Below are positions 1 through 64,000 of a stretch of DNA of 64,000 nt, piece by piece (positions within the stretch are counted from its first letter, which is position 1; each line of letters starts with the position of its first letter). The position numbers and the translations under genes were made by a program. The notes beneath the pieces were generated by a model. The model did no database searches and was not told the origin of the DNA. It was given only the letters and a program-made list of their open reading frames with translations. Origin of the DNA: Haloferax litoreum (lineage in GTDB: Archaea > Halobacteriota > Halobacteria > Halobacteriales > Haloferacaceae); contig NZ_WKJO01000001.1 of assembly GCF_009674605.1 (NCBI RefSeq), positions 1,054,001 through 1,118,000 of the forward strand. Direction: 5' to 3'.

Positions 1-1885
1 CGTCGACCGCGTCGTCGAATTCGAGGAGCGGTGAGTCGAGTGCCGGCCGAGCGAGCATCACGACGAGACTCACAAAGATGGCGAGGATGCCGAGTTCGCC
101 GGCGGCAGCGAGGACGGCATCGACGATGCCGAGGGCCTCACCACTGCCGCCAGTGAGTGCGTCGATGATGCCGACACCGGCCGTGGCGTACGCGGCGATT
201 TGTGCGACGAAGAGGGTCACAATCCCACCGATGAGCGGGATGCGAGTCCGCTCGTTGTACGCTGCGACCACCGAGAGGAGCGCCATGATGGCGATGAGCG
301 TGAACCACGCGGACCGCGCGACGGTCAGGCGCTCGACGAGGAGGTAGTACAGCAACAGGAGAATCGGGATGAGGTAGAACCACCCGCGTGCGAGGTGGAA
401 GCGAAGGTCGACGACCTCAGAGCGGTCGAGGCCGCCGATGTTGGCCCGAGTCGCTTCGAGGTGGACCATGACCCACACACCGAAGAAGAACACCACGGCG
501 GGAATCGCCGCCGCGATGATGATGTCCGAGAACGGGACGCCGATGAACTCAATCATCAGGAACGCTGCTGCGCCCATGACTGGCGGGAGAATCTGCCCGC
601 CAGAGGACGCAGACGCTTCGACGGCACCCGCGAACTCAGAGCGGTAGCCAGAGCGCTTCATCAACGGGATGGTGAAGGCACCGGTCGTCACGGTGTTCGC
701 AATCGAGGACCCGGAGATGGTCCCCATGAACCCGGACGCGAGGATGGACGCCTTCGCTGGGCCCCCCTTTCGGGTCCCCGTCGCGGCGTACGCGAGGTCG
801 ATGAACCACTGGCCTGCGCCGGACATCTCCAGGAACGCTCCGAACAGGATGAAGATGTAGATGAACTGCACGGAGACGGTGACCGGGATGCCGAACACAC
901 CGTTTTCGGTGTTGTACCAGAGGTTCTGGATGATGTTCGCCCACGTCCCTTCCGGGATGGAGAGGACGCCGATGAGTGGCGTCGTCGGCGAGATGAGGAA
1001 CCCGTACTTCGCGTAGACGATGAACGAGGCGACGATGAGCGTCAGGTAGAACCCGAGCGAGCGTCGCGTCGCTTCGAGCACCAAGAGGACGCCGACGACG
1101 CCGAGGAAGAACGGGTACGACACGCCGGCGAGTGGGATTCCGACGGCGCTGATAATCTCGGCGACGAAGCCGAGTGGTCCGAGGTACTCTGCGACAGTCC
1201 GGCCCGCGTTGAGGCCGAAGATACGGAGTTGCTGAATCTCGGACCACTCCATGACCATGTAGATGGCCGTCGCGGCGGCGAGGACGATGAAGAGCAGGTC
1301 CACGGGCGTCACGCGTTCACGGTCCGGGTCGACGGCGAGCCAGCGGACGAACCGCCGGACACCGGCAGCGGCGCGAGTGACGGGGCTGTCTTCACCGAGG
1401 CTCGATGCGAGCGATGGTACGACGCGCCCGAGACGCGTCGCGACGGCACCGTGTCCGGTCGTCGGCGGGAAGAGGATGAACGCCAAGATGAGCGCGAAGG
1501 CGACGTGAATCGAGTTCACCTGCAGGAGTTGCAGTGACCCGAGCGAAACCTCGCCGACGAGAGGCAGTGTCGCCGAGAAGTCGAATCCACGGGCCGCCAG
1601 CCACACTTGGAACACCGAGAAGGTGATGGCGATGAAGGAGGTGACGATTGCGGCCCATCCGGTAATGGTTCGCTTGCGGTCGATGCCCTCCAGCATCTCC
1701 TGAGCCTCTTCTTCGGATATCTCTTCGTCTGTCTCGGTCCCCTCACTGTCGTTCGGCGCCTCACCACCGTCGGTTCGAACCGGTGGCACGTCGCCGTCGT
1801 GTCCTCCCGTGCGGTCGGACCGAGGGGCATCATTGCTGTCGTTGGGGTCGTCGGTTCGACCCTCGTCGTGTGTTCTGTTCGTCAT
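1..1885 (-). CDS. TRAP transporter fused permease, TAXI type (3' end outside window)
   Basis: The frame opens at an ATG at 1883-1885 and stays open to the left edge, so the C-terminus lies outside the window. The product begins with an acidic, Asp/Glu-rich cytoplasmic tail of about 75 residues. Many hydrophobic segments follow, for example around GWAAIVTSFIAITFSVFQVW and VDLLFIVLAAATAIYMVMEW. This fits the fused 4TM/12TM (DctQM-like) permease of TAXI-TRAP importers, which take up organic acids or amino acids using an ion gradient. It lies 3 nt downstream of a DUF1850 gene and after a TAXI binding protein on the same strand, the usual trio for this family. The substrate cannot be told from sequence. 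Confidence 0.85.
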   Translation of the reverse strand, partial: MTNRTHDEGRTDDPNDSNDAPRSDRTGGHDGDVPPVRTDGGEAPNDSEGTETDEEISEEEAQEMLEGIDRKRTITGWAAIVTSFIAITFSVFQVWLAARGFDFSATLPLVGEVSLGSLQLLQVNSIHVAFALILAFILFPPTTGHGAVATRLGRVVPSLASSLGEDSPVTRAAAGVRRFVRWLAVDPDRERVTPVDLLFIVLAAATAIYMVMEWSEIQQLRIFGLNAGRTVAEYLGPLGFVAEIISAVGIPLAGVSYPFFLGVVGVLLVLEATRRSLGFYLTLIVASFIVYAKYGFLISPTTPLIGVLSIPEGTWANIIQNLWYNTENGVFGIPVTVSVQFIYIFILFGAFLEMSGAGQWFIDLAYAATGTRKGGPAKASILASGFMGTISGSSIANTVTTGAFTIPLMKRSGYRSEFAGAVEASASSGGQILPPVMGAAAFLMIEFIGVPFSDIIIAAAIPAVVFFFGVWVMVHLEATRANIGGLDRSEVVDLRFHLARGWFYLIPILLLLYYLLVERLTVARSAWFTLIAIMALLSVVAAYNERTRIPLIGGIVTLFVAQIAAYATAGVGIIDALTGGSGEALGIVDAVLAAAGELGILAIFVSLVVMLARPALDSPLLEFDDAVD

Positions 1886-1888
1886 TGG

Positions 1889-2377
1889 TCAGTGGAGGGC
1901 GGCATCGAGGACCGACTGGTTCGTGACGTGAAGGCGAACTGAGCGCGCATCGGAGAGCTCGACGAGGTCGTACGTCTCGTCTCCGACGTGGAGTTTGTGA
2001 CCGGCGACGTGGCCGGGCTTGATGTAAACTTCCTCCCAGCTCCCTTCTGGGTCGAAGACGTACGACCCGTTTTCCTTGTGGACGTCAGCATAGGCTGGAA
2101 GGCCCCACCCGTACGACTCGAATTCCATTCTCGTCATCTCGAGTTCACCGTTTCTTCGAACTGTGTACTCGTCGAGGACGCGCGTCTTCTCGACGCTGTG
2201 CATATACTCGACGGAGACGGTAGTATCTTCTTGAACTGGCGCTGTCAGTAGCGTCTCGCCTGTCTCCGCGTCTTCGACGACGAGCGCTTGCCCGCCGGGA
2301 ACGGCGGCGCTCCCGCCGACAGCGAGCGCTAACACCGCGACTGCGACGAGGAAACGTGTTCGGTTCGAATCAAGCAT
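1889..2377 (-). CDS. DUF1850 protein of the TAXI-TRAP operon
   Basis: A 162-residue protein with a hydrophobic N-terminal segment (about residues 8-28, signal peptide or anchor) and a beta-rich extracytoplasmic part. It contains the SVEYMHSVEKT stretch typical of DUF1850 proteins. These small proteins are nearly always encoded between a TAXI solute receptor and the fused TRAP permease, as here. The gene sits 51 nt after the receptor stop and 3 nt before the permease start, so it is probably co-transcribed with both. Its molecular role is not established; an accessory function at the membrane is an inference. Confidence 0.85.
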   Translation of the reverse strand: MLDSNRTRFLVAVAVLALAVGGSAAVPGGQALVVEDAETGETLLTAPVQEDTTVSVEYMHSVEKTRVLDEYTVRRNGELEMTRMEFESYGWGLPAYADVHKENGSYVFDPEGSWEEVYIKPGHVAGHKLHVGDETYDLVELSDARSVRLHVTNQSVLDAALH

Positions 2378-2428
2378 CGAAAGGATTGGTCGGGTTGGTA
2401 TACTGCTGTTCTGGTGCGCCCCTGTGCG

Positions 2429-3460
2429 TTAGCCGAAGTAGGCTTCAGCACCGGGGTGCAGCTCGATGGACATGCCGTCTTGGGCGGTGTCCGCCGAGAT
2501 GAAGTCCGTCTTGATGGTCAACTGGTCGACGTTGTCGAAGATTGCCGCGGTGACCGCTTCGACAGTCGCGTCGGACTGTTCGGCGTTGGTCGCAATCATC
2601 GCCTGGACCGAGACGGTCGGGGCGGGGTTCTCGAGGCCGTAGGTACCGGCCGGGACTTCGTCGTCCGCGTAGAACGGTGCGGCTCCCTTGACGGCTTCGC
2701 GGGCGTCGCCCTCGACGGGGACGATGCGGACGTCTTCGGTCGCAGCGAGTTCTTCGATGGCACCGACCGGCCAGCCGCCGACGACGAATGCCGCGTCGAT
2801 GTCGCCGTTCTTCAGCTGGTCAGAAGCCTGCGAGAAGCCGGTGTTCTGCTCGGTGTAGTCCGTGACACCGAGGGCTTCGAGAATCTGGTTCGCGTTGACC
2901 TGCGTCCCGGACCCGAGGTCACCGGTGTTGATGGTCGCACCCGAGAGGTCGTCGGTCGTCTCGATGCCCGTGTCTGCGAGCGTGACGATGTGAATCGTCT
3001 CGGGGTAGAGCGTGGCAACGCCACGGAGGTTCTCGACGGCGTTCCCTTGGAACGCCTCGATACCCTCACCGTTGCGGGCGAAGTACGCGACGTCGTTCTG
3101 AATCAGTGCGAAGTCGGCGTCACCGCGTGCGAGGCTACCGACGTTCTCGACGGAGGCACCGGTCGACTGGACCTGAATAGTGAAGTCCGTATCGGACTCG
3201 ATGACCGACTTAAACTCGTTCGAGAGGGGGAAGTACGTCCCACCCGTGCCGCCTGCGTGCCACGAGAGGCGAGCACTGCCGCCGTTGCCGCCGTCATCAC
3301 CTTCGGTGGTCGTCTCTTCGGCTTCCGTCGTCTCTTCGCCACCGGACGATTCGGTGGTCGTCTCCTCGCCGTCGCCACCGCCGGTACACCCGGCGAGGCC
3401 AGCGAGACCAACTGCGCCTGTTGCAGCGATAAACTGTCTTCGGTCGAGCTTCCGAGTCAT
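2429..3460 (-). CDS. TAXI family TRAP transporter solute-binding lipoprotein
   Basis: The 343-residue product begins MTRKLDRRQFIAATG, a twin-arginine signal, followed by the lipobox LAGC with the acylated Cys near residue 25. An acidic Thr/Glu/Gly linker to about residue 60 then leads to the periplasmic-binding-like domain, in which GGTGGTYFPLSN resembles the N-terminal ligand loop of TAXI receptors. It should be exported folded by Tat and anchored outside the cell to capture substrate for the downstream permease. I chose the ATG at 3458-3460. An in-frame start 11 codons upstream would place residues before the Tat signal, and an A/T-rich TATA-like stretch at 3470-3485 fits a leaderless start here. 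Confidence 0.92.
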   Translation of the reverse strand: MTRKLDRRQFIAATGAVGLAGLAGCTGGGDGEETTTESSGGEETTEAEETTTEGDDGGNGGSARLSWHAGGTGGTYFPLSNEFKSVIESDTDFTIQVQSTGASVENVGSLARGDADFALIQNDVAYFARNGEGIEAFQGNAVENLRGVATLYPETIHIVTLADTGIETTDDLSGATINTGDLGSGTQVNANQILEALGVTDYTEQNTGFSQASDQLKNGDIDAAFVVGGWPVGAIEELAATEDVRIVPVEGDAREAVKGAAPFYADDEVPAGTYGLENPAPTVSVQAMIATNAEQSDATVEAVTAAIFDNVDQLTIKTDFISADTAQDGMSIELHPGAEAYFG

Positions 3461-3845
3461 ACAGTACCATTCGTATTTATAAATATAAATCACTGTTCAT
3501 GTCAGAGCCCAAAATGTGTATATTTTCACATTATAGATGATAAATTATTATTATAGATTGGGGTTTTAATGTGGGAGATGTTATCGTAGAACCATCCCCT
3601 ATCGTAGGTGGGATAATGTCGTTCAAGAAGTATTAACTATTCGGCAGTCTTCGTCAGGGCGGCGAACGGGGGTCCACTTGTGTTCGACTCGAAATGAAGG
3701 GTTCGGTGGTGTCTATTCTCGTTGCATCGCCGAGTGTGCTGGTGTTTGTCACACTACTCGAAAGAGGTGTGCTTCGGGACGTTCGAGTCGAGCGAAAACC
3801 CCTCGACACCGGTCACTTTTCGACCCGAAAAGAGGGGGTGTCGCC
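3461..3845. promoter_or_regulatory. AT-rich intergenic region with TATA element and repeats upstream of the TAXI operon
   Basis: No gene can be supported here. The part near 3465-3640 is far richer in A and T than the rest of the window. It carries a minus-strand TATA-like run (3470-3485) for the TAXI receptor gene, two direct copies of TATCGTAG at 3582-3589 and 3600-3607, and an imperfect inverted repeat, ATCCCCTA at 3594-3601 against TAGGTGGGAT at 3605-3614. The repeats are candidates for a regulator binding site. The remainder (3640-3845) shows nothing recognisable. Confidence 0.45.
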
Positions 3846-4055
3846 TCAGTCGACGATTATCTCTGAGTCGGACGACTCCGACGACGCGTCGGACGCTTTC
3901 GGCGACATCTCGTCTTTGTATCGCGTAATCCAGTCGGCGAAACAGTTCGGACAGAGTCGTTGGTCGTCGACCGTCGAACGGTCGACCTGTAGACGGACCG
4001 CCCGTGCGAGTGCGTCTTCGACCGGTTGCCCGCAACCGTCACATGGGTCGCTCAT
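3846..4055 (-). CDS. Small zinc-finger protein
   Basis: A 69-residue protein with two Cys pairs, CDGCG near residue 5 and CPNCF near residue 35, which together could bind one zinc ion. The C-terminal 20 residues are Ser/Asp/Glu-rich. Haloarchaea encode many such one-domain zinc-finger micro-proteins with CPxCG-like motifs, most without a known function. The ATG at 4053-4055 is the only start that keeps the first Cys pair. It is transcribed on its own, downstream of upp on the same strand, with a 93-nt gap. Confidence 0.7.
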   Translation of the reverse strand: MSDPCDGCGQPVEDALARAVRLQVDRSTVDDQRLCPNCFADWITRYKDEMSPKASDASSESSDSEIIVD

Positions 4056-4148
4056 CTCCGACTCCCTCCGCGAGTACGAGTGTCGTCCATGATTCGGAGT
4101 GCGCGGGCGGTAACTTAGTCGTTACCCGCGTGCTTCGCGAGTGCGAGC

Positions 4149-4829
4149 CTAGGTGGTTCGAAACGCGCGGTCACCGGCGTCGCCGAGGCCGGGGACGATG
4201 TATCCGTCGTCGTCGAGGTAGTCGTCGATAGCGACCGTCAGCAGGTCGACTTCGGGGAACTGCTCGCCGACGCGAAGGAGTCCGTCGGGGGCCGAGACGG
4301 CCGAGAGGACGAAGAGTTTCTCGGGGTCGACGCCCGCGTTTTCGAGGACGTGGTCGAGGACGGCGCACATCGTCGACCCCGTGGCGAGCATCGGGTCGGC
4401 CACGATGACGGTGTCCGCTTCGGTGATTTCGGGGAGTTTCACGTAGTCGATGGTGATGGGGAAACTCCCTTCCTCGCTCATGCCTGCCTCTTCGTCACGG
4501 CCTGCGGAGATGACGCCCTGCTTCGCCCGCGGGAAGGCCTTCAGGAGACCTTCGACGAAGGGCGTAGCGGCGCGAAGCACGTTGATGATGACCACGTTGT
4601 CGAGGCCCTTCACACGTTCACCGGTCGTCTCCTGCAGTGGCGTCTGGATGGTGACGTATTCGGTCTCCATCGCACCGTCGATAATCTCGTAGCCACAGAT
4701 ACGGCCGAGTTTGACGAGGCCTTTTCGGAAGGCGACCTGCGTCGTCTGGACGTCTCGGAGGCGCGAGAGCGTGTCCTTCGCCAGCGCGTGCGTGATGAGG
4801 TACGCGTCGTCTCGGTCTTCGATGGGCAT
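4149..4829 (-). CDS. upp: Uracil phosphoribosyltransferase
   Basis: The 226-residue enzyme converts uracil and PRPP to UMP in pyrimidine salvage. The PRPP-binding loop is visible as [14 protein letters not shown], and the C-terminal [10 protein letters not shown] is the uracil-binding tail of Upp enzymes. Length matches the family. A TATA-like TTTATG lies about 30 nt before the ATG on the minus strand (4858-4864), so the transcript probably begins near the start codon. Neighbours are not pyrimidine genes; pyrD lies about 40 kb away at 44013. Confidence 0.96.
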
Positions 4830-5076
4830 CTTACCGAATAAGCGGACTCCCGAAGGACATAAATGCGGCTATCGGCCGCCAGCGGCCCCCTGCGGGTAGT
4901 TCACGAATGGGGCGCGAGGGAGTCGCACGACGACGGGTGCGAGTCGTGTTACGGACTCATTACGTGGATAGACACGGCCCGACCGCCAACACCACCGAGT
5001 ATAGGTTCCCTACTGTGACACTCTGGACGAGGATAAGCTGAGTATATCTTTGTCGTCGTAGCGCGTAGAATGGACT

Positions 5077-5406
5077 ATGTACCTGCGGAATCGCCACGGA
5101 AAGAGCGTCGACGCCGTCCCGTTCTTCGTCGTGGCCTCGCTCGCGTTCATGTTCGTCGTCTCCTTCGGGCCGTTCTACGGGACACTGTTCGGCCTCTCTA
5201 TCGCGGCGGGCCTCGTCGGGTCATTCGTCGTGACCGTCGGATGCAGTTGCGTCGCGTACTACCGACTCGTCTGGACCGTGGACCCTGACCTCCGTGCCGA
5301 GATTCCGGTGAGCGTTCGCTTACGGAATCTGGGGTACGCCGCGTTGGCACTCTTCTTTCTCCTCGTCTTGTTGCTCCTCCCGGTCATCCATCGGATGTAC
5401 TACTGA
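5077..5406 (+). CDS. Small haloarchaeal membrane protein
   Basis: A 109-residue protein with three likely membrane segments, about residues 14-34, 38-62 and 86-105, joined by short polar loops. I do not recognise a family. The ATG at 5077 lies about 30 nt after the A/T-rich element TATATCTTTG (about 5042-5051), consistent with leaderless transcription. The gene stands alone between divergent upp and the small zinc-ribbon gene at 5553. No function can be assigned. Confidence 0.7.
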   Translation: MYLRNRHGKSVDAVPFFVVASLAFMFVVSFGPFYGTLFGLSIAAGLVGSFVVTVGCSCVAYYRLVWTVDPDLRAEIPVSVRLRNLGYAALALFFLLVLLLLPVIHRMYY

Positions 5407-5552
5407 GATACGTCGGCGGCGCACGGTGGCTCCTCGCCGGCGAGACTCGCACCGGCGTGTTGTGTGAGCGGTCGTGCACCTGTGGAAGCGGTCGTGTACC
5501 GTGCTCGGCCACCCGGCCGGGGATTTAACAATCGAGCCAACGAGCCGAAGCT

Positions 5553-5774
5553 ATGGGTCTCGTTAGCACACTCAGAGGCGTTCTCGTGGCCGCGAACCAG
5601 TCGGCAGACAGGTCGGGAACTGGCCGTGAATCGAAAGGCGGGTACTGGTGTCACGACTGTGGCGAGCGTATCCTCGACCTCGACGTGGAGGGCGAAGGCC
5701 CACCGTCGTGTCCGTCCTGTGGCGACGAGATGGTGTTGGAGCGTTCTCCCGGAAGCACTGGGTGTGCGTGTTAG
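5553..5774 (+). CDS. Small zinc-ribbon protein with CPxCG motif
   Basis: A 73-residue protein. After a basic N-terminal segment of about 30 residues it shows WCHDCGERI (Cys 33 and 36) and PSCPSCGDEM (Cys about 53 and 56), a classic two-knuckle zinc ribbon, followed by a Cys-containing tail GCAC. A TATA-like GATTTAACA at about 5522-5530 sits 25-28 nt before the ATG, so the message is probably leaderless. It belongs to the haloarchaeal class of C(P)xCG micro-proteins. Nucleic-acid or partner-protein binding is possible but not shown by the sequence. Confidence 0.75.
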   Translation: MGLVSTLRGVLVAANQSADRSGTGRESKGGYWCHDCGERILDLDVEGEGPPSCPSCGDEMVLERSPGSTGCAC

Positions 5775-5820
5775 CTGGCACGCGACGTCCGGTCCTCGAG
5801 TGCGACCGACCTTCCCGCCG

Positions 5821-6024
5821 CTACTTCGTCACGACGTAGGTGAGTGCGATGAGCACTAGCGCCGCTGTCGCGACGTTGACGAAGGTGAACGCCATGAGTT
5901 CGAGGTACGAGAGTCCGTAGACCACGACGGTGGCGAAGATGGACGAGAGGACGATGTTCATGACGAACACGACGCGAGGGTCGCCTTCGCCCCACTCTAT
6001 CTCGCCGGTCTCTCCGTCGCTCAT
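5821..6024 (-). CDS. Small two-helix membrane protein
   Basis: The 67-residue product has an acidic N-terminus of 16 residues and two hydrophobic helices (about residues 18-40 and 44-65). Its ATG overlaps the TGA of the upstream G3E GTPase gene by four nucleotides (ATGA at 6021-6024), which implies translational coupling and a shared transcript. I recognise no family. The coupling suggests a role linked to the GTPase, for example in metal handling at the membrane, but that is inference. Confidence 0.7.
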   Translation of the reverse strand: MSDGETGEIEWGEGDPRVVFVMNIVLSSIFATVVVYGLSYLELMAFTFVNVATAALVLIALTYVVTK

Positions 6025-7307
6025 TGCGCACCCTCCGGTTCGGCGAGCGTGAGTTCAGCACCCGGTTCGACAGGATACGTGCCGTTTGCCACGTCTGCAC
6101 CCGGTTCGAGGACGTGTTCGTCCAGTGCCTCGACGAGGGACGCTTCGTCGATGCCGCGTCCGATGAACACGAGTTCGGTCCGTTTGTCGCCGTACTCGTC
6201 GTGCCAGTCGATTTCGGGGTGATTGCGTCGGTAGGTGTCCTGTTCGAACTCGGGGAGTGTCGCAATCCACGGGCCGCCGGCGGTCACGTACGCCGACGGA
6301 CCGGCCTGACTGTAGGTGTAGTGGACATCGTCGGCCCCGCCAATCCACAACGACCCTTTGGCTCGGACGACCGAATCGGGGAGATTCCCGAGCACTTCCG
6401 ACGCTCCATCGGGGTCGAGCGGTGCGCGTCGGCGGTAGACGAACGACGTGATGCCGTACGTCTCCTCTGCGTGCGAGACGACGCTGTGGTCGTGGTCGTC
6501 TCCGTGTGCGTGCGAACGTTCGTCGTGACTGCTGTGGTCGTGGTCGTCTCCCTCGTGACCACTCTCGTCGTGGCCCTCGGCATCTCTCGCTTCACCCTCG
6601 TGTTCGAGTGCGGCCCGCCAGCCAACGGGTGCATCGGGGTCGTGGAGGTCTGAGAGGAGGAAATCGACGTCCACGCCGCCGTGGGTCGTCTCGACGATAT
6701 CGACGCTGGGACGAAGCGCCGAAATCACGTCGCGCACGTCTGCGACTTCGTCGTCGCTGACGAGGTCACGCTTGTTGAGGACGACGAGGTCCGCGCTCTC
6801 GACCTGTTCGACGAGGAGGTCGGAGAGCGGTTCGACCGACCCGTCGCTGTCCTCGGCGACCGTTCGTTCGGGGTCGCCGCCGACGAAGGTGTCGGCGAAG
6901 AGGCGGGCGTCGACGACGGTCACGAGACCGGCGACGTCGTACCTCGCTGCCGCCCGCGACGTGACGAAGAGTCGCGCGACTGGTCCGGGTCGTGACACGC
7001 CGGACGCCTCGACGACGAGGTGGTCGAACGAGCGCTCCTGAGCGAGTCGCACGACGGCCGTCTCGAGGTCGTCCTGCAGTTCACAGCAGATACACCCGTT
7101 GGACAATTCCGTCACACCACCGCCGACGGTCAGTTCGGACTCCTCTGCGACCAACTCGGCGTCGACGTTCACCGACCCCATGTCGTTGACGAGGACGGCG
7201 ATGTCGTGGTCGCCAGCGTTCGTCAACAGGTGGTTGAGAAGCGTCGTCTTGCCCGCCCCGAGGCTCCCGCCGAGCACCGTCACAGGGATTGCCTCACGCG
7301 GATTCAT
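6021..7307 (-). CDS. G3E family GTPase (CobW/ZNG1-type metallochaperone)
   Basis: The 428-residue protein has the G3E GTPase layout. The Walker A is GGSLGAGKTT (residues 13-22), the metal motif is CICC within NGCICCELQDD, and NKRD supplies guanine specificity. A CobW C-terminal domain follows. Between the GTPase and C-terminal domains lies a loop crowded with His and Asp (GDDHDHSSHDERSHAHGDDH), a probable zinc or nickel reservoir. Members of this family pass metals to client enzymes using GTP. I chose the ATG at 7305-7307; longer in-frame openings lack a credible start. The stop overlaps the next gene. The client metal (Zn, Ni or Co) cannot be decided. Confidence 0.9.
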   Translation of the reverse strand: MNPREAIPVTVLGGSLGAGKTTLLNHLLTNAGDHDIAVLVNDMGSVNVDAELVAEESELTVGGGVTELSNGCICCELQDDLETAVVRLAQERSFDHLVVEASGVSRPGPVARLFVTSRAAARYDVAGLVTVVDARLFADTFVGGDPERTVAEDSDGSVEPLSDLLVEQVESADLVVLNKRDLVSDDEVADVRDVISALRPSVDIVETTHGGVDVDFLLSDLHDPDAPVGWRAALEHEGEARDAEGHDESGHEGDDHDHSSHDERSHAHGDDHDHSVVSHAEETYGITSFVYRRRAPLDPDGASEVLGNLPDSVVRAKGSLWIGGADDVHYTYSQAGPSAYVTAGGPWIATLPEFEQDTYRRNHPEIDWHDEYGDKRTELVFIGRGIDEASLVEALDEHVLEPGADVANGTYPVEPGAELTLAEPEGAQ

Positions 7308-7408
7308 GGCCGGCCCTACCTCGCCCTCGTATATGAACCCGGGGGAATCCTGTGTCGTCGTTCGTGAGCGATACGCTTTTGGCCAGTCATCGGCGAGTGT
7401 GTAACCTG

Positions 7409-7705
7409 ATGACGCTTGCCGCGCGCATCGAGTCCTTTCGTGAACTCGTAGTGGAGTGGCTTCGCGGCCTCTACCACGGGATGATAACACACCCGGCCTA
7501 CGAGAAAATCGAGAAACAGGCCGAAGACGACGAAGACGCGTTTATGCTCGCGTGCTTCCCGGATGCGTTCGGCATCCCGTCGCCCGTCTCCTACTACACG
7601 GCCGAACTGCTGCCGTACCTCGAAGACGAGTTCGAGGCGTGGGAGCGACGGATGTGGGACCGTGGGTCGCTTCTCGAACGAAAGGGCCATCAATACCACT
7701 TCTAA
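7409..7705 (+). CDS. Conserved small protein coupled to the Get3/ArsA-like ATPase
   Basis: A 98-residue soluble protein beginning MTLAARIESFREL, rich in aromatic and acidic residues (PAYEKIEKQAEDDEDAFMLA, YYTAELLPYLEDEFEAWERR), probably mostly helical. It ends one nucleotide before the ATG of the ArsA-type ATPase, so the two are almost certainly co-translated. An earlier in-frame ATG at 7352 would overlap the divergent promoter region; the ATG at 7409 gives a compact protein. I recognise no family. A partner or adaptor role for the ATPase is inferred only from spacing. Confidence 0.7.
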   Translation: MTLAARIESFRELVVEWLRGLYHGMITHPAYEKIEKQAEDDEDAFMLACFPDAFGIPSPVSYYTAELLPYLEDEFEAWERRMWDRGSLLERKGHQYHF

Positions 7706-7706
7706 C

Positions 7707-8672
7707 ATGCGAAAATTCGTGTTCTTCGGCGGAAAGGGCGGCGTCGGAAAGACGACCATGTCGAGCGCCTACGCGGTCAAGTGCGCTCGCGCTGGCGTCT
7801 CCACGCTCCTCGTCTCGACAGACCCGGCGCACAGTACGCGGGACGTGTTCGACCAGTCGTTCACCGACACGCCGGAACCCGTCGAGGACGAACCGAACCT
7901 CGACGCGATGGAGATAGACCCCGAGACGGAAGTCCGGGAACATCTCATGGAGACGAAGCGAGCGCTGGGCGAACAGGTGAGTCCGGCGATGGTCAACGAA
8001 ATCGACCGGCAGATTGAGATGGCCCACCAGACGCCCGGCGCACACGAATCTGCACTCTTCGACCGGTTCATCGACGTGATGCGGGACTCCGACCAGTACG
8101 ACCGGATCGTCTTCGACACCTCGCCGACGGGTGGCACCCTTCGCCTCCTCTCGTTGCCCGAGTACCTCGACGGGTGGATTCAACGACTGCTCCACAAACG
8201 AAAGCAGTCGGTCAAACTCTTCGAGCGTGCGGCTATCGGCAACAACGAACCACGGCGGATGATGGAAGGCGACCCGATTATCGCACGTCTCGAACAGCGT
8301 CGTGACGACTTCAACTTCGCCAAGGAGATGCTCCAGTCGCAGGCGGCGTTCTTCCTCGTCGTGAACCCCGACGAACTCTCGATTCGTGAGACGAAGCGAG
8401 CAGTCGAGCAACTGGACGACTACGGACTCGACGTTCGTGGACTGGCGGTCAACCGCCTGACACCCGAACCGGACCCAGACGAACAGGGCCGTGGCGCGAC
8501 GTTCTTGCGAAATCGGGTCAAGACCGAACAGGAGCGGCTTCGAGAACTCCGCGAGGACCTATCGCCACCGCTGGTCGCCGCAATCGAGACACGGGTCGCC
8601 GAAGTGAAAGGAGATTTCCTCGGTGAAGTGGCGGACGAAATCGAGGTTGGTGTAGAACTCACCACGAATTGA
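7707..8672 (+). CDS. ArsA/Get3-family ATPase
   Basis: The 321-residue product opens MRKFVFFGGKGGVGKTT, the deviant Walker A of the SIMIBI class (residues 8-17), followed by STDPAHS (switch I-like) and DTSPTGGTLR (switch II-like). It has one ATPase domain, unlike the duplicated bacterial ArsA, and so resembles archaeal Get3. Get3 dimers target tail-anchored membrane proteins in eukaryotes; archaeal members are proposed to do the same. No arsenical genes lie nearby, which argues against an arsenite pump subunit. It follows a 98-residue gene after one nucleotide. Confidence 0.9.
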   Translation: MRKFVFFGGKGGVGKTTMSSAYAVKCARAGVSTLLVSTDPAHSTRDVFDQSFTDTPEPVEDEPNLDAMEIDPETEVREHLMETKRALGEQVSPAMVNEIDRQIEMAHQTPGAHESALFDRFIDVMRDSDQYDRIVFDTSPTGGTLRLLSLPEYLDGWIQRLLHKRKQSVKLFERAAIGNNEPRRMMEGDPIIARLEQRRDDFNFAKEMLQSQAAFFLVVNPDELSIRETKRAVEQLDDYGLDVRGLAVNRLTPEPDPDEQGRGATFLRNRVKTEQERLRELREDLSPPLVAAIETRVAEVKGDFLGEVADEIEVGVELTTN

Positions 8673-8809
8673 GTTGTCATTGAATTTATGACGGGATGTT
8701 GGTTTTCGAACCCGTAGCGATGCGTACCTGTACTCCAGTTTCCATACATTCTCAACTATCGTTAACGTTAAGGTAACCATTTTCGTGTCTCATGGTGGGG
8801 CAGAGTACC

Positions 8810-10618
8810 ATGGTACAAGTTATTTGGCTGGTCGTTACCGTACTTGCGTTGTTCACGGTGGGGTATTTCGGTTACTCCCGGTACCTCGCACGATTCGTCG
8901 AACTCGACGATAGTCGTGATACACCGGCGCACAAGTACGAAGACGGTCAAGAGTACGTACCGGCGAAGAAGCCGGTCTTACTGGGGCATCACTATTCGAG
9001 TATTGCAGGCGGGGCTCCCATCGTGGGGCCAATTACGGCTGGTGTGGTGTGGGGGTGGCTCCCCGCACTCGCGTGGATTGCTATCGGAAACCCACTTCTC
9101 GGTAGTGTCCACGACTTCGTGTCGCTGTCGAGCAGTCTGCGACACGACGGAAAGTCTATCGGGTACATCATCGGCGAGTACGTGGGCGAACGCGGCAAGA
9201 ACATGCTGCTGTGGTTCGCGTTCCTCACCATCATCCTCGTCGTCGCGGTGTTCGCCCTCGTGGTGGCCATCGTGTTCAACGCGTACCCCGAGGCGGCGAC
9301 GGCGAGTCTGGTCTACATCGCCCTCGCCATCCTGTTCGGGATGTACCTCTACCAACTGAACCTGCCGTTCCTTCCGGGCACGGTCGGGTTCGTCGCCGCC
9401 ATGTTCATCGGTGTGTACTTCGGCATTCAGTTCCCGATTGCACTGTTCGAACCTGCGGCACGCGCACCGGCGTCGACCATCGTCCTGCTCGGCAGTGGCG
9501 GGTCGTGGCTTCCGGCAGCGGGCGCGTTCGGTGCTAACGCCGCGGCGTGGATTCCGATTATCCTCGTCTACGGTGCACTCGCGAGTGCCCTTCCGGTGTG
9601 GGTACTCCTGCAACCGCGTGACTACCTCTCGTCGTTCCTGCTCTACGCAGGTGTCGGCGGGGCACTGCTCGCAATCATCGTCGGCACGCTCGTCGGCACC
9701 TCGTCGCAACCGCTCGTGACGAACCTCGAACCGTTCTACGGATTCATGGGCCGGACTGGGACGCCGTTGTTCCCGCTCCTGTTCATCACCATCGCGTGTG
9801 GGACCATCAGCGGATTCCACTCGCTCGTCTCTTCGGGGACCACCTCGAAGCAACTCAACAAGGAGTCTGACGCGCGGATGATTGGCTACGGCGGCATGCT
9901 CGGTGAGGGTCTCCTCGCCACTGTCGCGCTCGCAACGGTCGCTATCGTCGCTCCCGACGTGGGTGGCGGTATCGGCCTCGCCCTGCCGACGTTCGCGGCA
10001 GGTGGCGGTATCATCCTGACGAGTTTCGGTGTCCCGACGTCCTTCGGTGGTCCGTTCATGGCTCTCGTGCTCGTGAGTTTCCTGCTCACGTCCACTGACA
10101 CGGCCGTGCGCCTCGGCCGCTACATGATGGAAGAAATCGTCGGCACGCCCGAGTCGTCGGCCCAAGAACTCGCGACCAACCGCTGGGGCAACGCTGCGGT
10201 GCAGGCTATCCCGGCGTACGTCCTCATCACGAGTGGGTCGTGGCTCACCCTCTGGCAACTGTTCGGCGGTGCCAACCAGCTTCTCGCTGCGCTGGCACTC
10301 CTGACGGCTACGGTGTGGCTGGCCAACTGGGACGACTCGAAGCAGCTCATCAGCACCGGCGGTCCGATGGCCCTGATGGTCACCATCACGAGCCTCGGTC
10401 TGCTGTGGCTGGCGATTCACGACAACATCTACGCGAAGTTCCTCAACGCCGAGTGGATGGCGTCGGCCACGACGGTCTCGATGATTTCGGCAGTCGTCCA
10501 GATTATCCTGGCGTTCACGCTCATCTACCTGGCGCTCTCGCTCGCCAAGATGGGCTACGAGAACATCCAGGACGTGCGGGGTTCGAGCAGCGGTCACGTA
10601 ACCCCGAACGACGACTAA
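8810..10618 (+). CDS. cstA: CstA-family carbon-starvation carrier
   Basis: A 602-residue polytopic membrane protein with about 16 hydrophobic helices. The family signature region GHHYSSIAGGAPIVGPITAG lies near residues 55-74, and conserved segments such as SLRHDGKSIGYIIGEYVG follow. CstA proteins import peptides or pyruvate when carbon is scarce. The ATG at 8810 starts directly before the first helix; an in-frame ATG at 8792 adds six residues and is nearer to where a TATA-like element (about 8761-8772) would place the transcript start, so the true start is uncertain. The gene is monocistronic and faces a convergent gene across a T-rich terminator. Confidence 0.9.
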   Translation: MVQVIWLVVTVLALFTVGYFGYSRYLARFVELDDSRDTPAHKYEDGQEYVPAKKPVLLGHHYSSIAGGAPIVGPITAGVVWGWLPALAWIAIGNPLLGSVHDFVSLSSSLRHDGKSIGYIIGEYVGERGKNMLLWFAFLTIILVVAVFALVVAIVFNAYPEAATASLVYIALAILFGMYLYQLNLPFLPGTVGFVAAMFIGVYFGIQFPIALFEPAARAPASTIVLLGSGGSWLPAAGAFGANAAAWIPIILVYGALASALPVWVLLQPRDYLSSFLLYAGVGGALLAIIVGTLVGTSSQPLVTNLEPFYGFMGRTGTPLFPLLFITIACGTISGFHSLVSSGTTSKQLNKESDARMIGYGGMLGEGLLATVALATVAIVAPDVGGGIGLALPTFAAGGGIILTSFGVPTSFGGPFMALVLVSFLLTSTDTAVRLGRYMMEEIVGTPESSAQELATNRWGNAAVQAIPAYVLITSGSWLTLWQLFGGANQLLAALALLTATVWLANWDDSKQLISTGGPMALMVTITSLGLLWLAIHDNIYAKFLNAEWMASATTVSMISAVVQIILAFTLIYLALSLAKMGYENIQDVRGSSSGHVTPNDD

Positions 10619-10636
10619 CGTCGCGAAACCATCCGA

Positions 10637-10650
10637 CGGTTCTTTTTTTA
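10637..10650. terminator. T-rich terminator after cstA
   Basis: A run of seven T residues (10643-10649) follows the cstA stop by about 25 nt. Archaeal RNA polymerase stops at such oligo-U tracts. The same site holds the TAA of the convergent gene on the minus strand, so the two genes meet here with almost no spacer. Confidence 0.6.
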
Positions 10651-11274
10651 TCGACGCAATCGCTCGACGAGTCGCTGCACGACGCCCTTCGAACTCGTGG
10701 GTGAGATATCGGTCCAGAGGGTAAAGGCGTCCACCGAGTCGGCGTTTCGACTCGCGATTGCCGCCTCGTCGTCGGGGGCGACGACGGCGACGTTCATCTC
10801 GACGTGGCCGTAGTAGCCGAACTTGATGAGCGTCCGGTCCGCGAAGTCGGAGACGAAGTCGTGGACGTCTTCCGGGACGTCGGGCGCGACGAGGACGAAC
10901 GTGAAGTCCGTCCCGAAGTGCTCTGGACTCGGTTCGACCCACAGGTCGGCGAGTTCGTGCCCCAACTCGACGAGGCGTTCGAGTTCGGCGATAGTCGCGG
11001 TGTCGACGCGACGGGCGAAGAGGTACTCCTTCGCGTGGTGGTTCGCGTAGTTGATGGACCGATGCATGAACTGCTTTTGCGTCTCCATCAGCATCGACCC
11101 GAAGAGGTCGAACCGCTCACCGCGGACGACGGAGTTCTTCTCCAAGTCGTAGTGGAACATCAGTCGGTCACTCACTCGGTCGAGATACTCGTCGTCCCAC
11201 TCGGGAACGTCGAGGTCCGGGCCGTCAGTGTCGTCCCGATTGTCGCTTCTTCCGGGGTGTCCGACGTCGCTCAT
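10648..11274 (-). CDS. Conserved haloarchaeal hypothetical protein
   Basis: A 208-residue soluble acidic protein, convergent with cstA. The first 30 residues are Asp-rich and probably disordered. Around residues 35-80 it reads as helical (DRLMFHYDLEKNSVVRGERF, MLMETQKQFMHRSINYANHH), and the C-terminal half looks like an alpha/beta fold (FTFVLVAPDVP, EMNVAVVAPDD). I do not recognise a family. Its ATG overlaps the TGA of the upstream cupin gene (ATGA at 11271-11274), so the two form an operon. No catalytic motif is evident. Confidence 0.75.
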   Translation of the reverse strand: MSDVGHPGRSDNRDDTDGPDLDVPEWDDEYLDRVSDRLMFHYDLEKNSVVRGERFDLFGSMLMETQKQFMHRSINYANHHAKEYLFARRVDTATIAELERLVELGHELADLWVEPSPEHFGTDFTFVLVAPDVPEDVHDFVSDFADRTLIKFGYYGHVEMNVAVVAPDDEAAIASRNADSVDAFTLWTDISPTSSKGVVQRLVERLRR

Positions 11275-11651
11275 CGCTCGTCGGAGTCGTACGCTTCGGC
11301 GTCACCCGACACGGCAGGTGCACCGATGGCGAGGATGTCGACCGCCTCAGTCGCGTCGTCCGGGTTGTGAGCGCGGTGCGGACTCTCCGGGTCGGCGACG
11401 AACAACTCGTCTGCCGACACCTCGAACGTCTCGTCTGGCGTCTCGACGAACAGTGTGCCCGAGAGGACGTAGAACGCCTCTTCCTGTTCGGTGTGATAGT
11501 GGTACTTCAGCGGCACCTGTTCGCCCGGTTCGGCGCGGAAGCGATTGAGTGCGAACTGTTCTAAGCCGCCTTCGACGCCGATGCGTCGAAGTTCGCATGG
11601 TCGGTCTGGTATCGGTTCGACGTCGTCCGTGTCCACGACGCGGTATCCCAT
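11271..11651 (-). CDS. Cupin-domain protein
   Basis: The 126-residue product is a single cupin barrel. Motif 1 is PGEQVPLKYHYHTEQEEAFY, with the HxH and Glu ligands of a metal site, then GTLFVETPDE; motif 2 is DPESPHRAHN with the third His. Small cupins bind a divalent metal and act as isomerases, dioxygenases or sugar-binding proteins; which applies here cannot be told. The ATG at 11649-11651 begins directly at the barrel, and the long upstream extension of the frame overlaps a divergent gene and is not used. Translationally coupled to the next gene. Confidence 0.85.
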   Translation of the reverse strand: MGYRVVDTDDVEPIPDRPCELRRIGVEGGLEQFALNRFRAEPGEQVPLKYHYHTEQEEAFYVLSGTLFVETPDETFEVSADELFVADPESPHRAHNPDDATEAVDILAIGAPAVSGDAEAYDSDER

Positions 11652-11739
11652 GAGACGGTGCAACACGTTCGTCCCTATAAGCCCGTCGCGACCGGTGGGA
11701 AACCAAGATTTATTCGTGATGGTTGCGAATCGGGCGCAC

Positions 11740-11949
11740 ATGGCAGGCCCGAACCGAGAGGCGTGTGGTCGGTGTTCGATGACGACCGTCGTCGATGCGA
11801 CGAGTACCGGCGACCGCGACCCATTCGGGGACGAGAAGATAGAACTCGACGAGTCGGAACTCCGGACAGCGTCGCCCAGTGCGTGGTTCGAAGGCCTCTC
11901 GAACCGCCTCGACGCCTTCGCAGAGCGTGTCATCTACGGCAATCGCTGA
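11740..11949 (+). CDS. Small haloarchaeal protein with one CxxC
   Basis: A 69-residue protein starting MAGPNREACGRC. It has one Cys pair near residues 9-12, an acidic middle (DPFGDEKIELDESEL), and an amphipathic C-terminal helix (AWFEGLSNRLDAFAERVIYG). A TATA-like TTTATT at about 11709-11714 lies 27 nt before the ATG at 11740, supporting a leaderless start there rather than at the in-frame ATG at 11719. A single CxxC could bind zinc as a dimer. I recognise no family. Confidence 0.6.
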   Translation: MAGPNREACGRCSMTTVVDATSTGDRDPFGDEKIELDESELRTASPSAWFEGLSNRLDAFAERVIYGNR

Positions 11950-12076
11950 GCGTTTCGACCGACCGAAGCGCCCTCGCTGGTTCTCGACTGATTGCTTCTC
12001 TCTTCAGTAAATTTTCCTCGTGTGAGAGGGGTTCTCGGAGAATTTTTATCTCTTGGCACGTAGTCCAGTCAACGAC

Positions 12077-12769
12077 ATGGAAGAGAGCATCTCCGGATTC
12101 AAATGCCGGGGCTCTTGGGGGGAAGTCGTCGAACACGGGGAGCGAATCACCCGTGCCCTCCGCGAGTCCGGGGTCGAAGGCGCGCACTTCGACGACTGGG
12201 ACGAGTGGCGGCCAAAATCGCACGAGCGACTGGGAGAAGACGTCAACGAGAAGACGGCCAAGCAAGCGAGTGTCGGCGAGGGCGAAGGTGAGAAGGAGGG
12301 GAAAGCGCCCAACGAAGACCTGAAGACGGCCGGCGAGAAGTTGTCTCGTTCCTACGAGAAAATCGAAGCGGGAGACGACGAGGGTGCCGTCGAGTCGTGG
12401 CAAGACTCCATCAACTACGTCGCGCGTGCTGCCGACTCCGCCGGGCGGAAAGCCCTCCGCAAAGTCGAAGACACCGTCTACCGGAAGGTGATGACGCAGT
12501 TGGCCCCGTACTACTTCGACAACGAACTCATCAGTGCCAACATCCAGCAGGTCGGCCGTGGAACGGGCGACGAAGTGTTCGTCTTCGAGGTCAACGTCAA
12601 CGACGACGGCCTGAAGACGAACGTCTCGGAGATGCTCCGAAACTACGAGGACGAAGTGGACCGCTGGCACATCGACACCGAGAAAGAGACGGAAGTCGCG
12701 GAGGTTGTCGAAGGCGTCGAGGTGCCGGTCACAGACGCAGAGAAGCGGTCCAAGTCGACGACGAACTGA
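12077..12769 (+). CDS. Conserved haloarchaeal protein (resembles DUF5828)
   Basis: The 230-residue protein begins MEESISGFKCRGSWGEVVEH. It has a charged, probably disordered segment at residues 60-90 and a helical centre (EDLKTAGEKLSRSYEKIEAG, YVARAADSAGRKALRKVEDT). A beta-rich end follows, DEVFVFEVNVNDDGLKTNVS. From memory it resembles the haloarchaeal family DUF5828, whose function is unknown; I could not check. A TATA-like TTTTTATC sits about 28 nt before the ATG, so it is probably leaderless. Oddly, its last six codons and stop lie inside the first unit of a 57-bp tandem repeat that continues downstream. Confidence 0.8.
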   Translation: MEESISGFKCRGSWGEVVEHGERITRALRESGVEGAHFDDWDEWRPKSHERLGEDVNEKTAKQASVGEGEGEKEGKAPNEDLKTAGEKLSRSYEKIEAGDDEGAVESWQDSINYVARAADSAGRKALRKVEDTVYRKVMTQLAPYYFDNELISANIQQVGRGTGDEVFVFEVNVNDDGLKTNVSEMLRNYEDEVDRWHIDTEKETEVAEVVEGVEVPVTDAEKRSKSTTN

Positions 12770-12911
12770 CGGGAGTGGAGTCTACCGGTGACTCGTCGTG
12801 GGGTTGGGAAGTCGACGACGAACTGACGGGAGTGGAGTCTACCGGTGACTCGTTGTGGGGTTGGGAAGTCGACGACGAACTGACGGGAGTGGAGTCTGCC
12901 GGTGACTCGTT
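12752..12911 (+). repeat. 57-bp tandem repeat, 2.8 copies, starting inside the 3' end of the preceding gene
   Basis: Units start at 12752, 12809 and 12866, each beginning AAGTCGACGACGAACTGACG; the third is cut short near 12911. Copies differ at only a few bases (for example TCGTCG versus TCGTTG, and TACCGG versus TGCCGG). The first unit contains the last codons and TGA of the upstream gene, so the array is a duplication of that gene's end plus about 40 bp of its flank. Each unit holds an interrupted palindrome, GAGTC-N7-GACTC, centred on ACCGGT or GCCGGT. The period is a multiple of three, and one other forward frame stays open through all copies. Confidence 0.95.
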
Positions 12912-13004
12912 CCTCACTCAGTCCCCTCTGTTCGGTCTGGGTTTCGCCGCACGCACCTCTCACCCTTCGATAATACTGATACGGCTCGCCCGAAATGTGA
13001 GTGT

Positions 13005-13244
13005 ATGGCCGACTTGCTCCGAATCGAGTCTGGGGAGTTGACCGCCGACGAGATTCTCGACGCGCTTCTCGATGGGCATCGCATCATCGTCCGGGCTGAG
13101 ATGCTCGGCGGGATTCACGAGGTGACGCTCCGTCACGACGGGTCGACGTTCTACTGCGACACGCCGACGACGCTCCACAAACACGAAGACGAAGCCGGGA
13201 TGCGGACGTGCGTGACGAAGATGGGATACGCGAAAGACGAGTAG
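13005..13244 (+). CDS. Small conserved haloarchaeal protein
   Basis: A 79-residue soluble protein starting MADLLRIESGELTADEILDA, mixed alpha/beta, with a single Cys pair far apart (FYCDTP and RTCVTK). The pattern GHRIIVRAEMLGGIHEVTLR followed by FYCDTPTTLHKHEDEAGM suggests a small beta-hairpin domain. No family recognised. A weak TATA-like TAATACT lies about 30 nt before the ATG. It stands between the tandem repeat and the TrmB-like regulator gene on the same strand. Confidence 0.7.
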   Translation: MADLLRIESGELTADEILDALLDGHRIIVRAEMLGGIHEVTLRHDGSTFYCDTPTTLHKHEDEAGMRTCVTKMGYAKDE

Positions 13245-13334
13245 ACTGCGTGTCGGGTCGGGGTACTTCTCCGGCGGAGCAACGCCTTCGCCGCTTGGTG
13301 AGGGTTTAATTCGGCGGACAGCGAACAGATGTGC

Positions 13335-13706
13335 ATGGCTGATGCACCGGATATGGAAGACCTGATGGAGACTGACGACCCGAATTTCGGGCACGTCCTC
13401 GCCTGTGTCTTCGGAATCCAGAGCCACGAGAGTCGGACGTACCTCGCGCTCCTCGACAACCCCGGAAGCACCGTCGCAGAACTCGCCGAAGTTCTCGAAC
13501 GCGACCGGAGCAACGTCAATCGCTCGCTGACGACGCTGCTCGACAAGGGCCTCGCAGAGCGCAAACGCCGACTGCTGGACCCCGGCGGCTACGTCTACCA
13601 GTACACGGCGACGCCGCTCCCGGAGGCCAAAGAGATGATGCACGCCGCCCTCGACGAGTGGGCCGACGACGTGCACGCTCGTATCGACGCCTTCGGCGAG
13701 TCGTAA
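13335..13706 (+). CDS. TrmB/MarR-like winged-helix transcriptional regulator
   Basis: A 123-residue one-domain regulator. The helix-turn-helix spans about residues 33-75: ESRTYLALLDNPGSTVAELA, then RDRSNVNRSLTTLLDKGLAE as recognition helix, then a wing (RLLDPGGYVYQYTA). The C-terminal helix probably makes the dimer. TTTAAT at 13305-13310 places the transcript start near 13334, so I chose the ATG at 13335 rather than the in-frame ATG two codons earlier. No ligand domain is present. Its target is unknown; it lies upstream of thrC on the same strand with a 93-nt gap. Confidence 0.85.
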   Translation: MADAPDMEDLMETDDPNFGHVLACVFGIQSHESRTYLALLDNPGSTVAELAEVLERDRSNVNRSLTTLLDKGLAERKRRLLDPGGYVYQYTATPLPEAKEMMHAALDEWADDVHARIDAFGES

Positions 13707-13799
13707 GCAGCAGTGCGCTTCACGTCCGTCTCGCTGTCGGTCCGGTAGGTACCGCCCAAACCCACCTGCTTTTGTCCCTCTGGTGCCACGCCCCGACCA

Positions 13800-15059
13800 A
13801 TGAGCCTCGAACTCACGGCACCTATCCCCGAGGAGCCATCTGTCGCCGACGACGGCACCTGGCTCGAATGTATCGAGTGCGGCGAACAGTTCGCACCGTT
13901 CGACGACGTACGGTACACGTGTGACGACTGTGACGGCCTCCTCGAAGTTCGCTACGCGTCCCCGCCGACGTGGGACGACTTCGAGGGCCGCGGCGTCTGG
14001 CGCTACAACGCCGCGCTCCCGTTCGAAGAAGGCGTCTCGCTCCCCGAGGGCGCGACGCCGCTGCACACCGTCCCGCGCCTCGAATCTGACGTCGGCGTCG
14101 AGACGCTTCGCATTAAACACGAGGGGATGAACCCCACGGGGTCGTTCAAAGACCGCGGCATGACCGTCGGCGTCCGCGTCGCGAAGGAACTCGGCGTCGG
14201 GCGTCTCGCCTGCGCTTCGACGGGTAACACCTCGGCCGCCCTCGCAGCATACGGCGCGCGCGGTGGGATGGAGACGCTCGTTTTGCTCCCTGCCGGGAAG
14301 GTCGCCGCCGGGAAGATTGCGCAGGCGGCGCTCCACGACGCCCGCATCCTCGAAGTCGACGGCAACTTCGACTCGTGTCTCGACATCGTACAGGACCTCG
14401 CCGCCCGCGGTGAGGTCTACCTCCTCAACTCGCTGAACCCCTTCCGCCTCGAAGGCCAGAAGACCATCGGCCTCGAAATTCTCGAAGAGTTCTTCGACGA
14501 CTACGGCACGTACCCAGACCGAATCGTCCTCCCCGTCGGCAACGCGGGCAACACCTCGGCGCTCTACAAGGCGTTCCGCGAACTCGTCCAGTCGGGTGCG
14601 CTCGACGCCGAGGACGTGCCGAAACTGACGGGCGTGCAGGCAGAGGGTGCCGCCCCGATGGTCGAAGCCATCGAGAACGGGTGGGACGAGACGCGCCGCT
14701 GGGACGACGTGGAGACGCGTGCGACGGCCATCCGTATCGGCAACCCCGTCAACGCGCCGAAGGCACTCCCCGGAATCCGCGAGACGGGCGGCACTGCCGT
14801 CGCCGTCTCGGACGAGGAAATCACCGAGGCACAGCGTGACCTCGCCGCCGAGGGCGTCGGCGTCGAACCCGCGTCCGCGGCGTCTGTTGCCGGCCTCCGC
14901 AAACTCCGCGAGAACGGCACGGTCAGCGAAGACGAACAGGTCGTCTGTCTCACGACGGGGCACCTCCTGAAGGACCCCGACGCGGCGTTCGAGGCCGGTG
15001 ACGACCCCGAACCGGTCCCGAACGATACCGACGCAGTGCTCGAACACCTCGCCGAGTAA
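13800..15059 (+). CDS. thrC: Threonine synthase
   Basis: The 419-residue PLP enzyme makes threonine from O-phosphohomoserine. The N-terminus carries a zinc ribbon (CIECG at residues 24-28, CDDCDG at 41-46), as in many archaeal ThrC proteins. The PLP-binding Lys is in NPTGSFKDRG (Lys 117), the phosphate loop is around STGNTSAALAAYGARGG, and GNAGNTSALYKAF is a further PLP-contact region. Length fits the class. No thrB or homoserine dehydrogenase lies alongside; the serine genes serA and serB follow within 3 kb. Confidence 0.96.
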   Translation: MSLELTAPIPEEPSVADDGTWLECIECGEQFAPFDDVRYTCDDCDGLLEVRYASPPTWDDFEGRGVWRYNAALPFEEGVSLPEGATPLHTVPRLESDVGVETLRIKHEGMNPTGSFKDRGMTVGVRVAKELGVGRLACASTGNTSAALAAYGARGGMETLVLLPAGKVAAGKIAQAALHDARILEVDGNFDSCLDIVQDLAARGEVYLLNSLNPFRLEGQKTIGLEILEEFFDDYGTYPDRIVLPVGNAGNTSALYKAFRELVQSGALDAEDVPKLTGVQAEGAAPMVEAIENGWDETRRWDDVETRATAIRIGNPVNAPKALPGIRETGGTAVAVSDEEITEAQRDLAAEGVGVEPASAASVAGLRKLRENGTVSEDEQVVCLTTGHLLKDPDAAFEAGDDPEPVPNDTDAVLEHLAE

Positions 15060-15178
15060 GCGGGGCGTTCGACCACCGACTTTCACCCACGACTTCGGCC
15101 TGCGACGGACGACCGCTGACGTGCGTCAGTTGTTCGTCTGACACGTCTTTTTCATTCTGTGTCACGTGGTACCACACG

Positions 15179-15628
15179 ATGTCGCTCAGTAGTCTGCCGA
15201 CCGGGACCATCGGAGGTGGGTCAGGGTCACGAACGTACCCCTCAGACGAGACGGGCACCGGCCACTCCGGGGCCGGCCCACCATCGTCGACCCGTCCTGC
15301 TGATTCCCCTCCAACGCAGGATGTCGCGTCGCTTCGCCGCGAGAACGAGGCGCTTCGCCGTGCGAACACGCGTCTCAAAGAACAACTCGATACGACCCAC
15401 GAGAATCGTCACGCGGTCATCGACCACTACGAACGGTTACTCGCAGAACGGTACCGAGAACACGCTCACGGGATGTCGTCACGAGCGTCGCAGTCGCCGA
15501 AGAATCGGTCGCAAAGAAGTGATACGTCGGCCGGCCTGCTGTCGTCCATCGGCCGTGGTCTTGGCCGCGTTCAGTCGGGCGTCGGCCGCGTTGTGATGCG
15601 AGTTGTGCCGTCGGTTGGCGGACGGTAA
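15179..15628 (+). CDS. Hypothetical protein with Ser/Thr-rich head and coiled coil
   Basis: A 149-residue protein in three parts. Residues 1-45 are rich in Ser, Thr, Gly and Pro and probably disordered. Residues 48-95 form a coiled coil (VASLRRENEALRRANTRLKE and onward). The end is basic and Gly/Val-rich (GLGRVQSGVGRVVMRVVPSV), perhaps membrane-associating. A T-rich element near 15147 precedes the ATG. No family recognised. It is convergent with serA, with only 6 nt between the stops. Reading as a real gene rests on its haloarchaeal codon pattern and promoter position. Confidence 0.55.
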   Translation: MSLSSLPTGTIGGGSGSRTYPSDETGTGHSGAGPPSSTRPADSPPTQDVASLRRENEALRRANTRLKEQLDTTHENRHAVIDHYERLLAERYREHAHGMSSRASQSPKNRSQRSDTSAGLLSSIGRGLGRVQSGVGRVVMRVVPSVGGR

Positions 15629-15634
15629 CCCTGC

Positions 15635-17212
15635 TTACAGGGTAATCGCGTCGACGTCGATGATACGGTCGTCTGCGAGCAGTTTCTCGCGGACGTCGTC
15701 CGTAACCTCGTCGTCGAGGTTGTAGACGGTCAGTGCCTCGCCGCCGGCCTTCGCGCGGCGGGCGTTGAACATCCCTGCGATGTTGACGTCGTTCTCGCCG
15801 AGGACGGTGCCGATGAAGCCGATGACGCCGGGTTTGTCGTAGTTGCGAGCGACGAGCATCTGGCCGTGCGGGATGGCGTCGAGTCGGTAGCCGTTGATGC
15901 GGACGATGCGCGGGTCGTCACCGGCGAAGAGCGTCCCCGAGATGGTCATCTCTTCGTCGCCGTTGCGGACGGTGACCGTCACGAGACTCTGGAAGTCCTC
16001 CGACTGGCGGGACTTCGACTCGGTGACTTCGATACCGCGCTCTTTCGCAATCTGTGGCGCGTTGACGGCGTTGACCTGCCATTCGAGGGGCGTGAAGACG
16101 CCCTTCAGGGCGGAGGCGGTGACGAGTTCGACGTCTTCGGCGGCGATGTCACCCTGATAGCTGACTTCGACTTCGCCGAGGCGTCCGTCGAGGAGTTGAC
16201 CGGCAATCTTGCCGGCGGTTTCGGCGATTTCGATGTAAGGTTGGATGCGTGGGAAGGCGCTCTCGTCCACCGAGGGGGCGTTGAGCGCGTTCATGACGGG
16301 TTCCTCACGGAGTGCGGCGACGACTTGGTCGGCCGTCGAGACGGCGACGTTCTCCTGTGCGGCCGAGGTGGATGCACCGAGGTGCGGCGTGACGACGACG
16401 TTCTCCACCGAGAGGAGTGGGTTGTCGGGCGAGACGGGTTCGTCGGCGAACACGTCGACTGCGGCACCGTCGAGGACGCCGCTTTCGACGGCCTCGGCGA
16501 GGGCGGCCTCGTCGACGACGCCGCCGCGGGCGCAGTTGATGAGGTAGCCGCTTCCCATCGTCTCGAGTTCGTCAGTGGAGATGAGGCCCTCCGTCTCGGG
16601 CGTCAGCGGCGTGTGGACCGTCAGGAAGTCGGCCCGCGAGAGACACTCGTCGAACTCCACGAGTTCGGCACCGAGTTGTTCCGCGCGCTCTTGGCCGATG
16701 TACGGGTCGTACGCGACGAGGTCCATCCCGAGTGAGTGGTACTTCTTCGCGACTTCTTGGCCGACGCGGCCGAGGCCGACGACGCCGAGCGTCTTCCCGT
16801 TGACTTCGTTGCCGAGGTAGTCGGACTTGGCCCACTCGCCGTTCTTCAGACGGGTGTGCGCCTGCGGAATCGAGCGTGCGGCGGCGAAGCCCATCGCAAC
16901 CGTGTGCTCGGCGGCGGCGCGAACGTTCCCTTCCGGTGCGTTGGCGACGATGACACCGTGTTCGGTGGCGGCGTCGATGTCGATGTTGTCGACACCGATA
17001 CCGGCACGGCCGACGATGACGAGGTCGGGTGCCGCCTCGAATACCTCGGCGGTGACCTGTGTCCCGGAGCGAACGATGAGCCCATTTGCGTCGGAGACGG
17101 CGTCCAGTAGCGCGTCGCCTTCGACATCGTATGCGGTCTCTACTTCGTACCCAGCCTCACGAAGTCTGTCCAGACCCGCATCGGCGATTGGGTCCGTGAC
17201 GAGTACCTTCAT
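15635..17212 (-). CDS. serA: D-3-phosphoglycerate dehydrogenase
   Basis: The 525-residue enzyme oxidises 3-phosphoglycerate to 3-phosphohydroxypyruvate, the first step of serine synthesis. It is the long form: a D-isomer 2-hydroxyacid dehydrogenase core with NAD loop GLGRVG (146-151) and catalytic Arg 229 (NCARGG), Glu 258 (FADEP) and His 277 (TPHLGAS). An intervening domain follows, then a C-terminal ACT domain (KPGVIGFIGTVLGENDVNIA) for feedback by serine. I took the ATG at 17210-17212; an upstream in-frame start adds 13 residues not seen in the family. serB lies divergently 160 bp away. Confidence 0.96.
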   Translation of the reverse strand: MKVLVTDPIADAGLDRLREAGYEVETAYDVEGDALLDAVSDANGLIVRSGTQVTAEVFEAAPDLVIVGRAGIGVDNIDIDAATEHGVIVANAPEGNVRAAAEHTVAMGFAAARSIPQAHTRLKNGEWAKSDYLGNEVNGKTLGVVGLGRVGQEVAKKYHSLGMDLVAYDPYIGQERAEQLGAELVEFDECLSRADFLTVHTPLTPETEGLISTDELETMGSGYLINCARGGVVDEAALAEAVESGVLDGAAVDVFADEPVSPDNPLLSVENVVVTPHLGASTSAAQENVAVSTADQVVAALREEPVMNALNAPSVDESAFPRIQPYIEIAETAGKIAGQLLDGRLGEVEVSYQGDIAAEDVELVTASALKGVFTPLEWQVNAVNAPQIAKERGIEVTESKSRQSEDFQSLVTVTVRNGDEEMTISGTLFAGDDPRIVRINGYRLDAIPHGQMLVARNYDKPGVIGFIGTVLGENDVNIAGMFNARRAKAGGEALTVYNLDDEVTDDVREKLLADDRIIDVDAITL

Positions 17213-17373
17213 GCGCGTAGGGACATACTCACGGGGGTTAAGAGTTGCCACAACGGCCGATATCGTGACAGTGAGAGTGTCTCACATGATTGTGTACTTG
17301 TCGAACGACTGTCTCTGTTCGGTGTTTCTGCCGACGCGGAAGCTTTGAAACCCCGCGGGAACGACGGGCACGT

Positions 17374-18024
17374 ATGCGAATCATCGCCTTCGACTTCGAC
17401 GGCACGCTCTCGGACTCGGAGATGACCGTCCTCCTCGGCGAGAAGAACGGTACCGCCGAGAAGATGGCCGATATCACCGAACGCGCCATGAACGACGAGA
17501 TTAGCTACGCGGAGAGCCTGCGCTCGCGCGCTCGACTCCTCGAAGGACTCGAAGAGGAACTCGCAGAAGAGGCCTACGGCGAGGTTGAACTTCGACCCGG
17601 CGCGGCCGAACTCATCCAGCGACTCCGCGACTACGGCCACCACGTCGCCATCTTCACCGGCGGATTCAAACGCGGCGTCGAACGCGCACTCGAAAAAGAG
17701 GGGGTCGAAGTCGACGACATCGTCTCGAACCACCTGCCCGTGAAGGGTGGCCGACTCACCGGCGACGTCGAGGGGTCGCTCATCGAGGGGACGAAGGACA
17801 CGGCGCTGGAGAACTACGCCGCCGAACACGACGTACCAATGGAGCGAACCGTCGCTGTCGGCGACGGCGCGAACGACCTGCCGATGCTCGAAGTCGCCGG
17901 CCTGTCGGTTGGGTTCGTCCCGAAGACGGCAGTTCGCCCCGCCTGCGACGTCGTCGTCTCCTCGATGGACCGGTTAGGAAAGGTGTTCGAGGGGTACAAC
18001 ATCCTCGACGCCGACGAGGAGTAA
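17374..18024 (+). CDS. serB: Phosphoserine phosphatase
   Basis: The 216-residue HAD-family enzyme removes phosphate from phosphoserine, the last step of serine synthesis. HAD motif I is DFDGTLSDSE near residue 6, motif II is IFTGGFKRGVE, and motif IV is GDGANDLPML. The helical cap includes EKMADITERAMNDEISYAES, typical of SerB. The first ATG at 17374 begins immediately before motif I, as expected. It sits divergent to serA, so a shared intergenic promoter region (17213-17373) could control both serine genes. Confidence 0.93.
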   Translation: MRIIAFDFDGTLSDSEMTVLLGEKNGTAEKMADITERAMNDEISYAESLRSRARLLEGLEEELAEEAYGEVELRPGAAELIQRLRDYGHHVAIFTGGFKRGVERALEKEGVEVDDIVSNHLPVKGGRLTGDVEGSLIEGTKDTALENYAAEHDVPMERTVAVGDGANDLPMLEVAGLSVGFVPKTAVRPACDVVVSSMDRLGKVFEGYNILDADEE

Positions 18025-18134
18025 CCGCGTCGACGACACCGACGCGTCCCGTCTTGAGGAACTGGCACGCACTACTGGCCGGCGACGTTTGAACACTGCT
18101 AACGCTTATCATGGTTGGCGTCGTATCGACTTTC

Positions 18135-18326
18135 ATGTCTATCAGCGACGTCGACACACCCGAGCTCTGGGTGGCGGGGTTCGTCTTCGTAGCCCTCGCT
18201 CTCGCCGCCCAGTTAGAGGGTGTGGTCCTCCTCGACTTCCGCACACTCGGCATCGACAAATCGATTCCCGCCGCCGTGGCAGTGGTGGGGACGATGCTGG
18301 CTTTGTGGTGGTTGGAAAACGAGTGA
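18135..18326 (+). CDS. Small two-helix membrane protein
   Basis: A 63-residue protein with two hydrophobic segments (WVAGFVFVALALAAQLEG and AVAVVGTMLALWWL) and a short polar start MSISDVDTPE. The element CTTATC at about 18104-18109 lies 27-30 nt before the ATG at 18135, which I prefer over the in-frame ATG at 18111 that overlaps that element. No family recognised. It stands alone between serB and the hydrolase gene on the same strand. Confidence 0.6.
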   Translation: MSISDVDTPELWVAGFVFVALALAAQLEGVVLLDFRTLGIDKSIPAAVAVVGTMLALWWLENE

Positions 18327-18459
18327 ACCTTCCGATGGGTGTCTTCTTCGGGTCGGGATAGGGCCGGCGGTCAGTTTTCGGGTATTCGTCCGCCGTCTCG
18401 GGATTCTCTGTGCGGGAGAATCGAGTTCGAACGTTATTACGCGGCCAAATCGACAACCA

Positions 18460-19842
18460 ATGGTTATGTTTGGTTCCCGCTGGTTCCCCATTGTGCTCGC
18501 TGCCCTCGTCGTCGTCGGAGTCGGCGGGTGGGTGTCACCCTTCGTCTTCGTCCCGGACGTTGGTGGTGAGGGGTTCACCACAGAACGAGTCTACGTTCGA
18601 GCAGATGGTCGCATCACCGAGGCGGCACTGTACGTCCCGAGTGGCGAACGCCCCAGACCGGGTATCGTGTTTGGGGCCGGGTCAGGGTCTGAACCTGCGA
18701 TGTACGCTGGATACGGTGAGACACTCGCTCGACAGGGGTTCGTCGTCTTGATTCCCGGACCGACCTACGAACTCGAAGACGGGTCTCCCGTCCCGTGGAT
18801 GATTGTCCGCGACGAGAGTGACCTCTGGGACCGGGTGACTGAGAACTACCTCAACTGGGTGGCGTATCTGGAAGCACATCCGCGAGTCGACGACGAACGC
18901 ATCGTCGCCGGTGGGCACTCTGGCGGGGCCAACGGGGCCTATCGGGCGGCGTACGAACGTGGCGACGTACGGGGAGTCGTCGCCATCGCTGGCCGGTTCC
19001 CACCAGAGCGACCCGACCCGCTTCAGACGAACGTCCTCTTGGCGACTGGGAGCGACGATTCACTCGTTCCACCGAGTACCCTCGTGGAGATATCCGAACC
19101 ACTGACTGGGACGAGACTCGAACCCGGTGACCGAACCGGGTCCTTCGACGACGGAACGGCGGCACGCGTCTTCGTCGCAGATGGGGCGACACACCTGTCC
19201 GAGTCGTACGACCCGTCGCTCGTCGCCGCGACGACAGACTGGTCGCTCCGGTCGGTTGGCGAGACGCCCCCAGACCAGTACGAGACGACTGGCCGACCCA
19301 TTCGGTCGGTTCTCCAGCAGTTCGTCTTCGGGTTGGTCGGCGTCCTCGCGGCCACCGCCCTCGTCGCCCGCGAAGGTGCTCCCTCGCTGGACAGCGACTA
19401 CCGGGCGTACCTTCCACCGACAGTTGCGGTGGTCGGATTCGTCGCAGTCGTCGGCACGACGCTCTCGGAGAGCGTCTACCACCTCTGGCCTGCACCGTCA
19501 CAGTTCGTAAAATACGTCTTCTTCGCCGGCATCCTCGCAGTCGTCGGTGGGGTGCTTCTTCGCGGGTCCGAACGAATCCCGCGACTTGAGACGAGATACG
19601 GGGCCGTCCTGTTCGACGCCGCGTTCCTCGTCGTCTCGATGGCGGTGTTCGTCCTCGTTTCGACGCGCTTCGTCACGTTCCAGTTGGTGACGACGGTGGT
19701 CCTGTCGGGCGTTTTCTTGCTGCTACTGTTGCCCGTCGTCGTCCTGCTTTCCCTTCTGGAGCGAGACGCCGCGCCGCGCTGGGTGTTCAGTAGCCTCGCT
19801 GTCCTCTGGTTGTACCCGGCAGTCGTCCCGCCGTACCTGTGA
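18460..19842 (+). CDS. Membrane-anchored alpha/beta hydrolase with C-terminal helix bundle
   Basis: A 460-residue protein. An N-terminal helix (about 9-32) is followed by an alpha/beta hydrolase domain (about 40-270) with nucleophile Ser 154 in GGHSGG, an oxyanion region GSGSEP, acid candidate in ATGSDDSLVP, and His in DGATHLSES. About six hydrophobic helices fill residues 285-460. The hydrolase should face outside, anchored by the membrane domain. TTATTA at about 18434-18440 lies 25 nt before the ATG, so the start is probably leaderless. Substrate unknown; the fold includes esterases and peptidases. Confidence 0.8.
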   Translation: MVMFGSRWFPIVLAALVVVGVGGWVSPFVFVPDVGGEGFTTERVYVRADGRITEAALYVPSGERPRPGIVFGAGSGSEPAMYAGYGETLARQGFVVLIPGPTYELEDGSPVPWMIVRDESDLWDRVTENYLNWVAYLEAHPRVDDERIVAGGHSGGANGAYRAAYERGDVRGVVAIAGRFPPERPDPLQTNVLLATGSDDSLVPPSTLVEISEPLTGTRLEPGDRTGSFDDGTAARVFVADGATHLSESYDPSLVAATTDWSLRSVGETPPDQYETTGRPIRSVLQQFVFGLVGVLAATALVAREGAPSLDSDYRAYLPPTVAVVGFVAVVGTTLSESVYHLWPAPSQFVKYVFFAGILAVVGGVLLRGSERIPRLETRYGAVLFDAAFLVVSMAVFVLVSTRFVTFQLVTTVVLSGVFLLLLLPVVVLLSLLERDAAPRWVFSSLAVLWLYPAVVPPYL

Positions 19843-19934
19843 GTGGTCTAATTCTGACACATACGCGCTGGTGGCGGCCGTCGCTCACAGTGAGCGTGTC
19901 TGCAAAAAATCGAAGTGGGTGTCGGGACTCGAGG

Positions 19935-21362
19935 TTACCGATTCAGCGTGTGAATCGCCTGTCCGAGCGCGTTTTCGGCGGCCTCCATGACCGCTTCGGC
20001 GAGCGTCGGGTGGGTGTGGATGGTGGATGCAACGTCTTCGAGCGTCGCGCCCATTTCGATGGCGAGAGCGACTTCGGCCACTAACTCGGACGCCTCGGGG
20101 CCGACGATTTGCGCTCCGAGGATGAATCCCGAATCTTCGTCGGCGACGATGCGGACGAAGCCATCGGCGTGACCCGTGGTGAGGGCACGACCGGATGCGC
20201 GGAAGGGCATCTGCCCGACAGCAGTTGTGAATCCCATCTCTTCGGCCTCGTCTTCGGTCATCCCGACCGTACCGATTTCAGGGTCGGTGAAGACGGCGGC
20301 CGGGACGGCCTGACTGTCGAAGGCGACGGGTTCACCGGCGATGTGCTCGGCGGCGACGATGCCTTCTTTCGAGGCGACGTGTGCGAGCATCGGGGTGTCG
20401 GCGACGACGTCACCGACTGCGTAGATGTGCTCCACGTCGGTCCGGCGGAAGTCGTCCACTTCGAGGAACCCACGTTCGTCGGCTTCGAGGCCGGCGTTTT
20501 CGAGTTCCATCGTGTCGGTGACGGGCGAGCGACCGACGGCGACGAGCACCTTGTCGGCACGGTACTCGGCTTCCTCGCCGTCTTCCGTCTCGGTGGTGAC
20601 GATGATGCTGTCGTCGTCTTCGCGCCACCCGCTGGCACCTTCGCCGAAGTTCATGTCGATGCCGAGGTCTTCGGCGCGCTTGCGGACGACACGGGCCACG
20701 TCGGACTCGTATCCCGGGAGGATGTCGTCGAGCATCTCGACGACGGTGACGTCCGAATCGAGTTTGGCGAACGTCGTGGAGAGTTCCATGCCGATGTAGC
20801 CGCCGCCGACCACGACGAGGCGGTCCGGGACGGTGTCTGCGGCGAGGGCGTCGCGCGAGGACCAGACTTGCTCGTCCGCGAAGTCGAAGCCCGGAATCTG
20901 GATGACGCGCGACCCGGTGGCGATGATGCAGTGTTCGAACTCGATGGTTTCGGAACCCTGTCCTTCGCCGCCGTGGGCGATGCGGACGGCGTTCTCGTCT
21001 TTGAAGCGGGCGGTTCCCTCGACAAGGTTGACGCCGTTGGCCTTACAGAGTTTCTCGACGCCGCCAGTGAGTTGGTCCACGACGCCGTCCTTCCAGTCGC
21101 GCAGTTGCGACATGTCGACGACGGGGTCGGCGTGGATACCCATCTCTTCGGCGTTACCCGCCTCGTGGGCGAGGTTCGCACTCGTGATGAGCGCCTTCGA
21201 CGGGATGCACCCGTAGTTCAGGCAGGTGCCGCCGTAGGCGTCCTTCTCGACGAGCGTGGTGTCCAGACCCTGCTGTGCGGCGCGGATGGCGGCGACGTAC
21301 CCGCCCGGTCCGGCACCGATGACGAGTACCTCGGTTCCGGTCGCGATATCTCCAACGACCAT
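19935..21362 (-). CDS. lpdA: Dihydrolipoyl dehydrogenase (E3)
   Basis: The 475-residue flavoenzyme reoxidises dihydrolipoamide with NAD. The FAD loop is GAGPGGYVAA (17-26), the redox disulfide is in GGTCLNYGCIPSK (Cys 47 and 52), the NAD loop is VGGGYIGMEL, and the catalytic base His is in the C-terminal HTHPTLAEA. It is the last gene of the 2-oxoacid dehydrogenase operon; its ATG overlaps the TAA of the E2 gene by one nucleotide. It could also serve a glycine cleavage system, for which no other genes are seen here. Confidence 0.97.
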   Translation of the reverse strand: MVVGDIATGTEVLVIGAGPGGYVAAIRAAQQGLDTTLVEKDAYGGTCLNYGCIPSKALITSANLAHEAGNAEEMGIHADPVVDMSQLRDWKDGVVDQLTGGVEKLCKANGVNLVEGTARFKDENAVRIAHGGEGQGSETIEFEHCIIATGSRVIQIPGFDFADEQVWSSRDALAADTVPDRLVVVGGGYIGMELSTTFAKLDSDVTVVEMLDDILPGYESDVARVVRKRAEDLGIDMNFGEGASGWREDDDSIIVTTETEDGEEAEYRADKVLVAVGRSPVTDTMELENAGLEADERGFLEVDDFRRTDVEHIYAVGDVVADTPMLAHVASKEGIVAAEHIAGEPVAFDSQAVPAAVFTDPEIGTVGMTEDEAEEMGFTTAVGQMPFRASGRALTTGHADGFVRIVADEDSGFILGAQIVGPEASELVAEVALAIEMGATLEDVASTIHTHPTLAEAVMEAAENALGQAIHTLNR

Positions 21363-22861
21363 TATTCGAGCACCAGCAGTTTGGGGTCTTCGAGCAGTTC
21401 TTTGATGCGGTTCGTGAAGCGGGCACCCTGTGCGCCGTCGACGATGCGGTGGTCGAACGACAGCGAGAGGGTGAGGACTTTTCGAGGCACGATTTCACCG
21501 TCTACAACGCGCGGCTTGTCCTTGATTGCACCGAGCGCGAGGATTGCCACTTCGGGGTAGTTGACGATGGGCGTCGCGTACTCGCCGCCGATGCCGCCGA
21601 TGTTGGTGATGGTGAAGGTGCCACCGCGCATCTCGCCGGGCGAAATCTTGCGGTTACGGGCCTTCTCGACCAACTCGTTCATCTCGTCGGCGATTTGGAG
21701 CATGCCCTTGCGGTCCGCGTCGTGGACGACCGGAACCATGAGACCGGCGTCCGTCGCGGCGGCGACGCCGATGTTGTACTCGTCGCGGAGGACGATTTCT
21801 TCGTTCTCCTCGTCGAGTTGCGAGTTGATGTACGGGAAGTCCTTGAGCGCCGCGATGACCGCCTTCATCACGAACGGCATGTAGGTGAGTTTCGTGTCGC
21901 GTTCCTCGGCGACTGGCTTGAGTTGCGAGCGCAGTTCCACGAGTTCCGTCACGTCCACTTCGTCGTGGTGGGTGACGTGCGGCGCGGTGTACTTCGAGCG
22001 CTGCATCTGGTCGGCGATGGCCTTGCGGACGCCCTTGAAGGGAACGCGCTCGCCGGCGACGGGGCCGGAGTCGGCCGTCGCCGTCTCGGCCGTCGCGGTG
22101 CCTGCCTCGGGTTCGGCGGCGACTGCTTCGGCGTCTGCGGCCTGTGCCGCACGCTGGGCCTCGGCGTACTCGGTGACTGCTTCGGGCGAGACGAACGCCG
22201 CACCGTCGCGCATCTCCGTCGCAGGCACGGCGTCGATGTCGACGCCTTTCTCTTTGGCCAGCGCACGGGTCGCGGGCGCGGCGAGCGTCTTGTCACGCGC
22301 TGCGGCCTCAGCGGCCGCGGCAGCGCTTTCGTCGCGCTTCTCCGTCGCCGACTGACCGTTGATTTCGATGCTGCGTGGCCCTTCGGCCGGCGCTTCTTCT
22401 GCTTCTTCTTCCTCGGCGGCCGCACGAACGTCGCCTTCGGTCACACGACCGCTCGGACCGCTTCCGTCGACAGATTCGAGGTCGACTTCGAGTTCGCGGG
22501 CGAGTCGTCGGACGCTCGGTGGGGCGAACACGCGTCCGCCAGCGTCGGTCTCTTCTTCCTCGTCGGGTTCGGGTTCTGCCTCGGGTTCGGCGGCCGGTTC
22601 GGCCTCCTCGGCCTCTTCGCCACCGACCTGAATGGTGATGATGACGTTGCCGACCGGAACCATCTCGCCTTCTTCGGCGAGGAGTTCGTTCACCGTCCCG
22701 TTGAACGGCGACGGAACGTCCACGAGTGCTTTGTCCGTCTCGACCTCTGCGAGTACCTGGTCTTCGGTCACTTCGTCGCCCGGTGCGACGTGCCACGTTA
22801 CGAGTTCGCCTTCTGCGACGCCTTCACCGACGTCGGGGAGTTTGAATTCCTTGAGTGCCAT
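21362..22861 (-). CDS. 2-oxoacid dehydrogenase E2, dihydrolipoyl acyltransferase
   Basis: A 499-residue E2. Residues 1-80 are a lipoyl domain with the lipoylated Lys 44 in VETDKALVDV. An Ala/Glu/Pro linker follows, then a peripheral-subunit-binding domain (FAPPSVRRLARELEVDLESV) and, after a second acidic linker, a further segment of the same type (AAPATRALAKEKGVDIDAVP). The catalytic domain ends with SFDHRIVDGAQGA, whose His and Asp are the acyltransferase residues. Two binding domains would be unusual for an E2. It directly abuts the E1-beta stop and overlaps lpdA by one base. Acyl specificity (pyruvate, branched-chain or other) is not clear. Confidence 0.93.
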   Translation of the reverse strand: MALKEFKLPDVGEGVAEGELVTWHVAPGDEVTEDQVLAEVETDKALVDVPSPFNGTVNELLAEEGEMVPVGNVIITIQVGGEEAEEAEPAAEPEAEPEPDEEEETDAGGRVFAPPSVRRLARELEVDLESVDGSGPSGRVTEGDVRAAAEEEEAEEAPAEGPRSIEINGQSATEKRDESAAAAAEAAARDKTLAAPATRALAKEKGVDIDAVPATEMRDGAAFVSPEAVTEYAEAQRAAQAADAEAVAAEPEAGTATAETATADSGPVAGERVPFKGVRKAIADQMQRSKYTAPHVTHHDEVDVTELVELRSQLKPVAEERDTKLTYMPFVMKAVIAALKDFPYINSQLDEENEEIVLRDEYNIGVAAATDAGLMVPVVHDADRKGMLQIADEMNELVEKARNRKISPGEMRGGTFTITNIGGIGGEYATPIVNYPEVAILALGAIKDKPRVVDGEIVPRKVLTLSLSFDHRIVDGAQGARFTNRIKELLEDPKLLVLE

Positions 22862-23845
22862 TCAGAAGTTCACCGCCTCACGAATGCCGTCTTCGACGCG
22901 GGCGACCGACGGGAGGTAGTAGTCCTCCAGTGCGTACAGCGGGTACGGGACGTCGTAGCCTGCGACGCGCTTTACGGGTGCTTCCTGGTAGAGGAGCGCC
23001 TCTTCTTGGATGATAGCCGTGATTTCGCCGCCGAGGCCGCCGGTCTTGGGGGCCTCGTGGACGACGACTGCGCGACCGGTCTTCTTGAACGACTCCACGA
23101 TGGTCTCGCGGTCCAGCGGCGAGATAGAGCGCAGGTCGACGACTTCGGCGTCGATACCCTCTTCTTCGAGGTTCTCGACCGCTTCGAGCGTCGGGCGGGT
23201 CATCGCGCCGTAGGTGAACACCGACACGTCCGACCCTTCGCGGCGGACGGCGGCCTCACCGATTGGGACCGTGTAGTCTTCTTCGGGGACTTCGCCGCGG
23301 AACGCCCGGTAGATGAGTTTGGGTTCGAGGAAGACGACCGGGTCGGGGTCGCGGATGGCCGAGATGAGCAGTCCCTTCGTGTCGTACGGCGTCGAGGGGA
23401 TGACCACCTTCAGACCGGCCTCGTGCGCGTAGAACATCTCTTTCGACTCGGAGTGCGACTCGGGTGCGCGGATGCCGCCGCCGTAGGGGGCGCGCAGGAC
23501 CATCGGGAGCGTGTAACGGCCACGGGTCCGGGTGCGGAACCGCGACATGTGGCTCACGATTTGGTCGAATCCGGGGTACATGAAGCCAGAGAACTGAATC
23601 TCGGGAACCGGCTTCAGGCCCATCGCGGCCATCCCAACTGCCGTGCCGATGATGCCGGACTCTGCGAGGGGCGTGTCGATGACTCGGTCGTCGCCGAACT
23701 CGTCCCAGAGGCCCTCGGTGGCCCGGAAGACGCCGCCGTTCTTGCCGACGTCTTCGCCCATGACGAGCACCTCGTCGTCGAGGTTCATTTCGGTGTAGAG
23801 ACCGTCCCGTACTGCTTGCACGATGGTGAGGTTCTGTGCGCTCAT
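22862..23845 (-). CDS. 2-oxoacid dehydrogenase E1, beta subunit
   Basis: The 327-residue beta subunit of a thiamin-diphosphate E1 begins MSAQNLTIVQAVRDGLYTEM. The conserved VLVMGEDVGKNGGVFRATEG carries the glutamate that activates the thiamin ring. The C-terminal transketolase-like domain (VHEAPKTGGLGGEITAII) contacts E2. Together with the alpha subunit it decarboxylates a 2-oxoacid and transfers the acyl group to E2. Its ATG overlaps the TGA of the alpha gene (ATGA at 23842-23845), and its stop abuts the E2 ATG. Confidence 0.95.
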   Translation of the reverse strand: MSAQNLTIVQAVRDGLYTEMNLDDEVLVMGEDVGKNGGVFRATEGLWDEFGDDRVIDTPLAESGIIGTAVGMAAMGLKPVPEIQFSGFMYPGFDQIVSHMSRFRTRTRGRYTLPMVLRAPYGGGIRAPESHSESKEMFYAHEAGLKVVIPSTPYDTKGLLISAIRDPDPVVFLEPKLIYRAFRGEVPEEDYTVPIGEAAVRREGSDVSVFTYGAMTRPTLEAVENLEEEGIDAEVVDLRSISPLDRETIVESFKKTGRAVVVHEAPKTGGLGGEITAIIQEEALLYQEAPVKRVAGYDVPYPLYALEDYYLPSVARVEDGIREAVNF

Positions 23846-24948
23846 TCTCGGAGGAATCCTTCGTCGCCAACCTTCTCACGGAGTGCTTCGAACTCCTCGT
23901 ACTGTGCTTGAATCTCCGGCGTCCGTTCGTCGTAGGCGTAGTCGAACATGTCGCTGGGTTCCGGACGCGGGTCGGACTCGGCCGCCTCGATGGCGTCTGC
24001 GACTCGTTGTTTGATTTCTGCCTCGATTTCTTCGACCTTCTCGTCGTCGAGTCGGCCCGTCTCACGGAGGAACGCTTCGAGACGCGGGATGGGGTCTTTC
24101 GCCTTCCACTTCTCGACTTCCTCGTCGTCGCGGTAGACGGTTGGGTCGTCGGCGGTGGTGTGTGCGCCGAAGCGGTACTGGACCGCCTCGATGAGCGTGG
24201 GTCGTCCCTCGCCCTCACCGGGGTTCCGAGCCTTCTCCAGTGCGGCCTTCGTCACGGCGTAGACGGCGAGGGGGTCCATTCCGTCGACCTGCACGCCGTC
24301 GATGCCGTAGGCGGCGGCCTTCTGTGCGATGGTCTCGGAGGCCGTCTGTCGCTCGCGCGGGACAGAAATCGCCCACTGGTTGTTGTTACAGAAGAAGACG
24401 TTGGGGGTGTCGAAGACGCCGGCGAAGTTCAATCCTTCGTGGAAGTCGCCTTCGGACGTCGCACCGTCACCGAAGTAACAGAGAACTGCTTTGTCCTCTT
24501 CACCGCGGAGTTTGAACGACCATCCGGCACCCGTCGCGTGCGGAATCTGCGACGCGATAGGAACTGCAGGCGGGAAGAGGTTCACGCCCTCGGGCATCTC
24601 GTTGCCCTTCTCGTGGCCCATCCAGTACAAGAGCGTCTGCTTGAGGGGAAGGCCGCGGAGCAACGCCGCGCCGTGTTCGCGGTAACTGGGCACCATCCAG
24701 TCGTCTTCTTCGAGTGCGATGGCGCTGCCAATCTGTGCGCCTTCCTGTCCCGACAGCGGAGGGTAGGTTCCCATCCGTCCCTGTCGCTGCAGACTCACTG
24801 CCCGAGTGTCGAAGTGTCGAGCAAGGCGCATATTCCGGTACATGTCGACCAGTGTCTCGTCGTCGATGTCGGGGACTTCACCGACGACGGTGCCGTCCTC
24901 ATCGAGCACTCGTACCTGGTCCTGTGGGTCACGCTGAAGTACGCTCAC
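23842..24948 (-). CDS. 2-oxoacid dehydrogenase E1, alpha subunit
   Basis: The 368-residue alpha subunit carries the thiamin diphosphate motif GDGATSEGDFHEGLNFAGVF, ending near the NN of FFCNNNQWAIS. I start it at a GTG (24946-24948), giving SVLQRDPQDQVRVLDEDG. The sequence AGGAGG stands about 9 nt upstream on the minus strand, a good ribosome binding site, and homologous alpha subunits begin near here. An ATG-like opening further upstream would add 38 unlikely residues across the promoter. It is the first gene of the four-gene operon. In haloarchaea such complexes have often lacked an assigned substrate, since ferredoxin oxidoreductases handle pyruvate. Confidence 0.92.
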   Translation of the reverse strand: MSVLQRDPQDQVRVLDEDGTVVGEVPDIDDETLVDMYRNMRLARHFDTRAVSLQRQGRMGTYPPLSGQEGAQIGSAIALEEDDWMVPSYREHGAALLRGLPLKQTLLYWMGHEKGNEMPEGVNLFPPAVPIASQIPHATGAGWSFKLRGEEDKAVLCYFGDGATSEGDFHEGLNFAGVFDTPNVFFCNNNQWAISVPRERQTASETIAQKAAAYGIDGVQVDGMDPLAVYAVTKAALEKARNPGEGEGRPTLIEAVQYRFGAHTTADDPTVYRDDEEVEKWKAKDPIPRLEAFLRETGRLDDEKVEEIEAEIKQRVADAIEAAESDPRPEPSDMFDYAYDERTPEIQAQYEEFEALREKVGDEGFLRE

Positions 24949-25265
24949 GGGAGAACCCTCCTGTTCATGGCAAAATCGACACCCGCTGGCGTTATATTGT
25001 TTTCGTATATAATTTACTTTGACTCGGAATATTGCGTCACTGGGCGTGCTATGTAAACCCACACAGGTGAAAATTGGACATTTTGGCTTCTAAACGATTC
25101 TTCCTGAGGGTCATTAGTGCGAACCCACATCTCACCGAGAAATAATCGGAAATATCGACAACGTTTCACAACGGACCGGGAGTATATCGACTCGGGTTGT
25201 GACAACGCCGACACATCTGTGGCGACGTGAGAACGAAGTTTCCCGTCCGGTGCGCGCCGGCCGCG
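24949..25265 (-). promoter_or_regulatory. Promoter and leader of the 2-oxoacid dehydrogenase operon, with a hairpin after lipA
   Basis: No gene is supported. On the minus strand, A/T-rich TATA-like stretches lie near 24993-25015 (ATTATATACG and CAATATAACG), which would give a leader of roughly 20-40 nt with AGGAGG before the GTG start. Nearer lipA, an inverted repeat pairs TCACAAC (25166-25172) with GTTGTGA (25196-25202) around a second short stem; it follows the lipA stop by about 65 nt and may end that transcript. Confidence 0.5.
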
Positions 25266-26201
25266 TTACTGCCCTGCTGCCGCGCGTGCCGCCTGCCGTG
25301 CCTCTTCGACGCTCGACCCCTCGCGGAGCAGTGCGTCGACGAACAGCTCGCCCGCCTTGTACGACGACCGGACCATCGGACCGGAGGCGCAGTAGAGGAA
25401 GTCGAGTTCGTCTTCGGCGACCCGCCGCCACGTCTCGAACACGTCGGGGTGGACGTACTCGTACACGTCGAGGTGGGTCCGCGACGGTTGGAGGTACTGG
25501 CCGAAGGTCACGATATCGACGTCCGCCTCGCGGAGGTCTGAGAGCGTCTGATAGACTTCGTGGGCGTGTTCGCCGAGGCCGAGCATGATGGACGTCTTCG
25601 TGTGGATGTCCGACTCGTCGGTCACCTGCTGGAGGACCGACAGGGACTGCTCGTACCCCGCGCGCCGGTCACGAATCGGCCACTGGAGGCGTTCGACCGT
25701 CTCGATGTTGTGGGCGATGACGTCCGGGCCGGCGTCGATAATCTTCCGGACGAGTTCGGGTTCACCCTGGAAGTCGGGAATCAGCACTTCTACGAGGACC
25801 TCCGGGTCTCGCCGTTTTATCTCCCGAATCGTCTGTGCGAAGTGACCGGCACCCTGGTCGGGTAAGTCGTCACGGTCCACGGAGGTCAACACGACGTAGT
25901 CGAGACCGATTTCCGTCACGGCGTCGGCGACGTTCGCGGGTTCTTCGGGGTCGAGTGGTTCCATGCCACCCGTCGTCACGTCACAGAAGTTGCATCCGCG
26001 CGAACACCGGTCGCCCATGAGCATGAACGTGGCCGTCCCGGGACCGTCCCGACCACTCCAGCACTCGCCGAGGTTCGGACAGTTGGCCTCTTCACAGACC
26101 GTGTGGAGGTTCCTGTCCCGGAGTGTGGATTTGATGTCGGTGAATCGCCGGCCCGATGGCGGTCGCATCTTCAACCAATCTGGCTTCCGCCGCGTGCGCA
26201 T
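25266..26201 (-). CDS. lipA: Lipoyl synthase
   Basis: The 311-residue radical-SAM enzyme inserts two sulfur atoms into protein-bound octanoyl groups to make lipoyl. Both iron-sulfur motifs are present: the auxiliary cluster CEEANCPNLGEC (about residues 36-47) and the radical-SAM CSRGCNFC (about 67-74). The C-terminal Ser of the RSSYKAGEL segment is the usual auxiliary-cluster ligand. It lies just upstream of the E1-E2-E3 operon on the same strand, providing the cofactor for E2 Lys 44. No lipB or lipoate ligase is seen in the window. Confidence 0.95.
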   Translation of the reverse strand: MRTRRKPDWLKMRPPSGRRFTDIKSTLRDRNLHTVCEEANCPNLGECWSGRDGPGTATFMLMGDRCSRGCNFCDVTTGGMEPLDPEEPANVADAVTEIGLDYVVLTSVDRDDLPDQGAGHFAQTIREIKRRDPEVLVEVLIPDFQGEPELVRKIIDAGPDVIAHNIETVERLQWPIRDRRAGYEQSLSVLQQVTDESDIHTKTSIMLGLGEHAHEVYQTLSDLREADVDIVTFGQYLQPSRTHLDVYEYVHPDVFETWRRVAEDELDFLYCASGPMVRSSYKAGELFVDALLREGSSVEEARQAARAAAGQ

Positions 26202-26487
26202 GGTCAGTTCTTACGGGGGGACAGGCAAAAACGTGAGGATTACACCGCTGTCGGTCGACCACTTGACACGTCTGACCGGCTCGATTCGACCGAATCACTC
26301 GCCGTGAGCGTCGTGTTCTGTGTTACCACGACGGCAGACAAATCGACCAAATACGCACGACTATCACGAAAAAGAAAACGTTTGATTCGAATTCATCACG
26401 TATGTCCACCATTCTGCATGTAAAACCGTGCTAGACATATCATGGAACTGAAAAACTTATGTTCGAGTAAAGATTTTCACACAGTGT

Positions 26488-26595
26488 ATGAACTGGAAAC
26501 ACCGCCGTGACCTGTCGAAGGCTGAATCGAAGAAACGCGAAGCCACCGCGGGAACGAACTGGTCGTTCATCGCTGCCCTCGCCGGCGCGGCGTAA
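26488..26595 (+). CDS. Possible 35-residue small protein
   Basis: A short frame that begins ATG at 26488 and reads MNWKHRRDLSKAESKKREAT, then a short hydrophobic tail (WSFIAALAGAA) before TAA. An A/T-rich stretch (AAAACTTATG, about 26449-26458) lies 30-35 nt upstream and could be its promoter. A basic head with a hydrophobic tail suggests membrane association. It precedes the helicase gene by 178 nt on the same strand. No family recognised; it may not be translated. Confidence 0.35.
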   Translation: MNWKHRRDLSKAESKKREATAGTNWSFIAALAGAA

Positions 26596-26773
26596 GTCAG
26601 GAGACGGTCGGAATCGAACCCTGAACGGTCCCCCGAACACGTTTTTGTATCTTCGCCCGCCGAGCGGTGCCACCGGATGGAGAAACGCCTTTCCCCACGG
26701 ACGACTCGGCTACCTGTATGACCCTCGTCTTCGTCTCGCTTTCGGCCGCTGTACACACAGGGAGGTGCGCCCC

Positions 26774-29113
26774 GTGAAAGTCGTCGAAGCGGTCCCCGAA
26801 TTCGCCGACGCGTTCGGGTTCGACGAGTTCAACCGGATGCAACGCGAGGCGCTGCCGGGCATCCTCGACACCGACCACAACGTGGTCGCGTCCGCGCCCA
26901 CCGCCAGCGGGAAGACGGCGCTCGCGGAACTCGCTATCTGCAAGACGCTCCGCGACGACGGGACGGCCCTCTTCATCGCCCCGCTTCGCGCTCTGACCAC
27001 CGAGAAAGAGACCGAGTGGGAGCGTTTCGAGGACCTCGGCTACTCCGTCTACGTCGTCACCGGCGAACGCGACTTGAATCCCCGGCGCGCCGCACGCGCG
27101 GACATCCTCGTGATGACGCCGGAGAAGACGGACTCCGCGACGCGCAAACACGATTCAGCGCGTTACTCGTTCATCGAGGACGTCGACTGCGTCGTCATCG
27201 ACGAGGTCCACCTGCTCGACTCCGAGACGCGCGGCGGGGTGCTCGAAGTCACCGTCTCGCGGATGCGTCGCATCTGCGACCCGCGCATCGTGGCACTCTC
27301 GGCGACGATGCCGAACATCGACGACGTTGCGGCGTGGCTCGATGCGCCGCCCGAGACGACGTTCGAGTTCGGCGACGACTACCGGCCCGTGGACCTCCAC
27401 GCGGGCGTGAAGACGTACACGCACGGCGAGAACTCCTTCGCAGACAAGTACCGCCGCCTGTACCGGGCGTTCGACCTCGCGGAACCGCACATCCGCGACG
27501 GCGGGCAGTCGCTCGTCTTCGTCTCCTCGCGGCAGGATTCGGTTCGCGCCGCCGAGAAGGCCCGCGACGAACTCGCTAAACGTGACGTTCCAATCAGTTC
27601 CCGCGGCGACTACGACTTCCACAACGAGGCGAAGGAACTCAGCAACGACTCGCTCCGAAAATCCGTCTTAGACGGCGTGGGCTTCCACCACGCTGGCCTC
27701 GCCCGCGACGACCGGGAAGCGGTCGAAGAGTGGTTCAAAGAAGGGAAGATTCAGCTCCTGTTTTCGACCTCCACGCTGGCGTGGGGCGTGAACCTCCCCG
27801 CGCGGTGTGTCGTCATCCGCGACACGAAACACCACGACCCGCTCGAAGGCGAAGTCGACATCTCGCCGCTCGACATCCTCCAGATGCTCGGGCGCGCCGG
27901 CCGACCGGGGTACGACGACGTGGGATACGGGTGGGTCGTCTGCGACCACGCCGACCAGAACAAGTACCGCCGCCTGCTCCGGGAAGGCAAGGAAATCGAG
28001 TCACGTCTCGCAGAGGACCTCGACGCCCACCTCAACGCGGAGATTGCGATGGGAACGATTCGTGACTTAGACGACGTGATGTCGTGGTTGGAGACGACGT
28101 TCTACTACCGGCGAGCGCAGTCGGACCCCGGTGCCTACGACTTCGAAGACCTGCGCTCGCGCGTCCGCGACGTCCTCGACCGACTCGTCTCCCGCGGGTT
28201 CGTCGAGATGGACGACGACCTCTCTATCGACGCGACGGCACTCGGTCGTCTCACCTCGAAGTACTACCTCCGTCTCGGGACCGCGACCCGATTCTCGACG
28301 CTCGCCAACCGCGACCGAATCTCGGCCGACGACATCCTCGAAACAGTCGCCGGTGCGGCAGACTTCCGGCAAGTCTCGTCTCGACAGTCCGAAGTCGACG
28401 CCGTGAACTCGGTGTTGACGGGCGTCTCGACCGAACTCGAAGACGGCCCGCGGAAGGTGCTGGCCATCCTCCACGCGAGTATGGCGAACTCCACGCCGAG
28501 CGAACTTCGGAGCGACGCGTGGGTCATCCGCCAGAACGCGCTTCGACTCCTCTCGGCGCTCCGCGAGTTCTTGGATACGTTCGCGGACGCGCGCGCCGCC
28601 AACCTCGCCCGCCGGGTCGAAGCACGCGTCGACCACGGTGTCAGCGGCGACGCCGCGGCACTCACGGCAGTCGATGGCATCGGTCCCGGCCGTGCTCGCA
28701 CGCTCGCCACGGGCGGCCTCTCGTCACCGGCCGAGGTCGTCGACGCCGGCGTTCGGGAACTCACGCGCGCCGGTATCTCACAGGGTGTGGCCGAACGCGT
28801 CGTCGAGAGCGCCAAGGACCTTCCCGCACCAGAGCTTGAGTGGGGTGACTTCCCCGAGACGGTCGCTCGCGGCGAGAGCGACATGCACGACATCCGGGTG
28901 ACCAACACCGCCGGCGGCGGATCCATCGGCATCCGTGTCACCGTCAACGGCGTCGAGATGTCGGCGAAAGAGTGCTACCTCACGGACGAGGTTGTCGTCC
29001 CCGTCGGCGTCTTCGGCGCGACGGACGACGAACTCGAATTCACGGTCGAAGTGACGTTCCCCGACCTACCACTCTTGCCGATTCGGGAGACGCAGACGGT
29101 TCGGGTGGAGTAA
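26774..29113 (+). CDS. Hel308/Ski2-like superfamily 2 helicase
   Basis: A 779-residue SF2 helicase. Motif I is APTASGKT (41-48), motif II is DEVH (143-146), motif III is LSATMPN, and motif VI lies in QMLGRAGRPGYD. After the RecA domains come a winged-helix and ratchet-like region and a helix-hairpin-helix (DGIGPGRARTLATGG, from about 634), as in Hel308, which unwinds stalled forks. The last 90 residues form a beta-rich extension (EFTVEVTFPDLPLLPIRETQ). I start it at GTG 26774 because GGAGG stands 8 nt before it and the open frame upstream has no family resemblance. The gene is monocistronic. Confidence 0.88.
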   Translation: MKVVEAVPEFADAFGFDEFNRMQREALPGILDTDHNVVASAPTASGKTALAELAICKTLRDDGTALFIAPLRALTTEKETEWERFEDLGYSVYVVTGERDLNPRRAARADILVMTPEKTDSATRKHDSARYSFIEDVDCVVIDEVHLLDSETRGGVLEVTVSRMRRICDPRIVALSATMPNIDDVAAWLDAPPETTFEFGDDYRPVDLHAGVKTYTHGENSFADKYRRLYRAFDLAEPHIRDGGQSLVFVSSRQDSVRAAEKARDELAKRDVPISSRGDYDFHNEAKELSNDSLRKSVLDGVGFHHAGLARDDREAVEEWFKEGKIQLLFSTSTLAWGVNLPARCVVIRDTKHHDPLEGEVDISPLDILQMLGRAGRPGYDDVGYGWVVCDHADQNKYRRLLREGKEIESRLAEDLDAHLNAEIAMGTIRDLDDVMSWLETTFYYRRAQSDPGAYDFEDLRSRVRDVLDRLVSRGFVEMDDDLSIDATALGRLTSKYYLRLGTATRFSTLANRDRISADDILETVAGAADFRQVSSRQSEVDAVNSVLTGVSTELEDGPRKVLAILHASMANSTPSELRSDAWVIRQNALRLLSALREFLDTFADARAANLARRVEARVDHGVSGDAAALTAVDGIGPGRARTLATGGLSSPAEVVDAGVRELTRAGISQGVAERVVESAKDLPAPELEWGDFPETVARGESDMHDIRVTNTAGGGSIGIRVTVNGVEMSAKECYLTDEVVVPVGVFGATDDELEFTVEVTFPDLPLLPIRETQTVRVE

Positions 29114-29306
29114 CGACACCGACCCGTTCGAGAACAACGCTGTCGCTCTGTGGCGTAGAGCGAAGACCGGGAGATGGTACCCGGGAAGTTGTTGACGTGC
29201 GATGGCACAACAAACCTACCGAAGATTCCCGGCCTTCGGAGTAAACTGAACGCCCAAATAGTAAAAAGATTAAGAATATCTGTCTCGGAAGTTCGGCGCA
29301 GTCTCT

Positions 29307-29957
29307 TCAGTCGTCGCCGAGCAGTGCCGCCCGGAGTTCCTCGGGACCGTCCACGATTTGGTCGGCCTGCGAGAGGTCCAACTCGCTGTTGTGGTCCACG
29401 CGGTAGGCGATGGTGTGCGCCCCAGACCGGGCGGCCGATTCGATGCCGTTCACCGAGTCTTCGACGACGATGCACTCCTCGGGGGCGACGCCGAGTTCCG
29501 CGGCGGCGTGTTCGTAAATGTGGGGTTCGGGCTTGCCGGGGTCGTCGATGTCGTCCGCCGAGAGAACCAAGTCGAGTGGGTCGAGAGCGAACCGTTCGCG
29601 GACAGTCGAAATCCAGTCCTGTGGTGCAGACGAGACGATGGCGACTTTCTTCCCGGCGGCGCGGAGGTCGGAGAAGAGTTTCTCCGCGCCGTCCATCAGG
29701 ACTACTTTCTCACCGTAGAGTGCTTCGGCGTTCTCGTGGTACGCCGCGACGAACTCCTCTTTCGTGACGGTGGTCCCGTACTCCTCGTCGAGGTAGTCGT
29801 ATATCTCGCGGAAGTTCATCCCCGTAATCTCCTCGTGTGCGGGGTCACCGGATTCGATGGCGTCGGCGAAGACCCAGTCGTCCTCGAAGGCGTGCCAGTA
29901 CTGTTCGGAATCGACCAACACTCCGTCCATGTCGAACAGCACGACGTTCGCATCCAT
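29307..29957 (-). CDS. HAD-superfamily hydrolase (phosphoglycolate phosphatase / beta-phosphoglucomutase-like)
   Basis: The 216-residue protein has HAD motif I VLFDMDGVLVDSEQYWH, a helical cap (EEITGMNFREIYDYLDEEYG), motif II VSSAPQD, motif III Lys in the DDIDDPGKPEP segment, and motif IV VVEDSVNGIE. This is the subfamily I arrangement with a C1 cap, shared by phosphoglycolate phosphatases, beta-phosphoglucomutases and other small-molecule phosphatases. The substrate is not clear. It is separated from the convergent helicase gene by about 190 nt with no other gene. Confidence 0.88.
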   Translation of the reverse strand: MDANVVLFDMDGVLVDSEQYWHAFEDDWVFADAIESGDPAHEEITGMNFREIYDYLDEEYGTTVTKEEFVAAYHENAEALYGEKVVLMDGAEKLFSDLRAAGKKVAIVSSAPQDWISTVRERFALDPLDLVLSADDIDDPGKPEPHIYEHAAAELGVAPEECIVVEDSVNGIESAARSGAHTIAYRVDHNSELDLSQADQIVDGPEELRAALLGDD

Positions 29958-30089
29958 ACCACGACCTGTGGCCTCGCCGACAAAAGTCCTTCGTGAGGCG
30001 GCATGGTTTCACCTCGCCAACCGAACCTCGCTCTCGCGCATGAACCTTCGCACGAAGGTTCAAATCGGAATCCGGGGTCACCCCGGCAC

Positions 30090-30821
30090 ATGGAATCTAT
30101 CCGCGTCTTCGCAGGCGACTGCACCGTCCGATTCGAGGGGTCTCGTGACCGCGTCCAACGTGGTCGGGTCGTCGTCGTCGCCAAACCCGACCGAACCGTC
30201 CTCGTCCACGACACCAGTGGGTACCAACCCGTCGCGTGGTTGACCCGCGCCGACTCGTTGACGGTCGAATCTGGACCAGAGTCGTTCGGCATCGTCGCCC
30301 GCGCAGGCGACCAAGTCCTCACCGTCGAATCGCACGATTCCGCTCGTCGCTCCGAGTACCCCGCGAGTGAAGCAGGTGTCCCAGTCGGCAGTCACCCCGG
30401 CACCGGCGAACCTCTCGTCCGAACCGGTGGGTCAGTCGTCGGCCTCGACTCGGGCGTCGAGTTTTCGCTTCCGGCGGGTGCGACAGTCCTCGACGAGACG
30501 TGCGACGACTGTGGGTTGCCACTGATGCGGGTCGAACGCGGGGCCACCTTCGAGGTGTGCATCGACCGTCAGTGCGACCCGCTGGACGACCACGTGAAAG
30601 ACCGGTTCGACGGCGAGTGGACGTGTCCCGACTGCGGGTCGCCGCTTCGCATCATCCGCCGCGGCGGTCGGTTGCTCGCCGGGTGCGACGCCTACCCCGA
30701 GTGTGAGACGGCATTCTCGGTCCCGTCAGGTGTCGTCGTGGACGACTGTGAGTGCGGCCTGCCGATATTCGAGACGGGTCGCGGTCGGCGGTGTCTCGAC
30801 TCCACGTGTGCGTTCGCATGA
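30090..30821 (+). CDS. NucS N-terminal-like domain (DUF91) fused to topoisomerase-type zinc ribbons
   Basis: A 243-residue protein. Residues 1-100 resemble the N-terminal DNA-binding half of the endonuclease NucS/EndoMS: VFAGDCTVRFEG, then VVVVAKPDRTVLVHDTSGYQ, then PVAWLTRADSL. The NucS nuclease domain is missing. Instead there are three C4 zinc-ribbon units like those at the C-terminus of topoisomerase I: Cys 138/141 with 157/162, Cys 179/182 with 199/205, and Cys 220/222 with 235/240. It probably binds single-stranded or damaged DNA without cutting it. The next gene in the same direction is endA. Confidence 0.8.
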   Translation: MESIRVFAGDCTVRFEGSRDRVQRGRVVVVAKPDRTVLVHDTSGYQPVAWLTRADSLTVESGPESFGIVARAGDQVLTVESHDSARRSEYPASEAGVPVGSHPGTGEPLVRTGGSVVGLDSGVEFSLPAGATVLDETCDDCGLPLMRVERGATFEVCIDRQCDPLDDHVKDRFDGEWTCPDCGSPLRIIRRGGRLLAGCDAYPECETAFSVPSGVVVDDCECGLPIFETGRGRRCLDSTCAFA

Positions 30822-30925
30822 GTCGTCGGTACGAGGAGTGCCACTGGTCTCGTCGGTGGCGACACCCGAACGTTCGTCCCGCCGGCATCGCAGGCCCTTT
30901 GTCGTCGCCCCGCCCCGATTCGTGT

Positions 30926-31945
30926 ATGCAAGGACGCCTCGAAGACGGTGTCGTCCACCTCCCGGGCGACGCCCGCCAGCGGTTCCACGACTCGCGTGGC
31001 TACGGGAGGCCGACCGGTGGGAACGACCTCGATGTCGCGCCCGTCGAGGCCGCGCACCTCCTCTCGCGCGGCGACATCGACGGCGTAGACGGGATGGGCC
31101 TGCGCGAACTCCTCGCGCGAACCGGCACCACGCTCGACTTCGTCGTCTACAAAGACCTCCGCGACCGGGGATTCTACCTCTCGCCCGCACGCGAAGGATG
31201 GCCCGGCGTGGACGACCCGGACGGTGCCGACTTCCTCGTCTACCCGCGCGGCAAAGGTCCGTGGGACGGCGTGGTCGAACACCGAGTTCGAGTCGCCGGC
31301 GAACGCCAGTCGATTCCCGTCTCCTCGCTCGGTGAGACGGTCCTCGCCATCGTCGACGAGGACGGCGACTTGACGTACTTCGACACCGAGGGCTACGTTC
31401 CCGAGGGGTCGGCCACCGAGGACCTCCCGTCTGGCCTCGACGCAGAACTCCTCTCGGACCGGGCGCTCCTGTGGACCGGCGTCGACCAGTTGTACCAACA
31501 GGGATTCTACGGCCAGCGACTCTACGGCCGAAACGCAGACAGCGGTCCGCTCCAACTCTCGCTCCTCGAAGCGGCGTCCCTCGCCTGCCGCGACGCACTC
31601 GATATCGCCGAATCCGATGTCGTCGCTCGCGGCCGCGACGTGGAAGGCGACCGCTTCGACCGCCGTCTCGCGGTCTACTCCGCACTCCGCGAGGCAGGGA
31701 CGGTTCCCAAGAGCGGGTTCAAGTTCGGGTCGGACTTCCGGGTCTACACCGACTTCGAGACGGTGTCGAACCTCTCGCACTCCGAGTTCCTCGTGCGCGT
31801 GGTCACGCCCGACCACACGTTCGTCCCGCGTGACCTCTCGCTGGACGTTCGTCTCGCGGGCGGTGTCCGCAAGCGAATGGTTTTTGCGCTGACCGACGCC
31901 AACGGACAGATAGACTGGCTTTCGGTCAGTCGGCTTACGCCATGA
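30926..31945 (+). CDS. endA: tRNA-intron (splicing) endonuclease
   Basis: The 339-residue enzyme cuts bulge-helix-bulge motifs in precursor tRNA and rRNA. It is the long archaeal form with a duplicated fold, acting as a dimer. The catalytic triad is visible in the C-terminal repeat: Tyr 274 (FRVYTDF), His 285 (LSHSEF) and Lys 316 (VRKRMVF), spaced as in other archaeal EndA proteins. The ATG at 30926 begins MQGRLEDGVVHLPGDARQRF, the usual start; an in-frame ATG at 30818 would overlap the upstream gene. Its stop overlaps the trpS ATG by four nucleotides. Confidence 0.95.
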   Translation: MQGRLEDGVVHLPGDARQRFHDSRGYGRPTGGNDLDVAPVEAAHLLSRGDIDGVDGMGLRELLARTGTTLDFVVYKDLRDRGFYLSPAREGWPGVDDPDGADFLVYPRGKGPWDGVVEHRVRVAGERQSIPVSSLGETVLAIVDEDGDLTYFDTEGYVPEGSATEDLPSGLDAELLSDRALLWTGVDQLYQQGFYGQRLYGRNADSGPLQLSLLEAASLACRDALDIAESDVVARGRDVEGDRFDRRLAVYSALREAGTVPKSGFKFGSDFRVYTDFETVSNLSHSEFLVRVVTPDHTFVPRDLSLDVRLAGGVRKRMVFALTDANGQIDWLSVSRLTP

Positions 31946-33531
31946 CAGACGACGAACCCGCGGAGCGCATCCGCACCGATGGAGGCACAGCAGAGGGAGC
32001 AGACGAAGTCGCTCTCGACCCGTGGGGCTCGTCGACCATCGCCGACTACCGCAAACTGTTCGAGGAGTTCGGCATCGAGGAGTTCGACGAAATCCTCGAC
32101 GAGGTACCGAACCCACACTACCTGATGCGCCGGGGGGTCATCTTCGGCCACCGCGACTACCGCCCGGTACTCGAAGCGATGCGCGACGGTGACGACTTCG
32201 CCGTCCTCTCGGGGTTCATGCCGACGGGCGACCCCCACATCGGCCACAAACTCGTCTTCGACGAGATAATCTGGCATCAACAGCAGGGTGGCGACGCGTA
32301 CGGCCTCATCGCCGACATGGAGGCCCACTCTGCCCGTGGCATCTCGTGGGACGAAATCAACGAGCACAGCCGCGACTACCTGCTGTCGCTCATCGCACTC
32401 GGCTTCGACACCGAGGAGGGCGAACTCTACCGTCAGTCGGACAACGACCGACTCCAGCGACTCGCGTTCGAACTCGGTGGGAAGGCCAACTACTCGGAGT
32501 TCGAGGGTATCTACGGGTTCGACGGTGAGACCAACATTTCGCACATGCAGTCGGTTGTCACCCAGATGGCCGACATCCTCTACCCGCAGTTGGACGACCC
32601 GCAACCGACGGTCATCCCGGTCGGCCCCGACCAGGACCCCCACGTCCGGTTCGCCCGTGACCTCGCCACGCGGATGCGCTTTTTCAAAGTGACCGAGGCG
32701 TTCGCGTCGTTCGAACTCTCGGACGCCGAACGTCCGGTGGTCGCCGCCGCCTACGACGCCCGCGAGGAGTACGCCGAAGACGCCGATGTGCCGCGGTGCG
32801 GTGAAGCGGCCGAGTGGTTAGCCGACGCCGACCTCGACGCCGCCGGTATCCTCGTGGACGAATCCGTCCGCGACTCGGCGGTCGAGAAACTCGAAAACGC
32901 CGGCATGGAACCGCTCCGTCCGCGTATTCGGTTCTTCGCCCGGCAGGCTACCGACGAGGCGTTCGAGGCACTCATCGAGGAAATCGAGGGCGAGAAGCGT
33001 CGGTACGACCAGCACATCGACGCCTTCGACGTCGACGTCGAGGAAGCCGAAGACCTCGCCCGCGAGGTAGAGGCCCACCACGGCGGCTACGGGTTCATCC
33101 CGCCGTCGTCCATCTATCACCGCTTCATGACCGGTCTCACGGGCGGCAAGATGTCGTCGTCCATCCCGGCGAGTCACATCTCGCTGTTGGACGACCCCGA
33201 AGACGGCTACGACAAGGTCAAGTCCGCGACGACCGGTGGCCGCGACACGGCCGAGGAACAACGCGAACTCGGCGGCGAGGCCGACAAGTGCCCCGTCTAC
33301 GAACTGTACGCCTACCTCCTCACCGGCGACGACGACGAACTCGCCAAAGAGGTGTACGACGAGTGTGTCGGCGGCGAACGACTCTGTGGCGGGTGCAAAG
33401 AGCAGGCCGCGACGATGATGCGCGAGTTCCTCGAAGACCATCAGGAGAAGCGCGAAGAAGCGGAAGCAATCCTCGACTCGCTCGATATCGACTTAGAGAC
33501 AGAACGACGGGGCGTCGCCGCCGAACACTAA
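31942..33531 (+). CDS. trpS: Tryptophanyl-tRNA synthetase
   Basis: The 529-residue class I synthetase charges tRNA-Trp. The HIGH-type motif is PTGDPHIGH (94-102) and the KMSKS-type loop is GGKMSSSIP (Lys 403). The first 30 residues are an acidic extension common in haloarchaeal enzymes. CxxC pairs at the C-terminus (CVGGERLCGGCKEQ) may hold zinc. It is translationally coupled to endA through an ATGA overlap. In haloarchaea the precursor of tRNA-Trp carries an intron removed by EndA, so the pairing joins two steps in making Trp-tRNA. Confidence 0.95.
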   Translation: MTDDEPAERIRTDGGTAEGADEVALDPWGSSTIADYRKLFEEFGIEEFDEILDEVPNPHYLMRRGVIFGHRDYRPVLEAMRDGDDFAVLSGFMPTGDPHIGHKLVFDEIIWHQQQGGDAYGLIADMEAHSARGISWDEINEHSRDYLLSLIALGFDTEEGELYRQSDNDRLQRLAFELGGKANYSEFEGIYGFDGETNISHMQSVVTQMADILYPQLDDPQPTVIPVGPDQDPHVRFARDLATRMRFFKVTEAFASFELSDAERPVVAAAYDAREEYAEDADVPRCGEAAEWLADADLDAAGILVDESVRDSAVEKLENAGMEPLRPRIRFFARQATDEAFEALIEEIEGEKRRYDQHIDAFDVDVEEAEDLAREVEAHHGGYGFIPPSSIYHRFMTGLTGGKMSSSIPASHISLLDDPEDGYDKVKSATTGGRDTAEEQRELGGEADKCPVYELYAYLLTGDDDELAKEVYDECVGGERLCGGCKEQAATMMREFLEDHQEKREEAEAILDSLDIDLETERRGVAAEH

Positions 33532-33549
33532 CGAACTCACCACTGGGGG

Positions 33550-34572
33550 CTACAACCCCACGTCTTCGCCGACGCCGCGTTCACGCGCTTTTTCGTAGAG
33601 GTATTCGGCCGTCGCCGCATCGAGCACCGCCGAGCCAACGCTCTCGACGACGAGAATCTCTTCGTCTGAGTCCCGGCCGACGACGCCCTCGAACACCTCC
33701 GAGAGGGGCACGAGGTCCGACTCCGAGAGGCCGGCCTCACGTACGTCGCCGATGTCTGCGACTTCCTCGGGAACGTCGGCGAAGACCCGCGCCGCCCGGT
33801 CGAACGTCGTCTCGTCGAGTTCCTGCATCTCCGCGGTGTAGGCACCGACGGCGACGACGAGCGTACCGGGTTCGAGCGATTTGCCGTCGAACACGGGGTC
33901 GGTACTGGTCGTCGCGGTGACGACGACGTTCGCGTCGGAGACGGCTTCTTCGGGTGAATCGACCGCATCCGCGGGGAGTCCCTCGCCACGCAGGTCGGCG
34001 GCGCACACGTCGCGAGAGTCGCTGGGTGAGTAGATACGAACCGACTCGACGTCGGACCCCGCGGCGATAGCGCGGGTCTGCCAGCGTGCCTGTGTGCCCG
34101 CGCCGATGACACCGAGTCGAATCGGGTCGGTAGCGAGGTACTCTGCGGCCAATCCACCGATGCACCCCGTGCGAGCGCTGGTGATGCTGTTCCCGTCGAA
34201 GAACCCGAGTGGGAGGCCGGTCGTCGAGTCGGTCAGGACGACCTGTGCGTTCACCGTCGGGAGGCACTGCGCGGCGTTGTTCGGGTGGACGGCAGCGAGT
34301 TTTGTCGCGTACACTGACCGCCCGTGGATGTACGCCGGCATCGTCAGCGCGGTTCCGAGTGGCGAATCTGTCGCTGGGTCCTCGTTCGACTCTCCCTGTG
34401 GGCCGATTCCGTCTCGAATACTGTCGACACGAATACCGACCGGAAAGTGTGGCCTCGGTGGCCGCTCGACCTCGCCGCGGCCCTGCTTCACGAACGCCTC
34501 TTCGACGACTGGGAAGAGCTCTGAGAGCGAGAGAAGTTCGCGGACGGCGTCCGCAGAGAGAATCTGAACCAT
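33550..34572 (-). CDS. Ornithine cyclodeaminase / mu-crystallin family enzyme
   Basis: The 340-residue NAD(P)-dependent protein has the family signature FFDGNSITSARTGCIGGLAAE followed closely by the Rossmann loop GVIGAGTQARWQTRA. The Lys before the VHPNN motif (TKLAAVHPNN) and the following Asp are substrate-binding positions. Members include ornithine cyclodeaminase, archaeal alanine dehydrogenase and Delta1-pyrroline-2-carboxylate reductase; the sequence alone does not decide. The ATG at 34570-34572 is used. It is divergent from a FAD-dependent amine oxidase, which suggests amino-acid catabolism. Confidence 0.88.
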   Translation of the reverse strand: MVQILSADAVRELLSLSELFPVVEEAFVKQGRGEVERPPRPHFPVGIRVDSIRDGIGPQGESNEDPATDSPLGTALTMPAYIHGRSVYATKLAAVHPNNAAQCLPTVNAQVVLTDSTTGLPLGFFDGNSITSARTGCIGGLAAEYLATDPIRLGVIGAGTQARWQTRAIAAGSDVESVRIYSPSDSRDVCAADLRGEGLPADAVDSPEEAVSDANVVVTATTSTDPVFDGKSLEPGTLVVAVGAYTAEMQELDETTFDRAARVFADVPEEVADIGDVREAGLSESDLVPLSEVFEGVVGRDSDEEILVVESVGSAVLDAATAEYLYEKARERGVGEDVGL

Positions 34573-34665
34573 ACACGTGCTACTCACGTCGGGAAAATGA
34601 AACTACCGTGTATCGATACCGTGTCACAGACACACTCATAACACTGGGAAAAATCAGTGACGACC

Positions 34666-35844
34666 ATGCACGTCCTCATCGTCGGTGGCGGCGTCGTCGG
34701 ACTCGCCTGCGCGTACGCCCTCACCGACCGCGGTGCCGACGTTACCGTCTGCGAGGCGGGGACACTCGGCGGCGGAAGTACCGGCCGGGCGGCGGGCGGC
34801 ATCCGAACGCAGTTTTCCACCCGGGTCAACGTCGAACTCTCGCTTTCGAGTATCCCCGTCTGGGAGTCGTTCGCCGACGAGTTCGGCGTCGATATCGACT
34901 ACCGCCGGCCGGGATACCTCTTCCTCGCGCGGACCGAAGAGACGGCGTCGGCCTTCCGCGACAACGTCGAGATGCAGACCGAGTTGGGCGCGCCGAGTCG
35001 CGTCCTCGACCCCGAGAAAGCGCGCGCGCACGTCCCCGAACTCCGCACAGAACAGTTCGTCGCGGCAACCTACTCCCCTGCTGATGGCATCGCCGACCCG
35101 CACTCCGCGGTACAGGGATACGCAGACGCGGTCCGCAACGCTGGTGGCGACATACGGAGCAATACACCGGTGACGGGACTCGAACGCGAGGGTGACGGGG
35201 GCGGCGAGAGTGAGGACGACGACAGTCGCGCGTGGCACGTCGAGACGCCGGACGAGACGTTCGAGGCGGATGCCGTGGTCTGTGCGGCGGGCGCGTGGAC
35301 GAAGCGCGTCGCCGCATTCGCCGGTCTCGACCTGCCAATCGCCCCCCGCCGGCGACAAATCGCGGTCGTCGAACCGGACGGTGACCTCCCGGACGACGCA
35401 CCGTTGACAATCGACCTCGACACAGGGTCGTACTTCCGCCCGGAACGGGACGACACCGCCATCGTCGGCGGACACTTCGCCGACTCGGACCCGGACGTGG
35501 ACCCCGACCGGTTCGACGAGTCGATGGACGTCGACTGGGCGGTGGAGGCGACAGAACGCGCCGACGACTGCGCCGCGTACTTCGGGCCGGAGACGAGGAT
35601 TCGCAACGGGTGGGCCGGGTTGTACGCCGTGACGCCCGACCACCACGCGATTCTGGACGAAGTCGCGCCGGGGTTCGTCGTCGCCGCCGGCTTTTCGGGA
35701 CACGGTTTCCAGCACGCACCGGCGACTGGTGAGGCGGTTGCTGACTTCTGTCTCGACGAGAACGAGTGTGACGTGGACGTGTCGGACCTCTCGCTGGACC
35801 GATTCGAGGCGGGCGAGACGCTCACAGAACAGAACGTGGCGTGA
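34666..35844 (+). CDS. FAD-dependent oxidoreductase, DadA/glycine-oxidase family
   Basis: A 392-residue flavoprotein. The dinucleotide loop is GGGVVGLACAYAL near residue 7, GGGSTGRAAGGIRTQ is the segment that follows the FAD loop, and the C-terminal GFSGHGFQHAPATGEAV is the second FAD contact typical of D-amino-acid dehydrogenases, sarcosine oxidase and glycine oxidase. It should oxidise a secondary or D-amino acid. A TATA-like element CTCATAACAC (about 34634-34643) lies 27 nt before the ATG at 34666, so I prefer that over an in-frame GTG at 34657. Divergent partner of the ornithine cyclodeaminase-like gene. Confidence 0.88.
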   Translation: MHVLIVGGGVVGLACAYALTDRGADVTVCEAGTLGGGSTGRAAGGIRTQFSTRVNVELSLSSIPVWESFADEFGVDIDYRRPGYLFLARTEETASAFRDNVEMQTELGAPSRVLDPEKARAHVPELRTEQFVAATYSPADGIADPHSAVQGYADAVRNAGGDIRSNTPVTGLEREGDGGGESEDDDSRAWHVETPDETFEADAVVCAAGAWTKRVAAFAGLDLPIAPRRRQIAVVEPDGDLPDDAPLTIDLDTGSYFRPERDDTAIVGGHFADSDPDVDPDRFDESMDVDWAVEATERADDCAAYFGPETRIRNGWAGLYAVTPDHHAILDEVAPGFVVAAGFSGHGFQHAPATGEAVADFCLDENECDVDVSDLSLDRFEAGETLTEQNVA

Positions 35845-35878
35845 GGGAGTGAGGTGAGCGTGTGAGGAGACGACTCCG

Positions 35879-36145
35879 CTACGTACTCATGTTGACGACG
35901 GCCCGGAGTTCGCCGAGTGTCCGGGTCGGGTCGGCCACGTCGCGGGATGCGAGTACCTGGTAGCGACCGTCTTCTTCGACGATTCGGTAGGTGACCTCAC
36001 CGTCGTCGAACTCGTACGGCGGGTTCGATTGGACCAGAACGGCGTCCACGTCGTCTCTGTCGTCCGGTCGGTTCGGTGGTTTGACGATGAGTGACGCCTC
36101 CTCACCAAGTCGAATCGTCTCGAGCGTCGCAGCCAAGTCGCGCAT
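35879..36145 (-). CDS. Small conserved haloarchaeal protein
   Basis: An 88-residue soluble protein beginning MRDLAATLETIRLGEEASLI, mixed alpha/beta. The region DGEVTYRIVEEDGRYQVLAS looks like three short beta strands. I do not recognise the family. On the minus strand TATA-like sequence (about 36170-36185) precedes the ATG at 36143-36145; the longer frame reaching 36271 would run through that promoter. It is convergent with the FAD oxidoreductase gene, 34 nt between stops, and divergent from the pheST leader. Confidence 0.65.
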   Translation of the reverse strand: MRDLAATLETIRLGEEASLIVKPPNRPDDRDDVDAVLVQSNPPYEFDDGEVTYRIVEEDGRYQVLASRDVADPTRTLGELRAVVNMST

Positions 36146-36294
36146 TCGTCTTCGTCGCCCCTGAGACGGCAGTGGATAAGAAAGTATCTTATCTCCAACT
36201 GGTGGCTCCTGAATCGACACCCGCCACTGCGCTACTCTCCATGTCGGCGACACAAGCGACGAACGTGCCACTCACTCCCACGATTCCGGAACCG

Positions 36295-36300
36295 TTTTGA
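36295..36300 (+). promoter_or_regulatory. TATA-like element for the pheST leader transcript
   Basis: TTTTGA at 36295-36300, within ACCGTTTTGA, lies 24-29 nt before the ATG at 36324, the spacing expected for a leaderless haloarchaeal transcript. No comparable A/T-rich element exists 25-30 nt before pheS at 36542, where the sequence is GC-rich, so this is the best candidate promoter for the whole leader-pheS-pheT unit. Confidence 0.5.
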
Positions 36301-36323
36301 AGGAACGTGGCAATCTCGAAGAT

Positions 36324-36410
36324 ATGACAACCGAACCTGTCTGTGATGGTGTCAGCGCCACTCGCGAACCGAGCACCTCCGGGTTCGGCTTTTTCTTCCT
36401 GACCGCCTGA
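36324..36410 (+). CDS. Phe-rich leader peptide upstream of pheST (candidate attenuator peptide)
   Basis: A 28-residue ORF, starting ATG at 36324 and ending TGA at 36408-36410. Its last third reads SGFGFFFLTA: Phe codons TTC, TTT, TTC, TTC within five codons, immediately before the stop. It lies 131 nt before the Phe-tRNA synthetase genes and directly at the predicted transcript start. In enteric bacteria the PheM leader peptide of pheST plays this part, slowing the ribosome when charged tRNA-Phe is scarce. The T-run in the Phe codons could alternatively be a plain oligo-U stop signal, but no forward gene ends upstream that would need one. Translation is not proven. Confidence 0.6.
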   Translation: MTTEPVCDGVSATREPSTSGFGFFFLTA

Positions 36411-36450
36411 GGTCGGCGGACTCCGCCCCGGCGCGACCACGCCCGGCGGA
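36403..36450 (+). promoter_or_regulatory. Competing hairpin segments after the Phe leader peptide
   Basis: Four complementary segments follow the Phe codons: CCGCC at 36403-36407 (inside the last leader codons), GGCGG at 36415-36419, CCGCC at 36423-36427 and GGCGG at 36445-36449. Segments 1:2, 2:3 and 3:4 can pair, each excluding its neighbour. The 3:4 hairpin is strongest because TCCGCC and GGCGGA enclose a second stem, GGCG (36430-36433) with CGCC (36440-36443). There is no U-run after it, so if functional it may act on translation or pausing rather than as a bacterial-type terminator. Confidence 0.45.
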
Positions 36451-36541
36451 CGAAACCGACCCCTTCGGTCAGACTCGCCAACGCGGCGAGGCTTCGAAAC
36501 TGCTAACCAACTCCCAGACGGCTAACGCCACAACGAACCAG

Positions 36542-38041
36542 ATGCGACTTCCGGAATCACAGGTCGCGGTGTTGAACGCCGCGAGCGCTACAGACGAACG
36601 GACGATAGAACAGTTGGCGGAGGCGACGGACCTGAAACCAGAGACGGTGACGGGTGCGGCCTTCGACCTGCGCGACGACGGCCTCGTCTCGGTCACAGAG
36701 ACCATCGAGGAAGACGTCGAACTGACCGACGAGGGCGTCGAGTACGCCGAAGGCGGCCTTCCAGAGGTCCGACTCTACCGCGCCGCACTCGACGTCGGCG
36801 ACGGCGATTCGGTCCCGATGGGGCAGGTCATCGGTGCCTCCTCGCTTGGCGGCCCGCAGGTCGATATCGCGCTGTCGAACTTCGCGCGAAAGGGCTACGG
36901 CCACATCGACTCGGGCGAACTCGCGCCCGACGCGGACGCCGACCCCGACGCTGACGAGGAGGCCGCAGCACTCGCGGCCCTCGTCGCCGGCGACAGTGTC
37001 GACGACGCCGTCCTCGACCAACTCGAATCACGCAACCTCGTGGTCCGCCGCGAGCGAACCATCCGCGCCGTCACCCTCACCGACGAGGGCGTCACGGCCA
37101 TGATGGAAGGCGTCGAGGCGGCCGAGACGGTGGACCGTCTCACGCCCGAGATGCTCACCTCCGGTGAGTGGGAAGACGTCGAGTTCACCGAGTACAACGT
37201 CGAAGCCGACGCCCCCGAGGTACGCGGCGGCAAGAAACACATCCTTCGGCAGACGGCAGACCGCGTGAAGGACGTGCTCACCGGCATGGGCTTCGCCGAG
37301 ATGGAAGGTCCGCACGCCGACGCGGACTTCTGGATAAACGACTGCTTGTTCATGCCGCAGGACCACCCGGCACGCACGCACTGGGACCGCTTCGCCCTCG
37401 ACGTGCCGCCGATGGAAGACATTCCCGAGGACCTCATCGACCGCGTCCGCGACGCCCACCTCAACGGCGTCGGCGAAGACGGGGACGGCTACCACTCGCC
37501 GTGGAGCGAGGACTTCGCTCGCGCTATCGCCCTCCGCGGGCACACCACATCGCTGTCGATGCGCTACCTCTCGGGCCACGAAGTCGGCGAACTTGAACCG
37601 CCGCAGCGGTACTTCTCCGTCGAGAAGGTCTACCGCAACGACACGCTCGACCCGACCCACCTGCTGGAGTTCTATCAAATCGAGGGCTGGGTGATGGCGG
37701 AAGACCTCTCGGTGCGCGACCTGATGGGTACCTTCGAGGAGTTCTACTCGCACTTCGGCATCACGGACATCCAGTTCAAACCGCACTACAACCCCTACAC
37801 GGAACCGTCGTTCGAACTGTTCGGCCGACACCCCGAGACGGGCGAACTCATCGAAATCGGCAACTCCGGGATGTTCCGCGAGGAAGTCCTCCGCCCACTC
37901 GGCGTCGAATGCGACGTGATGGCGTGGGGCCTCGCCTTAGAGCGTCTCTTGATGCTCATGTACGGTTTCGACGACATCCGCGACGTTCACGGAACGATGT
38001 GTGACCTCGACCTGCTCCGCGAGACGGAGGTGCTCCGATAA
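36542..38041 (+). CDS. pheS: Phenylalanyl-tRNA synthetase, alpha subunit
   Basis: The 499-residue alpha subunit of the class II enzyme. The N-terminal 200 residues are the archaeal winged-helix region (RLPESQVAVLNAASATDERT, and further helix-turn-helix units) that contacts tRNA. The catalytic domain includes motif 2-like FSVEKVYRNDTLDPTHLLEF and motif 3-like MAWGLALERLLMLMYG. With PheT it forms the alpha2-beta2 enzyme. The ATG at 36542 is preceded by a GC-rich 131-nt stretch without a promoter element, so expression probably depends on the leader transcript starting near 36324. It overlaps pheT by one nucleotide (TAATG). Confidence 0.96.
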   Translation: MRLPESQVAVLNAASATDERTIEQLAEATDLKPETVTGAAFDLRDDGLVSVTETIEEDVELTDEGVEYAEGGLPEVRLYRAALDVGDGDSVPMGQVIGASSLGGPQVDIALSNFARKGYGHIDSGELAPDADADPDADEEAAALAALVAGDSVDDAVLDQLESRNLVVRRERTIRAVTLTDEGVTAMMEGVEAAETVDRLTPEMLTSGEWEDVEFTEYNVEADAPEVRGGKKHILRQTADRVKDVLTGMGFAEMEGPHADADFWINDCLFMPQDHPARTHWDRFALDVPPMEDIPEDLIDRVRDAHLNGVGEDGDGYHSPWSEDFARAIALRGHTTSLSMRYLSGHEVGELEPPQRYFSVEKVYRNDTLDPTHLLEFYQIEGWVMAEDLSVRDLMGTFEEFYSHFGITDIQFKPHYNPYTEPSFELFGRHPETGELIEIGNSGMFREEVLRPLGVECDVMAWGLALERLLMLMYGFDDIRDVHGTMCDLDLLRETEVLR

Positions 38042-39753
38042 TGCCCGTAGTCGACGTTCAACCAGACGAACTGCGCCGCCTGACCGGCCACGAAGAGAAG
38101 TCCGACGAGGAGTTCAAAGACGACCTGTTCGCGCTCGGCCTCGAATTCGAGGGCGTGACCGACGACGGGGCCTTCCAACTGGAGTTCGGCCCGGACCGCC
38201 TCGACCGTCTCTCGGTCGAAGGCGTCGCCCGGTCGCTTCGCTACCAGTACGGCGACGCCCGTGGCGTCTCCGTCCCGAAGACGAACGACCCAGACTGGAC
38301 TATCGTCGTCGACGAGTCCGTCCCGGACGAGCGACCCTACGTCACGGGTGCGGTCATCCGTGGCGTGGACTTAGACGACGCCGCGCTGGACTCGCTCATC
38401 CAACTGCAGGAGAAACTCCACGCGACGATGGGTCGCAAGCGCGCGAAGGGCGCGATTGGCATCCACGACCTGACGATGCTGAAAGGCGACGTGCTCTCGG
38501 AGGACGCCACCGGCAACTCCATCACGTACACGGGAATCGCCCCCGACGGCGACACCTTCGTCGCCCTCGACTCGAACGAGGAACTCACGCCCGCCGAGGT
38601 GCTCGAACAACACGCGACCGGACAGAAGTATGCCGACCTCGTCTCTGAGTACGAGCGTTACCCGGCCATCTACGACGAAATCGGCCTGTTCTCGTTCCCG
38701 CCGGTCATCAACGGCCGTCGGACCGAGGTGTCGACCGACTCGCGTGACCTGTTCGTCGAACTCACCGGCACCGACCAGTGGACCATCGACCGGATGTGCA
38801 CCATCATCTGTTACGCGCTGGCCGCCCGCGGGGCGACCATCGAGCAAGTCGAAGTCCAGTACGAAGACGGCACCGTCGTCAAACCCGACTTCGACGTCGA
38901 CACGAAACACGTCAGCCACGACCGAATCGAGTCGATTCTCGGCGTCGAGTTAGAGATGGACGAGGTCATCGACCTCTTCGAGCGCTCTGGACTCGACGCG
39001 AACGCCGAGTTGGGTGAACAGACAGTCTACGAAGTCTCCATCCCACCGTATCGCGTCGACGTGCTCCACCCGCTGGACCTCGTCGACGACGTGGGTCGGG
39101 CCTACGGCTTCAACGACCTCGAACCGCGCTACCCCGACGTGGGGACGGTCGGGCAGCGTCACGAGCGCTCCCGACTCGAAGACGCCGCCCGCAACAGTCT
39201 CGTCGGACTCGGGTTCGAGGACATGCTCGACTTCCACATGATTTCGGAAGGAGAGAACTACGAGCGCATGGGTATCGAACCCGGCACGGACGTGCTGGGC
39301 GGCGGCGAACCCGCCTCCATCACCGAACCCTACAGTGAGGACTACACCATGCTCCGCACGTGGGTGCTCCCGTCGCTGACGATGGTGCTGGAGAACAACA
39401 CCCACCGCGCGTACCCACAGGACCTCGCCGAAATCGGCCACGTGGCCCACCGCGACGACGACGAGAACACCCGCGTCGCCGAAGCGCGCCACGTCGCCGC
39501 CGTTCTCGCCCGCCACGACGCGACCTACGAGGACGCGAAGGCCCGCCTCGCCGCACTCTGTGGCGACTTCGACGTGGAACTGGAGACGCCAGCGACCGAA
39601 CACCCGTCGTTCATCCCCGGTCGGACCGCCGCCGTCGTCATCGACGGCGAGGAAGTCGGTATCGTCGGTGAACTCCACCCGAAGGTCATCGTCGGACACG
39701 ACCTCGAACTGCCGGTCGCGGCGTTCGAGTTCGACCTGTCGGCGCTGGCGTAA
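38041..39753 (+). CDS. pheT: Phenylalanyl-tRNA synthetase, beta subunit
   Basis: The 570-residue beta subunit, of the shorter archaeal/eukaryotic type without the bacterial extensions. It opens MPVVDVQPDELRRLTGHEEK; a B3/B4 editing-type domain covers the first half (TMGRKRAKGAIGIHDLTMLK). B5 domains follow (VSIPPYRVDVLHPLDLVDDV), then a non-catalytic class II-like core. It provides editing and tRNA binding for PheS. The ATG shares its A with the TAA of pheS, so the two are translationally coupled. A near copy of the last 24 nt of this gene recurs 97 bp downstream. Confidence 0.96.
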   Translation: MPVVDVQPDELRRLTGHEEKSDEEFKDDLFALGLEFEGVTDDGAFQLEFGPDRLDRLSVEGVARSLRYQYGDARGVSVPKTNDPDWTIVVDESVPDERPYVTGAVIRGVDLDDAALDSLIQLQEKLHATMGRKRAKGAIGIHDLTMLKGDVLSEDATGNSITYTGIAPDGDTFVALDSNEELTPAEVLEQHATGQKYADLVSEYERYPAIYDEIGLFSFPPVINGRRTEVSTDSRDLFVELTGTDQWTIDRMCTIICYALAARGATIEQVEVQYEDGTVVKPDFDVDTKHVSHDRIESILGVELEMDEVIDLFERSGLDANAELGEQTVYEVSIPPYRVDVLHPLDLVDDVGRAYGFNDLEPRYPDVGTVGQRHERSRLEDAARNSLVGLGFEDMLDFHMISEGENYERMGIEPGTDVLGGGEPASITEPYSEDYTMLRTWVLPSLTMVLENNTHRAYPQDLAEIGHVAHRDDDENTRVAEARHVAAVLARHDATYEDAKARLAALCGDFDVELETPATEHPSFIPGRTAAVVIDGEEVGIVGELHPKVIVGHDLELPVAAFEFDLSALA

Positions 39754-39764
39754 CCGACCACGGA

Positions 39765-39812
39765 TTAGATTTTTTGGACCAGATTTTTGCGTGACGAGCG
39801 GTGCGAGTCACG
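39765..39812 (+). terminator. T-rich terminator and hairpin after pheT
   Basis: Two T-rich runs, AGATTTTTTGG (about 39767-39777) and AGATTTTTGC (39781-39790), follow the pheT stop by 15-35 nt and are suitable oligo-U stops. Directly after them a hairpin pairs CGTGAC (39790-39795) with GTCACG (39807-39812). Confidence 0.6.
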
Positions 39813-39826
39813 GAAAAGGTGGGAGT

Positions 39827-39850
39827 TTCGACCTGTCGGCGTTGCAGTAA
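39827..39850 (+). repeat. Echo of the pheT 3' end
   Basis: This 24-nt stretch matches the last 24 nt of pheT (39730-39753) at 21 positions, including 15 consecutive bases (TTCGACCTGTCGGCG) and the TAA. It lies in the otherwise non-coding 269-bp gap before the next gene and looks like a short direct duplication of a gene end. Confidence 0.7.
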
Positions 39851-40022
39851 GCGACACGTCAGCTTGTAACCACTTTTCACGCGAGTGTCGAGTGCGATAC
39901 GTGGTCTCTCCCACCCTCTCTGAGATAACTTCGAGTAATTTCAAATTTCTCGTCATTCCTTTTGTGCATTTGGTGTGAGAACGATAGAAACCTTTAGGAT
40001 GTAACTCGTCGCCAGTTCTTGT

Positions 40023-41228
40023 ATGAACGATTATGAACTAACGCGCGAGACGCTGGCAGTCACCCACGGCGAGCGCGGACAGGCTCCTGCGCCCGGTGTC
40101 GAAGACGTCGTCGTCCCGCTTCACCTCTCGTCGACGTACTCGGTTCCCGACGTAGACCCCGATGCGGACCTCGAACTGCTCGACCCGGACGCGGGCGAGT
40201 ATCTCTACTCGCGGTTGTCGAACCCCACGCGAAACGCACTGGAGCATCGGTTGGCGGCACTCGAAGGTGCGGAGCACGCCCTCGCGTTCGTGTCGGGGAC
40301 GGCGGCCATCACGGCGACGATGACGGCGATGATTCGCCCCGGTGACCACATCGTCGCGTTCGAAGACCTCTACGGCGGGACGAAGACGATGCTCAACCGC
40401 CTCTTCGCCGAGCGACTCGACGTGGACGTGACGTTCGTCGACGCGACGGACGTTGCCAACGTCGAAGACGCCATGCGGGAGGAGACGCGTCTCATCTGGA
40501 TGGAGACGCCGACGAACCCGCTCATGCACCTCTGCGACATCGAGGCTATCGCCGCCATCGCCGACGAGTGGGACACCATCTTCGGCGTGGACAACACCTT
40601 CCTCAGTCCGTACTTCCAGAACCCGCTGTCGCTCGGTGCCGACGTGGTCGTCCACAGCACGACGAAGTACCTCAACGGCCACTCCGACTCCATCGGCGGT
40701 GCCGTCGTCACCAACCGCGACGACATCATGGACGAACTCGCGTTCCTCCAGCGTGTCGGCATGGGGTCGATGCTCTCGCCGTTCGACTCCTACATGACCC
40801 TCCGCGGTATCAAGACGCTCCCACTGCGGATGCGCCAACACGAGGAGAACGCGATGGAGATTGCGCGGTTCCTCGAATCCCACGACGCCGTCACGCGTGT
40901 CCTCTACCCCGGCCTCGAATCCCACCCACAGCACGAACTCGCCGCCCGGCAGCAGTCCGGGTTCGGTGGCGTGCTCTCGTTCGAACTCGACACCGACCTC
41001 GACGGGACGGCCGAGTTCCTCGGCCGCCTGCGCGAGTTCCCCCTCGCAGTGAGTCTCGGCGGTGTCGAGAGCCTCATCGAGCACCCGGCGACGATGACGC
41101 ACTCGCCACTCGCTCAGACCGAACGGGACCGTCTCGGTATCTCGAACTCGCTGCTTCGCATGTCCGTGGGCGTCGAACACGTCGACGACTTGCTCGCTGA
41201 CCTCGACGCGGCGCTAGCGTCGGTCTAA
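40023..41228 (+). CDS. Cys/Met metabolism PLP enzyme (cystathionine gamma-synthase / gamma-lyase type)
   Basis: A 401-residue fold-type I PLP enzyme. The PLP Lys is Lys 215 in VHSTTKYLNGHSD, the phosphate contact is FVSGTAAITATM, and YSRLSNPTRNALEHRLAALE contains the Tyr and Arg that reach PLP from the neighbouring subunit. The SLGGVESLIEHPATMTHS end binds the substrate carboxylate. The family includes cystathionine gamma-synthase, cystathionine gamma-lyase, methionine gamma-lyase and O-acetylhomoserine sulfhydrylase; the sequence does not decide. A CCTTTA element lies about 30 nt before the ATG. Confidence 0.9.
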   Translation: MNDYELTRETLAVTHGERGQAPAPGVEDVVVPLHLSSTYSVPDVDPDADLELLDPDAGEYLYSRLSNPTRNALEHRLAALEGAEHALAFVSGTAAITATMTAMIRPGDHIVAFEDLYGGTKTMLNRLFAERLDVDVTFVDATDVANVEDAMREETRLIWMETPTNPLMHLCDIEAIAAIADEWDTIFGVDNTFLSPYFQNPLSLGADVVVHSTTKYLNGHSDSIGGAVVTNRDDIMDELAFLQRVGMGSMLSPFDSYMTLRGIKTLPLRMRQHEENAMEIARFLESHDAVTRVLYPGLESHPQHELAARQQSGFGGVLSFELDTDLDGTAEFLGRLREFPLAVSLGGVESLIEHPATMTHSPLAQTERDRLGISNSLLRMSVGVEHVDDLLADLDAALASV

Positions 41229-41366
41229 TCGCTCTCTCGCCGATTTCTCTCGTTTCGACGGCGTGCCCGTCGCTGCGACGGGTTCTCTTCGCCGCTCGAT
41301 ACTCGCGCTCTCGGGCCGCTAACCGAGTTGTTTAACAGTCTACCCGGTGGTAGGTACGCCAACGCA

Positions 41367-43973
41367 ATGCCGAGCGGAGAATACGACCCGGAAACCGTCG
41401 AGGCGAACTGGCAAGAGAGGTGGGTCGACGAAGACCTGTACGCGTACCCAGCGGGTGCTGTAGACCCCGACACCGTCTTCTCCATCGACTCGCCGCCGCC
41501 GACTGTCTCCGGGAGTCTTCACTGGGGTCACGTCTACGGCTTCACGCTCCAGGACTTCGTCGCCCGGTTCAACCGGATGCGCGGCGAGGAGGTCTACTTC
41601 CCGTTCGGATACGACGACAACGGAATCGCCTCGGAACTCCTGACCGAAGACGAACTCGGAATCAAGCACCAGGACTACGAGCGACGCGAGTTCCAGAAAC
41701 TCTGCCGCGAGGTCACCTCGAAGTACGAAGCGGAGTTCACCGAGAAGATGCAGAACCTCGGTATCTCCATCGACTGGGAGCAGACGTACCAGACTATCTC
41801 ACCCGAGGTCCAGCGCATCTCGCAACTCTCGTTCGTCGACCTCTACGAGAAGGACCGCCAGTACCGACAGCGCGCGCCCGCAATCTGGTGTCCCGAGTGT
41901 GAGACGGCCATCTCGCAAGTCGAGACCGAAGACGACGAACAGGGGTCGCACTTCCACGACATCGAGTTCGGCGTCGCCGACTCGGACGAGTCGTTCGTCA
42001 TCTCCACGACGCGCCCCGAACTCCTCCCCGCGTGTGTCGCCGTCTTCGTCCACCCCGACGACGACGAGAACGAACACCTCGTCGGGCAGGAGGCCGAGGT
42101 TCCGCTGTTCGGCCAGCACGTCCCCATCCTCGAAGACGAGCGTGTCGACTTAGAGACCGGAACGGGCCTCGTCATGTGCTGTACCTTCGGTGACCAGACG
42201 GACATCGAGTGGTATCAGGCGCACGACCTGCCACTCCGCGTCGCCATCGACGAATCCGGCACGATGACCGAGGTTGCAGACGACTACGCCGGTCTGTCTT
42301 CGGACGAGGCTCGCGAGAATATCGTCTCGGACCTCGACGACGCCGGCGCACTGCTCGACACGCGCGCCATCACGCACACGGTCAACGTCCACGAACGCTG
42401 TGGCACGAGCGTCGAGTTCCTCGTCAAAGACCAGTGGTACATCAAACTGCTCGACAAGCGCGAGGAGTACCTCGACGCGGGCGAGCAGATGGAGTGGTTC
42501 CCCGACAAGATGTTCACGCGGTACAAGAACTGGATCGAAGGCCTCCAGTGGGACTGGGCGATTTCGCGCCAGCGCTCCTCTGGGATTCCGTTCCCGGTCT
42601 GGTACTGCGGCGACTGCGAACACGTCGTCGTCGCCGACCGCGCGGACCTGCCGGTCGACCCACTCTCGGACGACCCGCCGGTCGACACCTGTCCCGAGTG
42701 TGGTCACGACGAGTTCGTCGCCGAAGACGACGTCTTCGACACGTGGGCGACGTCGTCGCTCACACCCCTCATCAACGCCGGATGGGACTGGAACCCCGAG
42801 ACCGAGGAGATGGAACTCGAACGCGACGAACTCTATCCGTTCGACATGCGCCCGCAGGGCCACGACATCATCTCTTTCTGGTTGTTCCACACCGTCGTCA
42901 AGTGCTACGAGCACACCGGCGAGGTGCCGTTCGACAGCGTGATGATAAACGGGATGGTCCTCGACAAGAACCGCGAGAAGATGTCGAAGTCCGTCGGCAA
43001 CGTCGTCTCGCCGGACGAGGTTCTGGACAAGTTCCCGGTCGACGCCGCCCGCTACTGGGCCGCGGGGAGCGCCGTCGGCGACGACCTGCCGTATCAGGAG
43101 AAGGGTCTCGTCGCGGGCGAGAAGTTGATGCGAAAGCTCTGGAACGCGTCGAAACTCGTCGAGAGTCTCACCGAGGACGCCCCCGAAGAGTTCGACCACG
43201 ACGACCTGAAGACGCTCGACCGCTGGTTGCTCGCGTCGCTCGACCGCGAAATCGAGTACGCCACGGAGAAACTCGAGAACCGAGAGTTCTCGAAGGCACG
43301 CGATAGCCTGCGGAGTTTCTTCTGGCACACGTTCTGTGACGACTACCTCGAAATCGCCAAACAGCGACTCCGCGAGGGCGACGACCCCTCGGCGGCCTAC
43401 ACGCTCCAGACCGCCCACCAGCGTTTCCTCGTCCTCTTCGCGCCCATCCTCGCACACATCACCGAGGAACTGTGGCGTGAGATGTACAACGCCGAGAGCG
43501 TCCACGAACAGTCGTGGCCCGACCCACTCGGCCTCGACGCCGACTTCGAGGCCGGCGAGACTGCCATGGCCGTCGTCGGCGCGCTTCGGAAGTACAAGAG
43601 CGACGCGCAGCTCTCGATGAATGCCGGCATCGACGAGGTGGAGGTCTATGGCGACATCCATGGGTTCGAATCCGATATCAGCGGCGTCATGCACGTCGAG
43701 TCGCTCACCTCGACCGACGAGGAACCACCTATCGAGTCGGTCATCTCCGGTATCGACCTCGACTACGCCGTCGTCGGCCCCGAGTACGGGAGCAAGGTTC
43801 CGGATATCGAGGCGGCACTCGCACAGGACGACTACGAACTCGTCGGCGACGAACTCCACGTCGCGGGCGTCGAACTCGGCCCCGACATGTTCGAGGTCAA
43901 CGAAGCGCGCACCTACACCGGCGAGGGCGAGTTCGTCGAGACAGAGGGCGCGCTCATCATCGTCAAGAACTGA
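41367..43973 (+). CDS. valS: Valyl-tRNA synthetase
   Basis: The 868-residue class I synthetase charges tRNA-Val. HIGH-type motif is VSGSLHWGHVYGF near residue 50; the KMSKS loop is REKMSKSVGN; the CP1 editing domain lies between, beginning around ISTTRPELLPACVAVFVHPD. Zinc knuckles appear as CPECE, and CGDCE with CPECG. The anticodon domain and a shortened C-terminal arm follow. I start at the ATG at 41367 (MPSGEYDPETVEANWQERWV). TTTAAC at about 41330 is a plausible promoter 37 nt upstream. Confidence 0.96.
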   Translation: MPSGEYDPETVEANWQERWVDEDLYAYPAGAVDPDTVFSIDSPPPTVSGSLHWGHVYGFTLQDFVARFNRMRGEEVYFPFGYDDNGIASELLTEDELGIKHQDYERREFQKLCREVTSKYEAEFTEKMQNLGISIDWEQTYQTISPEVQRISQLSFVDLYEKDRQYRQRAPAIWCPECETAISQVETEDDEQGSHFHDIEFGVADSDESFVISTTRPELLPACVAVFVHPDDDENEHLVGQEAEVPLFGQHVPILEDERVDLETGTGLVMCCTFGDQTDIEWYQAHDLPLRVAIDESGTMTEVADDYAGLSSDEARENIVSDLDDAGALLDTRAITHTVNVHERCGTSVEFLVKDQWYIKLLDKREEYLDAGEQMEWFPDKMFTRYKNWIEGLQWDWAISRQRSSGIPFPVWYCGDCEHVVVADRADLPVDPLSDDPPVDTCPECGHDEFVAEDDVFDTWATSSLTPLINAGWDWNPETEEMELERDELYPFDMRPQGHDIISFWLFHTVVKCYEHTGEVPFDSVMINGMVLDKNREKMSKSVGNVVSPDEVLDKFPVDAARYWAAGSAVGDDLPYQEKGLVAGEKLMRKLWNASKLVESLTEDAPEEFDHDDLKTLDRWLLASLDREIEYATEKLENREFSKARDSLRSFFWHTFCDDYLEIAKQRLREGDDPSAAYTLQTAHQRFLVLFAPILAHITEELWREMYNAESVHEQSWPDPLGLDADFEAGETAMAVVGALRKYKSDAQLSMNAGIDEVEVYGDIHGFESDISGVMHVESLTSTDEEPPIESVISGIDLDYAVVGPEYGSKVPDIEAALAQDDYELVGDELHVAGVELGPDMFEVNEARTYTGEGEFVETEGALIIVKN

Positions 43974-44012
43974 GCGGAAGACCGTGGCGGGTTCGCCACA
44001 GAAACTCCTGTT

Positions 44013-45068
44013 TTAGCGGTCTGCGCCAACTGCGTCTTCGATACTGTCGAAGCCGTCGCGTTCGAGTCTGTCGAGGAGGCCGCGGTTGATGTCGCGGGCG
44101 ATGGTTGGGCCCTCGTAAATCATGCCCGTGTAGAGTTGGACCATCGACGCGCCCGCGCGAATCTTCTGATAGGCTCCTTCGGCGTCGGAGACGCCGCCGA
44201 CGCCGACGATGGGTACGTCTGTTCGGTCGGCGATGAACCGAATCATCTCGGTGGCCGGCCCTTCGATGGGCTTGCCAGAGAGGCCGCCGCGTTCGGCCTG
44301 GTTGGCGTTCTGGAGCGAGTCGGGCCGCGAGGTGGTCGTGTTGCTCGCGATGATACCGTCGAGCGAGAGGTCGTCGACGACTTCGAGGGCGTCCTCGACG
44401 GCGGGGTTCGGCAGGTCCGGTGAGAGTTTGACGAGGAGTGGGTCCGCGCCCGCGTCCACGAGGGTGCCGAGAATCGCTTCGAGGGAGTCGCGGTTCTGCA
44501 AGTCGCGGAAGCCCTCGCTGTTGGGACACGAGACGTTGACGACGAAGTAGTCCGCGCCGTCGGCGACGCGTTCGTAGGTGTACAGGTAGTCTTCGGGTGC
44601 GTCCTCGGTGGCCGTCACCTCGGAGAGTGCGAGGTTGACGCCGACGGGAACGTCCGGGTGCGGACCCGCGGACAAGCGTGCGCCCACGGCGTCCGCGCCC
44701 TCATTGTTGAGGCCCATTCGGTTGATGAGTGCCTCGTCTTCGGGGAGGCGGAACATGCGCGGGCGCGGGTTCCCAGTCTGTGGCTTCGCCGTGACGCCAC
44801 CGACTTCGACGTGGCCGAATCCAAGCGCCGCGAGGACGGTCGGAATCTCGGCGTTCTTGTCGAATCCGGCGGCGACGCCGACGGGGTTCGGGAAGTCGAG
44901 ACCGAAGGCTGTCGTCGCGAGTCGTGGGTCCTCGACGCGGTAGCGTCGTTCGAGGAGTGTCTCGACGGGCGTCTCGCGGACCGACCGGAGGAGTCCGTGA
45001 ATCGTCCCGTGTGCCGTCTCTGGTGGGAGCGAAAAGAGGAGTGGTTTGGCGAGGTGGTAGAGGTTCAT
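44013..45068 (-). CDS. pyrD: Dihydroorotate dehydrogenase (quinone), class 2
   Basis: The 351-residue flavoenzyme oxidises dihydroorotate to orotate in pyrimidine synthesis and feeds electrons to quinone. The N-terminal helices (NLYHLAKPLLFSLPPETAHG) mark the membrane-associated class 2 type. FMN and substrate contacts include NPVGVAAGFDKNAE, NRMGLNNEGAD, NVSCPNSEG with the catalytic Ser, and the phosphate loop VGVGGVSDAEGAYQKIRAGA. The ATG at 45066-45068 gives the family start. It lies downstream of the AbrB-like gene on the same strand after 62 nt. Confidence 0.95.
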   Translation of the reverse strand: MNLYHLAKPLLFSLPPETAHGTIHGLLRSVRETPVETLLERRYRVEDPRLATTAFGLDFPNPVGVAAGFDKNAEIPTVLAALGFGHVEVGGVTAKPQTGNPRPRMFRLPEDEALINRMGLNNEGADAVGARLSAGPHPDVPVGVNLALSEVTATEDAPEDYLYTYERVADGADYFVVNVSCPNSEGFRDLQNRDSLEAILGTLVDAGADPLLVKLSPDLPNPAVEDALEVVDDLSLDGIIASNTTTSRPDSLQNANQAERGGLSGKPIEGPATEMIRFIADRTDVPIVGVGGVSDAEGAYQKIRAGASMVQLYTGMIYEGPTIARDINRGLLDRLERDGFDSIEDAVGADR

Positions 45069-45130
45069 GTCGGGAGTGCGTGCGGTCCGCTGAGGGTGGT
45101 TGTTTTTCGAGACGTCACGGCACACCTGTG

Positions 45131-45328
45131 TTAGAAGTCGTGTTCGACCTGATCTGGGTCTGCTTTTTGGATGATTATCTTTCCGTCTCGAACGCGAACG
45201 AATACTTCGTCGCCGATCTCCATGCCGGCGACTGCGAGTTCGTCTTCGTGGAGGTTGACGTGGACGTTGTGATACTCGCCATTCTCGTCTTTAGCGCCAC
45301 TCGGACTGAGCTTCTTTTTCCGGACCAT
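45131..45328 (-). CDS. AbrB/SpoVT-like small DNA-binding protein
   Basis: A 65-residue protein, MVRKKKLSPSGAKDENGEYH and onward, whose centre (VNLHEDELAVAGMEIGDEVF then VRVRDGKIIIQKA) has the swapped-hairpin pattern of AbrB/MazE-type domains. The basic head could contact DNA. I start at the ATG at 45326-45328, with a TATA-like ACTTATGTATT about 37 nt upstream on the minus strand. A longer reading from 45469 adds 47 residues, but the TATA element near 45480-45488 would place the transcript start inside it. It may regulate itself or the divergent MC1 gene; this is inference. Confidence 0.65.
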   Translation of the reverse strand: MVRKKKLSPSGAKDENGEYHNVHVNLHEDELAVAGMEIGDEVFVRVRDGKIIIQKADPDQVEHDF

Positions 45329-45566
45329 CTGGGGGTCTATGCGTTGGTTCGCCGCAGGGAATACATAAGTGTTGTCTCCGTCATTCCTCGCGGACGGGAC
45401 TTTCTCCCCGATTCGAACGTTTTCCTCGTGCAATCGTTGGTTCGTTGACGGCTCTTCGCTGGGGTTCATCTGACGCGAGTATATAAGTATGGCCCCGTCG
45501 TCGGTCGAAAATCGGCGATATATTTATGATGTGCCATGTGGTTCAATGGCATAGAGGTGGAAAATC

Positions 45567-45881
45567 ATGGTACGCGAGGACGGTAAACGGAATTTCGTGC
45601 TCCGAGAGGAGGACGGTACAGAGACGAGTGTTTTCTCTGGGAGCATGCCACGACAGGCAGCCCTCAAGGCTGCTCGACGGCTCGACCCAGCAGACTCCGA
45701 AGAGGACGCACAAGACAACGCGGTGGAGATTCGACTCCGAGAGAAAGGGACCGACAAAGTCCACATCTTCGACGCTTGGTCGTGGGAGAGCAGTGCTCCC
45801 GAGGACAAGCCCGGCTGGATGGAGGGCAGTATCACCAAGGGGAACGTCTCCAAGAAGGGAATCGAGCACCTCGACGAGTAG
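45567..45881 (+). CDS. MC1-family non-histone chromosomal protein
   Basis: The 104-residue protein matches archaeal MC1: KRNFVLREEDGTETSVFSGS, then PRQAALKAARRLDPADSEED, then EIRLREKGTDKVHIFDAWSW, then GWMEGSITKGNVSKKGIEHL. MC1 is a monomer that bends DNA sharply and helps organise archaeal chromatin. The haloarchaeal version is more acidic than the methanogen protein. The element GATATATTTATG (about 45514-45526) lies about 45 nt before the ATG, leaving a short leader with GAGGTGG as ribosome binding site. Confidence 0.93.
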   Translation: MVREDGKRNFVLREEDGTETSVFSGSMPRQAALKAARRLDPADSEEDAQDNAVEIRLREKGTDKVHIFDAWSWESSAPEDKPGWMEGSITKGNVSKKGIEHLDE

Positions 45882-46282
45882 TACGAGAGCGTCCATTTTC
45901 TTATCGCGCGCGGACACACGCACGTACGAGCGACGACTATCACGTACCCGGCACTACCGGAGCCAGTTGGGTGAGCGACGACCCACCGGACGGACGCCGG
46001 GTATCGACCGATTGACGCCTCGCGAGTCGATACGTCTTTGGCGACGGCACCGCCAGTTTCGCTTGCGCGACCAACACCCGGTCAGACCGTACGTACGACG
46101 CGGGGGATGAACGGCCGGCCTCCAGTCGCGCGACATTACTCTCACAGCCTCGCTGTTCTCGAGTGACTGCCTCTGGTCGCTGCCACTCCCGACACAACCT
46201 CGCCGACCCACCAGTCGCTTGCGGAGACTATCACGATTTATTTGATGCCCCGTCATGAAACCGCATGACGAAGAGCCTCCAG
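45882..46282. other. Gene-free stretch before the rRNA promoters
   Basis: I see no credible gene, RNA gene or clear promoter in these 400 nt between the MC1 gene and the first rRNA promoter box. Short open frames occur in several frames but have no start-site signals. Confidence 0.5.
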
Positions 46283-46300
46283 TTCGACGGCCTTTTATGT
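46283..46300 (+). promoter_or_regulatory. rRNA operon promoter box 1
   Basis: TTCGACGGCCTTTTATGT (46283-46300) matches the known haloarchaeal rRNA promoter pattern, a TTCGACGG block followed by a TTTTATGT TATA box. Transcription should start near 46323, about 440 nt before mature 16S. Confidence 0.8.
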
Positions 46301-46430
46301 AACCGTGCCATTCGAAGTAATGTGAAGAAGCGCACGGGGGCACTCCCCCCGAAGGCTTCGTCCGAACGCCCACCGACCCAAGGCCGTCTGGCGCTCACCG
46401 GGATGACACACTCTCCCGGGGTGCCGACGA

Positions 46431-46450
46431 TACGACGGCCTTAAGTGGTC
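46431..46450 (+). promoter_or_regulatory. rRNA operon promoter box 2
   Basis: TACGACGGCCTTAAGTGGTC (46431-46450) repeats the CGACGG-CCTTAA layout of the first box about 150 nt further on. Start expected near 46470. Confidence 0.7.
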
Positions 46451-46537
46451 CAAGGCATTTCGGAAGAATGCGAACGACACACCGCGATTGCGGGGCGATT
46501 CAACGCGTCCCGCCTCACCGGGTTTGGTCGAGCGAGG

Positions 46538-46554
46538 TTCGACGGGTTTATACC
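46538..46554 (+). promoter_or_regulatory. rRNA operon promoter box 3
   Basis: TTCGACGGGTTTATACC (46538-46554), with TTTATA at 46547-46552, is the third copy of the promoter pattern, about 107 nt after box 2. Start expected near 46577. Confidence 0.75.
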
Positions 46555-46630
46555 CACGAACCACCTCGATTCAAATCCGAAGGAAATGAGGATTCCGCCC
46601 CTGCGGTACGCCGCAAGACGGTATCTGATG

Positions 46631-46680
46631 TTAGCCCTAGTAGTTCGGTGATATCCGAACGGATATCATTCGAACTCGGA
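46631..46680 (+). other. 5' strand of the 16S rRNA processing stem
   Basis: These 50 nt are largely complementary to 48276-48325 on the far side of 16S. Paired blocks include TTAGCCCTAGTAGTTC with GAACTACTAGGGCTAA, CCGAACGG with CCGTTCGG, and TTCGAACTCGGA with TCCGAGTTCGAA, separated by mismatched bulges. The bulges fit the bulge-helix-bulge sites that the splicing endonuclease cuts to release pre-16S. Confidence 0.85.
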
Positions 46681-46732
46681 CCTTTGAACGGTGATTTGAC
46701 AGCATTACGCTGCCATTCACCCGCCAACACCC

Positions 46733-46756
46733 CGCGACCAGGTTTAAATGGTCGCG
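46733..46756 (+). repeat. Perfect 8-bp hairpin just before mature 16S
   Basis: CGCGACCA (46733-46740) and TGGTCGCG (46749-46756) enclose GGTTTAAA, ending four nucleotides before the 16S 5' end. The A/T-rich loop resembles a TATA box, but a start from it would fall inside 16S, so a role in 5' end maturation is likelier. Confidence 0.7.
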
Positions 46757-46760
46757 ACCC

Positions 46761-48233
<1,473 letters not shown>

Positions 48234-48275
48234 AACGACCGAGACCACCCCGACGGGGTGGCTCACACGCGATCT

Positions 48276-48325
48276 TCCGAGTTCGAACACCATCCGTTCG
48301 GACACCTTAGAACTACTAGGGCTAA
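48276..48325 (+). other. 3' strand of the 16S rRNA processing stem
   Basis: Pairs with 46631-46680 (see that entry). It ends 3 nt before the tRNA-Ala gene, so cleavage here separates pre-16S from the tRNA-Ala side of the precursor. Confidence 0.85.
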
Positions 48326-48328
48326 CAC

Positions 48329-48400
48329 GGGCCCATAGCTCAGTGGTAGAGTGCCTCCTTTGCAAGGAGGATGCCCAGGGTTCGAATCCCTGTGGGTCCA
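48329..48400 (+). tRNA. tRNA-Ala (anticodon UGC)
   Basis: A 72-nt cloverleaf. Acceptor GGGCCCA pairs with TGGGTCC, the D arm is GCTCAGTGGTAGAGT, the anticodon arm is CCTCC-TTTGCAA-GGAGG with TGC at 48361-48363, and the T arm is CAGGGTTCGAATCCCTG. The discriminator is A and no CCA is encoded. Position between 16S and 23S is the standard place in haloarchaeal rRNA operons. Confidence 0.98.
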
Positions 48401-48560
48401 TGGTAAGCAATGTTCAACCCTCGTTGAATCGTGCCCCTTAAGTGTGGGACGGCGATACGAAGGAATGAGCATTGACGACTGATGCACCAACCCGCGCAAG
48501 CGTGGTTGGGAAGGGTCGAAAACGCGCCAGAAGACTACTGGGCGTTTGATGAAACCGTGT

Positions 48561-48602
48561 GTACGTGCAATCCAGGCGTCCACTGGACCCGTTCTCCGGG
48601 TC
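48561..48602 (+). other. 5' strand of the 23S rRNA processing stem
   Basis: GTACGTGCAATCCAG (48561-48575) is complementary to 51562-51576, and TGGACCCGTTCTCCGGGTC (48584-48602) to 51536-51553 with one bulged base. The unpaired bases between the two helices make the bulge-helix-bulge expected for excision of pre-23S. Confidence 0.88.
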
Positions 48603-48618
48603 ACAGTGACTATATCAA

Positions 48619-51525
<2,907 letters not shown>

Positions 51526-51535
51526 TACGCACTGA

Positions 51536-51576
51536 GACCCGAGAACGGGTCCAGGCGCAAACTGGATTGCACGTAC
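51536..51576 (+). other. 3' strand of the 23S rRNA processing stem
   Basis: GACCCGAGAACGGGTCCA (51536-51553) and CTGGATTGCACGTAC (51562-51576) pair with 48584-48602 and 48561-48575 to enclose 23S rRNA. Confidence 0.88.
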
Positions 51577-51632
51577 GTTAGTCAGACGCCACCGATATTG
51601 GTATCACAATGGTTCGATTCCATTGATCGGAA

Positions 51633-51754
51633 TTAAGGCGGCCAGAGCGGTGAGGTTCCACCCGTACCCATCCCGAACACGGAAGTTAAGCTCACCTGCG
51701 TTCTGGTCAGTACTGGAGTGAGCGATCCTCTGGGAAATCCAGTTCGCCGCCCCT
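51633..51754 (+). rRNA. rrf: 5S ribosomal RNA
   Basis: A 122-nt sequence with TTAAGGCGGCCAGAGCGGTG at the 5' end and the complementary GTTCGCCGCCCCT at the 3' end. CCCGTACCCATCCCGAACAC is the conserved 5S loop region. It follows 23S by about 107 nt in the same operon. Confidence 0.98.
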
Positions 51755-51768
51755 ACTCATACTTCACC

Positions 51769-51802
51769 GAAAGCCCACCGGACACGCGTCCGGTGGGCTT
51801 TC
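51769..51802 (+). terminator. rRNA operon terminator-like hairpin
   Basis: A perfect 15-bp inverted repeat, GAAAGCCCACCGGAC (51769-51783) and GTCCGGTGGGCTTTC (51788-51802), with the 4-nt loop ACGC, ends 15 nt after 5S and is followed by TTCATTTA. Confidence 0.85.
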
Positions 51803-52044
51803 TTCATTTACGGCGAGTGGATTCGCCACTCGCGTGCGGTTCGGTGCCCGTGAGCCGCAGCACTCGCGGGTCCGTCACTCGCGACTGGAACGAGTGAGCC
51901 GGTCGGTGCTGTGAGCGGCAGCACACGACGCCTGCAGGTACCACCCACCACGAGTGAGACAGTACCCCTTGAACGGGGGTTAGAACACCACACGAACCCT
52001 CACACCGTCAGGCTTAAGCACCAGACAGCGATACGATAAACTGC
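51803..52044. other. Spacer with a hairpin and an imperfect direct repeat
   Basis: Between the rRNA terminator and tRNA-Cys there is no gene. A hairpin pairs GCGAGTGG (51813-51820) with CCACTCGC (51826-51833). A block of about 23 nt, TCGGTGCCCGTGAGCCGCAG and onward (from 51841), recurs with few changes at about 51903-51924. GGCTTAAGC near 52011-52019 is a likely promoter for tRNA-Cys, about 30 nt before it. Confidence 0.5.
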
Positions 52045-52121
52045 GCCAAGGTGGCAGAGTCCGGCCCAACGCATCCGCCTGCAGAGCGGAACCCCCGCCG
52101 GTTCAAATCCGGCCCTTGGCT
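52045..52121 (+). tRNA. tRNA-Cys (anticodon GCA)
   Basis: Acceptor GCCAAGG pairs with CCTTGGC, the anticodon arm is TCCGC-CTGCAGA-GCGGA with GCA at 52081-52083, and the T arm is GCCGGTTCAAATCCGGC. The variable region is a little long. Discriminator T, no CCA encoded. It lies after the rRNA terminator with its own TATA-like element; a tRNA-Cys after the rRNA operon is usual for haloarchaea. Confidence 0.97.
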
Positions 52122-52273
52122 TCTTCTGACTCTCCTCGACCGTACTGACGAGTCTCGTCCGCGCCCTTACAGTGGCGACACTGCGTGCACGTTGTGTTTT
52201 CAGAGAGGCCAGACTGACCACCACCGAACCTTCCTCCACAGCGCGTAGAGAACCAGTCGGGCCGAGTCCGTGC

Positions 52274-55200
52274 TCAGTCGAGGTGCGTTTCGAGGTTCGC
52301 TATCGAAGAGTCGTTGCCAATCTCCTCGGCGAGTTCGATCGCGTCGAGTGCCGTCTTCCGTGCTCGAACCCCTGCTTCGACGGTCGAAAAACACTCCACA
52401 GCACGTTCGAGTTTGTCGAGTGCGTCGGTGGGTCGGCCCACAGTACGGAGTGCGTCCGAGAGGAAACAGAGACACCGACCCTCGAAGACACGTGATGGTG
52501 CGACTTCCACGGCTGATTCGAGGGACTGTAGTCCGTCGTCTATCTCGCCATCTTCGACCAATGTGAGTCCATACGCGAGATGTACATGGGCTCGTGCTTC
52601 TCGATTGAGTGTCGGTATCTTGTCGACTGTATCCTCGGTGAGCGATCGGGCAACAGCTAGCTCTCCGCAATCCAGGTGGGCGCGCGCTCGAATCATTTGT
52701 GCTTCGACCAACTTCGACGTCCCCGGTTCGAGTACGTCGACTGCCGCGTCGATGTGTTCGAATACGGCGTCGGAGTCGCCCAGTTCGAGGAGTACTGCAC
52801 CGAGTCCGAGATGAACGTGTCCGCGAATCCAATCGAGTTGGTCGTCGTTGAGTGAACTGGAGAGTTCCTCGAAGCGCGCTCTCGCATCGGTGACTGCGCC
52901 CTGTTCGAACTCGATTCGTGCGAGGTTGTTCGACGACGACGCAGCACCCATCGAGTCGCCGATATCGTGGCGGATATCCAGCGCTAATCGAGTGTATCGC
53001 TCGGCGTCGTCGAGCGTCCCGTCCTCGAGTTCGATGATTCCCATGAGGGAGATGCTGAGTGCTTCTCCCCATCGATAGTGAATATCTCGCCGAATCTGGA
53101 GGCTCTGTTCTGCGTGTTCGCGTGCCTCGTCGTAACACCCGAGAGACATCTCCACTTGGCCGAGGTTCGCGAGCGTGCTCGCAACTTTGGCCTCGTCACC
53201 GACGGCTCGTCGAAGCTCGAGCGCACGTTCGTAGTATTCTGTCGCAGAGTCGAGTTCCCCAAGGTGCCGCTCGATGGACCCCATTGCGTTCAACACGTCA
53301 CTCCGTCCAACGTCGTCATCCACCTGTTCGAAGCGGTCGAGGGCCGCTTCTGCGGCCTCACGCGCACGGTCGAAGTCACCATGGTAGCGAGCAACTTCCG
53401 AGAGTCCGGCGAACCCGTCCGCACGCGCTCGCGTCCGTGTCTCATCGCTGAGCACTTCGCCAGTTAATTCTGAGAGTGTGCGGAACTCACGTTCTGCCCG
53501 GTCGAGTTCACCGCCGTTGACGAACATACGGGCGCGCCATCGACGGACGTCGAGTCGGAGGGCCGAATCGCACGTAGTGGGGACATCGATGTCTGAGTAT
53601 TCCGTCTCAGCGAACAGTTCTGAGAGTGTCGGGTTGTTCACGCCGAGTTGGAAGACGTTCTCTACGAGGTGGTCACCCCACGACGCGGGGTCGTCGTCTA
53701 TCGTTCGGATGATATCTGCGGTCCCGCCAAAGACCGATTGAACCCGCCGGCGTTCCGATTCGTCTTCGACGAGCGAGAAGAGAGATCCGAGACAGTGCTC
53801 GAACCGACGCCTTGCTCGCCGTTCGGATTCGATATCGAGGAGTCGCTGGAGGAATCGCGTCGACCACGTCTCGTGGACAGTCCGGACGCGGTCTGACTCT
53901 GTGTCGCCGAACGTGGAGTAGAGAACTGAGCGTTCGAGTTCGTCGAGTGCCGATTCGACGACCGATTCGTCGTGTGTCGATTCCGCCAGCGCGTACGCGA
54001 GGGGAACGTCGACGTCGATTCCGGAGGCGTTCAGGAGATTGACGAGGACACCGACGTCGACGGCGAGTTCTTCGTCGACCGCCAGAAGGTCCTCGTAGAC
54101 ACCGTCGATGTCGTCGAGTAGCGTCGTCGGGGCCGCATCGCCGTAGGTGGTGGGTTCGGCGTGCCGCGCGAGGCGATGGAAGAACAGGTACATCTCTCCG
54201 GGAGCGAGTTCGTCCTCTTCGCTAGGGAGGAACTCCTCGGGGTCGAGGTCGATTGTGCGACCAACCGTCTCTTCGAAGTGCTCGACGATGCGTTCGCGTT
54301 CGCGGGCATCGACCGGTGGGACCGACACCACGTCGATTGCCTGTGTCCGGTGTGATTCGAGGCGGGCAGACCCACGGAGGTGGCCCTCAAGCCACTCGTT
54401 TTCACGGCTATCGAGGAGGAACGTCACCCGGTCGTCGTCGGCGAACTCACGGACGAGTTCGAAGATGTCGTTGGCCTCGCTCCGCGTCGCGTCTTCTACG
54501 ACGACGAGGGTGTGCCCCGGCGTCTCAGCGAGATACGCCGAGAGGTGTGCCGTGGCGGAGAAGGGTTCTCGTCGGCCGCTCTTCCGATAGAGGACAGTTC
54601 CTCGCTCGCTCTCGTACCACCGGGAGGCGACAGACATGCACACCGTACTTTTCCCGGAACCGGGCGGTCCGACGACGACGTGGTCCTCGCCGGCACGGAG
54701 TCGTGCGACCACGTCGTCGGTGACGTTCTCACGACCGTCGGGCGTTGGTCGCTCCCGGTCGAGTGCGTAGCCTTTGCGGACTTCGGCGAGGTCGAATCCG
54801 GCGCGCCAGCACGCGAGTGGTGCCGAGACGCCGACGCGGTCGAAGTACTCCGGTGAGAGGCGGACGAATCCCTGCGACTGGAGCGTGGTCGGGAGTTGTG
54901 TACCGGAGTCCTGTGTTTCACTCGCCGCACGCGGGCCGGTCTCTGTCGCTCCAGCGGGGTCCTCAGCCACGTCGGGCGAGTCACTCGTGTCTGCCCCGCC
55001 GGGAGGAGTGATTTCACTCGCGTCGATAGTGTCGCCGCCGACTGCCGTCTCGTCGGTCTCGCCGTCGAGGTCGAAGGGAGTCGCCTCGTTCCAGAGCGAC
55101 TGTGCGCGGCTCCGTCCCCACCTGACGCTCTCGTCGGACGTGTTCTGAATCACACACCGCGGGTGCCTGTCGGCGTCGTAATCGACGACCGTCAGGTGCG

Positions 55201-55846
55201 GTGTTCCGCCGACGACACCGAGCAGGAAGGAAAACGGTGGGACCTCCCCGGTGCGAATCGCGCAGTTATCCACGGCGTGAATCGTCTCGAGGAGGAGCGG
55301 AGACTCTCTCCACATGGCTGTGACGACAGGTTCGGGCGCGAGGATGCGACACGAGTGCCCGTCTGCAATCCATCGCGTCAACCGTTCCATGTAGGCGTGG
55401 TTCGGCCGTCGAGCGAAGACGAACGTGCCGTGACTCGTCGACGCGAGTTGAGCGCTGAGTTCCTCGATTGGACGGTCGGGAGACGTACTGACCGTCTGTT
55501 GGACGTCGGAACCGAGGAGCACAGGGAGGGGAAGTGGGTAGTCAGCGGACTCTTTGGAGATAATCGAGTCCAGTTCGAGGAGGTCCGCGAGGTCGTCGTG
55601 ACACGACTGGAAGAGTGTGAGCACGTACCTGCCCTTCAGCGAAATCGAAAAGCTCCCCTGCCGTGCGACGACGAGGCCAGACGCAGTCAGGTCACGGATG
55701 GCTCTGTCCACAGTCGACCGAGAGTAGCCGAGATAGTCGGCCAAGTCGCGTTTGTCGAGGCTATCGCTGTCTAGCGCCCGGAGAAAGTCGAACCGGTCGA
55801 AGACGAGTTCGAGATGGTCGGCCACGTGTTCGTTCTCAGATGTCAT
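52274..55846 (-). CDS. Winged-helix regulator fused to a P-loop NTPase and TPR array
   Basis: A 1190-residue protein. Residues 15-75 are a winged helix-turn-helix (DKRDLADYLGYSRSTVDRAI), and 75-255 resemble the sensor half of haloarchaeal FilR1-type regulators. An acidic linker (255-320) follows. The NTPase has Walker A GPPGSGKST (393-401) and Walker B TLVVVEDA (about 446-453), with a STAND-like helical region after it. From about 830 onward there are eight or more TPR units, for example LGELDSATEYYERALELRRA. It resembles MalT-type activators in principle but with the DNA-binding domain at the other end. I start at the ATG at 55844-55846. Signal and targets unknown. Confidence 0.82.
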   Translation of the reverse strand: MTSENEHVADHLELVFDRFDFLRALDSDSLDKRDLADYLGYSRSTVDRAIRDLTASGLVVARQGSFSISLKGRYVLTLFQSCHDDLADLLELDSIISKESADYPLPLPVLLGSDVQQTVSTSPDRPIEELSAQLASTSHGTFVFARRPNHAYMERLTRWIADGHSCRILAPEPVVTAMWRESPLLLETIHAVDNCAIRTGEVPPFSFLLGVVGGTPHLTVVDYDADRHPRCVIQNTSDESVRWGRSRAQSLWNEATPFDLDGETDETAVGGDTIDASEITPPGGADTSDSPDVAEDPAGATETGPRAASETQDSGTQLPTTLQSQGFVRLSPEYFDRVGVSAPLACWRAGFDLAEVRKGYALDRERPTPDGRENVTDDVVARLRAGEDHVVVGPPGSGKSTVCMSVASRWYESERGTVLYRKSGRREPFSATAHLSAYLAETPGHTLVVVEDATRSEANDIFELVREFADDDRVTFLLDSRENEWLEGHLRGSARLESHRTQAIDVVSVPPVDARERERIVEHFEETVGRTIDLDPEEFLPSEEDELAPGEMYLFFHRLARHAEPTTYGDAAPTTLLDDIDGVYEDLLAVDEELAVDVGVLVNLLNASGIDVDVPLAYALAESTHDESVVESALDELERSVLYSTFGDTESDRVRTVHETWSTRFLQRLLDIESERRARRRFEHCLGSLFSLVEDESERRRVQSVFGGTADIIRTIDDDPASWGDHLVENVFQLGVNNPTLSELFAETEYSDIDVPTTCDSALRLDVRRWRARMFVNGGELDRAEREFRTLSELTGEVLSDETRTRARADGFAGLSEVARYHGDFDRAREAAEAALDRFEQVDDDVGRSDVLNAMGSIERHLGELDSATEYYERALELRRAVGDEAKVASTLANLGQVEMSLGCYDEAREHAEQSLQIRRDIHYRWGEALSISLMGIIELEDGTLDDAERYTRLALDIRHDIGDSMGAASSSNNLARIEFEQGAVTDARARFEELSSSLNDDQLDWIRGHVHLGLGAVLLELGDSDAVFEHIDAAVDVLEPGTSKLVEAQMIRARAHLDCGELAVARSLTEDTVDKIPTLNREARAHVHLAYGLTLVEDGEIDDGLQSLESAVEVAPSRVFEGRCLCFLSDALRTVGRPTDALDKLERAVECFSTVEAGVRARKTALDAIELAEEIGNDSSIANLETHLD

Positions 55847-56046
55847 CGTACCCCAACCCGGCCGGCCTGCCCAGACTCGACCGAAGGTTTTGCTGGTACT
55901 GTATTGCACACCGGTATCAAAACCCTTGGTTGTCGGACGAATTTCCCTCAATATTCTGGGATTTAACTGCCCCACCTGCTCTGAGATTCGCGGACACACT
56001 CCGAAGAAAAGTAATCGTTATACGCCGTGTGGCCCATGCCGAAACC

Positions 56047-56901
56047 ATGCAACGACGCGCCGCGATCATCTCCGTCGTGTTCTTCCTGGTCATCGGTGCC
56101 GGTGCATACTCGCTCATCGCGACTGCATCGACGCCGTCGATCAGTTTCGAGAACCCCGAGTACTCGCTGGCACAGGGAGACGAGTTCTCCGTCCCCGGAA
56201 GTGACCAGACGTATACAGTGTCGTCGATCACCGAGGAAGAGGAATCCGGCGGGCACGGTGGCGGCACCACCCTCGTCCGTTCCGGTGAACTCTCCTACGT
56301 GAACGAATCAGCCCGTTTCACCGAGGCGTGGGACAACGCGAGCACCGTCACGCTCGACGGCACGGACTACCGTGTCGAAATCGCCAACGTCTCCGACCCG
56401 TCCGAAGCGACGCTCGTCGAACTCCGAAACGACACGGCCATCCTGCAGAACGACCCGAACGCCGACAACGAGACGGTCACTCGTGACGGTGAGCGCTACG
56501 TCGTCGTCAACGACTCGACGCTCGTTCCCGCCGACGAATACTTCCCGGCCAACGAGACGCGCACCGTCGCCGAAGGTGACTCCTTCGACTACAACAACGA
56601 GTCAGTCACCGTCGCCACAGTCGAAACTTCGGGCGTGACCCTCGAGTGGTTCGCCGCCGAGGAGAACACCATCGGTATCGACAACGAGGCGAACGTGACT
56701 CTCGGCGACCAGCAGTACCTCGCGTACTTCCCTGACGGAAGCACGATGGTCCTGACGCAGAACTACGAGAGCTACGAAGCGCAGCAACACAGCATCGAGG
56801 AGTTCCACCTCTTCGAGAACGGCCTGTGGGGAGTCACCATCGTCTCGTTCACGACGATTGTCCTCCTCATCGGTATGGCGTTCATGCCGTCGCGGTACTG
56901 A
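56047..56901 (+). CDS. Membrane-anchored extracytoplasmic protein
   Basis: A 284-residue protein with a hydrophobic helix at each end (about 5-27 and 255-277) and about 225 residues of beta-rich, Asn/Thr-containing sequence between them. Several NxS/T sites (YVNESAR, WDNASTV, NVSDPS, FPANETR, YNNESVT) could be N-glycosylated at the cell surface. TTATAC at about 56018-56023 lies 25-28 nt before the ATG. The topology suggests a surface domain held by two membrane anchors. No family recognised. It is divergent from the HTH-NTPase-TPR gene. Confidence 0.75.
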   Translation: MQRRAAIISVVFFLVIGAGAYSLIATASTPSISFENPEYSLAQGDEFSVPGSDQTYTVSSITEEEESGGHGGGTTLVRSGELSYVNESARFTEAWDNASTVTLDGTDYRVEIANVSDPSEATLVELRNDTAILQNDPNADNETVTRDGERYVVVNDSTLVPADEYFPANETRTVAEGDSFDYNNESVTVATVETSGVTLEWFAAEENTIGIDNEANVTLGDQQYLAYFPDGSTMVLTQNYESYEAQQHSIEEFHLFENGLWGVTIVSFTTIVLLIGMAFMPSRY

Positions 56902-56910
56902 ACACGCCAC

Positions 56911-57132
56911 TCACCGTTTTTCGCGCCCACTCGTCACGCCGAGCCACGCGAGTCCTGCCCCGATTCCGACAGCGACGACCGACCCGAACATCTGCAGTGC
57001 GATGCCGACGACACCCATCGCGGTGTAGCGCCACGGCATCCCGACGAGGGTCGCCACACCGGCGAGTGCGACGAAGAGACCGACTGCGACTACTCCCCAC
57101 ATCACCAACCCGGCCGTCGTTTCTCGTATCAT
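56911..57132 (-). CDS. Small two-helix membrane protein
   Basis: A 73-residue product starting MIRETTAGLVMWGVVAVGLF, with two or three hydrophobic helices and a basic tail TSGREKR. It is convergent with the preceding gene, 9 nt between stops. An in-frame start at 57162 would add ten residues. No family recognised; the length and arrangement are like many haloarchaeal small membrane proteins. Confidence 0.65.
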   Translation of the reverse strand: MIRETTAGLVMWGVVAVGLFVALAGVATLVGMPWRYTAMGVVGIALQMFGSVVAVGIGAGLAWLGVTSGREKR

Positions 57133-57305
57133 CGTGCCTGATACTTCACCCCGTGAGAACAAAAACTGGGTGGCGTCGTGACCGGCGGGCGTGCGGGTCG
57201 AACGTCGAAACCGGTGCGAACAAACTGTCGTCTGTGGGAGTGTTGTTCGAGATGAAATAGGGGGGTTCTGTCCTCACCAGACCCAGTCGATTCTGGGTGC
57301 CCGAC

Positions 57306-59891
57306 TTACCGGCGGAGGAAGTCGAGAAGCGAGTAGTCGTGGTCCGGTTTGTAGGTGCGGAACAGGAGGCTGTTCGCGAGCACCGACACCGACGAGAACG
57401 CCATCGCGCCGGCGGCGAAGACCGGTTGCAAGAGACCGAGCGACGCGAGCGGAATCATCGCCGTGTTGTAGCCGAGCGCCCAGAACAGGTTCTGTTTGAT
57501 TTTCGAGAGCGTCCCCTCGGAGATGCGGATGGCCTTCACCACGTCCTGCGGGTCGTCGCGCATGAGCGTCACGTCGGCCGCCTCGATGGCGACGTCAGTG
57601 CCCGACCCGAGTGCGGTCCCGACGAACGCCGCGGCGAGGGCGGGTGCGTCGTTGACGCCGTCACCGACCATCATGACCTTGCGGCCGTCGCTCTGGAGCG
57701 ATTCGACGGCGTCGGCTTTGTCCTCGGGGAGGACGCCGGCACTGACGTTGTCGGGGTCGATGCCGACTTGCGCGGCGACGGCGCGAGCAGTCCGCTCGTT
57801 GTCGCCGGTAATCATGTGAACCTCGGTGCCGCGTTCGCGGAGGGCGCTGACGGCGGCCTTCGCGGTGTCTTTCACTTCGTCTGCGTCGGCGACGATACCG
57901 GCGAGTTCGCCACCGACGGCGACGAGCATGGCAGTCTTTCCGTCTTCTTCGAGGGCACGGAGCGCGTCTTCGGCGGGTGCCGGGTCGACGCCCTCGTCCG
58001 AGAGGAGTTTGCGGTTGCCGACGAGGACAGTTCGCCCGTCGACAGTCGCATGAATCCCGTGCCCGGGGACGTTTTCGAAGTCTTCGGGGTCCGAGAGGTC
58101 GATGCCCCGGTCTTCCGCACCCTCGACGATGGCGCGGGCGAGTGGGTGTTCACTGTTCCGTTCGGCGGAGGCGGCGTACCGGAGGACGGCCGTTTCGTCG
58201 AGTGCCTCGTCGTCGGCGGTGACGACGCCCGACCCGTCGGCGGCGGGGCCGAGTGCCACGACGTCGGTCAGCGTCATCTCGCCTTTCGTGAGCGTCCCCG
58301 TCTTGTCGAAGACGACTGTCTCCACGTCTTTGACGCGTTCGAGGATGTCACCGCCCTTGAACAGGACGCCGTTGCGGGCACCGATGGCCGTCCCGACCAT
58401 CGTCGCGGCCGGCGTTGCGAGGCCGAGGGCACACGGACAGGCGATGAGGACCGCCGAGGCGAAGACGACGACGGCGAACTCGAACGTCGAGACGCTTCCG
58501 CCCGCGATGGTGGGACCACCGGCGACGAGTCCCCACAGTGGGAGCGACTGGACGAATCCGGACAGTGCTTCGGGGAAGAGGAACCAGACGCTTCCCCAGA
58601 ACAGGGCGTTGACGATGACGGCCGGGACGAAGTACGCCGAGATGCGGTCTGCGAGGTTCTGGATGTCGGGTTGGCGACCCTGTGCTTCCTTGACGAGCGA
58701 GACGATTTGCTGAATCGCCGTCTCGGACCCGACTTTGGTCGCTTCGACCACGAGGACGCCGTTTTGGTTCACCGTCGACCCGACGACTTCGTCGCCGGGT
58801 TCCTTCGAGACAGGGACGGACTCGCCGGTGACCATCGACTCGTCCACGGCGGAGTCGCCGTCGACGACGACGCCGTCGGTTGGAATCTTCTCACCGGGTC
58901 GGACCTTCATTCGGTCGCCGACTTCCACCTCGTCCAGCGGGACTTCGCGTTCGGTGCCGTCGTCGGAGACGAGCGTCGCGGTGTCCGCTTCGAGTTCGAG
59001 GAGCGTGCGAAGCGCCTCGGACGCTTGGCCCTTCGAGCGCGCTTCGAGGAAGTTCCCGAGCGTGATGAACACCAGGATGAGCGCGGCGGTGTCGAAGTAG
59101 AGACTTCCTGCGAGGAGGCCGACGAGAACGGCCACCGAGTAGAGGTACGCCGTGGAGGACCCCATGGCGATGAGGACGTCCATGTTGGCAGTGCGGTTGC
59201 GCACGATTGCCTTGTAGGAGTTGACGTAGAACTCGCGGCCGAGGACGACCTGGACGGGCGTCGCGAGGGCGAACGCAAGCCACCCCATCGGGATGCCCGT
59301 CCCCGGAATCGTCTCGGGGAGACCGGACGCGGTGAACAGTTCGAGTGCGAGCATCACCAACAGCGGCGTCGACAGTGCCGCACCGAAGAGCGTCAGTCGT
59401 TTCTGACGGCGTATCTCGTCGTTTCGTGCCACGTCGCGTGCGTCTTCACCGCTTCCAGATTCGTCTTCGTCGTCGCGGATAGGCGTGTAGCCGGCGTCTT
59501 CGACGGCCTGATACAGGTCGTCGAGCGTCACGTCGGCGGGGTTGTACGTCACGAGGGCTTCGTCGGTGGCGAAGTTGACCTCCGCGTCGACGACGCCGGG
59601 AAGCGACTCCAGCGATTTCCGGTTCGCGTCGGCGCAGTTCGCACAACTCATCCCAGAGATACCGATAGAGCGGGTCTCCGAGACGGCCTCGTACCCCGCC
59701 ATCTCGATGGCGTCGTACACCTCTGCGAGCGATACCTCCTCGGGGTCGTACTCGACGGACCCCTCGTCGGTGGCGAAGTTGATGGTCGCCTCCGAGACGC
59801 CGTCGAGTGATTCGAGTGTCTCCCCGACGGTGCGCGAGCAGTTCGCGCAACTCATGCCGCGGATGTCCAGATGTGCCGTTCGGCTACTCAT
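57306..59891 (-). CDS. copA: Copper-exporting P1B-type ATPase
   Basis: The 861-residue ATPase has two N-terminal metal-binding domains, GMSCANCSR (Cys 15/18) and GMSCANCAD (Cys 83/86). About eight membrane helices carry the ion-binding [10 protein letters not shown]. The phosphatase motif is TGES, the phosphorylation motif is DKTGTLT, and the hinge is [13 protein letters not shown] with paired GMxCxxC domains points to Cu(I) export. The ATG at 59889-59891 begins just before the first metal domain. Divergent and neighbouring genes encode a TRASH-domain regulator and the chaperone CopZ, forming a copper-resistance module. Confidence 0.95.
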
Positions 59892-60010
59892 TACGTAGGT
59901 ATACGTGCCCCTTTCTTACCTGAATTGTGCCTTACGAACTGGACAAAATCCGGACCCAAACTTTCGATTCGAAGGTGATTCTCGACATCGAGTTTCGGAA
60001 CTGGTCCCAC

Positions 60011-60616
60011 TCAGTCGTCGTTCGATTTCGCACCCGCTTCGAGACGGTCGTACCGCGAGTCGAAGCGGTCCAGACAGGACGAACAGCAGAAGTGGTAGAG
60101 TGTGCCGCCGATGCGGGCGCTTTCGCCTTCGCTCGTGACGGTGTTGCCACACTCGGCGCACTCCAGTGCGAACCCGGTTCCGTTGACCGTCGGCGTCCAC
60201 TCCGCGGATTCGACGAGGCTGACCTCGTAGTCGCGGACCCGTGAGAGGTCCACGAGTTCGTTCAGTTCGGTGCGCGTGGCGTCGCCGTCGAGTCTGGCGT
60301 GGAACGTCACCGCACCGTCTACCGACACGAACAGGTGTTCGACCGGGTCGGCGGCGCGGAGGGTATCCCGCACCTCGTCGACGAACTCCGGACGGACCGA
60401 GAGGCGGACGAGGACGGGCGTTCCCCCGGCGAGCGTCGATTGGTCGAGGTCGACGGTAAAGCGGCGGATGATTCCCTCTTCCCGGAGTCTGTCGATTCGG
60501 TCGGAGACGGCGGGTGCGGAGAGACCCACGTTGTCGGAGATGTCACTGAAGGGCCGGCGGGCGTCTTCGGCGAGGAGTTCGAGGATTCGGAGGTCCGTTT
60601 CGTCGAGGTCACGCAT
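60011..60616 (-). CDS. Lrp/AsnC-type regulator with C-terminal TRASH metal-sensing domain
   Basis: A 201-residue protein. Residues 4-52 are an AsnC-type helix-turn-helix (LRILELLAEDARRPFSDISD), and 60-135 an Lrp ligand-like beta-alpha domain. Residues 150-185 are a TRASH domain with Cys 153/156 (ECAECG) and Cys 177/178/181 (FCCSSC), which binds soft metals such as copper. Such proteins control copper export genes in archaea. I start at the ATG at 60614-60616; a longer reading would run across the copZ promoter. It lies 119 nt upstream of copA on the same strand and divergent from copZ. Confidence 0.9.
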   Translation of the reverse strand: MRDLDETDLRILELLAEDARRPFSDISDNVGLSAPAVSDRIDRLREEGIIRRFTVDLDQSTLAGGTPVLVRLSVRPEFVDEVRDTLRAADPVEHLFVSVDGAVTFHARLDGDATRTELNELVDLSRVRDYEVSLVESAEWTPTVNGTGFALECAECGNTVTSEGESARIGGTLYHFCCSSCLDRFDSRYDRLEAGAKSNDD

Positions 60617-60665
60617 GCACCGTCGCTTACGAGCCACAACTGCATAGGTATTTCTCGAATATTGG

Positions 60666-60678
60666 TTTGGATTCCAAA
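60666..60678. promoter_or_regulatory. Palindrome between the copper regulator and copZ
   Basis: TTTGGATTCCAAA is a 5-bp inverted repeat around three bases, midway between the divergent regulator and copZ starts. Its position overlaps both promoter regions and fits an operator for the Lrp-TRASH protein; binding is inferred. Confidence 0.4.
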
Positions 60679-60749
60679 GTACACTCGGCGTCTGAGCCGG
60701 CCTTTCAAAAGGAAAATCGACAAAGGAGAGAAGACCGTACCATCGAACG

Positions 60750-60947
60750 ATGAGTACGACCATCACCGTCACTGGTATGACGTGCGAACACTGCGAAGGG
60801 CGCGTCGAAGACGCACTCGCCGGCGTCGACGGCGTGACCGACGCGACGGCGGACCGCGAGGCAGACAGCGCCACCGTCGAAGGTGCGGCCGATATCGACG
60901 CACTCGTCGCTGCAGTCGAAGAAGCAGGATACGACGCGAGCGCCTGA
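60750..60947 (+). CDS. copZ: Copper chaperone CopZ (HMA domain)
   Basis: A 65-residue single heavy-metal-associated domain with the Cu(I) site GMTCEHC (about residues 9-15) and the usual beta-alpha-beta pattern (VEDALAGVDGVTDATADREA). It should carry Cu(I) in the cytoplasm and pass it to the metal-binding domains of CopA. A/T-rich CTTTCAAAAGG (about 60703-60713) may be the promoter. Divergent from the TRASH regulator gene. Confidence 0.94.
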   Translation: MSTTITVTGMTCEHCEGRVEDALAGVDGVTDATADREADSATVEGAADIDALVAAVEEAGYDASA

Positions 60948-61029
60948 AACGGACGAATCGCCTCCTGCACTGCCACTTTTCGACGACGCTACCTCAACGA
61001 CTAACTCCGTGGAGTCGCTACGTTCGACT

Positions 61030-61215
61030 ATGCGCGCCCGGTCGTGGACGATGGTGCTGTTCACGCTCGTCGTCGGGTTGCTCGTGTCTCTCGGCGTATA
61101 CAGACTCGCCGCCTCCGGCGACGTCGGTGACTTCGTCAGGAACCTCGGCATCGCAGTGTTCTTGACTGTCTTCAGTGTCGTGTTGCTCCGGAACTGGGAT
61201 TCGCAGGCGATGTAA
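61030..61215 (+). CDS. Small two-helix membrane protein
   Basis: A 61-residue protein starting MRARSWTMVLFTLVVGLLVS, with two hydrophobic segments (about 8-27 and 38-54) and a basic start. It follows copZ by 82 nt on the same strand and might share its transcript. No family recognised; a link to copper is possible only by position. Confidence 0.6.
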   Translation: MRARSWTMVLFTLVVGLLVSLGVYRLAASGDVGDFVRNLGIAVFLTVFSVVLLRNWDSQAM

Positions 61216-61262
61216 GGTCTGCCGCCTCTCGTCGGTGCGGACCGAGACTGCCACCACGTGGC

Positions 61263-61667
61263 TTAGTTCGCTGCTTCGACGGGAGGAAGCGACAACACGA
61301 CTGCCTCTCCGGTGAGCACTGTCTCGTCTGTCTCGGCACCCGTCTCCACGCGAACTTTGTCGTCGCCGAGGTCCTCGACGACTGTCACGGTCACCGAGAC
61401 TGTTTCACCCGGACGTACTGGCTTCAGAAACTCCAAGTCTTGGGAGAGATAGACGATTTCGCCGGGGAGGTCGGCGAGTGCGGCACTGACCGCCCCCGCA
61501 GAGAGCATTCCGTGTGCGATTCGGCCGCCGAACATCGACGCGTCGGCGTGTGCGTCGTCGAGGTGCAGTGGGTTCGTGTCTCCGGTCACCTCGGCGAAGG
61601 CCTCGATTCGCTCGGTAGTCACGTCGAGTGTCGCGTGAGACGTGTCGCCGACGGTTGCGATTGCCAT
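61263..61667 (-). CDS. MaoC-like (R)-specific enoyl-CoA hydratase
   Basis: A 134-residue hot-dog fold protein. The hydratase motif AEVTGDTNPLHLDDAHADAS carries the catalytic Asp and His, and GGRIAHGMLSAGAVSAALA is the following conserved segment. Such enzymes hydrate enoyl-CoA to (R)-3-hydroxyacyl-CoA, in fatty-acid breakdown or to feed polyhydroxyalkanoate synthesis, which many haloarchaea perform. No PHA synthase lies in the window. The ATG at 61665-61667 is chosen because the longer frame adds a low-complexity, non-homologous stretch. Confidence 0.87.
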   Translation of the reverse strand: MAIATVGDTSHATLDVTTERIEAFAEVTGDTNPLHLDDAHADASMFGGRIAHGMLSAGAVSAALADLPGEIVYLSQDLEFLKPVRPGETVSVTVTVVEDLGDDKVRVETGAETDETVLTGEAVVLSLPPVEAAN

Positions 61668-62003
61668 ACGTGAGAGACGAGTCGACCACCCTTCTACGTC
61701 GGGGTTGACATGTGGACCACTCACTCGTTTGGTGGGGTCTCGACAGGAGAGTCCCTCGGGACTGGGACCCCGAGGGTGGCACGGGGTATCGGAACGGGGC
61801 AGGTGTGCGCTACCGAACGCACGTGATATCGCCGCCGCCACGCTCCGTGTTAACCATCGACGACGTATCCAATCAATTGGCGGGTTGGTATGTGAAGTTC
61901 GCCGGGAGCGTCACGCGTGGTCGTCGATGTGGAAGAACACGTTGAGTGAAAACCGGTTGGTTCGACCGGAGAAGAATGGTGACTCCGCAGCGAACGGAGG
62001 GAT
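61668..62003. other. Gene-free intergenic region
   Basis: No credible gene or RNA is seen in these 336 nt. The part next to the MaoC gene should hold its promoter; I find no clear TATA element. The rest follows the end of the transporter permease gene. Confidence 0.45.
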
Positions 62004-63203
62004 TCAGTCGTTCGACCCGGGGCCACTGCTGCCGGTAATCGAGTCGACGGCGTTGAAGACCGGTCGCAACTTCGCGACGATGCTCTCGCCACCGAAGCCG
62101 ACGACGCCGCCGAAGCCGTCGCGGTCGTAGTGGCCGCGGGCCGCACCGAGCCACTCACCGAGTCGTTCGAGACCACCGGTGACTCCGTTGTCGAAGAACA
62201 GGACCACGACCAGCAGGAGGATGCCGAACGAGAGTTCCCAGTAGGCTTCCAGCAGCGGGAACTGCCGGATGAACCACCGGAGATACTCGAAGGTAATCGC
62301 ACCGACGACTGGCCCGAGGAACGAGTAGGGGCCACCGATGACCGTCACGAGCACCGGTTCGGCCGAGGCCGTCCAGTGGGCGGCACCGGAGGTGATGCCC
62401 CCGCTGTGGATGGTCAACATCGCGCCGGCCAGCCCAGTGAAGGCACCCGAGATGACGAACGTCTTCCAGCGGTGACGCTGGACGTTCACACCGAGGGCCT
62501 GTGCCCGTTCGGGGTTCTCTCTGAGCGCCTGACAGACCGTTCCGAACGGCGACCGGACGATTCGCCACAGAGCGTACACAGTGACCGTCCCGATGAGGAG
62601 ACTGATGTAGTAGTACGGCCGCGGGTGGAGGAAGTGTCGTAAGTAGAACTCGACACCGAAAACGTCGACCGTCCCAATCTGCGAGAGGAAGTCGAGGCCG
62701 TCAGAGCCGTTCGTGACTACGTCCAGCGGCATCACGGCAGCCAGGTGGTCGTACTGGACGATGACCCAGATAGCCATCGAGAACGACAGCGTAATCATCG
62801 CGAAGTATATCTCCTCGAGTTGGACCGAGAAGTAGCCGACGACCACCGCGAGGAGGCCGGCGGCAATCACGCCCAGTAGCAGCGCGAGGACGAAGTTGAC
62901 GAGCACCGAGACCCCGCCGAAGGCCGCGCCGAGGCCGTAGGCCGGCACCACGCGCAGGAAGAACAGCGCGGCGGTGTAGCCGGCCGCCCCGACGAACATC
63001 GCGTGACCGAACGACAGCAGTCCGGTGAACCCGTACAGGAGGTTAAACGCGACTGCCAAGACACCGATGAGTAGCGCACGGGTCAGCAGGTCCACCTGCA
63101 GGTCTGGGAGCACCCACGGGATGACGACCAGAACCGCCATCGCCGCCGCTACCCAGAGTCGCTTCCCTTCGAGCCGCAACGTGTGGCGAGTGTTGGCAGA
63201 CAT
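62004..63203 (-). CDS. Branched-chain amino-acid ABC transporter permease (LivM type)
   Basis: A 399-residue membrane protein with about ten helices. It contains the LivM signature LYGFTGLLSFGHAMFVGAAG near residue 56 and the permease-ATPase contact region around FRTV-type sequence ALRENPERAQALGVNVQRHR. A 40-residue polar C-terminal tail follows. It would form the pore with a LivH partner. It lies 6 nt downstream of the binding-protein gene. No LivH, LivG or LivF gene follows on this side, so those must be upstream outside the window or elsewhere. Confidence 0.92.
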   Translation of the reverse strand: MSANTRHTLRLEGKRLWVAAAMAVLVVIPWVLPDLQVDLLTRALLIGVLAVAFNLLYGFTGLLSFGHAMFVGAAGYTAALFFLRVVPAYGLGAAFGGVSVLVNFVLALLLGVIAAGLLAVVVGYFSVQLEEIYFAMITLSFSMAIWVIVQYDHLAAVMPLDVVTNGSDGLDFLSQIGTVDVFGVEFYLRHFLHPRPYYYISLLIGTVTVYALWRIVRSPFGTVCQALRENPERAQALGVNVQRHRWKTFVISGAFTGLAGAMLTIHSGGITSGAAHWTASAEPVLVTVIGGPYSFLGPVVGAITFEYLRWFIRQFPLLEAYWELSFGILLLVVVLFFDNGVTGGLERLGEWLGAARGHYDRDGFGGVVGFGGESIVAKLRPVFNAVDSITGSSGPGSND

Positions 63204-63209
63204 TCGGCG

Positions 63210-64000
63210 CTAGAGTCCCGGTGGGAGGCCGGACCCGTCGAGCAGGTTCGTGGCCTTCTGTCGGGTCAGGGTCACTTGCTTGTTGTTCGAGAGGCCGAGG
63301 CCGTCGTAGGGCACGTCGTCGTCCGAACTGGAGACGCCGAGTACGGACGGCGCGTTGGCCTGGTGGCTCTCTGCGTTCATGGTCCAGGTTCCACGGGGAC
63401 CGGTGACCTCGATTCCCTCAAGTTCGCTGACCACGTCGCCGGTGTCGGTTCCGCCGGCGGCTTCCATGGCCTTCTTGTACATCCAGATGGCGCTGTAAGC
63501 GCTGCCACCCGTGAACGACGGGATGGCCGGCAGGTCTTCGGCGTGGTCCGCGTACTGGTCGAGGAACTCCGTGTTGGTCTCGTTGTCGAACGCGGAGTGC
63601 CAGTACCAGCCGGCGACCTTGACGCCTTCCGGCATCGTCGACCCGAGTGCCGAGAACACCGTTGGGTCCATCGCCAGGGTCATGTACACCTGGTCGACTT
63701 GGTCGAATAAGCCCTGCTCGGTGGCTTGCTTGAAGAACGTGACAGCGTCGCCCGCCCAGAAGCCGGAGAAGACGACGTCCGGGTCTGCGTCCATGATGGC
63801 GTTGATTTGGGGAGTCATGTCCGTCGCACCCAGACTGGGGAACTCGCTGGCGACGTACTCGTGACCGGCACCCAGGCCGTCGGAGTAGGCCTTGAAGTAG
63901 CTCCAGACCTGCTCACCGTAGGCGTAACCGGGGCCGATGTTGGCGACGCGTGAGCCACTGTGGTTCGCGTTGGCGTCTTCGGCGATGCCGTAGACGTTCG
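63210..64000 (-). CDS. ABC transporter substrate-binding protein, branched-chain amino-acid type (5' end outside window)
   Basis: The frame is open to the right edge, so the N-terminus and signal are missing. The visible 263 residues show the type I periplasmic-binding fold: NVYGIAEDANANHSGSRVAN, then VWSYFKAYSDGLGAGHEYVA, then ADPDVVFSGFWAGDAVTFFK, and the C-terminal GPRGTWTMNAESHQAN region typical of LivJ/AmiC-like receptors. It should capture amino acids or amides for the LivM-type permease encoded 6 nt downstream. Confidence 0.9.
   Translation of the reverse strand, partial: NVYGIAEDANANHSGSRVANIGPGYAYGEQVWSYFKAYSDGLGAGHEYVASEFPSLGATDMTPQINAIMDADPDVVFSGFWAGDAVTFFKQATEQGLFDQVDQVYMTLAMDPTVFSALGSTMPEGVKVAGWYWHSAFDNETNTEFLDQYADHAEDLPAIPSFTGGSAYSAIWMYKKAMEAAGGTDTGDVVSELEGIEVTGPRGTWTMNAESHQANAPSVLGVSSSDDDVPYDGLGLSNNKQVTLTRQKATNLLDGSGLPPGL

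Follow-up and report, generated by a model that had tools for sequence, protein, structure and literature searches.

Introduction

In bacteria, ribosome-mediated attenuation is a textbook mechanism. In the pheM-pheST and pheL-pheA attenuators of E. coli, a short Phe-rich leader ORF lies 5' of the gene for phenylalanyl-tRNA synthetase (PheRS) or for Phe synthesis, and a hairpin is sited in such a way that the position of the ribosome decides its folding. The auxiliary TrpRS gene of Streptomyces coelicolor is reportedly also controlled by ribosome-mediated attenuation, with a leader containing Trp codons placed before this second TrpRS gene. T-box riboswitches, likewise found 5' of aminoacyl-tRNA synthetase genes, sense tRNA charging by binding the tRNA directly, and in thrS-type regulation the synthetase binds an operator in the leader RNA that imitates the tRNA. 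A limited literature search returned no description of ribosome-mediated attenuation in archaea. Among the uORFs of H. volcanii, Table 2 of Babski et al. (2016; PMC4983044) includes the same pheS case as the one discussed here, in an entry that does not describe Phe codons, hairpin, conservation or mechanism.

The present analysis concerns a window of 64,000 nucleotides of the Haloferax litoreum chromosome (NZ_WKJO01000001.1, positions 1,054,001 to 1,118,000), whose nearest relative is H. profundi. The pheST leader found in this window shares with leaders of the pheL/pheM/trpL type both the position of the ORF between promoter and gene and the terminal cluster of cognate codons. It differs from E. 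coli pheM and pheL in its archaeal promoter, leaderless start and unrelated sequence, and also in having one hairpin and a U-run that lies in the Phe codons, with none after the hairpin. The S. coelicolor leader is paralleled by the haloarchaeal leader of a second TrpRS gene (trpS2), but it employs bacterial terminator hairpins and belongs to another domain with another sequence. Unlike the T-box, the haloarchaeal sensor is likely to be the ribosome together with the leader ORF, and the region has no Rfam match; the only likeness to the thrS-type operator is a GAA triplet in an internal loop. Because a terminator/antiterminator pair was tested for and not found, the haloarchaeal leader stands outside the bacterial attenuator family as defined. 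Judged from its sequence, the haloarchaeal pheS leader works like a bacterial leader-peptide attenuator: the region 36287-36461 quite probably acts in cis as a switch, with the ribosome that translates the leader measuring charged tRNA-Phe and thereby setting the P1 transcription that reaches pheST, and the sensing of charged tRNA-Phe is very probably ribosome-mediated and independent of a bacterial terminator/antiterminator pair.

Results and discussion

Layout of the pheST locus

The features of the locus are collected in Table 1. The elements from which a first-pass annotation had started, namely TTTTGA at 36295-36300, the leader ATG, the Phe-rich ORF and the pheS start, are all read directly in the sequence, and the product of pheS belongs to PF01409. 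The stretch between the leader ORF and pheS is GC-rich, and pheT starts on the final base of the pheS ORF. About 7 kb 3' of pheST, at window positions 46761-52121, lies a complete rRNA operon (16S, tRNA-Ala, 23S, 5S, tRNA-Cys).

Table 1. Features of the pheST locus in window coordinates.
Feature	Position	Strand	Remarks
P1, distal promoter	36287..36300	+	BRE-like CGGAAC, then TATA-like GTTTTGA; ~29 nt 5' of leader ATG; leaderless arrangement; read directly
Leader ORF, 28 codons, MTTEPVCDGVSATREPSTSGFGFFFLTA and stop, end SGFGFFFLTA	36324..36410	+	ATG 36324, TGA 36408-36410; read directly; intact counterparts in relatives
Regulatory codons TTC GGC TTT TTC TTC (F-G-F-F-F)	36384..36398	+	9-12 nt 5' of stop codon; conserved Phe cluster
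TTTTTC (T5C) within the Phe codons, putative archaeal terminator-like U-tract	36390..36395	+	Read directly; T-run bias in relatives
Conserved hairpin (predicted)	36411..36461	+	Covariation, 48 sequences; model R1
Hairpin outer helix	36411-36416/36456-36461	+	Covariation
Hairpin internal loop CGGAC/CGAAA	36417-36421 / 36451-36455	+	
Hairpin inner helix	36422-36426/36446-36450	+	Covariation
Hairpin apical part	36427-36445	+	
P2, probable second promoter CGAAACTGCTAACC	36495..36508	+	BRE-like and weak TATA-like GCTAAC; kept before pheS with and without leader; putative
pheS, phenylalanyl-tRNA synthetase alpha subunit	36542..38041	+	PF01409, E 6.1e-78
pheT, phenylalanyl-tRNA synthetase beta subunit	38041..39753	+	PF17759, PF03484 and others

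Conservation of the Phe-rich leader

Besides the window, 80 pheS loci taken from haloarchaeal genomes were compared. The conservation of the reading frame and of its Phe codons in relatives, by which the first-pass annotation had proposed to judge its idea, was borne out: an intact Phe-rich leader was found in 63 of these loci as well as in the window, a count that should be read with the selection of leader ORFs for in-frame Phe codons in mind, for which the hairpin-only search described below is the unbiased check. The tail is of the type GFGFFFxx-stop, with the Phe cluster kept near the stop codon, and the leader is found in Haloferax, Halogeometricum, Halogranum, Haladaptatus, Halorussus, Halorubrum, Natrialba, Natrinema, Natronomonas and others. 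It is absent from 16 of the 80 loci, for instance in Halohasta, Halonotius, Halosegnis and some Natronomonas. In one metagenome-assembled genome (L055) the reading frame of the leader is lost ahead of the Phe codons, which may be a real loss or an assembly error.

The length of the leader is usually 23-29 codons (24-30 including the stop), with a single leader of 49, and the Phe codons stay in frame throughout. Insertions and deletions preserve the frame inside the leader ORF only, whereas the distance from stop to hairpin spans all three classes modulo 3. Phe makes up 14% of the leader residues and is clustered before the stop, while Trp accounts for 0.1%. The ratio N/S in the leader peptide was 0.89 of the neutral expectation, which corresponds to weak purifying selection only, and no Pfam match was obtained for the leader ORF; an N-terminus of the form M-x-(S/P/T)-E is frequent. 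Since the amino-acid sequence is barely constrained, a sensor fits better than a functional protein. The comparison of loci thus indicates a genuine Phe-rich leader, conserved across the class Halobacteria. In L079, as also in L269, an extra stretch GFGFRPPKPAAFFAHL lies between GFGF and the last Phe codons, and the T5C run is retained.

A single conserved hairpin follows the leader

The alignment of 48 sequences following the leader stop supports a single structure, in which an outer helix of 6 bp and an inner helix of 5 bp or more flank a symmetric internal loop, YGGAN/NGAAA. Pairing is kept in 91% of cells, both sides have changed in 122 cells, none of 500 shuffles scored as high, and the slid controls collapse. 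A covariance model (R1), built from the hairpin alone and blind to the ORF, was searched over 292 genomes of the class. In the window it gave 68.2 bits at the leader hairpin, the next best match having 18.4, and matches at E <= 0.1 were obtained in 149 of the 292 genomes and 48 of 77 genera. Twenty weaker matches were inspected, and 18 of them lie just 5' of pheS, each with an in-frame Phe-rich leader; a few of these 18 repeat genomes of the training set, so that about 14 are judged new. The other two have no pheS beside them and were taken as chance. Seven second matches elsewhere were also taken as chance; they are found only within open reading frames, which indicates that the element belongs to pheS. 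Near pheS loci that have no leader ORF, no strong hairpin match was found.

The four segments named in the first-pass annotation (CCGCC 36403, GGCGG 36415, CCGCC 36423 and GGCGG 36445) are indeed present, but their mutually exclusive pairings found no support. The pairing of the third with the fourth corresponds to the inner helix of the conserved hairpin, that of the second with the third needs a 3-nt loop, and that of the first with the second is no better than with partners swapped between species; the outer helix had been missed. Likewise, an alternative CCGACC:GGUC pairing for the 3' strand did not exceed controls with partners swapped from other species. The shortest leaders (L047 and L077, for example) have the P2 box almost directly 3' of the hairpin, and therefore a second hairpin has no room. 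An alternation of 1:2, 2:3 and 3:4 pairings after the manner of PheM is accordingly unsupported, and one hairpin is conserved instead: covariation was detected in this hairpin only, and mutually exclusive antiterminator and terminator hairpins with a U-run were not found. The hairpin itself is without a U-tract, and no T run of at least 4 follows the leader stop or the hairpin in any of the 63 leaders. No Rfam family reached its gathering score in the pheS leader, and none appeared at E <= 5 in 36290-36560.

Ribosome position and the U-run in the Phe codons

The spacer between the last Phe codon and the outer helix measures 11.9 +/- 1.9 nt, counted from the end of the codon to the first base of the helix. 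The leading edge of the ribosome is assumed here, from bacterial toeprints, to lie 9-11 nt past the A-site codon. On this assumption, the helix stays free in 84-97% of leaders when the last Phe codon is in the A site, while 5.2-5.8 of the 6 outer-helix nucleotides are covered once the ribosome has reached the stop codon. The position of the hairpin can hence, as far as this predicted geometry goes, report whether the ribosome is waiting on Phe or has moved on.

The Phe codons of the leader are strongly biased towards T runs. TTT accounts for 62 of 232 leader Phe codons as compared with 59 of 1220 in pheS (p = 1.6e-21, calculated as if the sequences were unrelated). A run of at least five T occurs in 40 of the 63 leaders, whereas 5.3 were expected from the codon usage of pheS and the maximum in 2000 simulations was 13; pheS coding sequences hold six such runs in 94 kb. 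Where Phe has been replaced, GTT, GCT or CTT codons maintain the T run. The signal of about five T followed by C, typical of the archaeal terminator of H. volcanii type, is present in the window leader. According to a reporter study in H. volcanii, a T5C sequence stops 95% of transcripts in vivo, and the coding regions of this species rarely contain T stretches (PMC7237163). In other archaea, aCPSF1 binds tracts of U4 or longer and cleaves downstream (PMC8716108). The T-run bias, taken with the published T5C termination, suggests that in most species the Phe codons serve at the same time as a terminator-like signal, which lends indirect support to the earlier suggestion that the T-rich Phe codons themselves may be the stop signal. 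However, 19 of the 63 leaders have no T run of at least 4, and so the U-tract cannot explain everything. The sRNA HM56 of H. mediterranei, located beside pheS (PMC5852579), was considered as evidence of termination and set aside, since the candidate was defined by homology to H. volcanii and its ends may not be RNA ends.

Promoters and published start sites

Of 65 aligned loci, 64 have a T-rich box 28-31 nt 5' of the leader ATG, the TATA-like box usually lying at a distance of 29-30 nt. For H. volcanii pheS (HVO_2948), the dRNA-seq data in Table 2 of Babski et al. (2016; PMC4983044) give a mapped start 150-250 nt upstream of the gene, and the table lists no additional start. It also records a 26-aa uORF with a mass of 2772 and a pI of 5.9 at this gene; the leaders of close relatives, which stand in for H. 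volcanii in this comparison, have 26 aa and in some cases a pI of 5.94 and a mass of ~2792-2850. The comparison of loci and these published start-site data together strongly support the sensing step, that is, the earlier proposal of a Phe-rich leader that would sense Phe-tRNA for an archaeal pheST.

The accompanying statement that pheS has no nearer promoter is more doubtful. A box of the form GNAAC-N-GCTAAC or similar (P2), with a layout resembling that of P1, precedes pheS in most loci, whether the leader is present or absent, and nothing else is conserved around the pheS start; on the other hand, the single tabulated H. volcanii start agrees with the statement. P2 is probably a promoter for basal expression, although the box may possibly be a basal promoter or another conserved element. 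Such a promoter could drive pheS past the leader, which counts against leader control, and given a second promoter the leader would govern only the P1 share of expression.

Proposed mechanism and alternative explanations

P1 would give a leaderless transcript starting at or next to the leader ATG. When Phe is plentiful, the ribosome would read through the last Phe codons, arrive at the stop codon with its leading edge over the outer strand of the hairpin, and then leave; the U-rich Phe codons, which form a T5C-type signal in most species, would become exposed and transcription would end early. When Phe-tRNA is scarce, the ribosome would wait on the Phe codons and cover the U-tract, the hairpin would stay folded just ahead, and transcription would proceed into pheST. 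The output would in this case be termination at the U-tract. RNA polymerase clears the Phe codons before the ribosome can occupy them, and therefore plain intrinsic termination at this place would be unresponsive to stalling; with the polymerase ahead of the ribosome, stalling control needs a termination step directed at RNA that has already emerged or at a polymerase that has paused. The masking of the U-tract would most plausibly be directed against aCPSF1/FttA acting on the emerged RNA. We infer the stalling at low Phe-tRNA, the termination output, the masking of the U-tract and the exact role of the hairpin from this arrangement. That the regulatory codons are the transcription terminator too, so that a U-tract written in Phe codons would be hidden by the waiting ribosome from the archaeal termination machinery, is an idea to which we give somewhat less than an even chance.

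The same sensor might have another output, in which the stalled ribosome and the hairpin control the translation of pheS or the stability or processing of the P1 transcript, for example through re-initiation or access to the pheS start. The lack of the U-tract in about a third of leaders in which hairpin and Phe codons persist would suit such an output, as would the fact that T runs of at least 4 after the hairpin occur in no leader at all. Nevertheless, we regard it as unlikely, because T runs at the Phe codons are strongly selected in the other two thirds, the 93-245 nt that separate the leader stop from pheS in the aligned loci are far for simple re-initiation, and the surroundings of the pheS start are conserved at the P2 box only. 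It is very improbable that P2 is the real promoter of pheST and that the leader RNA from P1 stops short of pheS and has no part in its control; the promoter-like box is kept before pheS in most loci, those lacking a leader included, but the distal start in H. volcanii is tabulated with no additional one (Babski et al., 2016; PMC4983044), and an unrelated RNA is not expected to carry Phe codons.

A model in which PheRS or a different protein would bind the hairpin to repress the mRNA that encodes it, as ThrRS does on thrS, draws on the conserved internal loop, which suggests a recognised or stable motif and whose strand CGAAA includes GAA, the Phe anticodon triplet. We see only a slim chance for it: the conserved ORF, the Phe codons and the fixed spacing would be left unexplained, the loop is equally readable as ordinary stacked G-A pairs, and the Trp leaders described below keep the codon logic with a different hairpin. 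The frequent N-terminal motif might point to a small protein with its own function that precedes pheS by chance, but this is hardly credible in view of the near-neutral N/S ratio, the missing Pfam match and the fact that the conserved part is a run of cognate codons at a fixed distance from the hairpin. Finally, short CCGCC/GGCGG pairs are common in this GC-rich DNA and weak model matches do occur within genes; a chance pattern is all the same virtually negligible, as it is already refuted by the class-wide conservation, and neither the covariation test nor the in-frame leaders at every pheS-linked match would be accounted for.

If the preferred reading of a Phe-tRNA-sensing leader is true, archaea have reached the logic of attenuation with leaderless mRNAs, a eukaryote-like polymerase and termination by U-tracts and aCPSF1. 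The leader would moreover provide a natural and genetically tractable reporter for archaeal transcription-translation coupling, a field in which the evidence consulted consists mostly of physical interaction data; in H. volcanii, coupling is backed by such data (PMC8576121). Direct testing is possible in this species, where the pheS start site and the uORF are already recorded.

Leaders before other synthetase genes

The trpS2 gene is absent from the genome of the window. In 24 of the 30 best trpS2 loci (L284-L313, e.g. L286 and L301), it is preceded by a leaderless-type ORF that contains WRW, WRWW or a similar motif, and two more leaders among these 30 appear to start with GTG. Trp represents 11% of the residues of the trpS2 leaders as against the 0.1% given above for pheS leaders. 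A conserved GGGARYGG-like box lies 3' of the Trp codons, and where measured, GCUCACU follows 59-61 nt past this box, succeeded by a pyrimidine-rich and often U-rich tract. Single-sequence folding pairs the region of the box with the tract in most loci, in a large hairpin that begins ~9 nt past the last Trp codon, and the paired share of the tract bases was 0.79 as compared with 0.51 in shuffled controls. The spacing from codons to hairpin is similar to that of pheS, whereas the hairpin itself is different. The trpS2 leader is likely to be the Trp counterpart of the pheS leader. A 23-aa uORF is listed at a tryptophan--tRNA ligase of H. volcanii (Babski et al., 2016; PMC4983044, Table 2). If the Phe codons do act as a terminator, and if the trpS2 pyrimidine tract sits in the stem of a hairpin which the advancing ribosome would open, these leaders would form a family of switches for synthetase genes with an origin separate from that of the bacterial switches.

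No convincing leader was found before trpS, tyrS, prephenate dehydratase or PF00587 synthetases in 10 relatives, and none before trpC in 30 loci. In all Haloferax genomes examined, a leader lies before ileS; it ends in S-x-I-I-A-G-(Q/R), its Ile codons being mostly ATT. This leader was sought in 59 genomes, and among the 30 loci read it was present in Haloferax only. The identity of the codons thus follows the gene, with Phe before pheS, Trp before trpS2 and Ile before ileS, and nothing argues more strongly for a role of the codons in sensing tRNA charging. The Haloferax ileS leader (L149-L154, L219, L220) is of the leaderless type and 30-31 codons long, and a GCGGGGC/GCCTCGC inverted repeat spans its stop codon.

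Follow-up and report, generated by a model that had tools for sequence, protein, structure and literature searches.

Amino acid attenuation through a stalled ribosome is textbook bacterial regulation. The E. coli pheST attenuator has the leader peptide PheM, and in the E. coli tna leader a stalled ribosome hides the Rho loading site, with tnaC sensing free tryptophan through the nascent chain. For archaea, the portions of the papers available to us describe a T5C insert that ended 95% of transcripts in a Haloferax volcanii reporter, where one hairpin site gave 59% (PMC7237163), the binding of aCPSF1 to U-tracts with cutting downstream (PMC8716108), and FttA, whose preferred substrate is RNA that is U-rich at -30 to -36 and whose cut falls 22 nt behind the 3' end (PMC11616081). 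In the same portions, mutual exclusion of archaeal ribosomes and FttA on nascent RNA is treated as an open question (PMC8116511, PMC11616081), and the available part of the uORF4u paper mentions upstream-ORF attenuation in archaea in general terms only (PMC10219788). A literature search on archaeal leader peptides and attenuation, with most subscription papers outside its coverage, found no leader of an archaeal aminoacyl-tRNA synthetase; a Phe-sensing leader of the kind described here has apparently not yet been described in archaea.

Like the E. coli pheST leader with PheM, the haloarchaeal leader is a short ORF with a Phe cluster before the same operon, and a rise in PheRS would be expected when Phe-tRNA is short. 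Unlike it, the leader is archaeal, predicted to be leaderless and built with one stem inside the ORF and different hairpins, and it has neither a hairpin-plus-U-run terminator past the ORF nor an evident terminator/antiterminator switch. The mechanism that we prefer would resemble the E. coli tna leader in that a ribosome near the leader stop hides a loading site for a termination factor; however, the leader would respond to scarce Phe-tRNA, and the factor would be FttA/aCPSF1, which is unrelated to Rho. The same U-tract sequence is found in haloarchaeal T5C terminators and in aCPSF1/FttA termination, but known T5C terminators lie mainly at gene 3' ends, as far as the available parts of these papers go (PMC7237163, PMC8716108, PMC11616081), whereas the leader tract lies in a coding frame ahead of an operon.

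A Phe-rich leader ORF upstream of pheS and pheT

The window (the whole stretch of DNA that was analysed, 64 kb) carries the tract TTCGGCTTTTTCTTC at 36384-36398. The sequence-only reading of this DNA had described it as Phe codons that double as an archaeal terminator-type T-rich tract, in a place where no plus-strand gene would need a terminator, and these descriptions hold. The tract reads Phe-Gly-Phe-Phe-Phe in frame and belongs to the 3' end of an ORF of 28 codons (36324-36410), which is followed 131 nt later by pheS-pheT; the tract includes T5C, as CTTTTTC at 36389-36395, which matches the haloarchaeal T-stretch terminator motif and the insert that was efficient in the reporter (PMC7237163, in the part available). 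Between the tract and the plus-strand FAD oxidoreductase gene (34657-35844), which ends about 540 nt upstream, lies the closest upstream ORF, encoded on the minus strand (from 35879 to about 36145, or to 36271 with a GTG start). The Phe block TTYGGNTTYTTYTTY occurs a single time in the window with both strands counted, and TTTTTC alone occurs 14 times, so the T-run alone is not rare. The Phe block exceeds chance, as it is found again before pheS throughout the class; for the T-run this holds only weakly. The features of the locus are as follows.

36287 to 36299, plus strand: P1, predicted promoter of the leader, BRE- and TATA-like sequence CGGAACCGTTTTG; predicted start at or next to the leader ATG (leaderless)
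36324 to 36410, plus strand: putative Phe leader peptide ORF, 28 codons from ATG to TGA, translation MTTEPVCDGVSATREPSTSGFGFFFLTA before the stop; relatives before pheS in 64/81 loci
36331 to 36339, plus strand: 5' arm of hairpin H1, CCGAACCTG, codons 3-6 (covariation and window MFE fold)
36380 to 36388, plus strand: 3' arm of H1, CGGGTTCGG, including the first Phe codon of the cluster (covariation and window MFE fold)
36389 to 36398, plus strand: Phe codon run and U-rich unpaired linker, CTTTTTCTTC, holding T5C; Phe kept, T-run variable
36411 to 36461, plus strand: hairpin H2, outer stem GGTCGG/CCGACC, internal loop CGGAC/CGAAA, inner stem TCCGCC/GGCGGA (covariation and window fold)
36495 to 36508, plus strand: P2, possible second promoter near pheS, CGAAACTGCTAACC; suggested by a related motif in other loci
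36542 to 38041, plus strand: pheS, phenylalanine--tRNA ligase alpha (NF003210, 589.9 bits)
38041 to 39753, plus strand: pheT, archaeal phenylalanine--tRNA ligase beta (TIGR00471, 451.7 bits)

The window's pheS and the H. profundi pheS share 99% identity. Elsewhere in the window, trpS (31942-33531) begins right behind another coding frame and has no Trp leader, and a complete archaeal rRNA operon (16S, tRNA-Ala, 23S, 5S, tRNA-Cys; 46761-52121) lies about 5 kb downstream of the gene at 40023-41228. Pattern searches of the window's genome gave 7 places for the T5C-type pattern, 6 of which are not leaders, 13 for the Trp pattern, none of them a short leader, and 0 for the His pattern.

For the discovery set, 80 named haloarchaeal pheS loci, collected by protein similarity, and the window (81 in total) were searched upstream for Phe-rich short ORFs. 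The ORF rule gave 65/81; one weak candidate (L011, with a GTG start 347 nt from pheS) was dropped, which left a leader in 64/81 loci and 17 loci without one, L011 counted among the latter. Typical peptides are MASEP...GFGFFFAR, MAPES...GFGFFFAR and MALER...AFGFFFA. A covariance model of the leader matches 120/145 genomes of the class, from 51/58 genera, at E ≤ 0.01, a number somewhat above the true one since it includes some chance matches: pheS lies downstream at 70/70 of the stronger places fetched (30 loci and 40 stretches) and at only 9/20 of the weaker or secondary ones, the remaining 11 of which look like chance. Among the 79 fetched places with pheS, 77 yield a leader by the ORF rule, 70 of them not identical to earlier ones. 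These 70 were combined with 62 discovery leaders (L011, L047 and L078 dropped) and reduced at 85% identity to 87 non-redundant leaders. Set A1 comprised 54/65 leaders after removal of near-duplicates (L001, L003, L005, L006, L007, L009 and L064) and divergent leaders (L011, L047, L063 and L078), and 42 were used in set A2. No ATG-started Phe leader was found upstream of pheS in 20 genomes of other classes (out of 101); two TTG ORFs upstream of pheS in these 20 genomes look spurious and were rejected. On a quick pheS tree, 8 changes in the presence of the leader were counted; parsimony counts do not distinguish gains from losses, but the pattern is compatible with a feature that is old in haloarchaea and was lost several times.

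Phe codons are concentrated at the end of the ORF. At least two follow the H1 arm in 86/87 non-redundant leaders, Phe is nearly absent earlier (4/1724 codons), and the stop lies 0-4 codons past the last Phe. In six leaders (L017, L027, L036, L042, L061 and L066) one Phe position is Pro, Leu, Val or Ala, and most of these keep a T-run or at least two Phe codons. The gap from the stop to pheS is 87 to 245 nt in 139/142 leaders, with L133 (333 nt), L011 (347 nt) and L119 (676 nt) as exceptions, and no conserved pairing between the gap and the pheS start was seen across the leaders. The L119 locus (G123 C1 2640300-2643000) contains two leader-like matches, separated by about 950 nt, and the N-terminal part of pheS recurs in several partial copies; it looks like a local duplication in which one leader decayed.

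In a 57-sequence profile, the motif CGNAACGNTTTTG is fixed at -37 to -26 from the leader ATG. Its pattern is present in 53/64 leaders and starts exactly at -37 in 47 of these; we take it to be a BRE/TATA-like element, and the fixed spacing to the ATG predicts a leaderless transcript. Nearer to pheS, a CGGAACNGNTAAC-type motif occurs within 90 nt upstream of the gene in 60/81 loci by a simple pattern, including loci without a leader; the window's own copy is a variant outside the stricter pattern behind this count. A CGGAACNGNTAACTGAC-like motif is often found 36-45 nt ahead of the pheS ATG (L018, L022, L024, L028, L029, L035, L060 and others). The pheS-proximal motif, with its relatives, is possibly a second promoter or an RNA element, and as a promoter it might bypass the leader.

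Comparison with the components of a bacterial attenuator gave a mixed result. A short ORF with cognate codons clustered near its end lies upstream of the operon (in the 64 loci above, with translation predicted), and the operon charges the cognate amino acid, as pheS and pheT are equivalogs. An intrinsic terminator (hairpin plus U-run) was not found in the 62 spacers between leader ORF and operon, the only hairpin plus U-run being inside the ORF. For these reasons, we say that the leader works like, rather than is, a bacterial trp/his/phe-type attenuator. No Rfam cis-regulatory family, T-box and riboswitches included, matched at gathering thresholds; the best weak match (E 6.3) was on the other strand.

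Hairpins on either side of the Phe run

H1 pairs ORF nucleotides 8-16 with the nine nucleotides directly before the Phe run. Across 54 sequences, 96.9% of its cells are paired and 6/9 pairs have changed on both sides. The arm core CGAA/TTCG is nearly invariant, and the arms co-vary around it, as in GGACCC/GGGTCC, GAACGC/GCGTTC and GACC/GGTC. The encoded peptide changes in matched pairs (SEP/GFG, LER/AFE, SGP/GSG, TDP/GVG), and Ser or Val can stand in for the first Phe of the cluster provided that the opposite arm changes with it, so it is the pairing that is kept and not the residue. When 5' parts were swapped between leaders, a score of at least 17 was reached in 319/435 cases versus 83/87 native ones; swapped pairs still score because the arm core is common to the leaders, which makes the covariation counts the better test, and the 4/87 native leaders that fail include ones with an anchor or start misplaced by the script. 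The 3' end of H1 lies 1-6 nt before the T-run in 44/49 leaders with at least four T, and H1 strength is equal with and without a T-run (p 0.97), that is, there is no compensation between the two. The sequence-only reading had suggested that no hairpin may be needed. This is not supported, given a covarying stem directly next to the run, whose strength is the same whether or not a T-run is present and which is kept even where its own Phe codon is replaced.

H2 begins 3-12 nt past the leader stop in the 51 leaders with its motif. In 54 sequences, 87.0% of the cells of the outer stem and 86.5% of those of the inner stem are paired, and 8/10 pairs have changed on both sides, including 5/5 in the inner stem. 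The two stems enclose an internal loop with G.A, G.A and A.G juxtapositions, each position in 49/54 sequences. This loop (CGGYGGAY / YGAAACCG) has C.C or U.U beside these juxtapositions; it is similar to stable, purine-rich internal loops and might be a protein-binding site. The H2 motif was found in 51/64 leader loci, 1/17 leaderless loci and 0/240 coding controls, and the sole non-leader locus with it, L054, keeps a frameshifted leader. On the pheS tree, co-occurrence of leader and H2 gave 7 independent pairs and was not significant. The leader-like sequence of L054, about 180 nt upstream of pheS, has intact H1 arms and H2 motif, with the frame shifted before the Phe run; this locus is from a MAG, and an assembly error is possible.

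For H1 and H2 taken as a whole, 0/500 shuffles reach the observed paired percentage or covariation score; when the 3' partners are slid by 1-3 columns, pairing drops from 91.6% to 24-52%. The single-sequence folding energy is unusual in the window (z -3.45); no unusual energy was found in six relatives (z -1.61 to 0.66). In the window MFE fold, the two hairpins do not overlap, and the Phe run CUUUUUCUUC is the unpaired linker between them. A possible pairing of the H1 3' arm with the H2 3' strand is not mirrored when the arm changes, as H2 keeps CGAAACCG, and an unsystematic look around H1 and H2 found no mutually exclusive antiterminator pairing.

The T-run within the Phe codons

In 38/87 non-redundant leaders the longest T-run is three or fewer, and the Phe codons stay. 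How far runs of at least five T exceed expectation depends on the codon use taken as reference. In the first test, against pheST codon use, 34/55 leaders had such a run (null 2.3), and against pheS codon use the count was 45/87 (null 7.8). Against the leaders' own codon use, the null for the same 45/87 rises to 30.6 (sd 4.2), with 0/2000 simulations reaching 45, in simulations that ignore kinship among leaders. The excess over the leaders' own relaxed codon use is thus about 1.5-fold at most. Selection on the T-run as the main signal was considered and rejected, as the excess against pheST codon use shrinks to this level and 38/87 leaders have no run of four. The share of TTT in the run (64/233 codons) is the same as that of T in two-fold Y-ending loop codons (36/137; Fisher p 0.90), so TTT is as frequent as relaxed codon use gives. 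A preference for TTT ahead of a T was not clear (43/137 versus 21/96, Fisher p 0.14), and T-ending codons before the run Phe did not differ from loop codons (p 1.0). The T-run also changes 18 times among 64 leaders on the pheS tree; within Haloferax, H. larsenii (L008) and H. elongans (L009) are without it.

The window's T5C tract is therefore real and of terminator type, but with a labile T-run, relaxed TTT use and an H1 independent of the T-run it is not the conserved core. Conservation lies in the Phe codons, H1 and H2. A T-run of at least four was found in 0/62 spacers between leader and pheS. The Phe run is accordingly the only U-rich site before pheS, and U-dependent termination, if this is how control is exerted, could take place only there.

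Candidate mechanism and rival explanations

We consider it highly probable that this is a Phe-sensing leader of pheST as such. The whole chain, in which it would be a cis-acting Phe-tRNA sensor and a ribosome stall would prevent premature termination before pheST, we hold to be evenly balanced between right and wrong: the sensor part is well supported by sequence, and the readout is what we infer. The opening steps are strongly indicated, namely that the P1 transcript would begin at the leader ATG and that the first ribosome would translate a peptide of mostly 23-30 codons with its sole Phe cluster at the end. With Phe-tRNA short, the ribosome would stall on the Phe run. Its footprint would take in the U-rich linker as well as the 3' arm of H1, holding H1 open and hiding the linker, with H2 beyond free to fold. 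The hidden linker could then be used neither by aCPSF1/FttA nor as a hairpin-plus-U terminator, and RNA polymerase would proceed into pheST. With Phe-tRNA plentiful, the ribosome would get to the nearby stop and depart, and H1 would close, also blocking the 5' end against further leaderless initiation. The U-rich linker would be exposed between two hairpins, leading to an early end of transcription; H2 may slow or position the polymerase, and a separate promoter near pheS would supply basal expression.

A ribosome covers about 12-15 nt beyond its A site. Parked on the Phe run, it would accordingly keep the H1 3' arm open with H2 out of reach; at the stop codon, it would reach H2. For the U-run at 36390-36394, FttA geometry would have the polymerase at about 36424-36430 and the cut at about 36402-36408, with the stalled ribosome then on the U-run. 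Since the polymerase leaves the tract before a ribosome can sense the Phe codons, only a site that is used in the RNA once the polymerase has moved on would be open to control by the ribosome. The claim of the sequence-only reading that ribosome shielding sets termination thus survives in part: a stalled ribosome would sit on the tract and the FttA geometry fits, whereas release inside the tract would precede Phe sensing. Against the whole chain stand the 38/87 leaders without a strong T-run, where UUCUUCUUC would have to suffice. Other points against it are that the unsystematic look turned up no mutually exclusive antiterminator pairing, that the folding energy stands out in the window and not in six relatives, that 17/81 loci do without the leader, that a possible P2 could bypass it, and that the link between leader and H2 is not significant on the tree.

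Several other explanations were weighed. If H1 and the adjoining U-rich run formed an intrinsic-like terminator that is prevented by leader translation as such, through a ribosome on the H1 5' arm close to the 5' end, FttA would be dispensable and Phe supply would act indirectly. The close spacing of H1 to the T-run suggests such a hairpin-type attenuator, as does the 59% termination with a hairpin upstream of the 3' end in H. volcanii (PMC7237163, available part), but RNA polymerase would be past the U-run before the ribosome meets the Phe codons, the conserved Phe run would be left without a role, and H1 strength does not depend on the T-run; we regard it as unlikely. That the oligo-T tract alone terminates, with the ribosome shielding it and the hairpins uninvolved, is the model of the sequence-only reading, which put it forward as perhaps the simpler mechanism. 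The strong covariation of H1 and H2 argues against it, and so do the absence of a run of four T from 38/87 leaders, its 18 changes on the tree and a TTT share no different from that of loop codons. That it is the simpler mechanism is not supported, and considering that T5C terminates with 95% efficiency in H. volcanii (PMC7237163, available part) and that runs of at least five T are about 1.5 times the relaxed expectation, we give it a small chance, smaller than that of the hairpin-type attenuator.

Control could also come after transcription, with read-through constant and a stalled or departed ribosome altering how the U-rich linker is cleaved, how stable the mRNA is or how pheS is translated. 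The stop-to-pheS gap is too variable and too free of conserved pairing to the pheS start to favour this, and no Shine-Dalgarno sequence is recognisable by eye at the window's pheS; nonetheless, aCPSF1/FttA is an endoribonuclease with a preference for U-rich RNA (PMC8716108, PMC11616081, available parts), and H2 and the long spacer could act after transcription, so we rate this explanation as improbable, on a par with the hairpin-type attenuator. Binding of a dimeric regulator to the inverted repeat CGAACC...GGTTCG in DNA, with the ORF incidental, would account for the nearly invariant arm core; it is very improbable, as the arms change jointly to other letters, which keeps pairing and not a binding sequence, and the in-frame Phe run is left unexplained. 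A small functional protein made from the ORF has its conserved reading frame to recommend it, yet the middle of the peptide is unconserved and pairing and Phe codons account for both conserved ends, and we give this the least credence of all.

The most specific form of the termination model is that a ribosome stalled on the leaderless Phe leader of haloarchaeal pheST hides a U-rich loading site from FttA/aCPSF1. It would then be the first archaeal amino-acid attenuator, with an origin separate from the bacterial systems and an RNAP II-like termination system as its target; H1 would serve as the off-state lock and H2 as a companion element. We propose this tentatively, as a reading that may well be wrong. 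As a class-wide example in the genetically tractable Haloferax, the leader would make exclusion between ribosome and FttA on nascent RNA directly testable.
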